DNA of 45,291 nucleotides from contig NZ_JAABQC010000007.1 of the NCBI RefSeq assembly GCF_011391645.1, forward strand, positions 1 to 45,291, given 5' to 3'. Of this stretch, positions 1 to 45,291 are shown piece by piece; the first letter of the stretch is position 1; every line of letters begins with the position of its first letter. The notes below the pieces were generated by a model. That model ran no database searches. It was not told the origin of the DNA and saw only the letters and a program-made list of their open reading frames with translations. Position numbers and translations under genes: made by a program. This stretch comes from Rhodoferax sp. (GTDB taxonomy: Bacteria > Pseudomonadota > Gammaproteobacteria > Burkholderiales > Burkholderiaceae_C).

Positions 1-2286
1 GCCAACATAGACCGAGCGTCCCATGCCCGGCACGGCGGTGCCCCACTGCGGGTAGTTGGGCAGCGACGGGTTGGCCATGGTGGTGCCCTGGCCGGTGTAC
101 GCACCCCCCGTGGTCAGGTAGTAAAACTTGTCAAACAGGTTTTCCACGCCAACATCAACCCGCACTTTGGTCCAGGCGTAGCTGCCGCGCAGGTTGACCA
201 GACTGTAGCCAGGGGTCTTGATCTCGTTACGCATGGCAGACACATCGTCTTTGGCGTTGACCACGACCAACTCGGCGCTGTTGGCCCAGCCGCCCGTGGA
301 GTGCGTCACGGCCAGTTTGGCGTTCAAAGGCATGATGTTGTACAGGTTCCCCCCGGTGGTTTCGTTGCTGCCACGGGTGTAGTTAAGCAAACCTTTGAGG
401 CCGATGTCACCAGCCGCTGTTTTGGTCAGCGGCATGTGGCCCGACAGGTTCACGCCATAAAGCCGTGCCGACTGGTTCATGTACTTCAGCACGCTGAACT
501 TCTCTGTGACCAGGTTGGTGGCAGGGGCGTTGGTAGTGGCGTTCCACTGCACAGCGTCAATGTAGTCGTCCACCTGGGTGTAGAACGGCGTGACCTTGAA
601 GGCCCATCTGCCGTCTGTGGCATGCCAGTCAAAGGTGGCGCTCAGGGTGTTGGCAGCCTCAGACCTGAGGCTGAGGTTGCCCACATAACCATTGCCGTCA
701 CCGACAAAGTTGTTCATCAGGGCGGCCATCTGCCAGGTCGTCCAGGGGAAGCGCTCATAGACATTGGGCGACCGCACCTTGTGGGCATACCCGAATTCGA
801 TGTCGTAATTGTTATTGGCGGTGTACTTGGCAAGGGCCGTCAGATCGACATTGATGTCGGTGCTGCTGTGATCCTGTGCGTTGAAGGCAGCCGCGTCACG
901 CGCCTGGAATCCCATGGCAGTCGTCGCTGTGCTGTAACCGCGCACATCGCCGGCATTCATCCTGACCTGCTCCACGCGGGCGCCCAGCAGCGTCATCCAC
1001 TGCGCGCTCTTGCGTGCTTCCCATTCGGCAAAGAGCGCCGTGCGGTCACGCTCGCCGTCTTTGATATTCCAGAAAGTACCCGGAAACATGCCAGCGCCTG
1101 AGGGCGGCCACCAGTCGTTGTTGCGGTACTGCTGCAGTTCAGCACCCACACGGAGCAGATCTTGCGGGGTCAGGGCGACATCGGCTTTGACGCTCACGCC
1201 GGTGGTTTTGCCCTCGGTGTACATCGGCATGCCCGCAGCGCAGGCGCTGCTGATCAGGCTGCAGGGTGTGCCGTTGAGCGCGGTGCCACCGCCGGAAGCC
1301 GTGCCGTACCAATAGCGCTTGTCCGGACCAAAGTCCATGAAGTGGTCCACATTCTCCTGGTAGGCGCGCGCCTCCAGTGAGCCCCAGTCAAACTGACCGA
1401 GATAGCGCAGGTTCAGGCTGCTCTGCTTGTTGTAGAGCATGTCCATCCGCTGGTTCGGGTAGAGCTGGAACGGCATGTCCTGGATGCCCAGCCTGGCTTC
1501 AAACAGGTGGTCGTCATTTTTGAACGCCAGCCCGAGCGCGTGATTGCGGGTTTCATAGGCGGTGGAACCAACTTCTTCGCGCGCCAAGCTGTGGCCCGGG
1601 CGGCCGGTGAAGTCATAGGTTTTGAAATCGGCGCCGGCGCTGTAATTGCCAGCTTTGCTGGTCGCCCCGCTGTAACTGATGTTGAACGCTTGCGTGGCAT
1701 AGGTGGCCGACAGGTTGGCACCGCTGGCGCTGTTGTTGCTGCGGTAGAAGGTGCCCAACTCACCCTTGGTGATCGCTTTTTGTCCAGGCTCGGCGAACTC
1801 GGGGGCAAGCGACTCGGCAATGATGGTGCCGCCAATGCTGTCACCCCCGCTGCTGACCGGTGCGATGCCCGCATACACCTTGAGCAGGCCCACGCTGGTC
1901 GGGTCGAGGTAGGACAGCGCCGGGTTCATATGGTTTGGGCATGAGGCAATCAGGTCCATGCCGTCAACCTTGATGCGCAGCCGGTCATCGGCCAGACCGT
2001 TGATGGCGGGCAGGCTTGAGACACCGCCCGCGCCGTTCAGGCTCAGGCCCGGGATATCCGACAGCAAGCTGGCGGTGTCGTTGGTGGCCGCCAGTTTGGG
2101 TGCCAGGCTGGTCTTGTCAACCGATGCGCTGGCTGGGAGCGGCGTGATTTTGCTGGCGGTGACGGTCATGGCAGGCAGCGTGGCGGCAACTGCCTCTTGC
2201 GCCAGCCCATGGCCGCAGTGCAGGCACAGCGCGGGAATGGCCAGCGCCATGGCACGGGTGAATTCGTTGAGTTTGAGGGCTGACAT
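1..2286 (-). CDS. TonB-dependent copper receptor, OprC/NosA type (3' end cut by window edge)
   Basis: Outer-membrane beta-barrel receptor, probably importing copper with energy from TonB. The frame is open from the ATG at 2286 to the window edge: 762 codons, ending ...RSVYVG, so only a few C-terminal residues are likely missing. A signal peptide ends near residue 29 (GLAQ) and a TonB-box-like MTVTA lies at 40-44. The plug follows (about 55-165), then the barrel with FPNQRMD-like and aromatic strand motifs. Cys116-x-x-x-Met120 (CPNHM) and His315-x-Met317 (HFM) match the CxxxM-HxM copper site described for Pseudomonas OprC; the pairing with OprC residues is my inference from spacing, not an alignment. 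It is last in an operon behind DUF2946 and PCuAC genes, which supports copper over siderophore uptake. The family call is firm, the substrate likely. Confidence 0.85.
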   Translation of the reverse strand, partial: MSALKLNEFTRAMALAIPALCLHCGHGLAQEAVAATLPAMTVTASKITPLPASASVDKTSLAPKLAATNDTASLLSDIPGLSLNGAGGVSSLPAINGLADDRLRIKVDGMDLIASCPNHMNPALSYLDPTSVGLLKVYAGIAPVSSGGDSIGGTIIAESLAPEFAEPGQKAITKGELGTFYRSNNSASGANLSATYATQAFNISYSGATSKAGNYSAGADFKTYDFTGRPGHSLAREEVGSTAYETRNHALGLAFKNDDHLFEARLGIQDMPFQLYPNQRMDMLYNKQSSLNLRYLGQFDWGSLEARAYQENVDHFMDFGPDKRYWYGTASGGGTALNGTPCSLISSACAAGMPMYTEGKTTGVSVKADVALTPQDLLRVGAELQQYRNNDWWPPSGAGMFPGTFWNIKDGERDRTALFAEWEARKSAQWMTLLGARVEQVRMNAGDVRGYSTATTAMGFQARDAAAFNAQDHSSTDINVDLTALAKYTANNNYDIEFGYAHKVRSPNVYERFPWTTWQMAALMNNFVGDGNGYVGNLSLRSEAANTLSATFDWHATDGRWAFKVTPFYTQVDDYIDAVQWNATTNAPATNLVTEKFSVLKYMNQSARLYGVNLSGHMPLTKTAAGDIGLKGLLNYTRGSNETTGGNLYNIMPLNAKLAVTHSTGGWANSAELVVVNAKDDVSAMRNEIKTPGYSLVNLRGSYAWTKVRVDVGVENLFDKFYYLTTGGAYTGQGTTMANPSLPNYPQWGTAVPGMGRSVYVG

Positions 2287-2344
2287 GGTGATTTTCTGAA
2301 AGCATTGAAAATACAGGCAATGGCACAAATGCCTTTACCATAGG

Positions 2345-2389
2345 GCCCAAAAATGGGCTGGCGCGCAGCGCTCAGATCTGGGCTGCGCG
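2345..2389. repeat. two adjacent hairpins between PCuAC and receptor genes
   Basis: In the 177-bp gap between the copper chaperone and receptor genes lie two inverted repeats 3 bp apart. The first is GCCCA (2345-2349) with TGGGC (2354-2358). The second is the perfect 8-bp stem CGCGCAGC (2362-2369) with GCTGCGCG (2382-2389) and a 12-nt loop. Neither is followed by a T-run on the minus strand, so they look more like an mRNA processing or stabilising structure than a strong terminator. Confidence 0.5.
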
Positions 2390-2463
2390 GATGCAGCTCA
2401 GGCGACGCGCAAGAAAAGTGAGAACGCGGGCCTGGGCTCAACCGGAACGAATTGCGGCCTGGC

Positions 2464-2985
2464 TTACGGCTTGCCCATTGGTTTTGCGGCCGGCATACCG
2501 TGCATGGAATGGTCCATGACGGGGGGCTTGCCGCTGCCGCCGGGGGCCGCCATGGCCACCGGCATTTTCAGCTCAACCTTGCTCTCGACACCCTTGGCGT
2601 CCTTGAACAGCAAGGTGACTGGCACGGTGCTGTCTTTCACCAACGGTTCTTTCAGATCCATCAGCATGACATGAAAACCACCGGGCTTGAGTTCGACTGG
2701 CTTGCCAGCAGGCAGTTCCAGACCACCTTTGACCTCGGCCATTTTCATGATGCCGTTGTCCATCTTCATTTCATGCACCTGCGCCACGCCAGCCACTGGA
2801 GACGCTGCGCCAACCAGTCTGGCGCCCTCCTTGGCGGTAAGCGTCATGAACGCGCCAGTGGCCATTTGGCCCTTGACGGTGGCGCGCGCCCAGGCGTTTT
2901 GCACCTCAATGGGTTCGCCAGCGGCATAAGCGCTCAAGCTTGCAGCCACCAGGGCAATGGCGGTCACGAATGGTGTCAATTTCAT
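2464..2985 (-). CDS. periplasmic copper chaperone, PCuAC family
   Basis: A 173-residue exported copper chaperone. In this family the periplasmic protein binds Cu(I) and hands it to the CuA centre of cytochrome oxidase, often together with Sco1. A cleavable signal peptide ends near residue 22 (SAYA-AG). The family metal motif is visible: His71 (VHEM), Met82 about ten residues later, and His105-x-Met107 (GFHVML), close to the published HX10M-X21-HXM pattern. The C-terminus adds a second Met/His cluster (MDHSMHGM), common in these proteins. The ATG at 2985 has an AAAGGAA Shine-Dalgarno sequence. It sits between a DUF2946 gene and a copper receptor on the same strand. The aa3 oxidase that would receive the copper is encoded at 39-44 kb. 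Confidence 0.9.
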   Translation of the reverse strand: MKLTPFVTAIALVAASLSAYAAGEPIEVQNAWARATVKGQMATGAFMTLTAKEGARLVGAASPVAGVAQVHEMKMDNGIMKMAEVKGGLELPAGKPVELKPGGFHVMLMDLKEPLVKDSTVPVTLLFKDAKGVESKVELKMPVAMAAPGGSGKPPVMDHSMHGMPAAKPMGKP

Positions 2986-3065
2986 GGGAATTCCTTTAGG
3001 GTTAACGGGTCGAAGCGACCAGGGTTGACAAACAAAATAGAGTTCCAGACCTTTTCAAATTCACC

Positions 3066-3096
3066 GATTATTGCTATTACTTAAATAGCAATAATC
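3066..3096. repeat. perfect 13-bp palindrome with GCTATT/AATAGC core
   Basis: GATTATTGCTATT (3066-3078) and AATAGCAATAATC (3084-3096) form a perfect 13-bp stem with loop ACTTA. It is AT-rich against a GC-rich background and lies between the DUF2946 and PCuAC genes. It has no obvious U-tract on the minus strand. It resembles short dispersed palindromes I recall in Comamonadaceae genomes; a related GCTA/TAGC hairpin lies at 26529-26555. Confidence 0.6.
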
Positions 3097-3225
3097 CGCG
3101 CAATTCGGGGCAGTGCGGCAACAAGCCAACACAGCGTGGTGCTCAAGCACGCAACCTGAACCATTGAATCAATCTGCCTCCAGCCAAAGCGCAACGTGCG
3201 CCAGGCGCCCTGAAAATCAGGGCAT

Positions 3226-3597
3226 TCAGGCTTGGGGTGGCCCGCGCGCAGGCGGCGGCGCAGCGGTGAGGGCGGCAATGTGTGCCGCCGGAATACTTTT
3301 GAGCACATGGCTCAACGGGTGCGGTGGTGCCACCGTGTTCGCCGCAAACAGCACCGGTGCACCGCCCACCATGCACAGCGGGCAAAACAGCGCGTCCCCC
3401 GCGTCGGCGGCTGCGGTGGTCACCATGCCGTCATCGGCCAGCACCACCCTGAGCATACCTGCGCCGGTGCAAATCACCAGTTCCTGCTGCGGGTTGACCA
3501 TGGGCGAGGCCACGGCTGCCCCCAGCGTCAAGGCAAACCACAGCAACGCCAGTTTGGCGAGCCAGGGTGTGTTGCGCAGGGTTTGCAGAAAGCTCAT
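3226..3597 (-). CDS. DUF2946 family protein of a copper operon
   Basis: A 123-residue small protein with an N-terminal hydrophobic stretch (about residues 13-31, LAKLALLWFALTLGAAVA), which could be a signal peptide or a membrane anchor. A Cys at about 43 (VICTG) and a CPLC motif near 72-75 are possible metal or thiol sites. The length and pattern fit DUF2946, a family of unknown function often found beside TonB-dependent copper receptors and PCuAC proteins, as here. The C-terminus is rich in Ala and Pro. It is first in the operon. No Shine-Dalgarno sequence precedes the ATG; a CATAAT hexamer lies 8 nt upstream, so the transcript may be leaderless. The function is not known; a role in copper handling is inferred from context. 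Confidence 0.7.
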   Translation of the reverse strand: MSFLQTLRNTPWLAKLALLWFALTLGAAVASPMVNPQQELVICTGAGMLRVVLADDGMVTTAAADAGDALFCPLCMVGGAPVLFAANTVAPPHPLSHVLKSIPAAHIAALTAAPPPARGPPQA

Positions 3598-3651
3598 GGG
3601 GCGCGATTATGACATTGGCTTCGGCGGCGCCGGCCTGCTATCCTGTGGCCC
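3598..3651. promoter_or_regulatory. 54-bp divergent promoter region with two -10-like hexamers
   Basis: This short region separates the start codons of the copper operon (minus) and the VOC gene (plus). CATAAT on the minus strand (3611-3606) ends 8 nt before the DUF2946 ATG. TATCCT on the plus strand (3639-3644) ends 7 nt before the VOC ATG, with TTGGCT (3615-3620) as a weak -35 at 18-bp spacing. The two promoters would overlap, and both transcripts would start at or near the start codon. Confidence 0.5.
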
Positions 3652-4065
3652 ATGAACAGCCTATTTCACCTCGCCTTCAACGTGACCAACCTTGACCAGA
3701 CGCGCCAGTTTTACGGCGGCGTGCTGGGTTGCCAAGAGGGCCGCAGCACCGCCACCTGGGTCGATTTTGATTTCTTTGGCCACCAGCTCTCGATGCATCT
3801 GGGCGAGCCCTTCAAGACAGCCGCCACCGGCCATGTGGGTGAGCACCTGGTGCCGATGCCGCACTTTGGCCTGGTGCTGGCACTGCCCGACTGGCAGGCA
3901 CTGGCGCAACGGCTGCAAGCCGCGCAGATCGACTTCATCCTGGAGCCACAAATACGCTTTGCCGGTCAGCCGGGGGAGCAATGGACCATGTTTTTTTGTG
4001 ACCCGTTTGGCAACCCGATCGAGATCAAGGGCTTTGCCGCGCTCGACGCCGTGTACGCCACCTGA
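3652..4065 (+). CDS. VOC (glyoxalase/dioxygenase-fold) family protein
   Basis: A 137-residue, single-module vicinal-oxygen-chelate protein. It opens with FHLAFNVTNLDQTRQFYGG, the usual first beta-alpha unit, and closes with DPFGNPIEIKGF, where the Glu is the typical last metal ligand. VOC proteins cover glyoxalases, extradiol dioxygenases, lyases and resistance proteins, and nothing here fixes the substrate. Its TGA is followed immediately, with no spacer, by the reverse-strand stop codon of the GntR regulator gene. There is no Shine-Dalgarno sequence; a TATCCT hexamer lies 7 nt before the ATG. Confidence 0.8.
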   Translation: MNSLFHLAFNVTNLDQTRQFYGGVLGCQEGRSTATWVDFDFFGHQLSMHLGEPFKTAATGHVGEHLVPMPHFGLVLALPDWQALAQRLQAAQIDFILEPQIRFAGQPGEQWTMFFCDPFGNPIEIKGFAALDAVYAT

Positions 4066-4833
4066 CTAAAGTGCCGCTGGTTCACCCTTGCGTCTGAGCG
4101 CACTGGCGCGCCGCTCCTCGTCCAGCGCTTTGTCCTCGATGCCCTGGCGCACAAAGTCAATGTGTTCGCTGGCGGCCAGCGCCGCCTGTTGCGGGTTGTG
4201 CTCCCGAATGGCTTGCCAGATGGCCCGGTGCTGCGAGCGCAACTGGTTCCAACGCTGCGGTCGCGCATGCAGATGCTCCAGATTATTGGACACATGGCCA
4301 TGGATCACCCGCATCAGGCTGGCCGTCAGGTGGCCGATCAGCACGTTGTGCGAAGCCTCGGCCACCGCTTGGTGAAAAGTCACGTCGGCGTCAATACAGT
4401 TTGCCAAATCATCGCGGGTGTAACTGTCCTCCAGCGCCGCAAAGGCTGCGTCCAGGCGGCTGATGTCGGCATCAGTGGCCCGGTCGGCGGCGAGTGATGC
4501 CGCCTGGCTCTCCAGCATTTGACGAAATTCCAGCAGGTCGCGGTGCAGCAGGGGATTGTCCTTGAGCATGTCTTGCCAGGGGTCGACAAAGTGCGCCTGC
4601 AGCCGGTCAGTGACAAAAGTGCCGCCCCCATGGCGCGTGGTCAGCAAGCCCTTGGACACCAGTTTTTGCATTGCCTCGCGCAGCGACGGGCGCGACACAC
4701 CCAGGTCGAGCGCCAGCGTTCGCTCAGACGGCAAGCGGTTGCCCGGCTTGAGCGAGCCTTCGAGAATTCTTTTTTCGAGTTCACTGGCCACGGAGTCGGC
4801 CAGGCGAACAACAACAGGGCGCAGAGGAGTCAT
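4066..4833 (-). CDS. FadR/FCD-type GntR regulator of the lactate genes (LldR-like)
   Basis: A 255-residue transcription factor. The N-terminal winged helix-turn-helix (about residues 8-75) has the GntR signature LPSERTLALDLGVSRPSLREAMQ and the wing GLLTTRHGGGTFV. The C-terminal FCD ligand domain (about 95-225) carries DADVTFHQAVAEASHN and later His residues of the usual metal/ligand site. I chose the ATG at 4833; the frame stays open further upstream, but that part would lie over the operators. It is divergent from a D-lactate dehydrogenase-permease operon, and two TGGTNNNACCA sites lie between them, so it probably represses both and is relieved by lactate. LldR and PdhR are close family relatives. 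The ligand is inferred. Confidence 0.85.
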   Translation of the reverse strand: MTPLRPVVVRLADSVASELEKRILEGSLKPGNRLPSERTLALDLGVSRPSLREAMQKLVSKGLLTTRHGGGTFVTDRLQAHFVDPWQDMLKDNPLLHRDLLEFRQMLESQAASLAADRATDADISRLDAAFAALEDSYTRDDLANCIDADVTFHQAVAEASHNVLIGHLTASLMRVIHGHVSNNLEHLHARPQRWNQLRSQHRAIWQAIREHNPQQAALAASEHIDFVRQGIEDKALDEERRASALRRKGEPAAL

Positions 4834-4844
4834 AAGGCAATAAA

Positions 4845-4855
4845 TGGTAAGACCA
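4845..4855. promoter_or_regulatory. FadR-type GntR operator, copy 1
   Basis: TGGTAAGACCA fits the FadR-subfamily consensus TNGTNNNACNA exactly. It lies 11 bp before the regulator's own ATG, which suggests autoregulation. Confidence 0.7.
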
Positions 4856-4951
4856 CTTGCATGATATTTCAACTGATGCTTGAAAATTGCACACAAATGG
4901 CCAGGGTAAACCCTAGTTTTTTCAAAAATGCAAGGGGTTACAGTCGTTGTT

Positions 4952-4962
4952 TGGTAATACCA
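4952..4962. promoter_or_regulatory. FadR-type GntR operator, copy 2
   Basis: TGGTAATACCA again fits TNGTNNNACNA exactly and is a perfect palindrome around its centre. It lies 32 bp before the lactate dehydrogenase ATG, where it would cover the promoter. A further TACCAA half-site follows at 4966-4971. Spacing between the two operator centres is 107 bp, compatible with looping. Confidence 0.75.
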
Positions 4963-4994
4963 CTTTACCAACATAAGAATTCAGGAGACAAACC

Positions 4995-7778
4995 ATGAGC
5001 CAATTGACAGATGTGCTGGCGCGCATCTTGCCGTCCAAGCAGGTGATCAGCGACCCGCTGCGGCGGCTCGCCTACGGCACCGATGCCAGTTTTTACCGTC
5101 TCACGCCTGAGGTGGTGGCAGTGGTCGAGTCCGAGCAAGAGGTGCAGGCGCTGCTGCAAACACTCGGCAGGCTGGGCCGCCCGGTGACCTTTCGCGCAGC
5201 GGGCACCAGCCTGTCAGGCCAAGCCGTCACAGACAGTGTGCTGGCGCTGATTGGCGAGGGTTTTGCCACCTGCGAGATTGGTCCGGATGCCGCCACGGTG
5301 CGCGCCGGCCCGGGCATGATTGGCGGCGAGGTGAACTTTCGCCTCAGCCCCCACGGGCGCAAGATTGGACCCGACCCGGCCTCCATCAACGCCAGCAAGA
5401 TCGGCGGCATTGCCGCCAACAACGCCTCCGGCATGTGCTGCGGCACGGCTCAAAACAGCTACCGCACGCTGGCTGGCATGCGCGTGGTGCTGGGCGACGG
5501 CACGCTGCTTGACACCGAAGACCCGTTCAGCGTGGCAAGTTTTCGGCAAAGCCACGCCACCCTGGTGGACGAACTGCAATACCTGGGGGCCAGCACCCGC
5601 GCCAACGAGGCCTTGGCCGCGCGCATTCGCCATAAATACAAAATCAAAAACACCACCGGCTACAGCCTGAATGCGCTGGTGGACTACTGTGACCCGATCG
5701 ACATCCTGGCGCACCTGATGATTGGCTCCGAGGGCACGCTGGGGTTTATCTCGCGCATCACCTACCAGACGGTGGCCGAAGACCCGTTCAAGGCCAGCGC
5801 GCTGGTGTTTTTTCCAGGCATCCAGATCGCCTGCCAGGCGGTCATTGGCCTCAAAACCAAACAAGTCGCGGCGGTCGAACTGCTCGACCGCGCCGCCCTG
5901 CGCTCGGTGCAGGACAAACCTGGTTTGCCACCCATCATGCGCAGCCTGGGCGACGAGGCTGCCGCCCTGCTGATCGAGGTGCGCGCTGAAACGGCGGTGG
6001 CGCTGCAACTGCGCATGGACGCCGCCATGGCCGCTTTGGAAGGCATCGCAACCATTGAGCCACCCACGTTTTCCATTGACCCCGCCACCTGCGACATGTA
6101 CTGGAAAGTGCGCAAGGGCACTTACCCGTCGGTGGGGGCGATGCGCCGCACCGGCACCACGGTGATCATTGAAGACGTGGCATTTCCGCTTGAATCGCTG
6201 GCCAATGCGGTGCTGGATATTCAGGCGCTGATGCGCAAGCACGGCTACACCGAGGGCATCATCTTTGGCCATGCGCTGGAAGGCAATGTGCACTTTGTCT
6301 TCACACAGGACTTCTCCACGCAACTTGAAATTGACCGCTATGCAAGCTTCATGGACGACGTGGCAGAGCTGGTGGTGGACAAATACGACGGCTCGCTCAA
6401 GGCCGAGCATGGCACCGGGCGCAACATGGCGCCGTTTGTCGAGAAGGAATGGGGCACCCAGGCCACCGATTTGATGCGCCGTATCAAGCAACTCTTTGAC
6501 CCGCAAAATTTGCTCAACCCCGGCGTCATCCTGAACGACGACCCGCTAGCGCACCTGAAACACCTGAAGCCCATGCCAGCCGCCGAGGAGATGGTTGACC
6601 GCTGCATCGAGTGTGGTTTTTGCGAGCCGCTGTGCCCGTCGCACCGGCTCACGCTGTCACCGCGCCAGCGCATTGTGAGCTGGCGCGAGCTGTCGCGCCG
6701 CACAGCGGCAGGCGAGAGCGTGGCCGACCTGGAAGCCGACTTTGCCTACTTTGGCCTGGACACCTGCGCCGGGTGTGGACTGTGCTCCACCGCATGCCCG
6801 GTGGGCATTGACACCGGCGCGCTGACCCGGCTGCTGCGCGGGCGCGGCATGGGTTCGGGCTCACGCAAGGTGGGGGAATGGACGGTTGACAACTTTGGCA
6901 AGGTGGCCACCGCCTCACGCCTGGGCATTGGCCTGGGGCAAGTGGCCGCCAGCGTGGTGGGCGACAACTGGCTGGCCAAACTGTCGGGCGGCAAGTGGAA
7001 ACGCGGCATGCCCCAGGCTGGCAAAGCGCCCGCGCCCTACGCTGGCGAGGGTGACCCGGTGGTGTACTTCCCGGCCTGCGGCGGACGCATCTTTGGCGCC
7101 AACAGCGCCGCTGAGCCCACCCTGCCCGAAGTCATCATGGAACTGCTGGTGCGCGCCGGTTACGCACCGATCCTGCCCGAGGGTTTTGACAAACTGTGCT
7201 GTGGCCAGATGCTCGAAAGCAAGGGCATGGCTGAAGAAGCCGACGCCATGAGCGATGCGGTGACACAGGCACTGTTAAAAGCCGCTGACGACGGCCAGGG
7301 CGGCTTCTACCCGGTCATCATGGATGCCAGCACCTGCTCGGTGCGCATGCAGAAGAAACTCGCCGGCAGCGGGCTGGCACTGCTCGACTTTCACGAGTTC
7401 GCCCACGATGCCTTGTTGCCGCGCCTGTACCTCGCCAAAAAACCGGGGCCGATTGCGCTGCACATCAATTGCAGCGTGCGTCGCACCGGATCGGACGCCA
7501 AATTGCGCCGCGTGCTGGCGGCCTGCGTGGAGCAGGTCATCGAGCCCGCCGGCATCACCTGCTGCGGCTTTGGCGGCGACCGCGGCTTTGCCGTGCCAGA
7601 ACTCAATGTGCATGCGCTGCGCAAAGTGCACGACGCCTTGCCAAGCAACTGCTGCGAAGGTGTGTCCACCAACCGCACCTGCGAAATCGGTCTGACCGCC
7701 GAGACCGGCCGCCCCTACCACTCGATCGCCTATCTGCTTGAAGAATGCAGCCGGGTTGACGCAACGACGAGCTGTTAA
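4995..7778 (+). CDS. FAD-linked D-lactate dehydrogenase fused to Fe-S/CCG module
   Basis: A 927-residue membrane-associated dehydrogenase that probably oxidises D-lactate (or a related 2-hydroxyacid) to pyruvate and passes electrons to quinone. The N-terminal half is a GlcD/DLD-type flavoprotein: FAD-binding-4 region at about 40-215 ([27 protein letters not shown]) and oxidase C-domain to about 510 ([17 protein letters not shown]). Two 4Fe-4S motifs follow at about 536 ([12 protein letters not shown]) and 591 ([12 protein letters not shown]). Two CCG heterodisulfide-reductase-type domains close the protein (FPACGG...CCGQ at 690-735, NCSVRRTG...CCGFGGD at 822-860). This combines GlcD- and GlcF-like parts in one chain. 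The ATG has a strong AGGAGA sequence. The lactate permease follows, and a GntR regulator is divergent. Glycolate is the main alternative substrate. Confidence 0.88.
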
Positions 7779-7831
7779 TCCCTTTTTCAAGCCACCGCCT
7801 TTCCATTTTTTACAACAAGGAGACTTTCATC

Positions 7832-7894
7832 ATGCACCACTGGCGCGCCATTCACTTCCATCCACAAACTGCAACTTGCAGGAGGCCCTCATGA
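7832..7894 (+). CDS. possible 20-codon leader peptide before lactate permease
   Basis: A short frame, [20 protein letters not shown], begins at an ATG with a well-placed AAGGAG and ends in a TGA that overlaps the permease ATG (ATGA). Four of its first eleven residues are His or Trp. The overlap would couple permease translation to it. It could also be the remnant of an older permease start. No family is recognised and expression is unproven. Confidence 0.35.
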
Positions 7895-9600
7895 ATCAAA
7901 CTTTGCTTTCTTTGCTGGCCTTTGCACCACTGGTGCTGGCAGCGGTGCTGTTGGTGGGTTTTAACTGGCCGGCCAAACGCGCCATGCCGGCGGTGCTGAT
8001 CCTCAGCGTGGCGATTGCCCTGGGCGCCTGGGGCATGTCGGCCAACCGCGTGATCGCGTCCATCTTGCAGGGCCTGATCCTGACCGGCGCGGTGCTGTGG
8101 ATCATATTTGGTGCCATTTTGCTGCTCAACACCTTGAAGCATTCGGGTGCCATCAAGGCGATTCGCGGTGGCTTTGCCAACATCAGCCCGGATCGCCGGG
8201 TGCAGGTCATCATCGTGGCCTGGCTGTTTGGCTGCTTCATTGAAGGCGCCTCCGGCTTTGGCACACCGGCTGCGGTGGCAGCGCCGTTGCTGGTGGCGCT
8301 GGGCTTTCCGGCCATGGGCGCAGTCATGCTGGGCATGATGGTGCAGTCCACCCCGGTGTCCTTTGGCGCGGTGGGCACGCCCATTGTGGTGGGCGTGACC
8401 GGCGGTCTGGACAAGGCCGGCATCTCGGCCCAGCTGCTGACCAAGGGTTCCGATTGGGAGGTTTTTTACCGGCTGATCACCTCGGAAGTCGCCATCACCC
8501 ATGCGCTGATCGGTTTCATGATTCCGTTGCTGATGTGCGCCATGCTGACGCGCTTTTTTGGCCGCAACAAGTCATGGCGCGAAGGCCTGGCGATTGCCCC
8601 GTTTGCCATCTTTGGGGGTCTGGCCTTTGTGCTGCCTTATGCGGCGGCTGGTGTCTTTTTGGGCCCGGAATTTCCGTCAATCATCGGCGCTCTGGTGGGC
8701 CTGGCGATTGTGGTGCCCGCTGCCAAGATGGGCTTTTTGGTGCCCAAAAAGTCGTGGGACTTTGCTGACCCCAAAGAGTGGTCCCACCTGTGGATGGGCA
8801 GCATCGAGATCAAGCTCGACCAACTCACCGCCAAGGCCCCCATGTCGGTCGGCCTGGCCTGGCTGCCCTACCTGTTGCTGGCTGGCTTGCTGGTGCTGTC
8901 GCGCGTCAACACCGATGTGAAAGCCTTCTTTACGAAAAATCTGGTTCTGAGCTGGAAAAATATCCTGGGCGAAACCGGTTTGTCGGGCAGCATCGAGTTT
9001 CTGTACCTGCCGGGCGGCATCATGATCATGGTGGTGCTGGCCACTTATTTGCTGCAACGCATGAAGTTCTCGGAGCTCAAGGCCGCGGTGAGTGAGTCGT
9101 CACGCACCTTGCTTGGTGCCGGCTTTGTGCTGATGTTCACCATCCCGATGGTGCGTATTCTGATCAACTCGGGCGTCAACATGGCCGACCTGCCCTCCAT
9201 GCCGCGCGCCATGGCCGAACTCGTGGCCAGCAGCGTGGGCAGCATCTATCCGTTCTTTGCACCATCGGTGGGAGCGCTGGGCGCCTTCATCGCCGGCTCA
9301 AACACGGTCTCCAACCTGATGATGGCGCAGTTCCAGTTTGACACCGCCCAGCTTATCGGCGTCTCCGGTGCCATGCTGGTGGCCGTGCAGGCCGTGGGGG
9401 CTGCCGCGGGCAACATGATCGCCATTCACAATGTGGTGGCGGCCTCGGCCACGGTGGGATTGCTTGGGCGCGAGGGCGCGATTCTGCGCATGACCATCAT
9501 CCCGACGCTGTACTACCTTGTCATGGCGGGTGTGCTGACCATGATCGCCATTTATGGCCTCGGCATCACCGACCCGATGATGCTGGCCGCCAAGCTTTGA
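7891..9600 (+). CDS. L-lactate permease, LctP/LldP family
   Basis: A 569-residue polytopic inner-membrane transporter, the usual length for the lactate permease family, which takes up lactate (and often glycolate) with protons. About a dozen or more hydrophobic helices span the protein. Family signatures include [20 protein letters not shown] near residue 110 and the late [20 protein letters not shown] chose the ATG at 7891 because GGAGG lies just upstream and the sequence from [11 protein letters not shown] onward is typical; the frame is open further up, into the dehydrogenase gene. The gap after the dehydrogenase is 112 bp and holds the possible leader peptide. A UspA gene follows after 27 bp. 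Confidence 0.92.
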
Positions 9601-9627
9601 CCCGTTCCATTTTTCAGGAGTTAATTC

Positions 9628-10086
9628 ATGTGTAAACGTATTTTTGTCGCCATCGACGGCAGTGCCACGGCGCAGTCCGCGCTGGTCGAGGCCATTCAGT
9701 TCGCCCGCCTGCCAGGCATGAGCCTGTGCATCGGCACTGTTCTGGACGCCGGCCCGCTGGGCCAGAACAGCATGGGCATGGGCGCCTTGATCAATGTCGA
9801 CGAGGTGAAAGCCGGAATGCGCCGAGCGGCCGAGGCGCTGCTTGAAGACGCCATGGCCAAGGCCAAGGAGGCGAATCTGGATCCTTATCACATCCTGATT
9901 GAGTCGGAAAACAAACGCGTCGCAGAAATGATTTTGGGGGCAGCCCAACAATGGGATGCCGACCTGATCGTGATTGGCACCCATGGCCGACGCGGCTTTG
10001 AACGCATGATGATGGGCAGCGTGGCAGAAAACCTGGTGCGCATTGCCACCATGTCGCTTTTCCTGGTGCGCAGAAAAATCGGTTGA
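9628..10086 (+). CDS. universal stress protein, UspA family
   Basis: A 152-residue single Usp domain. It begins [21 protein letters not shown] and ends with the ATP-binding signature [22 protein letters not shown] (pattern G-2x-G-9x-G-S), so it probably binds ATP. The role in this family is stress or energy-status signalling and is rarely specific. AGGAG lies 8 nt before the ATG. It is 27 bp downstream of the lactate permease and is probably co-transcribed with it; lactate permease-Usp pairs may report on carbon or energy supply (inference). Confidence 0.9.
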
Positions 10087-10214
10087 CGCCACCTGTGTGT
10101 TTCCTCGCGCGGCAGCCATCGCAAGGTGCCGCCGGGGGATCCCGCCCGCAGCCAAGACAACTGCCGGGAGTCAAGCCTGCTATCCTGTCACCTCCGACAG
10201 ACATTCCAGCGCGC

Positions 10215-10811
10215 ATGAACTACACCTTTGCCTCTGCCACCATTTTGCTGATCCTGATCACTGATCCGATCGGCAACATCCCGATTTTTGCCAACGCCCT
10301 CAAGCATGTGGCGCCCGAGCGGCGCGCGCGCGTGATCCTGCGCGAAGTGCTGATCGCTTTTTTGCTGCTGCTGACTTTCATGTTCATCGGCGAGAGCTTT
10401 CTGCGGGTGATGAACCTCAGCGAGCTCTCCTTGCAGATTGGCGGTGGCGTGATTCTGTTCTTGATCGCGCTGCGCATGATCTTCCCGCCCCCCAAGGTGG
10501 AGTCGGAGGAGCCTTTGGGCGAGCCGATGATCGTGCCGCTGGCCATCCCCGCGATTGCCGGTCCGTCGGCGCTGGCCACCGTGCTGTTGCTGGTCTCGCA
10601 AGCGCCCGAGAAACGGCTGGAATGGATCGCCGCGCTGTGCGTGACCATGAGCGTCAGTGCCGTGGTGCTGGTGCTGGCCGAGCGCATCCAGCGCGTCGCC
10701 GGTGACCGTTTTGTGGTGGCGCTGGAGCGCCTGATGGGCTTGGTGCTGGTGGCGGTGTCGATCGAGATGCTGCTGCGCGGCATCAAAACCTTCGTCGTGC
10801 AATTGTCGTGA
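10215..10811 (+). CDS. MarC family integral membrane protein
   Basis: A 198-residue protein with six hydrophobic segments and the family signatures DPIGNIPIFANAL near the N-terminus and PLAIPAIAGPSALATVLLL in the middle. The MarC family is widespread but has no settled biochemical role; it was once linked to multiple antibiotic resistance without firm support. I chose the ATG at 10215 because earlier in-frame codons translate to low-complexity sequence with no membrane segment. A TATCCT hexamer at 10180-10185 could be its -10 element. DUF3108 follows after 35 bp on the same strand. Confidence 0.88.
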   Translation: MNYTFASATILLILITDPIGNIPIFANALKHVAPERRARVILREVLIAFLLLLTFMFIGESFLRVMNLSELSLQIGGGVILFLIALRMIFPPPKVESEEPLGEPMIVPLAIPAIAGPSALATVLLLVSQAPEKRLEWIAALCVTMSVSAVVLVLAERIQRVAGDRFVVALERLMGLVLVAVSIEMLLRGIKTFVVQLS

Positions 10812-10846
10812 ATGCTGGAGCCGCAAGACAAGCCTGAGGCGCTGCC

Positions 10847-11950
10847 ATGACCCTGAAAGCCTGGCTGACCCTGACCCTGGCCGTGCTGCTGGTGCACCTG
10901 GCCTTGTTGCAAAGGCTGCCTGTCAACCTGCGCACATCACCCGACCAAGTCACCTCCACCTTTGAAACCCGCACGGTGTTTCTGCCTGCTGAACCTGCCA
11001 CGGCACCCCCACAGGCGGCGCTCACCATCACGGGCAAACCCAAATCCAAATCCAAATCCGCAGACACCCTGCCCAAAGCCACTCCTGTGGCTCCGCAGCC
11101 AATGCCAGACGGGCAGGTGCCGGCAGACAGCGGTGCCTCTCTGGCAAGCCTGCCATCGGCAGCGGCCACTGAAGCCCGTCGCCCCGAGCCTGCGGCTGAC
11201 CCGGCCAGCGCACCTGCCGCTGCGGCCGGGCAGGCTGGTGACACAGGCGATGCAGCGCCAGCCGCCGAGCCCGCAACCCCGCCCAAAACCAATGAGGCAG
11301 TCTTCAACCCCACCAGCTTGCCGGCCTCCATCAAGCTGAAATACCGGGTGGAGTCGAACAAATTTCCCTACATGCTGCAAAGCGAGTTGTTGTGGCAGCA
11401 GCATGAACTCAGTTACGAGGCGCGCCTGACTTTCAGTGCCTTTGGCCTGTCGCGGGTGCAGACCAGCCGCGGCCAGATTGTTCAAAATGGCCTCGCCCCG
11501 GAACGGTTTTCTGACAAGTCACGCAGCGAGGTGGCCGCCCACTTCAACCGCGAGCGGGGCGTGGTGACCTTCAGCGCCAATACCCCCGAACTGGCGCTGC
11601 AGCCCGGCGCCCAGGACCGCCTGAGCGTGCTGTTGCAGCTGGGCGCCCTGGTTGCCAGCGCACCGCAGAGCTTTCCCGCGGGCACCAGCTTGAGCGTGCA
11701 AACCATTGGTCCGCGCAATGGCGAGACGTGGCTGTTTACCTTTGGCGAGACAGAGGCGCTGGACTTGCCCGGCGGCCCGCAGTTGGGCTTGAAACTGGTG
11801 CGCCAGCCACGCGAGCTCTACGGCCAGATGGTGGAGGTCTGGCTGGCTCCCGCGCTGGGTTATCTGCCTGTGCGCACACGCATCACCGAATCCAATGGCG
11901 ACTATGCGGACCAAAAATGGGAATCTTCAGAAGCCGTTGCAAGCCCTTGA
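10847..11950 (+). CDS. DUF3108 domain protein with TonB-like proline-rich N-terminus
   Basis: A 367-residue protein with one N-terminal membrane anchor or signal (residues 4-24, KAWLTLTLAVLLVHLALLQRL). A long Ala/Pro/Lys-rich linker follows (about 45-150) and includes a KPKSKSKS tract encoded by four AAAYCC hexamers at 11036-11059. The C-terminal part (about 155-365) fits DUF3108, a predicted periplasmic beta-rich domain of unknown function. The layout resembles periplasm-spanning proteins such as TonB. It probably faces the periplasm. Function is not known. Confidence 0.8.
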   Translation: MTLKAWLTLTLAVLLVHLALLQRLPVNLRTSPDQVTSTFETRTVFLPAEPATAPPQAALTITGKPKSKSKSADTLPKATPVAPQPMPDGQVPADSGASLASLPSAAATEARRPEPAADPASAPAAAAGQAGDTGDAAPAAEPATPPKTNEAVFNPTSLPASIKLKYRVESNKFPYMLQSELLWQQHELSYEARLTFSAFGLSRVQTSRGQIVQNGLAPERFSDKSRSEVAAHFNRERGVVTFSANTPELALQPGAQDRLSVLLQLGALVASAPQSFPAGTSLSVQTIGPRNGETWLFTFGETEALDLPGGPQLGLKLVRQPRELYGQMVEVWLAPALGYLPVRTRITESNGDYADQKWESSEAVASP

Positions 11951-12007
11951 AATTGACCAATTTGTAACCAAGTTCAAGGCCATATGGATTCATGGATAAT
12001 TTGACGC

Positions 12008-12316
12008 ATGCACACGCTCTACGACTCTGACACTTATTCGGTCACCCACATGCTGGCCAACGCCGTCACGGCTGAAGTTCAGCCTGACGACATGAAGGCT
12101 GGCGAGCAGTTGCTGATCGTGCCGCAGCTGGTGCGCCACGGCTTCGAGATTGTGGACAAGCGCGCCAACAAGGAGGTGTACCTTGACGGCTCCTGGGCTG
12201 AGTTGTTTCAACAGCAAATTTCCGCTTGGCAAAACAACACACCAACCCAGGAAGAAGTGGAACACACGCTGGAACAATACGCCGAACTGGCGCAAAACCC
12301 GGTCGTGGTGCACTGA
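12008..12316 (+). CDS. DUF3567 family protein
   Basis: A 102-residue soluble protein, MHTLYDSDTYSVTHML..., with a middle segment HGFEIVDKRANKEVYLDGSWAELF and a helical acidic C-terminus. This matches DUF3567, a small family largely confined to Betaproteobacteria; no function is known. It stands alone between the DUF3108 and LysE genes. There is no Shine-Dalgarno sequence; a GATAAT hexamer (11995-12000) ends 7 nt before the ATG, so the mRNA may be leaderless. Confidence 0.75.
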   Translation: MHTLYDSDTYSVTHMLANAVTAEVQPDDMKAGEQLLIVPQLVRHGFEIVDKRANKEVYLDGSWAELFQQQISAWQNNTPTQEEVEHTLEQYAELAQNPVVVH

Positions 12317-12408
12317 CGCGCCAGGGCGCCCGGTTTTGCTTTCCACCACCCGCGCCTGACGCCCGCCCCGCGTCCACTTGCGCACCACGGGCCTGAGGTG
12401 ACCATTCC

Positions 12409-13020
12409 ATGAGCGGCGCCGAGATCACCGCATTGTTGATGCTGTGCACGGCAGTGAGCTTCACACCTGGCCCCAACACCACACTGTCCACCGCGCTGGC
12501 CGCCAACTATGGCCTGCGCCGGGCAATGCGTTTTGTGCTGGCGGTGCCGGTCGGCTGGGGCTTGCTGCTGGTCCTGTGCGCCGGCGGCGTGGGCGCGCTG
12601 GTGGTAAGCCTGCCGCCGCTGCGCCTGGGCGTCAAGGGCGCGGGTGTGGCCTACCTGCTCTGGCTGGCCTGGAAGCTCTGGCAATCGCACAAGCTGGCGC
12701 AGGCCAATGCCGGCCAGCTCAATGTGAGCTTTTGGCAGGGCGTGATGCTGCAGTTTCTCAACATCAAGGCCTGGATGCTGGCGCTCATCGTGGTGGCCGG
12801 CTGGCTGGCAGGGCGCGACGACCTGTGGCAACGCTTTGCGGTGGTGCTGCCGCTGCTGCTGGCCTTTGCCCTGGCCAGCAACCTCTGCTACGCGCTGGTG
12901 GGCACGTTGTTGCGCCAATGGCTGGCCGACCCTGCCCATGGCGGTCGGCGCCTGCGCTGGTTCAACCGCTGCATGGCCGGCGTGCTGGTGGCCACGGCGC
13001 TGTGGATGGCCACGGTCTGA
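12409..13020 (+). CDS. LysE/RhtB family amino-acid exporter
   Basis: A 203-residue membrane protein of about six helices with the family start ITALLMLCTAVSFTPGPNTTLSTALAANYG, where FTPGPN is diagnostic. Family members export amino acids such as lysine, homoserine or threonine; the substrate cannot be read from sequence. GAGGTG lies upstream of the ATG. The racemase gene follows after 30 bp, and a DMT permease and an aminotransferase come next, so this may be an amino-acid turnover operon. Confidence 0.88.
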   Translation: MSGAEITALLMLCTAVSFTPGPNTTLSTALAANYGLRRAMRFVLAVPVGWGLLLVLCAGGVGALVVSLPPLRLGVKGAGVAYLLWLAWKLWQSHKLAQANAGQLNVSFWQGVMLQFLNIKAWMLALIVVAGWLAGRDDLWQRFAVVLPLLLAFALASNLCYALVGTLLRQWLADPAHGGRRLRWFNRCMAGVLVATALWMATV

Positions 13021-13050
13021 ACCGACCTCAAAAGACAAGGGAACTCGCCC

Positions 13051-13767
13051 ATGACAACTTACCCTCTGAAAACCCTCGGTCTGATCGGCGGCATGAGTTG
13101 GGAATCGACCGTGCCGTATTACCGGCTGATCAATGAAACCGTCAAGGCCCGGTTGGGCGGCCTGCATTCCGCCAAAATCGTTTTGTACAGCGTGGACTTT
13201 GCAGAAGTAGAGCATTTGCAAGCCAGCGGCCAGTGGCAGGCGGCCGGTGCCCTGCTCGCCGATGTTGCGCAAAGACTCGAAGGCGCCGGTGCTGACGCGC
13301 TGGTGCTGTGCACCAACACCATGCACAAGGTGGCCGATGCGATCACATCGTCGGTGGGCATCCCGCTGCTGCACATTGCCGACCCGACCGCTTTGGCCAT
13401 CCGGCAGGCCGGTTACACCACCGTGGGTCTGCTGGGCACCCGCTTCACCATGGAGCAGGACTTCTATCGCCAGCGACTCGAGCAACAGGGCTTGACTGTT
13501 CTGACACCCGGCCAGGCCGACCGCGACCGGGTGCACCAGGTCATTTACCAGGAGTTGTGCCTGGGCCAGATCAACGCTGGCTCGCGCCAGGACTACCAGC
13601 GCGTGATTGCCGAACTTGGCGCACGAGGCGCGCAGGCCATCATTCTGGGCTGCACCGAAATCGGCTTGCTGGTTCAGGCCACAGACTGCGCCTTGCCCCT
13701 GTTTGACACCACCGCCTTGCACGCCTGCAGTGCCGCCCATTGGGCCATGTCGGTGCCCTGCCCATGA
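13051..13767 (+). CDS. aspartate/glutamate racemase family protein
   Basis: A 238-residue, PLP-independent racemase of the Asp/Glu racemase superfamily (YgeA-like). Both catalytic cysteines are present: LCTNTMHK at about residue 87 and GCTEIGLL at about 200. The N-terminal KTLGLIGGMSWEST is the typical opening. The substrate may be aspartate, glutamate or another amino acid. AAGGGA precedes the ATG. Its stop overlaps the next gene's start (ATGA), so translation of the two is probably coupled. Confidence 0.88.
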   Translation: MTTYPLKTLGLIGGMSWESTVPYYRLINETVKARLGGLHSAKIVLYSVDFAEVEHLQASGQWQAAGALLADVAQRLEGAGADALVLCTNTMHKVADAITSSVGIPLLHIADPTALAIRQAGYTTVGLLGTRFTMEQDFYRQRLEQQGLTVLTPGQADRDRVHQVIYQELCLGQINAGSRQDYQRVIAELGARGAQAIILGCTEIGLLVQATDCALPLFDTTALHACSAAHWAMSVPCP

Positions 13768-14699
13768 GCGCCACAAAGCATGAAACCCTTGGCATGTGGC
13801 TGGGCGTGCTGGGGGTTGCCATCTTTGCGGTGACCCTGCCGATGACGCGGCTGGCCACCGGCACAACTGAGGCGCCCCAACTGTCACCCTGGTTTGTCAC
13901 GTTCGGGCGGGCCGTGTTGGCCGGTGCGCTGTCGCTGGTGTTCCTGGGGGTGACCCGCTCCAAGCTGCCCACCGCCACGCAACGCAGGTCACTGGGCATG
14001 GCCCTGCTGGGCAACGCCATCGGCTACCCGCTGCTGCTGGGTTTTGCGCTGCGCCAGGTCACGTCTGGCCACGCGGCCGTGATCACCGCGCTGCTGCCGC
14101 TGGCCACGGCGGCGATTGCCGCCTGGGTGCTGCACCAGCGCGCGCGGCTTGGTTTTTGGGTCTGTGCCGGGCTGGGCAGCGCGCTGGTGGTGGTGTTTTC
14201 ACTGCTGCGCGCCCACCAGCTGGGGCATGGCTTTGGTTTTGAGTGGGCTGATTTGCTGCTGGTGGGCGCCGTGCTGGCCGCCTCCACCGGCTACGTGTAC
14301 GGCGCGCAGGTCACCCACGCCCTGGGCGCAGAGCGCGTCATTTGCTGGGTCTGCGTGATGGCGCTGCCCATCACCTTGCCCGGCGCGCTGCTCACCTGGC
14401 CGGCGCACAGCGTTGCCCCATCGGCCTGGCTGGGCCTGGTCTACGTGGGCGTGTTTTCCATGTGGGCGGGATTTTTTGCCTGGTACCGTGGCATGGCCAT
14501 GGGCGGCGCCCTGAAAGTGAGTCAGACGCAACTGCTGCAGCCCTTCCTGAGCATCCTGGCCGCCGTTCCGATTTTGGGCGAGCCTCTGGAGTGGGTAACA
14601 TTGGCCTTTGCGCTGGCGGTGATGACCACCGTGTTTTTAGGCAGGCGATTTTCTGCACCAGCGCCGGTTTTTTCCAGCTCACCAAAGCAATCTTCATGA
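13764..14699 (+). CDS. DMT superfamily (EamA) permease
   Basis: A 311-residue inner-membrane protein with ten predicted helices in two EamA repeats. Such proteins often export amino acids or other small metabolites. The start at 13764 lies in the overlap with the racemase stop (ATGA), and the end overlaps the aminotransferase start in the same way. Such tight packing suggests one mRNA with the racemase and aminotransferase. The substrate is unknown. Confidence 0.85.
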   Translation: MSATKHETLGMWLGVLGVAIFAVTLPMTRLATGTTEAPQLSPWFVTFGRAVLAGALSLVFLGVTRSKLPTATQRRSLGMALLGNAIGYPLLLGFALRQVTSGHAAVITALLPLATAAIAAWVLHQRARLGFWVCAGLGSALVVVFSLLRAHQLGHGFGFEWADLLLVGAVLAASTGYVYGAQVTHALGAERVICWVCVMALPITLPGALLTWPAHSVAPSAWLGLVYVGVFSMWAGFFAWYRGMAMGGALKVSQTQLLQPFLSILAAVPILGEPLEWVTLAFALAVMTTVFLGRRFSAPAPVFSSSPKQSS

Positions 14700-15901
14700 C
14701 CGACTCCCACTCCCCTTGGCATCTGGCGCGCCGCGCCGCACGCATGAACCCCTCGATCATCCGCGAAATCCTGAAGGTCACCGAAAAGCCGGGCATCATC
14801 AGTTTTGCCGGCGGCCTGCCGTCCAGCAAAACCTTTCCGGTGGCCGAGTTTGACGCCGCCTGCGCCAAAGTGCTGCGTGACGACCCGGCCGGGGCCCTGC
14901 AGTACGCCGCCAGCGAAGGCTACGGGCCGCTGCGCGAGATGGTGGCCGACATGCTGCCATGGCGCGTTGACCCGACACAGGTGCTGATCACCACTGGCTC
15001 TCAGCAGGGACTCGATTTGGTGGCCAAGGTGCTGATTGACGCCGACAGCAAGATTCTGGTCGAGTCGCCCACCTATCTGGGCGCGGTCATGGCCTTCATT
15101 CCGATGGAACCCAGGGTGGTGAGTGTGGCCAGCGACGCGCACGGCGTGGACATTGACGACCTGGCCCAAAAAGCGGACGATGCCCGTTTTCTGTATGTGC
15201 TGCCCAATTTTCAGAACCCAACCGGCAACACCATGTCCGAGAGTCGCCGGGCCGCCCTGAGCGCACTGGCCACCGAGCGCGGCCTGCCCCTGATTGAAGA
15301 CAACCCCTACGGCGACCTGTGGTTCGATGTGCCACCGCCCGCGCCGCTGACCGCCCGCAACCCCGATGGCTGCATTTATCTGGGCTCATTCTCCAAGGTG
15401 CTGGCGCCGGGCCTGCGACTGGGCTTTGTGGTGGCGCCCAAGGCGGTGTACCCCAAGCTGCTGCAGGCCAAGCAGGCCGCCGACCTGCACAGCCCCGGTT
15501 TCAACCAGCGCATGGTGGCCGAAGTCATGAAAGACGGGTTTCTGGAGCGCCATGTGCCGACCATTCGCGCGCTGTACAAATCTCAGCGCGACGCCATGCT
15601 GGAGGCTCTGCAACACGAAATGCCGTCCGGCGACACCGACCACACGCTGACCTGGAACACCCCCGCCGGCGGCATGTTCCTGTGGGCGCGTCTGCCCAAA
15701 GGCATGAGCGCGGTGGATTTGCTGCCCTTTGCCGTGGAACAAGGGGTGGCCTTTGTACCCGGCGCGCCTTTTTACGCCGACCATGGCGACGAGCGCACCC
15801 TGCGCCTGTCGTTCGTCACGCCCAGTGTTGACGAGATTCACCGCGGCGTGGCGGCTTTGGCGCGGGCAGTCAAAACTTATGCCGCCAGCCTGCCGGGCTG
15901 A
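14696..15901 (+). CDS. PLP-dependent aminotransferase, class I/II (2-aminoadipate aminotransferase-like)
   Basis: A 401-residue fold-type I aminotransferase without the MocR DNA-binding domain. Landmarks are ISFAGGLPSSKTFP at about 37-50, the LPNFQNPTGNTMS motif at about 170, EDNPYGDLWFD at about 202, and the PLP lysine in YLGSFSKVLAPGLRLG near residue 234. The sequence resembles LysN/ARO8-type enzymes acting on 2-aminoadipate, branched-chain or aromatic amino acids; the exact substrate is open. The ATG at 14696 overlaps the permease stop (ATGA). Confidence 0.88.
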   Translation: MTDSHSPWHLARRAARMNPSIIREILKVTEKPGIISFAGGLPSSKTFPVAEFDAACAKVLRDDPAGALQYAASEGYGPLREMVADMLPWRVDPTQVLITTGSQQGLDLVAKVLIDADSKILVESPTYLGAVMAFIPMEPRVVSVASDAHGVDIDDLAQKADDARFLYVLPNFQNPTGNTMSESRRAALSALATERGLPLIEDNPYGDLWFDVPPPAPLTARNPDGCIYLGSFSKVLAPGLRLGFVVAPKAVYPKLLQAKQAADLHSPGFNQRMVAEVMKDGFLERHVPTIRALYKSQRDAMLEALQHEMPSGDTDHTLTWNTPAGGMFLWARLPKGMSAVDLLPFAVEQGVAFVPGAPFYADHGDERTLRLSFVTPSVDEIHRGVAALARAVKTYAASLPG

Positions 15902-15973
15902 AACGCCGCCATGGTCACTGCACAGATCACCCGGCTGACAGGCACGCAGACCCATAACGGTTAAATAAAAGCC

Positions 15974-16642
15974 ATGGGTACTCTTTATCTGGTCCGCCAC
16001 GGACAGGCTTCGTTTGGCGCTGAGGATTACGATCAACTGAGCGACTTGGGCCTGCGCCAAAGCGTGCAATTGGGTCGCTACTTTGCCAGCAAGGGAATCA
16101 ACTTTGATATGGTTCTGAGCGGCACCCTGCGCCGGCACACGCAAACCCTGACCGGCATGGGTGAAGGGCTGGGCCAGCCATTGGCTGCCACGCAATGGAC
16201 CGGTTTGAACGAGTACAACAGCGACGCTGTGATTGCCGCCATTCACCCCGAGCCGCTGGATCGCACCCCCGCGCCGGACAAATACCGCAAGCACTTCCGG
16301 CTGCTGCGCACCGGCTTGCTGCAATGGATGCTTGGCAACACCCAGCCGCAAGACATGCCCGGTTGGCATGCTTTTGGGCAACAGGTGATCGAGGTGCTTG
16401 ACCATGTGCGCCAAAGCGACGCTGAACGGGTGTTGCTGGTGTCAAGCGGTGGCCCGATTGCCAGCGCCATCGGCCATGTGCTGGGCACGCCGCCCGAGGC
16501 CACGGTGGAGCTCAACATGCGCCTGCGCAACACGGCCGTGACCGAATTTGCCTTCAGCCCCAAACGCCACTCACTGCTGACCTACAACACCCTGCCCCAC
16601 CTGGAGCACCTCGATTACGCAAAATGGGTGAGCCACGCCTGA
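15974..16642 (+). CDS. histidine-phosphatase superfamily protein with altered second histidine motif
   Basis: A 222-residue phosphoglycerate-mutase-like protein. The phosphoacceptor motif is intact (LYLVRHGQASFG, His9), as are the second arginine (LSGTLRRHTQT) and the acidic residue (LNEYNSD). The usual second catalytic motif, with His as in VSHGG, reads LLVSSGGPIAS, so that His is Ser. Related subfamilies with SGG at this place exist, so it may be normal for the clade, but activity should not be assumed. The start has no clear Shine-Dalgarno sequence; TTAAAT lies 7 nt upstream. The 3' end converges on the GGDEF-EAL gene with a 7-bp gap. Confidence 0.8.
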   Translation: MGTLYLVRHGQASFGAEDYDQLSDLGLRQSVQLGRYFASKGINFDMVLSGTLRRHTQTLTGMGEGLGQPLAATQWTGLNEYNSDAVIAAIHPEPLDRTPAPDKYRKHFRLLRTGLLQWMLGNTQPQDMPGWHAFGQQVIEVLDHVRQSDAERVLLVSSGGPIASAIGHVLGTPPEATVELNMRLRNTAVTEFAFSPKRHSLLTYNTLPHLEHLDYAKWVSHA

Positions 16643-16649
16643 GCCCGCA

Positions 16650-19600
16650 TCAGGCTTCGGCTCTGGCCTGCGCCGGGCCCCATACCGGGTTCAGCTGCCA
16701 GTGCTGCATCCAGTTTTGCAGATCCTGCGCCGGCATGGGCCGGGCAATGGCATAACCCTGACCCAGATCACAGCCCATTTGCAGCAGCAAGTTGCCGTGC
16801 GCCACGGTCTCAACCCCTTCGGCGATGACCTTGCGCTTGAACGCTGCAGCCAGACCGATCACCCCCTGCAAAATGGCCAGGTCGTCCGGGTCATCGAGCA
16901 TGTCGCGCACAAAGCTTTGGTCCATCTTGAGCAGACCCACGCGCAAATGCTTGAGGTAGCTCAGCGATGAGTAGCCCGTGCCAAAGTCGTCCAGCGCAAA
17001 CTGAACACCGATCTGGTGACAGTCTTCAATCAATTGCGAAACACCCGCCATGTCATTGAGGGCGCTGGTTTCGAGGATCTCAACCTCCAGTTGCGCCGGA
17101 CGCACCCGCGGGTGTGCCGCCAGCAGTTCCCGCAGACACGCGACAAAATTACCGTGCTGGAGTTGCCGGGCACCCACGTTGACGCTGACATTGAAGCCTT
17201 CCGGCAGGGCCAGGCCGTCGTTCTGCCAGTGCTCGAGCTGGCCCAGGGCCGTGTCGATGACCCACTCGCCCACCGTCACAGCCAGCGCATCCTCTTCAAT
17301 GACCGGCAAAAACAAGGCGGGTGACAGCAAGCCGCGGTCGGGGTGCTGCCAGCGAATCAAGGCCTCAACCCCAATCACGGCTCCGGTGCGCATATTGACT
17401 TTTGGCTGGTAATAAAGCACCAACTCCCGGGCGACCAGGGCTTTGCGGATGCGCTCCACGCTCTCAAAATGGCCCCGCGTGTTGCGGTCCTGCTCGGCAT
17501 CGAAGAAATGAAAACGATTTTTTCCGGAAAGTTTGGCCTGGTACATGGCCTGGTCGGCCTGGCGTAGCAATTGGTCGGCTTCCAGCGAGTCGGTTTGCGG
17601 GTAAAAGGTAACGCCCAGACTGGCCGATGTCTGCAGCATCACGTCGCCCAATTTAACCGGCTCGGCAGCAGCAGACAGCAAACGGTTGAGCATCGGCAAC
17701 GACGCCTGGCTATCGATGAGGTCGATCAGCACCGCCACAAATTCGTCACCACCGATGCGCGCCAGGGTGTCCCCTTCGCGCAACGCGTGCTTCATGCGGC
17801 TGGCGACGTGGGTGATCAGGCGGTCGCCGAGCTCGTGTCCATGGCCGTCGTTGACGCTCTTGAAACCATCCAGATCAAGGTAAACCACCGCCAGTTGCTG
17901 GCTGCGCCGGATGCTTTGGGTCATCGCCTGGTTCAACCGATCTGCCAACAACACCCGATTTGGCAACCCGGTCAGCACGTCGTAGTGGGCCATATGCTGC
18001 AGCGCTTTTTCATGCTCTTTGATGGCGGTGATGTCAGAAAACAGCGCCACATAGTTTTGCACCTGCCCCTGCGCATCGGTAACCGCCGAAATATTGAGCA
18101 TTTCGGCATACACCTCGCCGTTTCGGCGCCGGTTCCAGATTTCACCGTACCACTGACCGTCACGGTCCAAGTCAGACCACATGGTTTGGTAAAACTCCGG
18201 CGTCTGGTGACCTGAACTCAGAACTTGGGGTGTTTGCCCAAGCGCCTGCTCGCGCGAATAACCGGTGATACGGCTGAATGATGCATTGACGTCCACGATG
18301 ATTCCGGCAGCGTCGGTGATCATGATGCCTTCGCGCGCGTGGGTAAAGACATTGGCCGTCAGTTGCAGCCTTTCCTGGGCCTTTCTGCTCTCGGTAATAT
18401 CCTCCGAGATGCCCAGCAGGTATTTCATCCGGCCGTCACCACCGCGGATGCCCACCTTGCGTGTGTGCAGAAAGCGCAACCCTTTGTGGGCGGTCTGGAC
18501 CGGTTCCAGCGGCGTGTCTTGCGCACCCATTTGGCCATCCAGAACCTCCCGGTCTCTGCGTATGAAGCCTTCGGCCTGCCCCGGTGGAAAAAAGTCGAGA
18601 TCGCTCTTGCCAATCAACGCGTTGCGGTCATACCCCAACAACTCTTCGCCGGCACGGTTCAGCACCGCAAAACGCAAGCTGCTGGCATCTTTGAGGAAAA
18701 TCATCAGCGGCGCGTTTTCCACGATGGCCTCGTTCAGCGTCTTGGCCTCCATGAGGGCTTGCTCAGCCCGCTTGCGCTCGCTGATGTCATCCAAAAAGGC
18801 AACCATGCGCCCACCGTCGGCTTCCAGGTAGCTGACATTGACTTCAACGTCAAACACCTTGCCGTCCTTGGTGCGGTGCCGGGTTTCAAAACGGTCCGAG
18901 CCAACGGCCGCAACCTTCTGGAGGTGCGCAAGACTCTGCCCAGCAGACTCCTCAGCCTCAAGCTGGCTGATGCGCATGTTCAATAACTCGGCAACGGTGT
19001 AACCACTCATGCGCGCATAGGCTTGGTTGACCTCAAGTAGCCGCCCCTGCAAGTCAGTCAGCCAAAAGCCGTTGATCGCCGTATGCAGAATGGCGCGATG
19101 CTGCTCCTCGCTTTTGCGCAGTGCTGTCACCGACTGGACTTCGGCATCCTGACTGGCCAACATCTTGCCCAGCAGCAAGGTCAACAGCGGAAAAGCCAGC
19201 ATGATCGGCAAACCCAGGCTTTGAAAGGTCTGCCACCCCAGCGGGGCCGGCAAGGTCACCATCAGCGACAGCTCGGTCACATGCACCAGCCCGCCCATCA
19301 GAAGCAACTGCGGCAAGCGGATGCTTTGCCCGGTTTGGCTCCAGCGCCGGTAAAAATACCATCCCCATGCCGAAGCAGAAATGATGACCAAAACACCCAT
19401 GGTGAGGCCGACACCGCCCAAAGCCACGCGATAGACCAGCGCCAGACCGGCGGCCACACCCGCCGCCAATGGGCCAAAAAACAAGCCGCACAGGCTAAGC
19501 GTGACGGTGCGCGGGTCAAAAATCAGCCCGGGCCCCAAATGCATCGGAACCGCCATATTGATCATGGTGGCTGTGCCAAACAACAGGCCCTGCAAAATTG

Positions 19601-19706
19601 CTTGCCGCGAGACGGATTCCTGGCTGCGCCGGATCAAACCCGAGGTCAGCACCATGGCCACCAGAATGGCCATGCTGTAGGTGAGCTCAAGGGCGGCAGA
19701 CAGCAA
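16650..19706 (-). CDS. membrane 5TM-PAS-PAS-PAS-GGDEF-EAL cyclic-di-GMP enzyme
   Basis: A 1018-residue sensor protein that could make and degrade cyclic di-GMP. The N-terminal 5TM-5TMR_LYT-type domain (about 5-180) is followed by three PAS domains (about 200-315, 325-440, 447-570), the GGDEF domain (about 575-740) and EAL (about 755-1005). The cyclase motif RIGGDEF is intact, and REGD sits five residues before it as an inhibitory I-site. The EAL residues are present too: EALIRW, ILETS, DDFGTGYSSL, KMDQSF, AEGVET and GQGYAIARP. By motif both activities look possible. The start used is a TTG at 19706, with GAGAAG upstream and a stop codon just before; the next ATG is 11 codons inside. The signal sensed is unknown. 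Confidence 0.9.
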   Translation of the reverse strand: MLSAALELTYSMAILVAMVLTSGLIRRSQESVSRQAILQGLLFGTATMINMAVPMHLGPGLIFDPRTVTLSLCGLFFGPLAAGVAAGLALVYRVALGGVGLTMGVLVIISASAWGWYFYRRWSQTGQSIRLPQLLLMGGLVHVTELSLMVTLPAPLGWQTFQSLGLPIMLAFPLLTLLLGKMLASQDAEVQSVTALRKSEEQHRAILHTAINGFWLTDLQGRLLEVNQAYARMSGYTVAELLNMRISQLEAEESAGQSLAHLQKVAAVGSDRFETRHRTKDGKVFDVEVNVSYLEADGGRMVAFLDDISERKRAEQALMEAKTLNEAIVENAPLMIFLKDASSLRFAVLNRAGEELLGYDRNALIGKSDLDFFPPGQAEGFIRRDREVLDGQMGAQDTPLEPVQTAHKGLRFLHTRKVGIRGGDGRMKYLLGISEDITESRKAQERLQLTANVFTHAREGIMITDAAGIIVDVNASFSRITGYSREQALGQTPQVLSSGHQTPEFYQTMWSDLDRDGQWYGEIWNRRRNGEVYAEMLNISAVTDAQGQVQNYVALFSDITAIKEHEKALQHMAHYDVLTGLPNRVLLADRLNQAMTQSIRRSQQLAVVYLDLDGFKSVNDGHGHELGDRLITHVASRMKHALREGDTLARIGGDEFVAVLIDLIDSQASLPMLNRLLSAAAEPVKLGDVMLQTSASLGVTFYPQTDSLEADQLLRQADQAMYQAKLSGKNRFHFFDAEQDRNTRGHFESVERIRKALVARELVLYYQPKVNMRTGAVIGVEALIRWQHPDRGLLSPALFLPVIEEDALAVTVGEWVIDTALGQLEHWQNDGLALPEGFNVSVNVGARQLQHGNFVACLRELLAAHPRVRPAQLEVEILETSALNDMAGVSQLIEDCHQIGVQFALDDFGTGYSSLSYLKHLRVGLLKMDQSFVRDMLDDPDDLAILQGVIGLAAAFKRKVIAEGVETVAHGNLLLQMGCDLGQGYAIARPMPAQDLQNWMQHWQLNPVWGPAQARAEA

Positions 19707-19758
19707 AGTTTGGTCTTCTCAAATTTTAGAATCGAGTCGCATTCTATGACGCAGAAGC

Positions 19759-19784
19759 AAAAAAAGGCACCCTAAGGTGCCTTT
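19759..19784 (-). terminator. rho-independent terminator of the phasin gene
   Basis: AAAGGCACC (19763-19771) and GGTGCCTTT (19776-19784) form a perfect 9-bp stem with loop CTAA. Read on the minus strand, the stem runs into seven Ts (19765-19759). It lies 26 bp after the phasin stop codon and upstream of the GGDEF-EAL start. Confidence 0.9.
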
Positions 19785-19809
19785 CAGAACGCCCGCAGGC
19801 AGTGGCTGA

Positions 19810-20355
19810 TCAAGCCTTTTTGGACACAGCGGCGGCTGCGCTCAACGCCTGTTCGGTCACGGCAGCAACGTTGCTTTCGGTCACAGCCAAGGCCTTTTTG
19901 GCCGAGCTTTGAGCCGAGTCAATGACGTTTTGGCTGGAAGCCAGAGCGCTCTTGAAAGCAGCCACTGCCGACTCGGTACCGGCCGGTGCGTTTTTGACCA
20001 CGTTTTCAACCGCCTGGTTGAACGCTTTTTGAGCTTCGGCAGCCTTGCCTTCAAGCGCCTTGGTGAATTCAGCGCCAGTTTCAACAGCGATGCCATACAC
20101 GTGGCGGCTGTAGGCCACCGACTTTTCGGCCATGGGGGCTACCGACTCGGTTTGCAGGGCCAGGGCTTGCTGCAGGTCTTTGGCAGCCAGTGCGGCTTGG
20201 GCGTGGCTGAAAGACTCATTCATCAAAGCCTTGGCAGCAGCCATGTTCAGCTCAACCAGCTTTTCAAAGCCAGCGAAAGATTTGGTGGCGAGCGCTTTGG
20301 CGGTGGCGAAATTGGCTTGGTTGTTGGCAGTGATTTGGTCAGCGGTAATAAACAT
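19810..20355 (-). CDS. phasin family protein (PHA granule coat)
   Basis: A 181-residue Ala-rich helical protein. It begins MFITADQITANNQANFATAKALATKS and continues with the phasin core FAGFEKLVELNMAAAKALMNES...A; the C-terminal half is Ala/Lys/Gln-rich and likely coiled. Phasins coat polyhydroxyalkanoate granules and set their size and number. I chose the ATG at 20355, with AAAGGA upstream. The promoter has a perfect TATAAT flanked by two TTGCAGTGCA palindromes, and a strong terminator follows the gene, so it is a single-gene unit. Regulation by PhaR is inferred. Confidence 0.9.
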   Translation of the reverse strand: MFITADQITANNQANFATAKALATKSFAGFEKLVELNMAAAKALMNESFSHAQAALAAKDLQQALALQTESVAPMAEKSVAYSRHVYGIAVETGAEFTKALEGKAAEAQKAFNQAVENVVKNAPAGTESAVAAFKSALASSQNVIDSAQSSAKKALAVTESNVAAVTEQALSAAAAVSKKA

Positions 20356-20408
20356 GATGGTCCTTTGAGGTGGGTTAATTGCGGTGAAACGTCCGGATAA
20401 GCGGTTTA

Positions 20409-20423
20409 TGTTGCAGTGCAGCA
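20409..20423. promoter_or_regulatory. proximal TTGCAGTGCA palindrome (probable PhaR operator)
   Basis: TGTTGCAGTGCAGCA is an imperfect palindrome placed at about +2 to +16 of the phasin transcript. Its core TTGCAGTGCA is identical to that of the distal site at 20462-20488. Confidence 0.55.
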
Positions 20424-20431
20424 TGGATTGA

Positions 20432-20459
20432 ATTATAGGGAAAACCCGCGCCCACGCAA
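20432..20459 (-). promoter_or_regulatory. phasin promoter
   Basis: On the minus strand a perfect -10 TATAAT (20437-20432) is preceded at 16-bp spacing by TTGCGT (20459-20454), a moderate -35. The expected start of transcription is near 20425. Confidence 0.65.
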
Positions 20460-20461
20460 GT

Positions 20462-20488
20462 CTTTTTTGTTGCAGTGCAACAAAAAAG
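20462..20488. promoter_or_regulatory. distal 27-bp perfect palindrome (probable PhaR operator)
   Basis: CTTTTTTGTTGCA (20462-20474), a central G, and TGCAACAAAAAAG (20476-20488) form a perfect palindrome directly upstream of the phasin -35. It shares TTGCAGTGCA with the proximal site. Its A/T end also supplies the T-run of the terminator of the neighbouring permease gene. Confidence 0.6.
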
Positions 20489-20507
20489 TTAGAGGCTCAC
20501 CTCTAAC
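20482..20507 (-). terminator. rho-independent terminator of the minus-strand DMT permease gene
   Basis: GTTAGAGG (20488-20495) and CCTCTAAC (20500-20507) make a perfect 8-bp stem with a 4-nt loop. On the minus strand it is followed by TTTTTT (20487-20482). It lies 21 bp after the permease stop and shares bases with the distal palindrome. Confidence 0.85.
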
Positions 20508-20528
20508 GGTGTCCACCCAGCCCGGCGC

Positions 20529-21422
20529 CTAACGCCACAAAATCAGCGCCGTTCCAATCACTGTCAGCACCGCGCCCAGCCACGCCCCGGGAGCAGGCGC
20601 ACGCTTGAGCTGCAACCACAACAGCGGCAACACCAGAATGGGCGACACCGACGACAAAATGGCGACCATGCCGACATCGCCTTTTTCAAGCGCCAGCAGC
20701 ACCAGCGTCATGCCGATCCCCATGGCAATAAAGCCGTTGAGGCCGGTTTGCGCCAGCACCCGCAAGGTGGGGGCCCGGCTGGCGCGCGCCGCCCGAAACC
20801 CGGCCAGCAACAACACCGCATGCGCGGCTGTGGCCACCGTCACCCGCACCGCCGAGGCCATGATCGGGTCCACCTGTTGTGCCATCACCGGCTTGGCAAT
20901 CAGGGAGCCCACGGCCTGGCACAGCGCTGCCAGCAAGGCCAGCGCCACACCCAAACCCACATGCCCGCGGTCAGCCTCCCATTCATGGGTTTCGCCTTTG
21001 TGCCGACCCAGCAAAATAGCCAGCATCACACCCGCCAGCGTCAACATTCCGCCCAACAGGGCCTGCAAACTCATGCGCTCGTCCAGCAGCGCGAAGCCCA
21101 GCGCCGCGCTGAAGGCGGCGTGGGTGGCGAAAAGCACACCCGCACGGCGCGGACCGAGCCGGTTCATGGCCGCGAACAAGGCGGTGTCACCGATAAAGAC
21201 GCCGATCAGCCCGCTGATTGCCATGATGCCCCAGGCGTGACCATCAAAACTGTGCCAACTGCCCTGCACCGCCACCACCGCCCACAACATCACGGCCACC
21301 ATGGCCATGCGCCAGCGCGTGAAGGCAAAGGCGCCCAGATGGCGCGCGGGCGTCACCGACATCACACTGCCCACCGCCCAGCAGGCCGCGGCACCCAGTG
21401 CCATCAGGTCGTAGGGCGCCAT
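20529..21422 (-). CDS. DMT superfamily (EamA) permease
   Basis: A 297-residue inner-membrane protein with ten predicted helices in two EamA halves. It begins MAPYDLMALGAAACWAVGSVMSV. The substrate cannot be told. The ATG at 21422 overlaps the stop codon of the creatininase-like gene by one base (TGATG), so the two are probably translationally coupled; the permease may move that enzyme's substrate or product. A clear terminator lies 21 bp after its stop. Confidence 0.85.
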   Translation of the reverse strand: MAPYDLMALGAAACWAVGSVMSVTPARHLGAFAFTRWRMAMVAVMLWAVVAVQGSWHSFDGHAWGIMAISGLIGVFIGDTALFAAMNRLGPRRAGVLFATHAAFSAALGFALLDERMSLQALLGGMLTLAGVMLAILLGRHKGETHEWEADRGHVGLGVALALLAALCQAVGSLIAKPVMAQQVDPIMASAVRVTVATAAHAVLLLAGFRAARASRAPTLRVLAQTGLNGFIAMGIGMTLVLLALEKGDVGMVAILSSVSPILVLPLLWLQLKRAPAPGAWLGAVLTVIGTALILWR

Positions 21423-22267
21423 CACCCCGGCGCGGGTCGCTGCATCAGGGTGTCGGCCGGCAAGCGGTCAATCTCGGTCAGTAGCCTGGCCAGCGCCAGC
21501 CCGGCGGCGTCGACCATGGCCCGACCTTTTTCCGCCGTGGCGTTGGCCGCGTCACCCACGGCTCCGGCCAGGTTGTAGTCTTGCGTTTGCCAACCCAGTT
21601 TGGCGATTTTTCCGTTGCCCAGGATGTCAAACTGGCCGGCACGCGCCTGCGCCTTTGACTCAAAGTTGCGCGCCTGCGCCCAGTCCACATGGGCCGGATC
21701 CAGCGCCAGCATCATCGAGGTCTCGATGTCACCGCCATGGATGCCAAAACGGTGCTCTTCCGGGCCAAACAGCGCATTGACGTCCTGTCCCAGCGCGTCG
21801 ATCAAGGGCAAATTGAACCAGCTCACGCTGTACACCAGCATGTCCAGGCGCGCGCGCAGGTCGCGCGCCAACAGGTCCATCACACTGATATTGCCGCCAT
21901 GGCTGTTGAACAGCACCAGTTTGGTGATGCCGGTTGCCGCCACCGACTCGGCAATGTCGGTCCAGAGCCTCAGGATGGTCTCGTTTTTCAGGGTCAGCGT
22001 GCCCGCAAAGCGCGCGTGCTCCGGGCTCAGGCCGACACTTTGCGTCGGCAAAAAAAGAACGGGCAATTCAGCCGGCAGATGGCCCAGCGCAGCGTCCACA
22101 ATGCCATCGACCAGCACGGTGTCCACGCTCAGCGGCAGGTGCGGGCCATGCTGCTCGGTTGCCGCCACCGGTAATACCGCAATGCTGCGCGCCGCCACGC
22201 CAGCGCTGCGCAGGCGTTCAAAGTCAAGCGTGGTCCAGTCGGCCCAAAAGCGTGAAGAAGTGGTCAT
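21422..22267 (-). CDS. creatininase family amidohydrolase
   Basis: A 281-residue protein of the creatininase/MftE/ArfB superfamily, metal-dependent hydrolases that open amide bonds. Visible metal and active-site motifs are PVAATEQHGPHLPLSVDT (Glu, His and Asp), LFNSHGGN and HGGDIETSMML. The substrate in this subgroup is usually not creatinine; formamide-type intermediates are alternatives. It lies between yjdM (7-bp gap) and the DMT permease (1-base overlap) in one minus-strand operon. Confidence 0.85.
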   Translation of the reverse strand: MTTSSRFWADWTTLDFERLRSAGVAARSIAVLPVAATEQHGPHLPLSVDTVLVDGIVDAALGHLPAELPVLFLPTQSVGLSPEHARFAGTLTLKNETILRLWTDIAESVAATGITKLVLFNSHGGNISVMDLLARDLRARLDMLVYSVSWFNLPLIDALGQDVNALFGPEEHRFGIHGGDIETSMMLALDPAHVDWAQARNFESKAQARAGQFDILGNGKIAKLGWQTQDYNLAGAVGDAANATAEKGRAMVDAAGLALARLLTEIDRLPADTLMQRPAPG

Positions 22268-22274
22268 GGTGCGA

Positions 22275-22622
22275 TCAGGCCTTTTTCATGAACTCGGCCT
22301 TGAGCATGAACGCGCCCTGGTCAGTCTTGCAGTCGACCTCGTGGTCGCCCGCGCCCTCGGGTAGGCGGATGCCCTTGATCTTGGTGCCCTTTTTCAACAC
22401 GATGGACGAGCTCCTGACCTTCAGGTCCTTGATCAGAATCACCGTGTCGCCATCGGCCAGCGCGTTGCCGTTGGCATCTTTCACGGGGCCACCGGTCTCT
22501 TCACCGGCTTCTGAAACCGCTGTCTGGTGCCACTCGAAACCGCAATCCGGGCAAACATAGTTGTCACCGTCCGGGTAAGTATTCTCTAGGGCGCATTGTG
22601 GGCAGGCGGGCAAGTTGGACAT
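22275..22622 (-). CDS. yjdM: zinc-ribbon and alkylphosphonate-utilisation-like protein YjdM
   Basis: A 115-residue small cytosolic protein. It opens with a zinc ribbon (CPQC...CPDC, residues about 7-27) and continues with the PhnA/YjdM domain (VKDANGNALADGDTVILIKDLKVRSSS...KGTKIKGIRL). Despite the older PhnA name, a role in phosphonate breakdown is not established for this family. The ATG at 22622 is preferred over upstream in-frame codons because the zinc ribbon starts right after it. A minus-strand TACAAT (22652-22647) could be the promoter of the yjdM-creatininase-permease operon. Confidence 0.88.
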   Translation of the reverse strand: MSNLPACPQCALENTYPDGDNYVCPDCGFEWHQTAVSEAGEETGGPVKDANGNALADGDTVILIKDLKVRSSSIVLKKGTKIKGIRLPEGAGDHEVDCKTDQGAFMLKAEFMKKA

Positions 22623-22672
22623 GGTGGAACCACGTAAAAAGGACAGATTGTAGAGCCCGCTATCATTGCCCC

Positions 22673-23032
22673 ATGCCTCCAAAACGCGCGCGCAACCTTA
22701 CTGGTGACTCCTTCTTTGCCTGGGATGGCGATGTGCTGGTGGTCAATATCCTGGGCAAACCCAGCGCCAGCAAGGACGCGATTGGCAAGCCTTTTGGCAA
22801 GCAGCTCAAGGTCAGCGTCACGGCCAAGCCCCTGAACGGCAAGGCCACCGACCACATGGTGCGCTTTCTGGCGCCGCTGTTTGGCGTCAGTGTGTCGGCC
22901 ATTCAGGTGGTGTTTGGCCAGGAAAATGTCAACAAGCAGCTGCGCATCAAGGCCCCCGCCAAACTGCCACCGGTATTCACCCCTCAGGCAGATCAGGCGC
23001 CGCTGTTCCCGCCTGACGCGCCGAGTCCATGA
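22673..23032 (+). CDS. UPF0235 (DUF167) family protein, YggU-like
   Basis: A 119-residue protein with the DUF167 core: LTVSVTAKP-like KVSVTAKPLNGKATDHMVRFLAPLFGVS followed by VFGQENVNKQLRIKAP. It is a small widespread fold with no known function. The ATG at 22673 is divergent from yjdM with 50 bp between. There is no Shine-Dalgarno sequence; TATCAT (22661-22666) ends 6 nt before the ATG, pointing to a leaderless transcript. The C-terminus adds a Pro-rich tail. Confidence 0.85.
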   Translation: MPPKRARNLTGDSFFAWDGDVLVVNILGKPSASKDAIGKPFGKQLKVSVTAKPLNGKATDHMVRFLAPLFGVSVSAIQVVFGQENVNKQLRIKAPAKLPPVFTPQADQAPLFPPDAPSP

Positions 23033-23088
23033 GCGCGTCCACCCTCAGCCTGCGGAACTTCCCGACCTGCCCAGCCTCCTAAAACCCT

Positions 23089-25239
23089 ATGACCTTCCTG
23101 AAACCCCTGATGCAGCCTCTCGCCGCCTTGTTTTTAATCGCTTTTTGCACACTGTCGACGGGCGCCAGAGGGCAGGATGCCGTAAAGAACACGGTCACCA
23201 CCGAGCAGGTGCGTGCCGAACTGATGGCGCACGCGCCCGATGGTGTGGACCCTGGCAAAACGGTTTGGGTCGGCCTGCAACTGGTGCACCAGCCTCTGTG
23301 GCACACCTACTGGAAAAATTCCGGCGACTCCGGTCTGGCCACCAGCCTCACTTGGACGCTGCCCGCTGGGGTGCTGGCCGGCGACATCGCCTGGCCGCTC
23401 CCGGTCAAAATCCCGATCGGCAACTTGGCCAACTACGGCTATGAGGGAAGCGTGCTGTTGCCGGTGCCGCTCACGATCACCCCGGACTTCAAACCCTCGC
23501 TGCTGAACCCGGAACTTGAAGTCAAACTGCAAGCCAGTTGGCTGGTATGCAAGCTCGAATGCGTGCCGCAAGACGGCGAGTTTGTGCTGCGCCTGCCGGT
23601 CAAGGGCTCCACCGCGATCAACGGTGCCATTTTCGATGCCGCCTTCAAGGCCCAGCCGCAGGCGCTCAACGAACCCGCCAGCATGACGGTCGAGAACAAT
23701 GTGCTTAAGGTTTCCGTATCCGGCCTGCCTGCCAGCCTGCGCGGCAAAACCCTCGACTTCTTTCCGGAAACCCCGGAAATCATCGAAACCGCTGCCCAAT
23801 GGCAGCAAAGCTGGCAAGGCGCTTTATGGACGGCTGCGGTACCGCTCTCGTCCCACCGCAGCGCCAGCCCCGAGGTGATGCCGCTGGTGCTGACCGGGCA
23901 AGTGGGCAGCGCGCGCCTGGGCTTTGTCAGCCAGGCCAGGATCAGCGGCAGCTGGCCTGCCCCCATTGCCTTGGCGCCACTGGGTGAAGCCGCAGCAGCG
24001 CAGTACCCGCCCGGCAGCAGCGCGCCGGCGAACCTGCCCTCCTCGCTCTGGCTGGCCCTGCTCGGCGCCCTGCTGGGCGGCATGATCCTGAACCTGATGC
24101 CCTGCGTGTTCCCGGTGCTGGCCATCAAGGTGGTCGGTTTTGCCCGCCACGGCAGCAACCAGCACCGCCAGCGTGTGGGCGGCCTGGCCTACAGCGCCGG
24201 TGTGGTGCTGTCTTTTGTCGCGCTGGGCGCCTTGATGCTGCTGCTCCGGAGTGCCGGCGAACAACTGGGCTGGGGCTTTCAATTGCAGTCACCGGCGGTG
24301 GTGGCCGCGCTGGCCGCGCTGTTCACCGTGATCGGTCTCAATTTGGCTGGCTTGTTTGAATTTGGCCAGTTTGTGCCCAGCCGGGTGGCCCTGCTGGAAG
24401 CCAAGAATCCGTCTGTGGATGCCTTTTTGTCTGGCATTCTGGCGGCGGTGATCGCCTCGCCCTGCACCGCGCCATTCATGGGAGCTTCGCTGGGCCTGGC
24501 GCTGGCCTTGCCTGCCTGGCAGGCGCTGGCCATCTTTGCAAGCTTGGGGCTGGGCATGGCCCTGCCGTATCTGGCGGCCAGCTGGTCGCCGGCGCTGGCC
24601 CGCAAATTGCCACGACCCGGGGCCTGGATGGCCACTTTCCGCCACGCCATGGCATTCCCCATGTTTGCCACCGTGGTCTGGTTGCTTTGGGTGCTGGGCC
24701 AGCAAAGCGGCATTGATGGTGCCGCTGCCCTGCTGGCGTTGTTATTGAGCCTGGCGCTGGTGATCTGGGCCCTGGGTTTGCAGGGTCGCAGCCGCTTGGT
24801 GATGACCACGCTGTCCGTCGCGACCTTGGCTTTCTTAATGGCTTCAATTGGCCAGAACATCATCAAACCCCTGGAAAACGCCAACCCAGCGGCCAACTCA
24901 GCGCTGTGGCAGCCCTGGGCCCCGGGCAAAGTGGATCAGGCGCTGGCTGCGGGCGCCCCGGTGTTTGTGGATTTCACGGCGGCCTGGTGCGTGACTTGCC
25001 AATACAACAAGAAAACCACACTGGCCAATGCCGACCTGCTGGCCGACTTTGCGGCCCGAAAGGTCACCTTGTTGCGCGCCGACTGGACGCGTCGTGACCC
25101 TGCCATCACTGCGGCTCTGGCGCAGTTGGGGCGCAACGGTGTGCCGGTCTACGTGCTGTACCAAGCCGGCCGCGCACCTGTTGTGCTGTCAGAAATCTTG
25201 TCAGTCAATGAGGTGCGCAGCGCGCTGGCAGAGCTCTAG
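23089..25239 (+). CDS. ScsB/DsbD-like thiol:disulfide transporter
   Basis: A 716-residue membrane protein that carries electrons from cytosolic thioredoxin to periplasmic thiols. A signal peptide (to about residue 27) leads into a periplasmic domain with CKLEC near 153, as in ScsB-type proteins rather than classical DsbD. The central membrane domain (about 310-585) has both redox cysteines, in MPCVFPV near 337 and SPCTAPF near 458. A C-terminal thioredoxin domain carries WCVTC near 632. ScsB was named from suppression of copper sensitivity, and reduced thiols are also needed for CcmG- or Sco-type steps in cytochrome and CuA assembly, both relevant here. hemE follows after 57 bp. Confidence 0.9.
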   Translation: MTFLKPLMQPLAALFLIAFCTLSTGARGQDAVKNTVTTEQVRAELMAHAPDGVDPGKTVWVGLQLVHQPLWHTYWKNSGDSGLATSLTWTLPAGVLAGDIAWPLPVKIPIGNLANYGYEGSVLLPVPLTITPDFKPSLLNPELEVKLQASWLVCKLECVPQDGEFVLRLPVKGSTAINGAIFDAAFKAQPQALNEPASMTVENNVLKVSVSGLPASLRGKTLDFFPETPEIIETAAQWQQSWQGALWTAAVPLSSHRSASPEVMPLVLTGQVGSARLGFVSQARISGSWPAPIALAPLGEAAAAQYPPGSSAPANLPSSLWLALLGALLGGMILNLMPCVFPVLAIKVVGFARHGSNQHRQRVGGLAYSAGVVLSFVALGALMLLLRSAGEQLGWGFQLQSPAVVAALAALFTVIGLNLAGLFEFGQFVPSRVALLEAKNPSVDAFLSGILAAVIASPCTAPFMGASLGLALALPAWQALAIFASLGLGMALPYLAASWSPALARKLPRPGAWMATFRHAMAFPMFATVVWLLWVLGQQSGIDGAAALLALLLSLALVIWALGLQGRSRLVMTTLSVATLAFLMASIGQNIIKPLENANPAANSALWQPWAPGKVDQALAAGAPVFVDFTAAWCVTCQYNKKTTLANADLLADFAARKVTLLRADWTRRDPAITAALAQLGRNGVPVYVLYQAGRAPVVLSEILSVNEVRSALAEL

Positions 25240-25296
25240 CGGCTGGATTTGCCACTCTGGCGCCGCTGGGCTGCGGCGCAATGCGACAATCAGGCC

Positions 25297-26412
25297 ATGA
25301 ATTCCATGACCACCACCGCCTCCTTTGCCCCCCTGAAGAACGACACTTTCCTGCGCGCCTGCCTGCGCCAGGCCACCGACTACACACCGGTCTGGATGAT
25401 GCGCCAGGCCGGGCGTTTTTTGCCGGAGTACCGCGCCACCCGCGCCAAGGCCGGCAGCTTCATGGGGCTGGCCACCAACACCGCCTTTGCCACCGAAGTC
25501 ACGTTGCAGCCGCTGGAACGCTTCCCGATTGATGCCGCGATTTTGTTCAGCGACATCCTGACCGTGCCTGATGCCATGGGCCTGGGGCTGTCGTTTGCGC
25601 TGGGCGAGGGCCCCAAGTTTGCCTCGCCGGTGCGCGACGAGGCGGCTGTGGCCAAGCTGGAAGTGCCTGACATGGCCAAGCTGCGCTATGTGTTCGACGC
25701 CGTCACCTCGATCCGCAAGGCGCTCAACGGCAAAGTGCCACTGATCGGCTTCAGCGGCAGCCCCTGGACGCTGGCCTGCTACATGGTCGAGGGTGCTGGC
25801 TCGGACGACTACCGGCTGGTCAAAACCATGATGTACAGCCGCCCTGACCTGATGCACAAAATGCTGCAAATCAATGCCGAGGCGGTGGCGCTTTACCTCA
25901 ACACCCAGATTGAAGCCGGTGCCCAGGCCGTGATGATTTTTGACAGTTGGGGCGGCGTGCTGGCTGATGGCGCGTTCCAGGAATTCAGCCTGGCCTACAC
26001 CCGCCAGGTGCTGTCGCGGTTGCACAAGGAATACAACGGCGCCCGCATTCCCAGCATTGTGTTCACCAAGGGCGGCGGGCTGTGGCTGGAGGAGATGGAA
26101 CAGCTCGATTGCAACGTGCTGGGCCTGGACTGGACCGTGAACCTGGCCAAAGCCCGGGTCATCGCCGGCGGCAGCAAGGCCTTGCAAGGCAACCTGGACC
26201 CCAACGTGCTGTTCGCCTCACCGACGCAAATTGAGGCCGAAGTGGTCAAGGTGCTAAATGCCTTTGGCACCCCGCACAGCGGCTCGGGCAGCGGCCCCAC
26301 ACACATCTTCAATTTAGGCCATGGCATCAGCCAGCACACACCGCCTGAGCATGTGGCAGCCCTGGTTCAGGCCGTGCACAACCATTCGCGCCAGATGCGT
26401 GGCGCTTGCTGA
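25297..26412 (+). CDS. hemE: uroporphyrinogen decarboxylase HemE
   Basis: A 371-residue cytosolic enzyme that decarboxylates uroporphyrinogen III to coproporphyrinogen III on the way to heme. The active-site signature [14 protein letters not shown] (about residue 30), the catalytic Asp in [14 protein letters not shown] (about 88) and [16 protein letters not shown] are intact, and length matches the family. I chose the ATG at 25297; a second ATG lies three codons later. There is no Shine-Dalgarno sequence; GACAAT (25285-25290) ends 6 nt upstream, a leaderless pattern. Confidence 0.96.
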
Positions 26413-26528
26413 CTGCAAACGCATGACTAGCATTTTTTTAGCCTCTTTGCCAGTGTCCGGCGCAAAATATTTTGCTACTTATGCACAAAATTGATGTCGC
26501 ACCGCAGCAAATTATGGCGCCGGCAATC

Positions 26529-26555
26529 CACTCGCTACAAAAGCCATAGCGAGTG
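26529..26555. repeat. 9-bp hairpin with GCTA/TAGC core
   Basis: CACTCGCTA (26529-26537) pairs perfectly with TAGCGAGTG (26547-26555) around the loop CAAAAGCCA. It resembles the palindrome at 3066-3096 in having GCTA...TAGC arms. Confidence 0.5.
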
Positions 26556-26609
26556 CAAGTATCTGATAAATAACAGTTTTTTAAATTGCCATTTTTCTGT
26601 GCAGGCTAA

Positions 26610-26636
26610 GCGAGGCCTTGATTTTCAAGGCCTCGC
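26610..26636. repeat. perfect 12-bp hairpin flanked by GCAGGCT direct repeats
   Basis: GCGAGGCCTTGA (26610-26621), loop TTT, and TCAAGGCCTCGC (26625-26636). GCAGGCT occurs at 26601-26607 and again at 26635-26641. No T-run follows on either strand. Confidence 0.6.
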
Positions 26637-26652
26637 AGGCTTTACCGACCCG

Positions 26653-26673
26653 TTATCAACAAAGTTATCCACA
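26653..26673 (+). promoter_or_regulatory. DnaA-box-like pair upstream of priA
   Basis: TTATCCACA at 26665-26673 is an exact DnaA box (TTATNCACA). TTATCAACA at 26653-26661 differs from it in one base and has the same orientation; 12 bp separate their starts. The second box is also inside GTTATC-CACA-GATAAC (26664-26679). Confidence 0.55.
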
Positions 26674-26767
26674 GATAACTTGGATGACCTGTAAAAGCTC
26701 TCAAAATCAAACACTTAACGTGATTTCCGCAAGTTCACTTGAACAAAAGACTGCAAACCCGGTTCCC

Positions 26768-28918
26768 ATGAGCCACTTGGTCCAGGTGCTGCTGCACACA
26801 CCGGTTTACAGCCAGATAGCCGGCGCATTCACCTATTTGAGCGATAACGTGCTGCCGCCCGGGACCCTGGTCCGCGTGCCGCTGGGTCAACGCGAACTGC
26901 TGGGCGTAACATGGGATCAGGCGCCGGATCAACCGCCCGACCGTGCGCTGGACCCGGCCAGACTGCGCCCCGTGACAGCCGTGCTCGATACCTTGCCAGC
27001 CCTGAATGCCAACTGGCGCGCCCTGATCAGCTTTGCCGCCGGCTACTACCAGCGAGCGGCCGGTGAGGTGGCGCTGGCCGCCCTGCCGCCACAGCTGCGC
27101 GACATGAGCAGCTTGCAGCTGGCCCGCAAACTGAAGAAACTGGCAAAAACCGCTGCGGCAGACACATCGGCCGTTTCACAAAACACCTGCCCCGCGCCGC
27201 AAGGGAAAGCCGGCAACACAGCCGACCCGGTCGCACTCAGCGCCGAGCAGGCCAGAGTGATCGGCCAGTTTCAGCAAAATCAGGGGCCATTCTTGCTGTT
27301 TGGCGCCACCGGCAGCGGCAAAACCGAGGTGTTCATGCAGTGCACTGCGGAACTGCTGGCCAACTCATCCAGGGCACAGGCCCTGGTGATGGTGCCCGAG
27401 ATCAACCTGACGCCGCAGTTGGAAGACCGCTTCAAGGCCCGCTTTTGCCAGATGTATGGCAACGATGCCGTGGTGTCGATGCACAGCGGCATGACGCCGG
27501 CACAGCGCCTGAACAGTTGGCTGGCCGCCCACAGTGGCGCGGCTCGCATTGTGCTGGGCACACGCATGGCGGTCTTTGCCTCGATGCCACAGCTCCGGCT
27601 GATCGTGGTTGATGAAGAGCATGACCCGAGCTACAAAAGTGGCGAAGGCGCACGCTACTCGGCGCGCGACCTGGCCATTTACCGCGGCCGCCAGGAAGGC
27701 GCCAAAGTGCTGCTGGGGTCAGCCACACCGTCGCTGGAGAGCTGGCACCACAGCCGACCGGCCGCAGAAGGTGGACGGTATCTGCGGCTGGAGATGCCCA
27801 GTCGTATTGGCAACGGCCAGTTGCCCCGGGTGCGCCGGGTGGACATGAACCACCAGCCCAAGTCGTGCATCGTCTCGCCGCCGCTGCTGGCCGCCATCGC
27901 GCAGCGTGTCGCCAGGGGCGAGCAAAGCATGGTGTTTCTGAACCGGCGTGGCTACGCCCCGGTGCTGCAATGCACCGACTGCGACTGGAAAAGCGAATGC
28001 CCGCACTGCAGCGCCTACCGGGTGTTCCACAAAATTGACCGCACCCTGCGCTGTCACCACTGCGGCCTGACCGAGCGCGTGCCACGCACTTGTCCGGCCT
28101 GCGGTAACCACGACATCGCGCCGCTGGGGCGCGGCACCGAGCGGCTGGAAGAGCATCTGGCCGAATTGCTGGCAGACATCCGCCGTCCGGATGGCCAACC
28201 GGTGCGTATTGTGCGCATTGATGCCGACACCACGCGGCACAAGGGCGCGCTGGAATCACAACTCGCCCAGGTGCATGGCGGTGACGTGGACGTGCTGGTG
28301 GGAACCCAGATGATTGCCAAGGGGCACGACTTTCGCCGCATCACGCTGGTGGCGGCGGTGAACCCAGACAACGCCCTGTTTTCCAGCGACTTTCGCGCGC
28401 CCGAGCGTTTGTTCAGCCTGCTGATGCAGGCCGCGGGCCGGGCCGGCCGTGACGAGGCCGTGACGCATCAGAGTGAAATGTGGCTGCAGACCTTTCACCC
28501 CACACACCCCCTTTACGAGGCGCTGAAAAAACACGACTACCCGGCCTTTGCCGCGTCGCAACTCAAAGAGCGCCAGCAAGCCGCCATGCCGCCGTTCAGC
28601 TTTCAGGCGCTGGTGCGCGCTGAAGCCCGCTCCCAGGAGGCTGCTCAGGGGTTTTTGAAATTGGCCAGTGCGGCGGCCGAGCGGCACAGCGACACGGCCG
28701 GGCTGCTCGCTCAGCTCACCCTGTACCCCGCCGTGCCCATGGCCATGGCCCGCATCGCCGATGTGGAGCGTGCCCAGATGCTGGTGGAGAGCCCGTCACG
28801 CGCCGTGCTGCAGCGCTTCTTGAGTGCCTGGCAGGCCGACCTGCACCACACCCGGACATTGCCAGAATGCAAAGGCGTGCTGCGCTGGGCCATTGATGTG
28901 GACCCGCTCAACATTTGA
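26768..28918 (+). CDS. priA: primosomal protein N' (PriA helicase)
   Basis: A 716-residue 3'-5' DNA helicase that restarts stalled replication forks. It has an N-terminal DNA-binding part (to about 105), Walker A FGATGSGKTEVF (about 179), the DEEH box (VVDEEHDPSYKSG, about 282), eight zinc-binding Cys (CTDCDWKSECPHC and CHHCG...CPAC, about 401-450) and motif VI QAAGRAGR (about 557). I chose the ATG at 26768 because PriA proteins begin about here (HLVQVLLHTPVY); earlier in-frame sequence overlaps the hairpin and DnaA boxes. It converges on the rquA-like gene with 24 bp between. Confidence 0.95.
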   Translation: MSHLVQVLLHTPVYSQIAGAFTYLSDNVLPPGTLVRVPLGQRELLGVTWDQAPDQPPDRALDPARLRPVTAVLDTLPALNANWRALISFAAGYYQRAAGEVALAALPPQLRDMSSLQLARKLKKLAKTAAADTSAVSQNTCPAPQGKAGNTADPVALSAEQARVIGQFQQNQGPFLLFGATGSGKTEVFMQCTAELLANSSRAQALVMVPEINLTPQLEDRFKARFCQMYGNDAVVSMHSGMTPAQRLNSWLAAHSGAARIVLGTRMAVFASMPQLRLIVVDEEHDPSYKSGEGARYSARDLAIYRGRQEGAKVLLGSATPSLESWHHSRPAAEGGRYLRLEMPSRIGNGQLPRVRRVDMNHQPKSCIVSPPLLAAIAQRVARGEQSMVFLNRRGYAPVLQCTDCDWKSECPHCSAYRVFHKIDRTLRCHHCGLTERVPRTCPACGNHDIAPLGRGTERLEEHLAELLADIRRPDGQPVRIVRIDADTTRHKGALESQLAQVHGGDVDVLVGTQMIAKGHDFRRITLVAAVNPDNALFSSDFRAPERLFSLLMQAAGRAGRDEAVTHQSEMWLQTFHPTHPLYEALKKHDYPAFAASQLKERQQAAMPPFSFQALVRAEARSQEAAQGFLKLASAAAERHSDTAGLLAQLTLYPAVPMAMARIADVERAQMLVESPSRAVLQRFLSAWQADLHHTRTLPECKGVLRWAIDVDPLNI

Positions 28919-28942
28919 GCGGCAATCCGGGCGCGGCAAGTT

Positions 28943-29740
28943 TCAGGCAGCCGCTTTGGTTGCCACAATCACCTGAAAATTGTCAAAGAACACGGTGTGA
29001 CGCTCACAGGTGACGCCGGGCATGGCTTGCAGTTGCAGCACCGGGTCATGGGTGTTCCACAGCGCCAGACCATAGGGCTCAAAGACCTTGAAATAGGTCC
29101 AGCTCAAGGCGCGCAGCACCCACGGACGGGGCTTGTGGAATTCCCCCAGGTACAGCTTGCCACCTGGCTCAAGCACCCGCATGGCCTCGTTGAGGGCCTC
29201 CACCTTGAGATGGTGCGGCAACTCATGCAACAGGAAGAACATCACATTGGCCCGCACCGAGGCATCAGCCTGCTGCATGGCCACCGCATTGTCCTGCGTG
29301 TAAACGGTTTTGCCGGCGTGCACGGCCAGCTTGCGCTCGGCATGGTCCAGTTCGTTTTGAATGATGTCAGCCACCAGCACCTTGCTGGCGCCGGCATCGA
29401 CTGCAGCCTGCGCCACACGCGGCATCACGTTGCCAAAGGCGCAGGAGGTAATCAACACCTGCTTGCCCTTTAAATTGTCGCGGCTCAGGCCGCGCACGAT
29501 GATGGACACCAGGTTGCTGTACTGGAACAGCAAAATCGCGGAAATGATGGGCTGCCAGTCGATCAGGCGAATCAGGCGCATGTTGGAATAGATTGGATAC
29601 ACATGCGCCGCGTCGTGCGTGAGCCGCCCGGTGATGCCGCGCACGAGCAAGGCGCCGCGCGTCAAGGTAAAGAAAAACAAGGCGGTGCTGGCAAGCACCA
29701 CGACCACAGAAAGGAAGGTATACGAAAACCAGGCAGGCAT
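28943..29740 (-). CDS. rquA: RquA-like rhodoquinone biosynthesis methyltransferase-family protein
   Basis: A 265-residue protein with an N-terminal membrane segment (about 4-27) and a class I methyltransferase-like domain. RquA converts ubiquinone to rhodoquinone, a low-potential quinone used for fumarate reduction without oxygen. Features that recall RquA are a non-canonical SAM motif I (LITSCAFGNVMPRV in place of ExGxGxG), VADIIQNELDHAERKL, FFLLHELPHHLKVEALNEAMRVLEPGGK, EFHKPRPWVLR and the C-terminal FEPYGLALW. I compared these with remembered family sequence, not an alignment; another divergent methyltransferase is the alternative. The ATG at 29740 opens on the membrane segment. A perfect FNR box and a TGTAAT -10 lie upstream, which fits an anaerobic role. 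Confidence 0.7.
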   Translation of the reverse strand: MPAWFSYTFLSVVVVLASTALFFFTLTRGALLVRGITGRLTHDAAHVYPIYSNMRLIRLIDWQPIISAILLFQYSNLVSIIVRGLSRDNLKGKQVLITSCAFGNVMPRVAQAAVDAGASKVLVADIIQNELDHAERKLAVHAGKTVYTQDNAVAMQQADASVRANVMFFLLHELPHHLKVEALNEAMRVLEPGGKLYLGEFHKPRPWVLRALSWTYFKVFEPYGLALWNTHDPVLQLQAMPGVTCERHTVFFDNFQVIVATKAAA

Positions 29741-29791
29741 TGTGTGCTTTCTATAACGGCTGTGAATAACCCAGGAAGTCAAAAAAACTTC

Positions 29792-29840
29792 AAGTGGCGA
29801 TTACACCCGTCAGGGGAAACCCTGTATTGATGCAGATCAA
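29792..29840 (-). promoter_or_regulatory. FNR-type promoter of the rquA-like gene
   Basis: TTGATGCAGATCAA (29827-29840) is a perfect match to the FNR/Anr consensus TTGATNNNNATCAA. On the minus strand a TGTAAT -10 (29805-29800) follows, predicting a start of transcription near 29792-29793. The box centre (29833.5) then lies at about -41, the position of class II FNR-activated promoters. The leader to the ATG would be about 52 nt. Confidence 0.8.
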
Positions 29841-29880
29841 AATCCGCGCGCCTTCGGCACTGAACCCATGTCCGGCGGGC

Positions 29881-30846
29881 TCAGACCATCAGTGCCACAA
29901 CCATTGAGAAGGTCAGAAAGGCCGCTGCGGTGGACACCAGAATGATGCGGGCAATGCGTCCGTTGTCAGCACCAAAGCGCTCCGCCAGCAGCGACACATT
30001 GCTGGCGCTCGGCAATGCCGCGGTGAGCACCATCACCGTCAGGGCAAAACGCGACAGTGGCATCCCAAGACCGATCAACCCGGCACCCACCAGCAACACC
30101 AGCAGCGGATGCAAAAACAGCTTGAACAGTGCCACCGGCAAATAGTCGCGCAGCAGGGGCGCAGTGGCGTGACCGGTTTTGGAAAGCATTTGGGCACGCG
30201 CCAACACCGCGCCAATGGTGAAAAGGGCCACCGGAGAGGCCGCATCGGCGAGCAGACCAATGGTTTGCGCGACCGGCTTGGGTGGCTCCCAGCCCAGCAC
30301 CGACACCAGCGCTCCCGCCAATATCGCCCATGGCATGGGGTTGGCCAAGACGCCCTTGAGGGCATTTTTGAACGCCTTGCCGGCACCATGTTTATCGGCA
30401 CCATCCAGCCGGGACAGCGCGATGCACAGCGAGGTGGTGACAATCATGTCAATCACCATGGTCAGGATCACCGGGCCCGCCGCTGACGCCCCCAGCAAAG
30501 CCACCAACAGCGGCACACCCATAAAACCGGAATTGGGGAACGCCGCCACCAGCGCGCCAAAAGAGGCATCGTTCCAGCCGATACGCCCATTCAGGCTGAC
30601 CGCCACCGTGAATCCGACGGTCACCAGTGCACAAAAAAGCCAGGTGACGAAAACACCCACATCCAGCAATTGGCCGATGGGTGTACTGGCGCCGAATCGG
30701 TACAACATACACGGCAGGGCAAAAAACAACACGAACCCGTTCAGCCCCGGAATGGCTTCCAGCGGCAACATGCGCCGGCGCGCGGCCAGATAACCGCACA
30801 GCACCAGCGCGAAAAAGGGGAAGGTGACAACAAAGATTTTCAGCAC
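29881..30846 (-). CDS. AEC family permease
   Basis: A 321-residue inner-membrane protein with about ten helices in two halves, typical of the auxin efflux carrier family, whose bacterial members move malonate, malate, lactate or other acids. The start is GTG at 30846 (LKIFVVTFPFFALVLCGYLAARR follows); no Shine-Dalgarno sequence is seen, and a CACAAT hexamer (30858-30853) ends 6 nt upstream. It lies upstream of the rquA-like gene on the same strand with a 140-bp gap that contains the FNR promoter, so the two need not share a transcript. The substrate is unknown. Confidence 0.85.
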   Translation of the reverse strand: MLKIFVVTFPFFALVLCGYLAARRRMLPLEAIPGLNGFVLFFALPCMLYRFGASTPIGQLLDVGVFVTWLFCALVTVGFTVAVSLNGRIGWNDASFGALVAAFPNSGFMGVPLLVALLGASAAGPVILTMVIDMIVTTSLCIALSRLDGADKHGAGKAFKNALKGVLANPMPWAILAGALVSVLGWEPPKPVAQTIGLLADAASPVALFTIGAVLARAQMLSKTGHATAPLLRDYLPVALFKLFLHPLLVLLVGAGLIGLGMPLSRFALTVMVLTAALPSASNVSLLAERFGADNGRIARIILVSTAAAFLTFSMVVALMV

Positions 30847-30912
30847 AGCGGCATTGTGTCAGAGCCAGTTTCTGCGCTTGGGAATCGGGCTGAAAGGCGC
30901 GTTCAAAACCGG

Positions 30913-31725
30913 TTATGCCGCCTGCGCTTGGGCAGTCGCGCCGTCGTCAGAAAGCCCACCGTCCACAAACACCAGCAGTTCGCCGGGGGCCATGGTCACC
31001 CAGTCCTCGTCGGTGGTCAGGGGCTCGGTCACCACAATCACCAGCCGGTCCTCCGGGCCATTGAGATCTGCCAGATTCACGCAGAGGTCCTCGTCCTTGA
31101 GGTGGACCAGGCGAAATGGGTGCCCGCGCATGACATAGTGCAGCTTGGTGGTGGCGTGCGCCCACAGGGCCTGGCCGTTGCTGAGCAAGAAATTGAAGGT
31201 GCCGTGTCTGGCAATCACCGGAACCAGTTCACGCAGGGTGCGGGTCAACTCGACCACCGAAGGCACGCCGGCGTGCGATTTGGCGAGCTCCTGCATGAGC
31301 CAGCAAAAAGCGAGCTCACTGTCGGTGTTGCCGACCGGGTGAAAGCTGCCATGCAACCTGGGGGCGTAATTTTTGAGGTCGCCGTTGTGGGCAAAGACCC
31401 AGTTCCGGCCCCACAGTTCACGCACGAACGGATGGCAGTTTTCCAGCGCCACCTGCCCCACTGTGGCCTTGCGCACATGCGCCACCACGTTATGGCTCTT
31501 GATGGGGAAACTCTTGAGCATCTGGGCAATGGGCGAGGTGGCAGCACTGGATTTGTCCACAAAATGGCGGATCCCCTTGCCGGGCGTGGCACAGTCGCTC
31601 TCAAAAAAAGCAATGCCCCAGCCGTCACTGTGGTGATCGGTACCGCCGCCTCGCCTTGAGAATCCGGTAAAGCTCAGCGTCAGGCTGGCCGGCAAGTGAC
31701 TGTTCATTCCCAGAAGTTGACACAT
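30913..31725 (-). CDS. class II glutamine amidotransferase, YafJ-like
   Basis: A 270-residue Ntn-hydrolase. The start at 31725 puts the catalytic Cys at position 2 (MCQLLGMN), and the HSDGWGIAFF, HVRKATVG and FAHNGDL motifs of the glutaminase domain follow. There is no synthase domain, so it is a stand-alone amidotransferase of the YafJ/EgtC type; the acceptor is unknown. In-frame sequence before the chosen ATG would bury the catalytic Cys. The AEC gene follows on the same strand after 66 bp. It is divergent from rpoH across 286 bp. Confidence 0.88.
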   Translation of the reverse strand: MCQLLGMNSHLPASLTLSFTGFSRRGGGTDHHSDGWGIAFFESDCATPGKGIRHFVDKSSAATSPIAQMLKSFPIKSHNVVAHVRKATVGQVALENCHPFVRELWGRNWVFAHNGDLKNYAPRLHGSFHPVGNTDSELAFCWLMQELAKSHAGVPSVVELTRTLRELVPVIARHGTFNFLLSNGQALWAHATTKLHYVMRGHPFRLVHLKDEDLCVNLADLNGPEDRLVIVVTEPLTTDEDWVTMAPGELLVFVDGGLSDDGATAQAQAA

Positions 31726-31952
31726 AAAACCCAGCTTGTTCAAAGTTGAGGCATGCACGGCAATCACGCCCAAAGCGCCATTATTTCAATCGGGAACCGG
31801 CATCATGCGCGACCTGGATCACCCTGCCAATCAGGGCCGGTTTGGCTGATGAAAACTGACGCAATCCATTATGACGGACGCAAAATCGATTCTCGGCAAT
31901 GAAAAGAAATTTTGATCCGCTCCTGACGCCATCCGGGAATTGAACTTTTCAA

Positions 31953-31979
31953 TTGGCACTCACTCATAGGGAGTGCTAA
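31953..31979. promoter_or_regulatory. CIRCE element (HrcA operator) at the rpoH promoter
   Basis: TTGGCACTC (31953-31961), nine bases, then GAGTGCTAA (31971-31979). This is the CIRCE consensus TTAGCACTC-N9-GAGTGCTAA with one mismatch. It overlaps a plausible sigma-70 promoter (TTGGCA at 31953-31958, TAATAT at 31977-31982, 18-bp spacing), so bound HrcA would block rpoH transcription. Confidence 0.88.
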
Positions 31980-32011
31980 TATTACAACCTCAAGCAACAA
32001 GGAGAGAAGCC

Positions 32012-32944
32012 ATGACTGTCACTAACGGCAACACCCTGGCGCTGACCAACCCTTGGTCGGTGGTGCCCGCGTTGGGCCATCTGGACGCCTATATCTCGGC
32101 GGTCAACCGCATGCCCATGCTGACCCTGGACGAAGAGCAATCCTACGCCCGCAAACTGCGCCAGGACAATGATGTGGAAGCCGCTGGCCGGCTGGTGCTG
32201 TCGCACCTGCGCTTGGTGGTGTCGATTGCGCGCCAATACCTGGGCTACGGCTTGCCGCACGGCGACCTGATCCAGGAAGGCAATGTGGGCCTGATGAAAG
32301 CGGTCAAGCGCTTTGACCCGGACCAGGGCGTGCGGCTGGTCAGTTATGCCATGCACTGGATCAAGGCCGAGATTCACGAGTACATCCTGAAAAACTGGCG
32401 CATGGTCAAAGTGGCCACCACCAAAGCCCAGCGCAAGCTGTTTTTCAACCTGCGTTCCATGAAGCAACGCTACCAGGGCGATGATGCCGCCGCTGATCTG
32501 GACACGCATCGCAATTCGCTGAGCCAGAGTCAGATCGATGCCATGGCCGCCGAGTTGCACGTCAAACGCGAAGAAGTGATCGAAATGGAAGCGCGTCTGG
32601 CCGGCGGCGACGTGCTGCTGGACCCCAGCCCCTCAGACGACGGCGAGGACGCCTTTGGCCCGATTGCCTATCTGACCGATGTCGCGCACGAACCCACCGC
32701 GATGCTGGAAGCGCACCACCGCGACGTGCTGGCCAGCGACGGCATTGCGCTGGCGCTCAACACGCTCGACGAGCGCAGCCGCCACATTGTGGAAGAACGC
32801 TGGCTGAAAGTGAACGACGACAACTCGGGTGGCATGACGCTGCACGACTTGGCAGCGGTTTACGGTGTCAGCGCCGAGCGTATTCGCCAGATCGAGGTCG
32901 CTGCCATGAAAAAGATGAAAAAGGCGTTGGTTGAATTTGCCTGA
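32012..32944 (+). CDS. rpoH: heat-shock sigma factor RpoH (sigma-32)
   Basis: A 310-residue sigma factor that directs RNA polymerase to heat-shock promoters. Region 2 is clear (SHLRLVVSIARQYLGYGLPHGDLIQEGNVGLMKAVKRFDP...YAMHWIKAEIHEYILKNW, about 55-130). The diagnostic RpoH box QRKLFFNLRSMKQR follows (about 138-151). Region 4 ends with LHDLAAVYGVSAERIRQIEVAAMKKMK. AAGGAGA lies before the ATG at 32012. A CIRCE element overlays the promoter, so the repressor HrcA probably controls the sigma factor, joining the two heat-shock circuits. Confidence 0.96.
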   Translation: MTVTNGNTLALTNPWSVVPALGHLDAYISAVNRMPMLTLDEEQSYARKLRQDNDVEAAGRLVLSHLRLVVSIARQYLGYGLPHGDLIQEGNVGLMKAVKRFDPDQGVRLVSYAMHWIKAEIHEYILKNWRMVKVATTKAQRKLFFNLRSMKQRYQGDDAAADLDTHRNSLSQSQIDAMAAELHVKREEVIEMEARLAGGDVLLDPSPSDDGEDAFGPIAYLTDVAHEPTAMLEAHHRDVLASDGIALALNTLDERSRHIVEERWLKVNDDNSGGMTLHDLAAVYGVSAERIRQIEVAAMKKMKKALVEFA

Positions 32945-32966
32945 AGGGCTGGCCAAGCAGTGGCAA

Positions 32967-32989
32967 CAGCCCCTGGGTAACCCGGGGCG
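32967..32989. terminator. GC-rich hairpin between convergent rpoH and HPF genes
   Basis: GCCCC (32969-32973) pairs with GGGGC (32984-32988), and GGG/CCC within the loop can pair too. It lies in the 53-bp space between the two stop codons. No T-run follows, so it is only a possible terminator. Confidence 0.35.
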
Positions 32990-32997
32990 CCCGCTCC

Positions 32998-33348
32998 CTA
33001 CTCTTGTGCTGCAGCGCGAATCGTGTCGCGGCCGTTGCGGTCTTTGACACGACCCAGATCGGTGTCCAGAGCGCGGGCCAGTTTTTCAACGGCATCAATC
33101 AAAGCAGCTCCCATTTTTTCGGCCTCGGCCGTCACTGTGACCGGCTTGCGGCCGGTTACGCGAGCTTCCAGGCGACAGCGTTTGTCTTTATGGCCCGATT
33201 TGGCGCCATCCACATCGGTCAGGAAGACCTCAAGGCGGGTGACGTGTTCCTTCAAACGGTTGAGCCGGCTGCCGGCTTCGTCCTGCACCCACTGGGCAAG
33301 GGACTCGCCGCCCTGGATGTGATCGTCGGTGTTGACTTGAATTTGCAT
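32998..33348 (-). CDS. ribosome hibernation factor, HPF/RaiA family
   Basis: A 116-residue protein of the short HPF/RaiA (sigma-54 modulation) fold: MQIQVNTDDHIQGGESLAQWVQDEAGSRLNRLKEHVTRLEVFLTDVDG...KRCRLEARVTGRKPVTVTAEAEKMGAALIDAVEKLARALDTDLGR. Such proteins bind the 30S subunit in stress or stationary phase and slow translation. It is a divergent member and lacks the long-form C-terminal dimer domain. AGGAGA precedes the ATG. It is next to rpoH, convergent; both belong to stress response. Confidence 0.85.
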   Translation of the reverse strand: MQIQVNTDDHIQGGESLAQWVQDEAGSRLNRLKEHVTRLEVFLTDVDGAKSGHKDKRCRLEARVTGRKPVTVTAEAEKMGAALIDAVEKLARALDTDLGRVKDRNGRDTIRAAAQE

Positions 33349-33491
33349 GTTTTTCTCCTAAGTTATGTCCAGCGTCCAAGCTGGAACAGGCAATCGAATA
33401 CCGTCACTTTACATCACCTCAGGCCATGCTGGCTTGACGGACTGGTCTGTTCACCCAAGATGCCCGGGGACTGCGTCCATTTCGCGGGGAT

Positions 33492-34952
33492 TCAGAGGTA
33501 AGGCGATAGCAGCCACACCAGGCGGTCGCGCAATCGCCCGGTCATGGACTGACCGGCCAGTTCAGCCCCCGTGAGCCGGTGCGCACGCTGCACGCGCGCA
33601 TCGACGAGCACGTCGAGTTGCCGCACCAGCAGGGCATCGTGGCACTCAAGGTTGTACTCGAAGTTCAGGCGCAGGCTGCGCGCGTCCCAGTTGGCGGAGC
33701 CAATCAGCGACCAAGCGTCATCCACCAGAAAGAGTTTGGTGTGGTCGAACGCGGGGCCGGTCAAGTGCACCCGGCAGCCGCTGGCAACCAGATCGGCAAA
33801 CTGCGGCCGCATGGCCCAGTCAAACAGCGGCAAGTTGCTGCGCCCGGGCAGCACAATGTCCACCACGACACCGCGCAAAGCCGTCACCTGCAGCGTGGTC
33901 AGCAGCACGCTGTCTGGTAAAAAGTACGGCGTGACAATGCGCACGCGCTGGCGCGCCGTGGCAAGCGCCCCCAGAATGACCAGCCGCATGTGGTCGATGT
34001 CGGCATCCGGGCCATCCGAGACACCGCGCGCCAGCACCGGTCCGCACGGCGGGTTGTCGGCAAACCACGGACTTCCCTGCAGCGTCTCACCGGTGGTAAA
34101 ACCCCAGTCGATGGCAAAGGTGCGCTGCAGGTCGGCCACCACCGGGCCGCGCACGGCAAAATGGAGGCACTGAAAGGCCTTTGGCGGCTGCTTGGACAGC
34201 CAATGGCTGGCGCTGATGTTCATGCCGCCGGTAAAGCCATGCGCGCCATCGACCACCATGATTTTGCGATGGTTGCGCAAATTGGCCTGGGCCAGCAAGC
34301 GGGTCAGGCGCGGCGGCAGAAATGCCGCCACCGGAACACCCGCCTGGCGCAGGCGCCTGACCATGTTGACGCGGCTGTAGCGCGCGCCCACCGCATCGAT
34401 GAGCACCCGCACCTGCACCCCGCGCCCCATCGCCCGCACCAGCGCGTCCAGAAACGGGCGCCCGGCCGCATCGTCGTTGAAGATGTAACTCAAAAGTGTC
34501 ACCGATTGGCGCGCGCCGTCGATGGTGGCGAGCATGGCGGGAAAGGCTTCATCGCCATGAACCAGCGGCGTCACCGCGTTGTCGGCCAGCAGGGCGCGCT
34601 CCGTGACCTCACGCGAGAGTTGGTTGATACCTGCCAACTCGGGCAGGCAAGGCGCATCAACTTCTCTGGCAGCGTTTGCGCTGCGCCGTTCACCGCGCCA
34701 GGTATTACTCAGCCCCAGCGCCACACCGGCGCGTTGGATGCGGTTCACGCCGAGCATCAGGTACAGCAAGGTGCCCAAAAGAGGCGTTAGCCAGGCCAGG
34801 GCGATCCAGCCGATGGCCGTGTGCACGTCCCGCTTGTTGAGCAAGGCATGCACCGTGACAGCGCTGGCGCATGTCAGGTGAAACAGTGACACCAGCAGTG
34901 GCCAAAGGTGTTGCGCCAGTGACAGCATGAAGTCCGGTGAGATGGAGATCAT
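33492..34952 (-). CDS. phospholipase D-like cardiolipin synthase
   Basis: A 486-residue membrane protein that probably joins two phosphatidylglycerols into cardiolipin. Two N-terminal hydrophobic helices (about 12-60) are followed by two PLD domains with complete HKD motifs: NHRKIMVVDGAHGFTGGMN near 228 and DHTKLFLVDDAWSLIGSANWD near 402. The family, length and helix-helix-PLD-PLD order fit Cls-type enzymes. Sco1 lies upstream on the same strand 32 bp away but is unrelated in function. Confidence 0.9.
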   Translation of the reverse strand: MISISPDFMLSLAQHLWPLLVSLFHLTCASAVTVHALLNKRDVHTAIGWIALAWLTPLLGTLLYLMLGVNRIQRAGVALGLSNTWRGERRSANAAREVDAPCLPELAGINQLSREVTERALLADNAVTPLVHGDEAFPAMLATIDGARQSVTLLSYIFNDDAAGRPFLDALVRAMGRGVQVRVLIDAVGARYSRVNMVRRLRQAGVPVAAFLPPRLTRLLAQANLRNHRKIMVVDGAHGFTGGMNISASHWLSKQPPKAFQCLHFAVRGPVVADLQRTFAIDWGFTTGETLQGSPWFADNPPCGPVLARGVSDGPDADIDHMRLVILGALATARQRVRIVTPYFLPDSVLLTTLQVTALRGVVVDIVLPGRSNLPLFDWAMRPQFADLVASGCRVHLTGPAFDHTKLFLVDDAWSLIGSANWDARSLRLNFEYNLECHDALLVRQLDVLVDARVQRAHRLTGAELAGQSMTGRLRDRLVWLLSPYL

Positions 34953-34984
34953 GTCTGCATGTCGGCCGTGGCAAACCCTGGCTG

Positions 34985-35596
34985 CTAGGCGGCGGGCAGA
35001 AGTAACTGTCTGAGGTCGGCCGCCGTCAACTCGGGCTTGGTGCCATAGCGTGTGAACAGGCGCAAACGGCCGTTGGTGTCATACACATAGCTGCCCGCCG
35101 TGTGGTCCATGGTGTAGCTGGTGGGGGTTGGGCCATCCACCTTTTTGTAATACACCTTGAAGTCTTTGGCCAGCACAACCAGTTGCTCTTGCGTGGGCAC
35201 CAGCGCCAGAAACGTCGGGTCGAACGCAGACATGTATTCCTTGAGCATCTCGGGCGTGTCGCGCTCGGGGTCGATGGTGACAAACAGCCCCTGCAGGCGA
35301 TCACCATCCTTGCCAAGCAATTGCTTGATCTGGGCCATCTCGACCATGGAGGTCGGGCAGACGTCGGGACACTGGGTGAACCCAAAGAACATCATGACAA
35401 TCTTGCCGTGGAAGTCTTTGAGCGTTCGGCTCTGTCCGTTGTGGTCGGTCAGGGCAAAGTCTTTGGCGTAATCTGCGCCGGTGATGTCGATGGCCGTGAA
35501 TTTCGGGGCATTGGGCGAGCAGGCGGTGATGCTGCCGGCGCCCCCCACCAGCAGCACGCAAGCTGCGATTGATTTAAGCGCGTTTCGTTTGTTCAT
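34985..35596 (-). CDS. Sco1/SenC family copper chaperone
   Basis: A 203-residue membrane-tethered thioredoxin-fold protein that helps load the CuA site of oxidase subunit II. A lipobox-like GSITAC gives a possible lipid-modified Cys26. The metal site is CPDVC (Cys76, Cys80) with a distal His in YTMDHTAGSYVYD. The ATG at 35596 fits the signal sequence; another in-frame ATG is four codons upstream. TATGAT on the minus strand (35609-35604) ends 7 nt before the ATG and there is no Shine-Dalgarno sequence. It is the last oxidase-cluster gene, 40 bp after ctaB. Confidence 0.92.
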   Translation of the reverse strand: MNKRNALKSIAACVLLVGGAGSITACSPNAPKFTAIDITGADYAKDFALTDHNGQSRTLKDFHGKIVMMFFGFTQCPDVCPTSMVEMAQIKQLLGKDGDRLQGLFVTIDPERDTPEMLKEYMSAFDPTFLALVPTQEQLVVLAKDFKVYYKKVDGPTPTSYTMDHTAGSYVYDTNGRLRLFTRYGTKPELTAADLRQLLLPAA

Positions 35597-35636
35597 GCCA
35601 TCGATCATAAACCGGCACCGCCTGCGCCCACGGCAG

Positions 35637-36530
35637 TCAAATATAGTGATCGACCAGCAGCGCGGCAAACAGCAGGCTCAGGTGGATCAGTGAAAAGCGG
35701 AAGGTTTTTCGCGCCAGCAGGTCGGAATAGTCGCGCCACAACCACCAGGCATGCAGTATGAACCCGGCGTTCAGCACCACCGCAACCGCCAGATACAGCC
35801 AGGAACTCATGCCGTAAATGAAGGGCAGCAAACACGCCGCCAACAGGATGAAGGTGTAGAGCAACACCATCAACCGGGTGAATTCATGGCCGTGGGTCAC
35901 AGGCAGCATCGGCAGGCCGGACTTGCGGTAGTCTTCCACGCGGTACAGCGCCAGCGCCCAAAAGTGGGGGGGCGTCCAGAGGAAAATAATCAAAAACAAG
36001 ATCAGCGCCTCCGGTCCCACGTTGTCCGCCATGGCGGTCCAGCCCAACACCGGCGGCATGGCCCCGGAGGCGCCACCGATCACAATGTTTTGCGGTGTCA
36101 GGGGCTTCAGAATCACGGTGTAAATCACGGCGTAGCCGATAAAGGTGGCAAACGTCAGCCACATGGTGAGCGGGTTCACGGCAAAGTACAGCAGCGCAGA
36201 TCCCGCCGCGCACAAGGTGGCTGAAAACAGCAGCGTTTGCGTGTCACCCAGTTCACCCTTGGCCGTTGGACGCCAGGCCGTGCGCTTCATCTTGGCATCA
36301 ATGTTTTTTTCGATGATGCAATTGAAGGCGGCCGCAGCACCCGCAACCAGCCATATCCCGACACAGGCTATGGCCGCCACGCCCGCCTCGCGCCAGGATG
36401 GCACGCCGGGCACTGCCAGCACCATGCCAATCAGGGCACAAAAAACAATCAGTTGGATCACGCGCGGCTTGGTGAGCGCGTAGTACTGGGCAAAAACCGA
36501 CCTCGTGGCAGGCTGGGCCATGGCGCTCAT
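35637..36530 (-). CDS. ctaB: protoheme IX farnesyltransferase (heme o synthase)
   Basis: A 297-residue polytopic UbiA-family enzyme that attaches a farnesyl group to heme b, giving heme o, the precursor of heme a for the oxidase encoded nearby. The prenyl-diphosphate site [19 protein letters not shown] (about 70-90) is complete and the second loop follows later. The ATG at 36530 overlaps the end of the heme a synthase gene (ATGA), so the two steps of heme a synthesis are translationally coupled. Confidence 0.95.
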
Positions 36531-37684
36531 GGCAGGCTCCCGGCTTGAGCGAAGGCGCCCTGCCCGACCGGCCTCCTGGTGGACGATTGGGGTGCTGCGC
36601 TGGCAGTAATCCAGGTCAGCACCAGCACCAGCGCGGCGGCCCCGCCGGTGTGAAGTAACGCCGACAAGAGCGGCCATTCCATCAGCACATTGCTCAAACC
36701 AGTGGCCAGTTGCAACCCGACGAGGGCGGCCAGCGCCCGGCTATGGGGTCGCCACACTGCATGGCGATTGAGTTGCCAGGCCAGCAGCGCCAGCAGGATC
36801 AGCACCACATAAGCCATCAGCCGGTGCATGTAGTGGATGGCGGTCAAGGCAGAAAAATCGATGGGTTCACCCGCTCCGGTCACGCCGAGGTGGCGCCACA
36901 ACTCAAAACCCTGGCTGAAATTCATCTCGGGCCACCAGCGGTTCTGGCACTGGGGAAAGTCGGTACAGGCCAGTACCGCGTAGTTGGTGCTGACCCAGCC
37001 ACCCAGAAGAATTTGCAACGCCAACAAAGCAAAGCCCAGCGCAACCCAGCGGCGCAGTCCGGCCGGCATGGCCAGCCGCTGCGTTGCCGCGCCGCCGCGC
37101 ACCACCTGCAGCGCCAGCAGCGCCAACAGCACCAGGCCGCCAGCCAGATGCAGTGTGACAATGGCGGGGAACAGCTTCATGGTGACCGTCAGCGCCCCAA
37201 AAGCGCCCTGCAGGCACACCCAGAACAGGGTAAAAGTGGCCCACCAGGGCGATAATTCGGGCACACGCGGCGCCAACCCGGCGCGCCAGCTCAGCCAACT
37301 GATGACCGTCATGGCCACAATCAGGGCGCCAACCGCCGTGGCCAGGTAACGGTGCAGCATCTCGATCCAGGCTTTGGCCTGCGTCACCGGCCCGGTGGGC
37401 ATGGCAGCTTGCTCGGCGGCAATGACGTGTCGCGCCCCCAGCGGCGAACCATGGCCGTAGCAACCTGGCCAATCCGGGCAACCCAGACCCGAGTCGCTCA
37501 ACCGCGTGAAGGCACCAAAGACCACCAGGTCAAAGGTCAAAAACAAGACCAATATCGCCAAAGCATGGCGTCTTGCCGGCAACGTGGGATGGCGGCGCCA
37601 GATCCAGGCAACCGGCAGCACCGCCACGCCGGCCACGATCAGCAGCATCTGCGCCAAAGGTGATAGATCGTACAAGGAGTTCAC
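36527..37684 (-). CDS. ctaA: heme a synthase, COX15/CtaA family
   Basis: A 385-residue membrane enzyme that oxidises the C8 methyl of heme o to give heme a. Eight hydrophobic helices, the cysteine-bearing loop [19 protein letters not shown], and the heme-ligand signatures EMLHRYLAT and YMHRLMAY are present. The start is GTG at 37684, 7 bp after the SCO-like gene. The gene overlaps ctaB by 4 bases. Confidence 0.94.
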
Positions 37685-37691
37685 GGCGAGT

Positions 37692-38354
37692 TCAGGGCTT
37701 GTCGTCTCGCCCGGGCTTGTCCCAGGACACCGAAGCGGTCAGCAAGCGCCTCAGATCGCGTTTGGCCTGGGCCGCGTTCTCGACGTCCAGATCGGCCGGG
37801 AAGCGCATCATCCATTTGCCCAAAGGGTCAACCACATAGAGATGATCCGACAGCTTCATGCCCTTGCCAGGCTGCAACCATTGCGCCAGGGCCGCGGCAT
37901 CCACCCGCAACACCAGCGCGCTGCTCAGGGCCGGCAAAAGAGCTTGCGGCACCTCGGCCTGGTCATCCACCAGCCAGACCCAATCGATCCGGTCTTTGTC
38001 GCGGCCCATGGTCTCTCGCAGTTGGCGCTGCAAATACAAGTGCTGTTGACACTGGGTGTTACAGGCGCCGCCCGCAACGCTGATCAGCAGCCATTGGCCC
38101 CTGAGCGAGGCAAGCTGGTTTTGCCTGCCATCAAGGCCGCTGGTCAACAAAACCGGCATCTCCTTCTGCGGCTCAATCAGTTCGCCAAAACTCTTGATCC
38201 GATCCGGCCTCAAAAAGTAAAACGTCAGGTACGACGCGATAACCGGCGCAGCACACACCAGCCAGATCAGCAGCAGCCAGGTTCGCCCCCGGCGCGTGCG
38301 CCCCGGCGGATCGCGCAGAGCCTCCTGCGCACTTGGCACGGTGTTGACCACCAT
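37692..38354 (-). CDS. membrane-anchored SCO-like thioredoxin-fold protein
   Basis: A 220-residue protein with one helix (about 25-48, TWLLLIWLVCAAPVIASYLTF) and a periplasmic domain that resembles SCO proteins. CNTQC takes the place of the CPDVC site and a distal His occurs in LSDHLYVVDP, so copper or thiol chemistry is possible. Family members in this place of betaproteobacterial oxidase clusters are usually unnamed or mislabelled. I prefer the ATG at 38354, after the SURF1 stop; a TTG at 38408 would extend it and overlap SURF1. It is a second, divergent SCO besides the one at 35.0-35.6 kb. Confidence 0.7.
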   Translation of the reverse strand: MVVNTVPSAQEALRDPPGRTRRGRTWLLLIWLVCAAPVIASYLTFYFLRPDRIKSFGELIEPQKEMPVLLTSGLDGRQNQLASLRGQWLLISVAGGACNTQCQQHLYLQRQLRETMGRDKDRIDWVWLVDDQAEVPQALLPALSSALVLRVDAAALAQWLQPGKGMKLSDHLYVVDPLGKWMMRFPADLDVENAAQAKRDLRRLLTASVSWDKPGRDDKP

Positions 38355-38376
38355 GGTCAACGGCGAGTTCCAGTTA

Positions 38377-39096
38377 TCAGGCTTGGGTGCGTCGGGAACG
38401 TTTAACAATTTGAAACCACAAGTAATAGAGAGCGACCAACCCGCTCAGCGTGAACCACTGAAATGCATAACCGTAATGGGTGTCAACACCGGTATTCGGC
38501 TGCGGCCAATTTCTGGACAACCCGTCGCGCTCGTTGCCGGTCTCCTGCATGGACACGGGCGCCAGACTCAAACCCAAAGCGTCGCCATAGGTCTTCGGGT
38601 CGAGATTTTGCCTGATGCGTGCGTCATCTTTGCCGCCCAAATCAAAATGACGGGACGGTGGTGGGGATACCATTCCCTCAATCTGAACCAGCGTTGACGG
38701 GGTTGCAACATTGGGCAACGCCTGGCGATCCACAAAATTGCGTGCCACCCAACCCCTTTGCACCAGAATCACCGGCCCTGCAGGTTCGAGTTTCAAAGGC
38801 GTCACCACCACAAGACCCACGCGTCCACTCATGCTCCTGTTGTCCAGAAACACCGTGGCGTCGGGCAACCAGCGGCCAGTCAATCTCACGCGCCGGTAAA
38901 GCAGTTCGCCAGCGCTGAGCATGGCCAGAAACTCCTCGTTGCCCAGTTGCGGTTTTACCTGGTTTGCAGCGATCGCGTCACGCAGCGCAAGTTTTTGAGC
39001 AGCGCGGCCCAGTTGCCATTGCCCCAGCGCCAGACCCAGCACAAACAACAGCAGCGAGAAACAACTCGCGATCCAGAAACGCCCGCGCGCACTCAA
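38377..39096 (-). CDS. SURF1 family oxidase assembly protein
   Basis: A 239-residue protein with two helices, one at the N-terminus (WIASCFSLLLFVLGLALGQWQLGRA, family signature) and one at the C-terminus (YGYAFQWFTLSGLVALYYLWF). SURF1 helps insert heme a into subunit I. The mid-protein motif VQRGWVARN is typical. No ATG fits; the TTG at 39096 is the best start, with GGGA upstream. A six-codon frame (MNGIIT) ends in a TGA overlapping it. Only 15 bp separate this start from the plus-strand twin-transmembrane gene. Confidence 0.88.
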   Translation of the reverse strand: MSARGRFWIASCFSLLLFVLGLALGQWQLGRAAQKLALRDAIAANQVKPQLGNEEFLAMLSAGELLYRRVRLTGRWLPDATVFLDNRSMSGRVGLVVVTPLKLEPAGPVILVQRGWVARNFVDRQALPNVATPSTLVQIEGMVSPPPSRHFDLGGKDDARIRQNLDPKTYGDALGLSLAPVSMQETGNERDGLSRNWPQPNTGVDTHYGYAFQWFTLSGLVALYYLWFQIVKRSRRTQA

Positions 39097-39111
39097 GTGA
39101 TAATCCCGTTC

Positions 39112-39324
39112 ATGAAATACATCGTCATTGTGGCCTTCGTTGGTATTTTGGGCAGCTTGGCGGCTGCGCTCGTCTTTATGATGAAAAAAGACGGCAGCGA
39201 CAAGGACCGCGCCAGACACATGGCCAGGTCACTGGCGATCAGGGTCAGCCTCTCCATTTTGCTGTTCGCAAGCATTTTGATGGCTTGGTGGCTGGGGCTG
39301 ATTTCACCCACCGGAACGCCCTGA
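39112..39324 (+). CDS. twin-transmembrane small protein (DUF2909-like)
   Basis: A 70-residue protein with two hydrophobic helices (residues 2-24 and 43-64) joined by the charged loop KKDGSDKDRARH. It fits the small twin-transmembrane/DUF2909 proteins found in oxidase clusters; their exact role is unknown. It lies on the strand opposite to its neighbours, diverging from SURF1 by 15 bp and converging on coxC. GATAAT (39099-39104) ends 7 nt before the ATG and there is no Shine-Dalgarno sequence. A terminator follows 6 bp after the stop. Confidence 0.75.
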   Translation: MKYIVIVAFVGILGSLAAALVFMMKKDGSDKDRARHMARSLAIRVSLSILLFASILMAWWLGLISPTGTP

Positions 39325-39330
39325 AGAACC

Positions 39331-39350
39331 AACGCCTATCGGGCGTTTTT
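39331..39350 (+). terminator. terminator of the twin-transmembrane gene
   Basis: AACGCC (39331-39336) pairs with GGCGTT (39342-39347), loop TATCG, and a T-run ends at 39350. Confidence 0.75.
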
Positions 39351-39382
39351 GGCAAGCACCGCGGCATGCGGTGCCCGATAGG
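39335..39382. repeat. nested inverted repeats between convergent genes
   Basis: CCTATCGGGC (39335-39344) pairs with GCCCGATAGG (39373-39382). Inside lies GCACCGC (39356-39362) with GCGGTGC (39368-39374). The long pairing competes with the terminator at 39331-39350 and could stop transcription from coxC on the minus strand. Confidence 0.6.
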
Positions 39383-39392
39383 GCCGCCAAGG

Positions 39393-40274
39393 TCAAAGCC
39401 AATAGACCACGATGTAAAGACCCAGCCACACCACGTCCACAAAGTGCCAGTACCACGCGGCACCTTCAAAGCCAAAATGGTGCTCGGGCGTGAAATGGCC
39501 TTTGCGCAGGCGCAGGGTGATGAACAGCAGCATCAACATGCCAATGAAGACGTGAAAACCATGAAAACCGGTCAGCAAGTAGAAGGTGGAACCATAGACC
39601 CCTGAAGCCAGCGTCAGGTTCAGATCGCTGTAGGCGTGGAAGTATTCGTAGCCTTGCACGCACAGGAAGACCAAACCCAGAATCACCGTCAGCCACATGA
39701 AGTTGATGGTCTTGCTGCGGTTGCCCGCAAGCAGCGCATGGTGAGCCACAGTCAATGTCACCCCGGACGTCAGCAGCAAGGCCGTGTTGATAGTGGGCAG
39801 CCAGAACGGTGTCATGGCCTTGAACGGCTCAATGATGCCGGCGGGAGCAGCCGTCACACCGGCCACAACGCTGGGCCACAGCGCCTTGAATTCGGGCCAC
39901 AGCAAAGCGTTTTCTGCATTGGCCAAACTGGGCACCGAGTGCACGCGCAGCCACCAAAGTGCCGCGAAGAAACCGCCGAAGAACATCACTTCAGAGAAGA
40001 TAAACCAGCCCATGCTCCAACGGAAGGAGATGTCGATGCGCCGGCCGTACTTGCCACTTTCGCTTTCACCAATGGCCTCCTTGAACCACTGGAACAAAAC
40101 CACGAGGAACCACAGCAAACCAAACACAAAAGAGTACTTGCCCCAGGTGATGCCGTTCATCCAGTTGCCGGCCCCCAAAAGCATAAAGAAAAGCCCCACG
40201 GCGCCCAGGGCAGGATGCCTGGAAGGCGCCGGCACATAGTAGTAGGGCGTTTTCTCGTGTGCAGTAGTACTCAT
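39393..40274 (-). CDS. ctaE: cytochrome c oxidase subunit III
   Basis: A 293-residue, seven-helix membrane subunit that stabilises subunit I and its proton uptake. Typical stretches are PSRHPALGAVGLFFMLLGAGNWMNG, FFGGFFAALWWLRVHSVPS and the C-terminal EHHFGFEGAAWYWHFVDVVWLGLYIVVYWL. AAGGTG precedes the ATG at 40274. It follows DUF2970 by 53 bp in the oxidase operon. Confidence 0.95.
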   Translation of the reverse strand: MSTTAHEKTPYYYVPAPSRHPALGAVGLFFMLLGAGNWMNGITWGKYSFVFGLLWFLVVLFQWFKEAIGESESGKYGRRIDISFRWSMGWFIFSEVMFFGGFFAALWWLRVHSVPSLANAENALLWPEFKALWPSVVAGVTAAPAGIIEPFKAMTPFWLPTINTALLLTSGVTLTVAHHALLAGNRSKTINFMWLTVILGLVFLCVQGYEYFHAYSDLNLTLASGVYGSTFYLLTGFHGFHVFIGMLMLLFITLRLRKGHFTPEHHFGFEGAAWYWHFVDVVWLGLYIVVYWL

Positions 40275-40327
40275 TCTGTTTTCACCTTTAACACTTAAAT
40301 TTTCACCAATCCGGTTCGCCAGCCGGT

Positions 40328-40549
40328 TTACGCTGACAGCACGGTATTGACCAACCAAACCAAAGACAACACCAATAACAATGCTGCCAGCACGCCAACG
40401 ACGATCACATGCACCGGCTTGACCTGCGCCATGTCCTGCTGGTGGCCGCTGCGATCACGCAAGCCCACAAAGGCCCAGGCCACGATCCGGACAGCGCGCC
40501 AAAATGACACCTTGCCAGAGTTTTTGTCCTCAGGCAACGGCTCTGCCAT
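40328..40549 (-). CDS. DUF2970 small membrane protein
   Basis: A 73-residue protein with one C-terminal helix (about 46-70) and a basic N-terminal part (SFWRAVRIVAWAFVGLRDRSGHQQD) that is the DUF2970 signature. It is a constant companion of the betaproteobacterial oxidase cluster, with no proven role. Its ATG overlaps the Cox11 stop by one base (TGATG). Confidence 0.8.
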   Translation of the reverse strand: MAEPLPEDKNSGKVSFWRAVRIVAWAFVGLRDRSGHQQDMAQVKPVHVIVVGVLAALLLVLSLVWLVNTVLSA

Positions 40550-41148
40550 CAGGAACCATTCACTGTCAGGGTATTGGCCTGGTGACTCGCAACTGGCGCT
40601 GACGGCGTCTTGCCGCCAACTTCAAAGAAGGTGTAAGAAAGCGTGATGTTCTTCACATCGTTGGGCAGGGCGCTATCGACCACAAAAACCACAGGCCATG
40701 ACTTCTTCTCGCCCGGCGCCAAGGTGTGTTCCTTGAAGCAGAAACACTCGATCTTGTGAAAGTTGGGGCCAGCCTGTTCCGGCGCGTAGCTGGGAATCGC
40801 CTGTGCGGTAATGCTGCGGCCCTGCATGTTTTGGAACTCATACATGATCGTGGCGATCTCCCCCGGGTGAACACGCAGGCTGTTCTTCTCAGGCTTGAAA
40901 CGCCACAGTCCGCGCACATTGGCATCAAACTCCACCGTCACGGTACGGGCGTAGTCGACCTGCGTGTTCAGGGGTTTGGCGCTGCCTGCGCTTTCGATGA
41001 ATCGATCACCCAGCGCCAGCACATTGATGCCGGTCACCTCACAGAACACCCTGTACAAGGGCACGATGGCATAGCCGAAGCCGAACATCGCCAGCGCCAC
41101 CAGAGCCAGTTTGAACTTCAACGAGTTGTTTTCAGACCAGAACTTCAT
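40549..41148 (-). CDS. ctaG: Cox11/CtaG copper chaperone
   Basis: A 199-residue protein with one N-terminal helix (about 12-32) and a periplasmic immunoglobulin-like domain. It delivers copper to the CuB site of subunit I. The copper motif CFCF is intact (Cys135, Cys137), and Cys36 after the helix matches the third conserved Cys. It lies directly after the 41-residue assembly peptide. Confidence 0.94.
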   Translation of the reverse strand: MKFWSENNSLKFKLALVALAMFGFGYAIVPLYRVFCEVTGINVLALGDRFIESAGSAKPLNTQVDYARTVTVEFDANVRGLWRFKPEKNSLRVHPGEIATIMYEFQNMQGRSITAQAIPSYAPEQAGPNFHKIECFCFKEHTLAPGEKKSWPVVFVVDSALPNDVKNITLSYTFFEVGGKTPSAPVASHQANTLTVNGS

Positions 41149-41151
41149 GGC

Positions 41152-41277
41152 TCAACGAGCAAACAGACTCATGCGCAGCATGACGCCAAGAAAAAAAACG
41201 ACGGCGATCAAGGCCAGCGTCAGGCCCAATTTGCGGTTGCTCATCGCTCTCCCTGGGTCGACTTTGTTTTGTTCCAT
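41152..41277 (-). CDS. cytochrome oxidase small assembly protein (41 residues)
   Basis: The peptide starts MEQNKVDPGRAMSNRKLG and has one helix (residues 17-34, LGLTLALIAVVFFLGVML) and the end RMSLFAR. It is too short for most gene finders. A protein of this size and place, between ctaD and ctaG, is known in betaproteobacterial oxidase clusters as a small assembly protein. It starts 15 bp after ctaD and stops 3 bp before the ctaG ATG. A second in-frame Met at residue 12 has GGGAGA before it, so the true start may be there (30 residues). Confidence 0.75.
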   Translation of the reverse strand: MEQNKVDPGRAMSNRKLGLTLALIAVVFFLGVMLRMSLFAR

Positions 41278-41292
41278 GGCGTTTATCCTGGA

Positions 41293-42924
41293 TCAACCAA
41301 TGACCTTGGTCGCCGTGGCGTCGAGCTTGGGCGGGTTTTCAAAGGTATGGAAGGGCAGCGGTGCGGGCAATTCCCACTCGAGGCCCTCAGCGCCATCCCA
41401 GGGACGCTGGGGTGCCGGCTGACCCTGGCCGCGCATGGCTGGCAGCACAATGAACAGCAGGAAATACACCTGGGCAAACCCAAAGAAGAAGGAACCCACC
41501 GAAGCGATGGCATTGAAATCAGTAAACTGCATCGGGTAGTCGGCGTAACGGCGGGGCATGCCAGCCAGACCCAAGAAATGCATCGGGAAGAAAGTCACGT
41601 TGAATGAAATCAGTGACCACCAGAAATGGATCTTTCCGCGGGTTTCGCTGTACACCACACCAGTCCAACGGGGCGACCAGTAATAGTAGCCCGCAAACAT
41701 GGCAAACAGCGAGCCCGCCACCAACACGTAATGGAAGTGCGCCACCACGTAATAGGTGTCCTGCACCTGGATGTCGATCGGGGCCATGGCCAAAATCAGA
41801 CCGGTGAAGCCCCCCATGGTGAACACGAAGATGAAGCCGACCGCAAACAGCATCGGGGTCTCAAAGGTCATGGAACCGCGCCACATGGTGGCAATCCAGT
41901 TGAATATCTTCACCGCCGTGGGCACCGCAATCAGCATGGTCGCGTACATGAAGAACAACTGGGCTGCGACCGGGAAGCCGGTCGAGAACATGTGGTGGCC
42001 CCAGACGATGAACGACAGAATGGCGATGCTGGAAGTTGCGTACACCATGGAGGTGTAGCCAAACAGCTTCTTGCGCGAAAACGCCGGCACGATCTGGCTG
42101 ATGATGCCGAAGGCCGGCAAGATCATGATGTAGACCTCAGGGTGGCCAAAGAACCAGAAGATATGCTGAAACAGCACCGGATCACCACCACCGGCGGCAT
42201 TGAAGAAGTTGGTGCCGAAATGGCGGTCCGTCAAGGTCATGGTGATCGCACCGGCCAGTACCGGCATCACAGCGATCAAGAGAAACGCCGTGATCAACCA
42301 GGTCCAGGGGAACAATGGCATCTTCATCAGCGGCATGTCGGGCGCGCGCATGTTCAGGATGGTCACGATGATGTTGATCGCACCCATGATCGAACTTGCG
42401 CCCAGAATGTGCAGCGCAAAAATAGCGGTGTCCATGGCCGGTCCCATTTGCAGGGTCAGGGGCGCATACAGCGTCCAGCCGCCAGAGGGCGCACCACCAG
42501 GCAGGAAAAATCCGGACACCAAAAGCAGCGCCGCAGGAATCAGCAGCCAGAAGCTGAAGTTGTTCATGCGTGCAAATGCCATGTCGCTGGCACCAATCTG
42601 CAATGGGATCATCCAGTTGGCAAAACCCACAAAACCCGGCATGATGGCCCCGAACACCATGATGATGCCGTGCATGGTGGTCAGCTGGTTGAAGAACTCC
42701 GGGTTGACGAACTGTAGTCCCGGCTGAAACAACTCGGCACGGATCAACAGCGCCATGACCCCGCCAATCAGCAGCATGGTCAAGCTGAACAACATGTACA
42801 TCGTGCCGATGTCTTTGTGGTTGGTGGCATACACCCAGCGACGCCAGCCCGACGGGGCGTGGTGGTCGTGGTGATCTGCGTGCCCAACGTGCCCGTGGGC
42901 TGGATGATCTAAAACGGCGCTCAT
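41293..42924 (-). CDS. ctaD: cytochrome c oxidase subunit I (aa3 type)
   Basis: A 543-residue, 12-helix catalytic subunit carrying heme a and the heme a3-CuB centre, which reduces oxygen and pumps protons. WFFGHPEVYIMILP includes a CuB His and the D-channel Glu. The channel mouth GASDMAFARMNNFSFW and the CuB pair VWGHHMFSTG are present, as expected of A1-type oxidases. AAGGAG precedes the ATG. The N-terminus is His-rich (HPAHGHVGHADHHDHH), a possible metal-binding tail. Confidence 0.97.
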   Translation of the reverse strand: MSAVLDHPAHGHVGHADHHDHHAPSGWRRWVYATNHKDIGTMYMLFSLTMLLIGGVMALLIRAELFQPGLQFVNPEFFNQLTTMHGIIMVFGAIMPGFVGFANWMIPLQIGASDMAFARMNNFSFWLLIPAALLLVSGFFLPGGAPSGGWTLYAPLTLQMGPAMDTAIFALHILGASSIMGAINIIVTILNMRAPDMPLMKMPLFPWTWLITAFLLIAVMPVLAGAITMTLTDRHFGTNFFNAAGGGDPVLFQHIFWFFGHPEVYIMILPAFGIISQIVPAFSRKKLFGYTSMVYATSSIAILSFIVWGHHMFSTGFPVAAQLFFMYATMLIAVPTAVKIFNWIATMWRGSMTFETPMLFAVGFIFVFTMGGFTGLILAMAPIDIQVQDTYYVVAHFHYVLVAGSLFAMFAGYYYWSPRWTGVVYSETRGKIHFWWSLISFNVTFFPMHFLGLAGMPRRYADYPMQFTDFNAIASVGSFFFGFAQVYFLLFIVLPAMRGQGQPAPQRPWDGAEGLEWELPAPLPFHTFENPPKLDATATKVIG

Positions 42925-42965
42925 TGAATTCTCCTTGGCGATTTGTCTGACTTGTTCACCACGGC

Positions 42966-44159
42966 TCAGTTGCGAGCCAGTGCAACCTCAGCGGGCTGAA
43001 CCAGCTGACCTGACTTGTTGGACCAACTGTTTTTGGTATAGGTGATGACGGCGGCTATATCGGTGTCGCTAAGTTGCTTCCACGACGGCATGGCGGCAGC
43101 GCCACCCGTGCGGCCATTCAAAAGCACCATGATCTGGCTCGTCTTGTCGGCATCGAGCACCACCGCAGAGCCATCCAAGGCTTTGATCGGGCCCAGGCTC
43201 TTGCCATTGGCTTGATGGCAGGCGACACAATTGGCCGCGTAGACCGCTTCACCACGCTTGGTCAGCTCAGCCACATCCCATACTTTGCTTGGGTCTTCAG
43301 CCAGAGCAGCTATTTTTTTCTGCTCAGCCGCAACCCATTGCGTGTAATCGGCGGCGGAAAGCACCTTCACATGAATCGGCATGTAAGCATGCTCCTTGCC
43401 ACAAATCTTGGCACACTGACCATAGTAGTCACCCACCGCGTCAGCACGGAACCAGGTGTCACGCACAAAACCCGGAATCGCGTCCTGGTGCACCCCAAAA
43501 GACGGCACAGCCCAAGAGTGAATCACGTCGTTGGCAGTCAAGATCAGACGCACTTTTTTCCCCACGGGAACCACCATGGGATGGTCCACTTTCAACAGGT
43601 AATCATTGACGGCATAACCCGCCTTTGGTCCGCCTTCATCCGACAAGATGCGCTGACTGCGGTCGAGCGCCGAGATGAAGCCAATGCCCTCGCCCTCGCC
43701 ACGCAGGTAGTCATATCCCCAGCGCCACTGCATGCCTGTGATCTTGACCGTCAGGTCGGCATTGGTTGTGTCTTTCATGGCGATCACCACTTTGGTGGCC
43801 GGAAGCGCCATGCCGATCACGATCAAAAAGGGGACGACCGTCCAAATCACCTCCACGGTGAGTGACTCATGAAAGTCGGCTGGCTTGTGTCCCACTGACT
43901 TGCGATGTTTCCAGATCGAATAAAACATCACGGAAAAAACGGCAACAAAAATGACGGCGCAAATCACCAACATCATCCAGTGCAATTCCGATTGGGCTGC
44001 CGCAATGCCGGACGCGGGCGGGTGCAGATTCAACTGATTGACCGACGGACCGCCGGCCAAGTCGGTGGCAGCATGCGCAACATTGGCCACGCCGGACAGC
44101 CCCAAGGCGAGCAGCGCAGCCGGGCGCCACTGGAGAGATTTGCTAAATATTCTGATCAT
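42966..44159 (-). CDS. ctaC: cytochrome c oxidase subunit II with fused cytochrome c domain
   Basis: A 397-residue protein with a signal peptide, two helices (about 75-150), the CuA cupredoxin domain and a C-terminal cytochrome c. CuA ligands are in IHSWAVPSFGVHQD and GQCAKICGKEHAYM. The heme motif CVACHQANG lies near residue 315, with a late Met (GAAAMPSWKQL) as the sixth ligand, so the enzyme is of caa3-like form. The ATG at 44159 is preferred; a GTG lies two codons before it. It begins the oxidase operon. Confidence 0.95.
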   Translation of the reverse strand: MIRIFSKSLQWRPAALLALGLSGVANVAHAATDLAGGPSVNQLNLHPPASGIAAAQSELHWMMLVICAVIFVAVFSVMFYSIWKHRKSVGHKPADFHESLTVEVIWTVVPFLIVIGMALPATKVVIAMKDTTNADLTVKITGMQWRWGYDYLRGEGEGIGFISALDRSQRILSDEGGPKAGYAVNDYLLKVDHPMVVPVGKKVRLILTANDVIHSWAVPSFGVHQDAIPGFVRDTWFRADAVGDYYGQCAKICGKEHAYMPIHVKVLSAADYTQWVAAEQKKIAALAEDPSKVWDVAELTKRGEAVYAANCVACHQANGKSLGPIKALDGSAVVLDADKTSQIMVLLNGRTGGAAAMPSWKQLSDTDIAAVITYTKNSWSNKSGQLVQPAEVALARN

Positions 44160-44215
44160 GAACACTCATTCCATTCTTAATTGACACATTCAGGCCAAAT
44201 GCCACACAACAAAAC

Positions 44216-44235
44216 CAACCAATGACACTTGGTTG
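44216..44235. promoter_or_regulatory. 7-bp inverted repeat upstream of the oxidase operon
   Basis: CAACCAA (44216-44222), TGACAC, TTGGTTG (44229-44235) form a perfect dyad 57 bp before the subunit II start codon, in the 145-bp gap after the cytochrome c4 gene. It could be an operator of the operon; no known family is recognised. Confidence 0.4.
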
Positions 44236-44304
44236 AAAGCGTGCACTGCGTCTGCGCAAGCCCTCACCCGGATCTAACCAACGCGCAAAAATGACCCGCG
44301 CCTT

Positions 44305-44967
44305 TCAACGAAACTTGGACTCCTGCACCACCGTGAGCTCGCTTGGCAGCGAACCCACATAGTCAGCCATCGTTTTGAGTTCTGCAAAACTGAATTGCTT
44401 GGCGATGCTCCCCATCACCGCGTTACTGCGGCCCACCACAGCATTCGGGTCTGTTTTGTAGGATTTGAGCGCTACAAAAAGGTAGTCAGCGTGCTGACCA
44501 GCGATTTTGGGATAGCTTGGGTCGATTGGTTTGCTCAAGTTGTCGCCATGGCAGGATTTGCAGCCGCCCTTTTCGATCAGGGCCAAAGCGCCAGCGCTGG
44601 CCTTGCCGGCCCCGCTGCCAAGCTTCATTGAAGTCGAGCCCAAAGTGGCGTAATGAGCAGCCATATCGGCGATGTCTTGTTCGCTCAAGTTGCTGGTGGC
44701 ACCGCGCATGGTCGGATGCCGGCGCTCGCCCTTTTGGTAGGCGATCAATGCCGAAGCAATGTACTTGTCGCTTTGACCGGCAATCTTGGGCACACGATAG
44801 ACCTCAGGGAAACTGGCGTGATAGCCGCCAAGACCGTGGCAACCGATGCACTGGGTCACTTTCTGGCGGCCATCGGCCGCATTGCCTTGCACGGTCTGTG
44901 CCATCGAAGGCTGCGCCAACGCAAAAGCAATGAGCAAAGCGGATTGAGCAAGAACCAGTTTTTTCAT
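44305..44967 (-). CDS. diheme cytochrome c4-type protein
   Basis: A 220-residue periplasmic protein with a signal peptide (to about residue 23, SMAQ) and two cytochrome c domains. Heme sites are CIGCH (40-44) and CKSCH in the second half; Met ligands occur in RRHPTMRGA and NAVMGS. Cytochrome c4 proteins carry electrons to terminal oxidases, which fits the next genes downstream. The ATG at 44967 starts the signal peptide. Confidence 0.92.
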   Translation of the reverse strand: MKKLVLAQSALLIAFALAQPSMAQTVQGNAADGRQKVTQCIGCHGLGGYHASFPEVYRVPKIAGQSDKYIASALIAYQKGERRHPTMRGATSNLSEQDIADMAAHYATLGSTSMKLGSGAGKASAGALALIEKGGCKSCHGDNLSKPIDPSYPKIAGQHADYLFVALKSYKTDPNAVVGRSNAVMGSIAKQFSFAELKTMADYVGSLPSELTVVQESKFR

Positions 44968-45047
44968 CTGTAGTCTGCCAAAAAATTTAAATAAAGACCT
45001 GATTCTTCTGATGGACCGCGCCCACCCATGCAAAGCAGTTGAACCAC

Positions 45048-45084
45048 GCGCGCACCGGCCAGGCATTCACCCGCCGGCGCGCGC
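45048..45084. repeat. GC-rich hairpin after the cytochrome c5-like gene
   Basis: GCGCGCACCGGC (45048-45059) pairs with GCCGGCGCGCGC (45073-45084) with one mismatch and a 13-nt loop. It lies downstream of the minus-strand stop at 45112. There is no T-run, so it is a weak terminator candidate or RNA-stabilising stem. Confidence 0.45.
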
Positions 45085-45111
45085 TTGAACCCGATGGCGC
45101 TCAACATCACT

Positions 45112-45291
45112 TCAGGGCTTGGCATTGTTGGCGACCGGTGCGGTCGCTGCGTCCGCAGACCCAGCCTCGGGTTCAGCAAAACTGGCGCCCGAAGCGTTAG
45201 CCATGTAAACCAGGGCACGACCCACTTCAACATCGCTGTAATCTGCGCCACCCTGAGCCGGCATGGCATTCTTGCCTTTCAGGGCAGCATT
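45112..45291 (-). CDS. C-terminal part of a cytochrome c5-like protein (5' end outside window)
   Basis: The last 59 codons of a minus-strand gene that starts beyond the right edge. The fragment has LKGKNAMPAQGG, where the Met is the likely heme ligand, then YSDVEVGRALVYMANASGASF, as in monoheme cytochrome c5-type proteins, and an Ala-rich tail ending NNAKP. The CxxCH site would be in the missing part, so the heme call rests on similarity. It lies upstream of cytochrome c4 and the oxidase genes. Confidence 0.75.
   Translation of the reverse strand, partial: NAALKGKNAMPAQGGADYSDVEVGRALVYMANASGASFAEPEAGSADAATAPVANNAKP

Follow-up and report, generated by a model that had tools for sequence, protein, structure and literature searches.

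An RquA-family paralogue behind a predicted class II FNR promoter in Rhodoferax

The 45,291-nt stretch of Rhodoferax sp. DNA analysed here (the window) encodes a paralogue of RquA, and the conservation of its promoter among related genomes gives good support to control of this gene by FNR from a class II position. In our preferred reading, which we hold with about equal measures of belief and doubt, the product would be an FNR-activated, membrane-bound SAM enzyme of the RquA family that modifies a membrane quinone without oxygen. FNR, the oxygen sensor, would bind the class II promoter and activate the gene when oxygen is absent, and the product, held in the membrane, would alter ubiquinone or a close relative by means of SAM, the chemistry probably being an RquA-like, SAM-dependent amino transfer as opposed to a UbiE-like methylation. 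The regulatory step is proposed because the DNA is conserved, and the chemical step because of family resemblance alone. The paralogue may change a membrane electron carrier once oxygen is gone, and its upstream region offers a defined promoter with which to test whether oxygen controls the quinone pools of Rhodoferax.

The open frame at 28943-29782 proved to be real, with a conserved start at the ATG at 29740 (Table 1). The exact FNR consensus that the first-pass annotation had reported before this gene was borne out and is the sole exact match in the window. The claim that a TGTAAT -10 element places the box near -41 also held: on the minus strand the box is followed by the spacer, the hexamer and 59 nt leading to the ATG. 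With TGTAAT set at -12 to -7, the predicted transcription start lies at about 29793, giving a leader of 53 nt, and the 21-nt distance between box and hexamer would put the box centre near -40.5 of that start. Class II FNR promoters carry TTGAT-N4-ATCAA centred near -41.5 of the start site, and the predicted position agrees with this arrangement. Within the window, two boxes with at most one mismatch were found against 0.72 expected, a count reached by 18 of 100 shuffles, so the window alone provides little proof. The whole genome (2.74 Mb) contains 15 exact boxes against none for a reversed-pattern control.

Table 1. Coordinates of the paralogue gene and of its predicted promoter elements
Feature	Position	Strand	Description and basis
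FNR box	29827..29840	(-)	TTGATGCAGATCAA; minus strand TTGATCTGCATCAA; exact consensus, conserved in orthologues
Spacer, 21 nt, box to -10	29806..29826	(-)	Box-anchored comparison of 20 upstream regions
-10 hexamer TGTAAT	29800..29805	(-)	21-22 nt spacing in 18/20; genus scan
RquA-family paralogue, 265 aa	28943..29740	(-)	Hydrophobic N-terminal helix and class I SAM-methyltransferase fold

A search for the box before orthologues in related genomes, which had been suggested as a check, was informative. It covered 66 upstream regions, 61 from 60 Rhodoferax genomes and five from other genera of the family, with the duplicates L014 and L015 left out. An exact box was present in 14 regions, a box with at most one mismatch in 20 and one with at most two mismatches in 50; because of the kinship among the regions, these counts cannot be treated as independent. 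Letter shuffles of the same regions gave 0, 0.15 and 3.8, respectively, and the control of 268 other genes from the same loci gave 0, 1 and 40, which implies a background near 15% for the two-mismatch class. Of the 20 regions with at most one mismatch, 18 had the hexamer T[GCT]TAAT 21-22 nt past the box (background about 0.011), as did 6 of the 30 with two-mismatch boxes, for a total of 24 of 66 regions with the class II layout. A GGGTTTnCCC-like stretch within the spacer is also well conserved across the 20 regions compared.

Across 89 Rhodoferax genomes, a scan for an exact box followed after 20-22 nt by TNTAAT returned 16 sites, 13 of them before the paralogue gene, and no control matches. 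This conservation contradicts the notion that the box is a chance palindrome, as do the concentration of the genus-wide sites before a single gene and the lack of any exact box among the control genes; the ordinary number of near-matches in the window would have agreed with chance, which we nevertheless consider extremely improbable. The class II layout is confined to part of Rhodoferax, and elsewhere in the genus the box is degenerate or absent. No box within two mismatches was found in R. antarcticus (L108) or in the similar upstream regions L071, L076-L079 and L106, and other Rhodoferax had two-mismatch boxes with no -10 element at class II spacing. Among 28 further loci (27 picked by eye, outside the 66, from 80 stretches encoding relatives, plus L305), six had an exact box and eight a box with at most one mismatch (shuffles, 0 and 0.22), and none of these eight was accompanied by a -10 element with five of six matches at class II spacing.

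A suitable regulator is encoded in the genome of the window. L320 is an Fe-S type FNR (NF008365, 240 bits, cut-off 228) with the N-terminal cysteine motif CSNCNMRELC and an E-T-I-S-R helix, and the E-x-x-S-R helix is the element that reads TTGAT. A second FNR-like protein (L322, G000 contig 21) has a similar E-x-x-S-R helix without the N-terminal cysteines. The resemblance of the two helices would permit the box to serve L322 or another member of the CRP/FNR family, with a signal other than oxygen, but a canonical Fe-S FNR is encoded and genes typical of low-oxygen conditions stand close to other exact boxes, making such an assignment unlikely. Fourteen other exact boxes occur in the genome, and the neighbouring gene was scanned for nine of them and not for five. 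Six of the nine scanned neighbours matched a model (ccoN, pyruvate:ferredoxin oxidoreductase gamma, sdhC, PPK2 and two more), and three had no model match. The two others that matched are a monomeric isocitrate dehydrogenase, cut short by its stretch, and a DmsE-like decaheme cytochrome, the latter a weak match (41.7 bits, cut-off 192). At L310 (G000 contig 31), the succinate dehydrogenase cytochrome b gene sdhC has its exact box about 100 nt upstream. L316 (G000 contig 93) contains two exact boxes 2.3 kb apart, the first followed by the gene for the weakly matching DmsE-like decaheme protein and the second by a gene with no NCBIfam match.

The first-pass annotation had called the gene RquA-like; the resemblance stands, but identity with RquA does not. 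The RquA model NF038261 is the best curated model for the paralogue, at 117.7 bits against a cut-off of 175, and the next model reaches 45.8 bits. Besides fragments, NF038261 matches fall into three bands: the main RquA band (about 269-322 bits), a second RquA band (about 155-225 bits) and the paralogue clade, whose other full-length members score 102.7-123.2 bits. The cut-off is an imperfect boundary, since it also excludes those members of the second RquA band that score 155-175 bits. Identity of the protein is 57-92% to its orthologues and 24-33% to 11 RquA proteins.

RquA is marked by Gln at position 3 and Val at position 7 of motif I (PMC7813818, excerpt). Alignment with RquA sequences, which had been suggested as a check, showed that both residues are missing from the paralogue: the clade has Ile/Val97 and Ala101 (177 rows, including near-duplicates), against 98% Gln and 97% Val in 149 main RquA rows and 94% and 100% in 18 second-band rows. 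The SAM-pocket residue D125 is 100% conserved in the clade and was equated with D118 of R. rubrum RquA, which itself stood outside the alignment. Where D143 is presumed to fall, the clade has Asn in 89% and Asp in 10% of rows, and Asn also occupies 77% of the 18 second-band RquA rows. The D118A/D143A double variant of R. rubrum RquA is inactive (PMC9814641, excerpt). Given the NF038261 score and the absence of the motif I Gln and Val, we rejected the identification of the gene as RquA.

Equally, the gene is not UbiE. Curated UbiE/MenG models gave at most 45.8 bits against cut-offs of at least 158, although the paralogue passes the broader Pfam UbiE/COQ5 family (39.5, cut-off 20.1). In a tree of 101 chosen rows, the paralogue clade was single (SH-aLRT 92) and stood opposite both RquA bands (90); the main RquA band alone had a value of 74, and one second-band row (L287) strayed on a long branch. 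The tree includes 14 'UbiE-type' rows, which are low-scoring search matches, not individually annotated, whose AGGTGD motif I we take to be that of UbiE. These rows were distant from the paralogue clade, separated by a very long branch with support of 100, so the clustering with UbiE against which the first-pass annotation had cautioned was not found. AU tests did not reject grouping of the clade with either RquA band (p 0.315, 0.398), and the position 'sister to all RquA' is therefore not established. The paralogue shares with RquA a class I SAM fold, the SAM-pocket Asp and three features that the UbiE-type rows do not have: C-x-[FY]-G in motif I (Cys in 83-88% of RquA), FFLLHExP and E-P...W. 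With UbiE/COQ5 it shares the fold and the SAM-pocket Asp, and differs in the motif I glycines and the FFLLHExP region.

These comparisons also bear on whether the protein could be a methyltransferase of a quinone or of another membrane lipid, its likeness to RquA reflecting shared ancestry only. The Pfam match would agree with such an activity, as would the AlphaFold model, the fold of which matches Coq5, a phospholipid methyltransferase and other SAM methyltransferases. The loss of the UbiE-type motif I glycines, the retention of RquA-type FFLLHExP and the distance to the UbiE-type rows argue against it, and we regard a methyltransferase as improbable. Searches of solved structures returned no RquA or paralogue structure, just other SAM methyltransferases.

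The N-terminus sets the paralogue apart from RquA and is pertinent to the proposed location of the enzyme. A 19-residue hydropathy of at least 1.96 was reached within the first 45 residues of all 66 orthologues, whereas none of 60 RquA N-termini reached 1.6 over the same length. The AlphaFold model (mean pLDDT 77.7, below 50 at residues 43-66) has one long N-terminal helix (residues 3-37) ahead of the SAM-methyltransferase fold. The paralogue is thus probably membrane-anchored.

Most Rhodoferax genomes with the paralogue also contain an rquA over the cut-off. Both genes were present in 50 of 89 genomes, rquA alone in 6, the paralogue alone in 10 and neither in 23, one of the 56 rquA counted being a fragment; the genomes were taken as they stand, with kinship uncorrected. 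For the 44 genomes at least 95% complete, the corresponding numbers were 30, 1, 5 and 8. The occurrence of the paralogue without rquA in 5 of these 44 implies more than an accessory role to rquA. No rquA over the cut-off was found in the genome of the window, which is 93% complete; this may reflect absence or a gap. In a draw of 150 genomes from the family, RquA over the cut-off was found in 11, the paralogue in 7 and both in 4. An order-wide draw of 399 contained the paralogue in the window's own genome and one other, and is thus indicative of an uncommon gene; RquA over the cut-off was found in 35. Relatives were encoded on 270 stretches of a public genome set, of which 80 were kept, including stretches titled as Polaromonas, Ramlibacter, Methylotenera and Oxalobacteraceae. 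Two genomes had two RquA-type genes in one score band, at 322 and 291.5 bits in G807 (L258, L306) and at 180.4 and 166.5 bits in G457 (L291, L292). In an earlier survey of 182 organisms (PMC5953543, excerpt), RquA types A and B were never found together in one organism; our score bands are not equated with these types.

The main rival to our preferred reading is that the paralogue represents a diverged second synthase of rhodoquinone, a genuine isozyme of RquA converting ubiquinone to rhodoquinone when FNR is active. The retained RquA-type motif I (C-x-F-G), SAM-pocket Asp and FFLLHExP would be consistent with this, and so would the AU tests and the genomes in which the paralogue occurs without rquA. 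Nevertheless, both published marker residues are replaced (Gln by Ile/Val, Val by Ala), the NF038261 score is far under the RquA cut-off, and rquA is already present in 50 of the 60 Rhodoferax genomes with the paralogue, so that an isozyme appears rather doubtful. A more specific version of our preferred reading, that a third RquA-family lineage, controlled directly by FNR, makes not rhodoquinone but another quinone (a ubiquinone with a different amino or other substitution), such that two RquA-type enzymes would adjust the quinone pool of Rhodoferax, is offered tentatively, as a somewhat unlikely possibility. A large group of RquA relatives, found alongside rquA and often preceded by an FNR box, suggests an unstudied step in quinone modification, and cautions against reading low-scoring 'RquA' matches as rhodoquinone production. 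Even an annotated rquA need not work, as one such gene gave no rhodoquinone in E. coli (PMC13386864, excerpt). Within the genus, R. ferrireducens has been named as a rhodoquinone producer (PMC6529003, excerpt).

FNR-type boxes also occur upstream of rquA itself, in a different arrangement. In 61 rquA upstream regions of up to 250 bp (52 of the 56 Rhodoferax rquA and nine from other genera), an exact box was found in 11, at most one mismatch in 14 and at most two in 20, against shuffle expectations of 0, 0.3 and 4.4. The boxes with at most one mismatch lie 84 to 214 nt ahead of the assigned start, starts having been assigned automatically (that of L053 plainly wrongly; L013 fell below the score limit for this set), and none of these 14 regions had a -10 element at class II spacing. 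At two annotated loci, L132 (3996-4954) and L005 (2467-3494), rquA is divergent from genes for a small cytochrome c and a NapC/NirT-type cytochrome, and the intervening gap contains an exact FNR-like box; given this arrangement, the box may serve the cytochrome genes. A link between rhodoquinone and a quinol-oxidising cytochrome is possible at these loci.

A parallel in the literature that we consulted concerns other quinone genes. The available text of PMC11707229, which describes RquA as producing bacterial rhodoquinone in a single step, reports an FNR box upstream of ubiTUV, the oxygen-independent ubiquinone pathway, in many species and reads it as a sign of positive control. FNR-controlled ubiTUV and the paralogue are alike as quinone genes behind an FNR box, but ubiTUV is a different gene and the FNR scan reported there was for ubiTUV only; the same text makes no mention of FNR sites before rquA or the paralogue. 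FNR control of either gene likewise appeared in no title or abstract opening among the literature matches listed, subscription journals and supplements lying outside the search. A search for U32/UbiUV proteins in our material returned three U32-family matches, none of which was assigned to UbiU or UbiV.

The genomic surroundings were uninformative about the function of the paralogue. The first-pass annotation had proposed an oxygen-controlled rhodoquinone switch beside lactate and aa3 oxidase modules; as the identification with RquA fails, this switch is not demonstrated. The distance from the paralogue gene is about 19 kb to the lactate genes (4995-9600), about 6 kb to the first of the oxidase assembly genes and about 9.5 kb to the aa3 subunits, and we rejected a functional link to either set, both being ordinary neighbours. 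A synteny comparison, in which 67 of 86 loci had the paralogue assigned to a single cluster and 19 were left unarranged, showed no gene context common across genera; neighbours are shared only in a local arrangement within Rhodoferax and in a few small groups. Elsewhere in the window, positions 16650-19706 of the minus strand encode a large PAS/GGDEF/EAL sensor protein.
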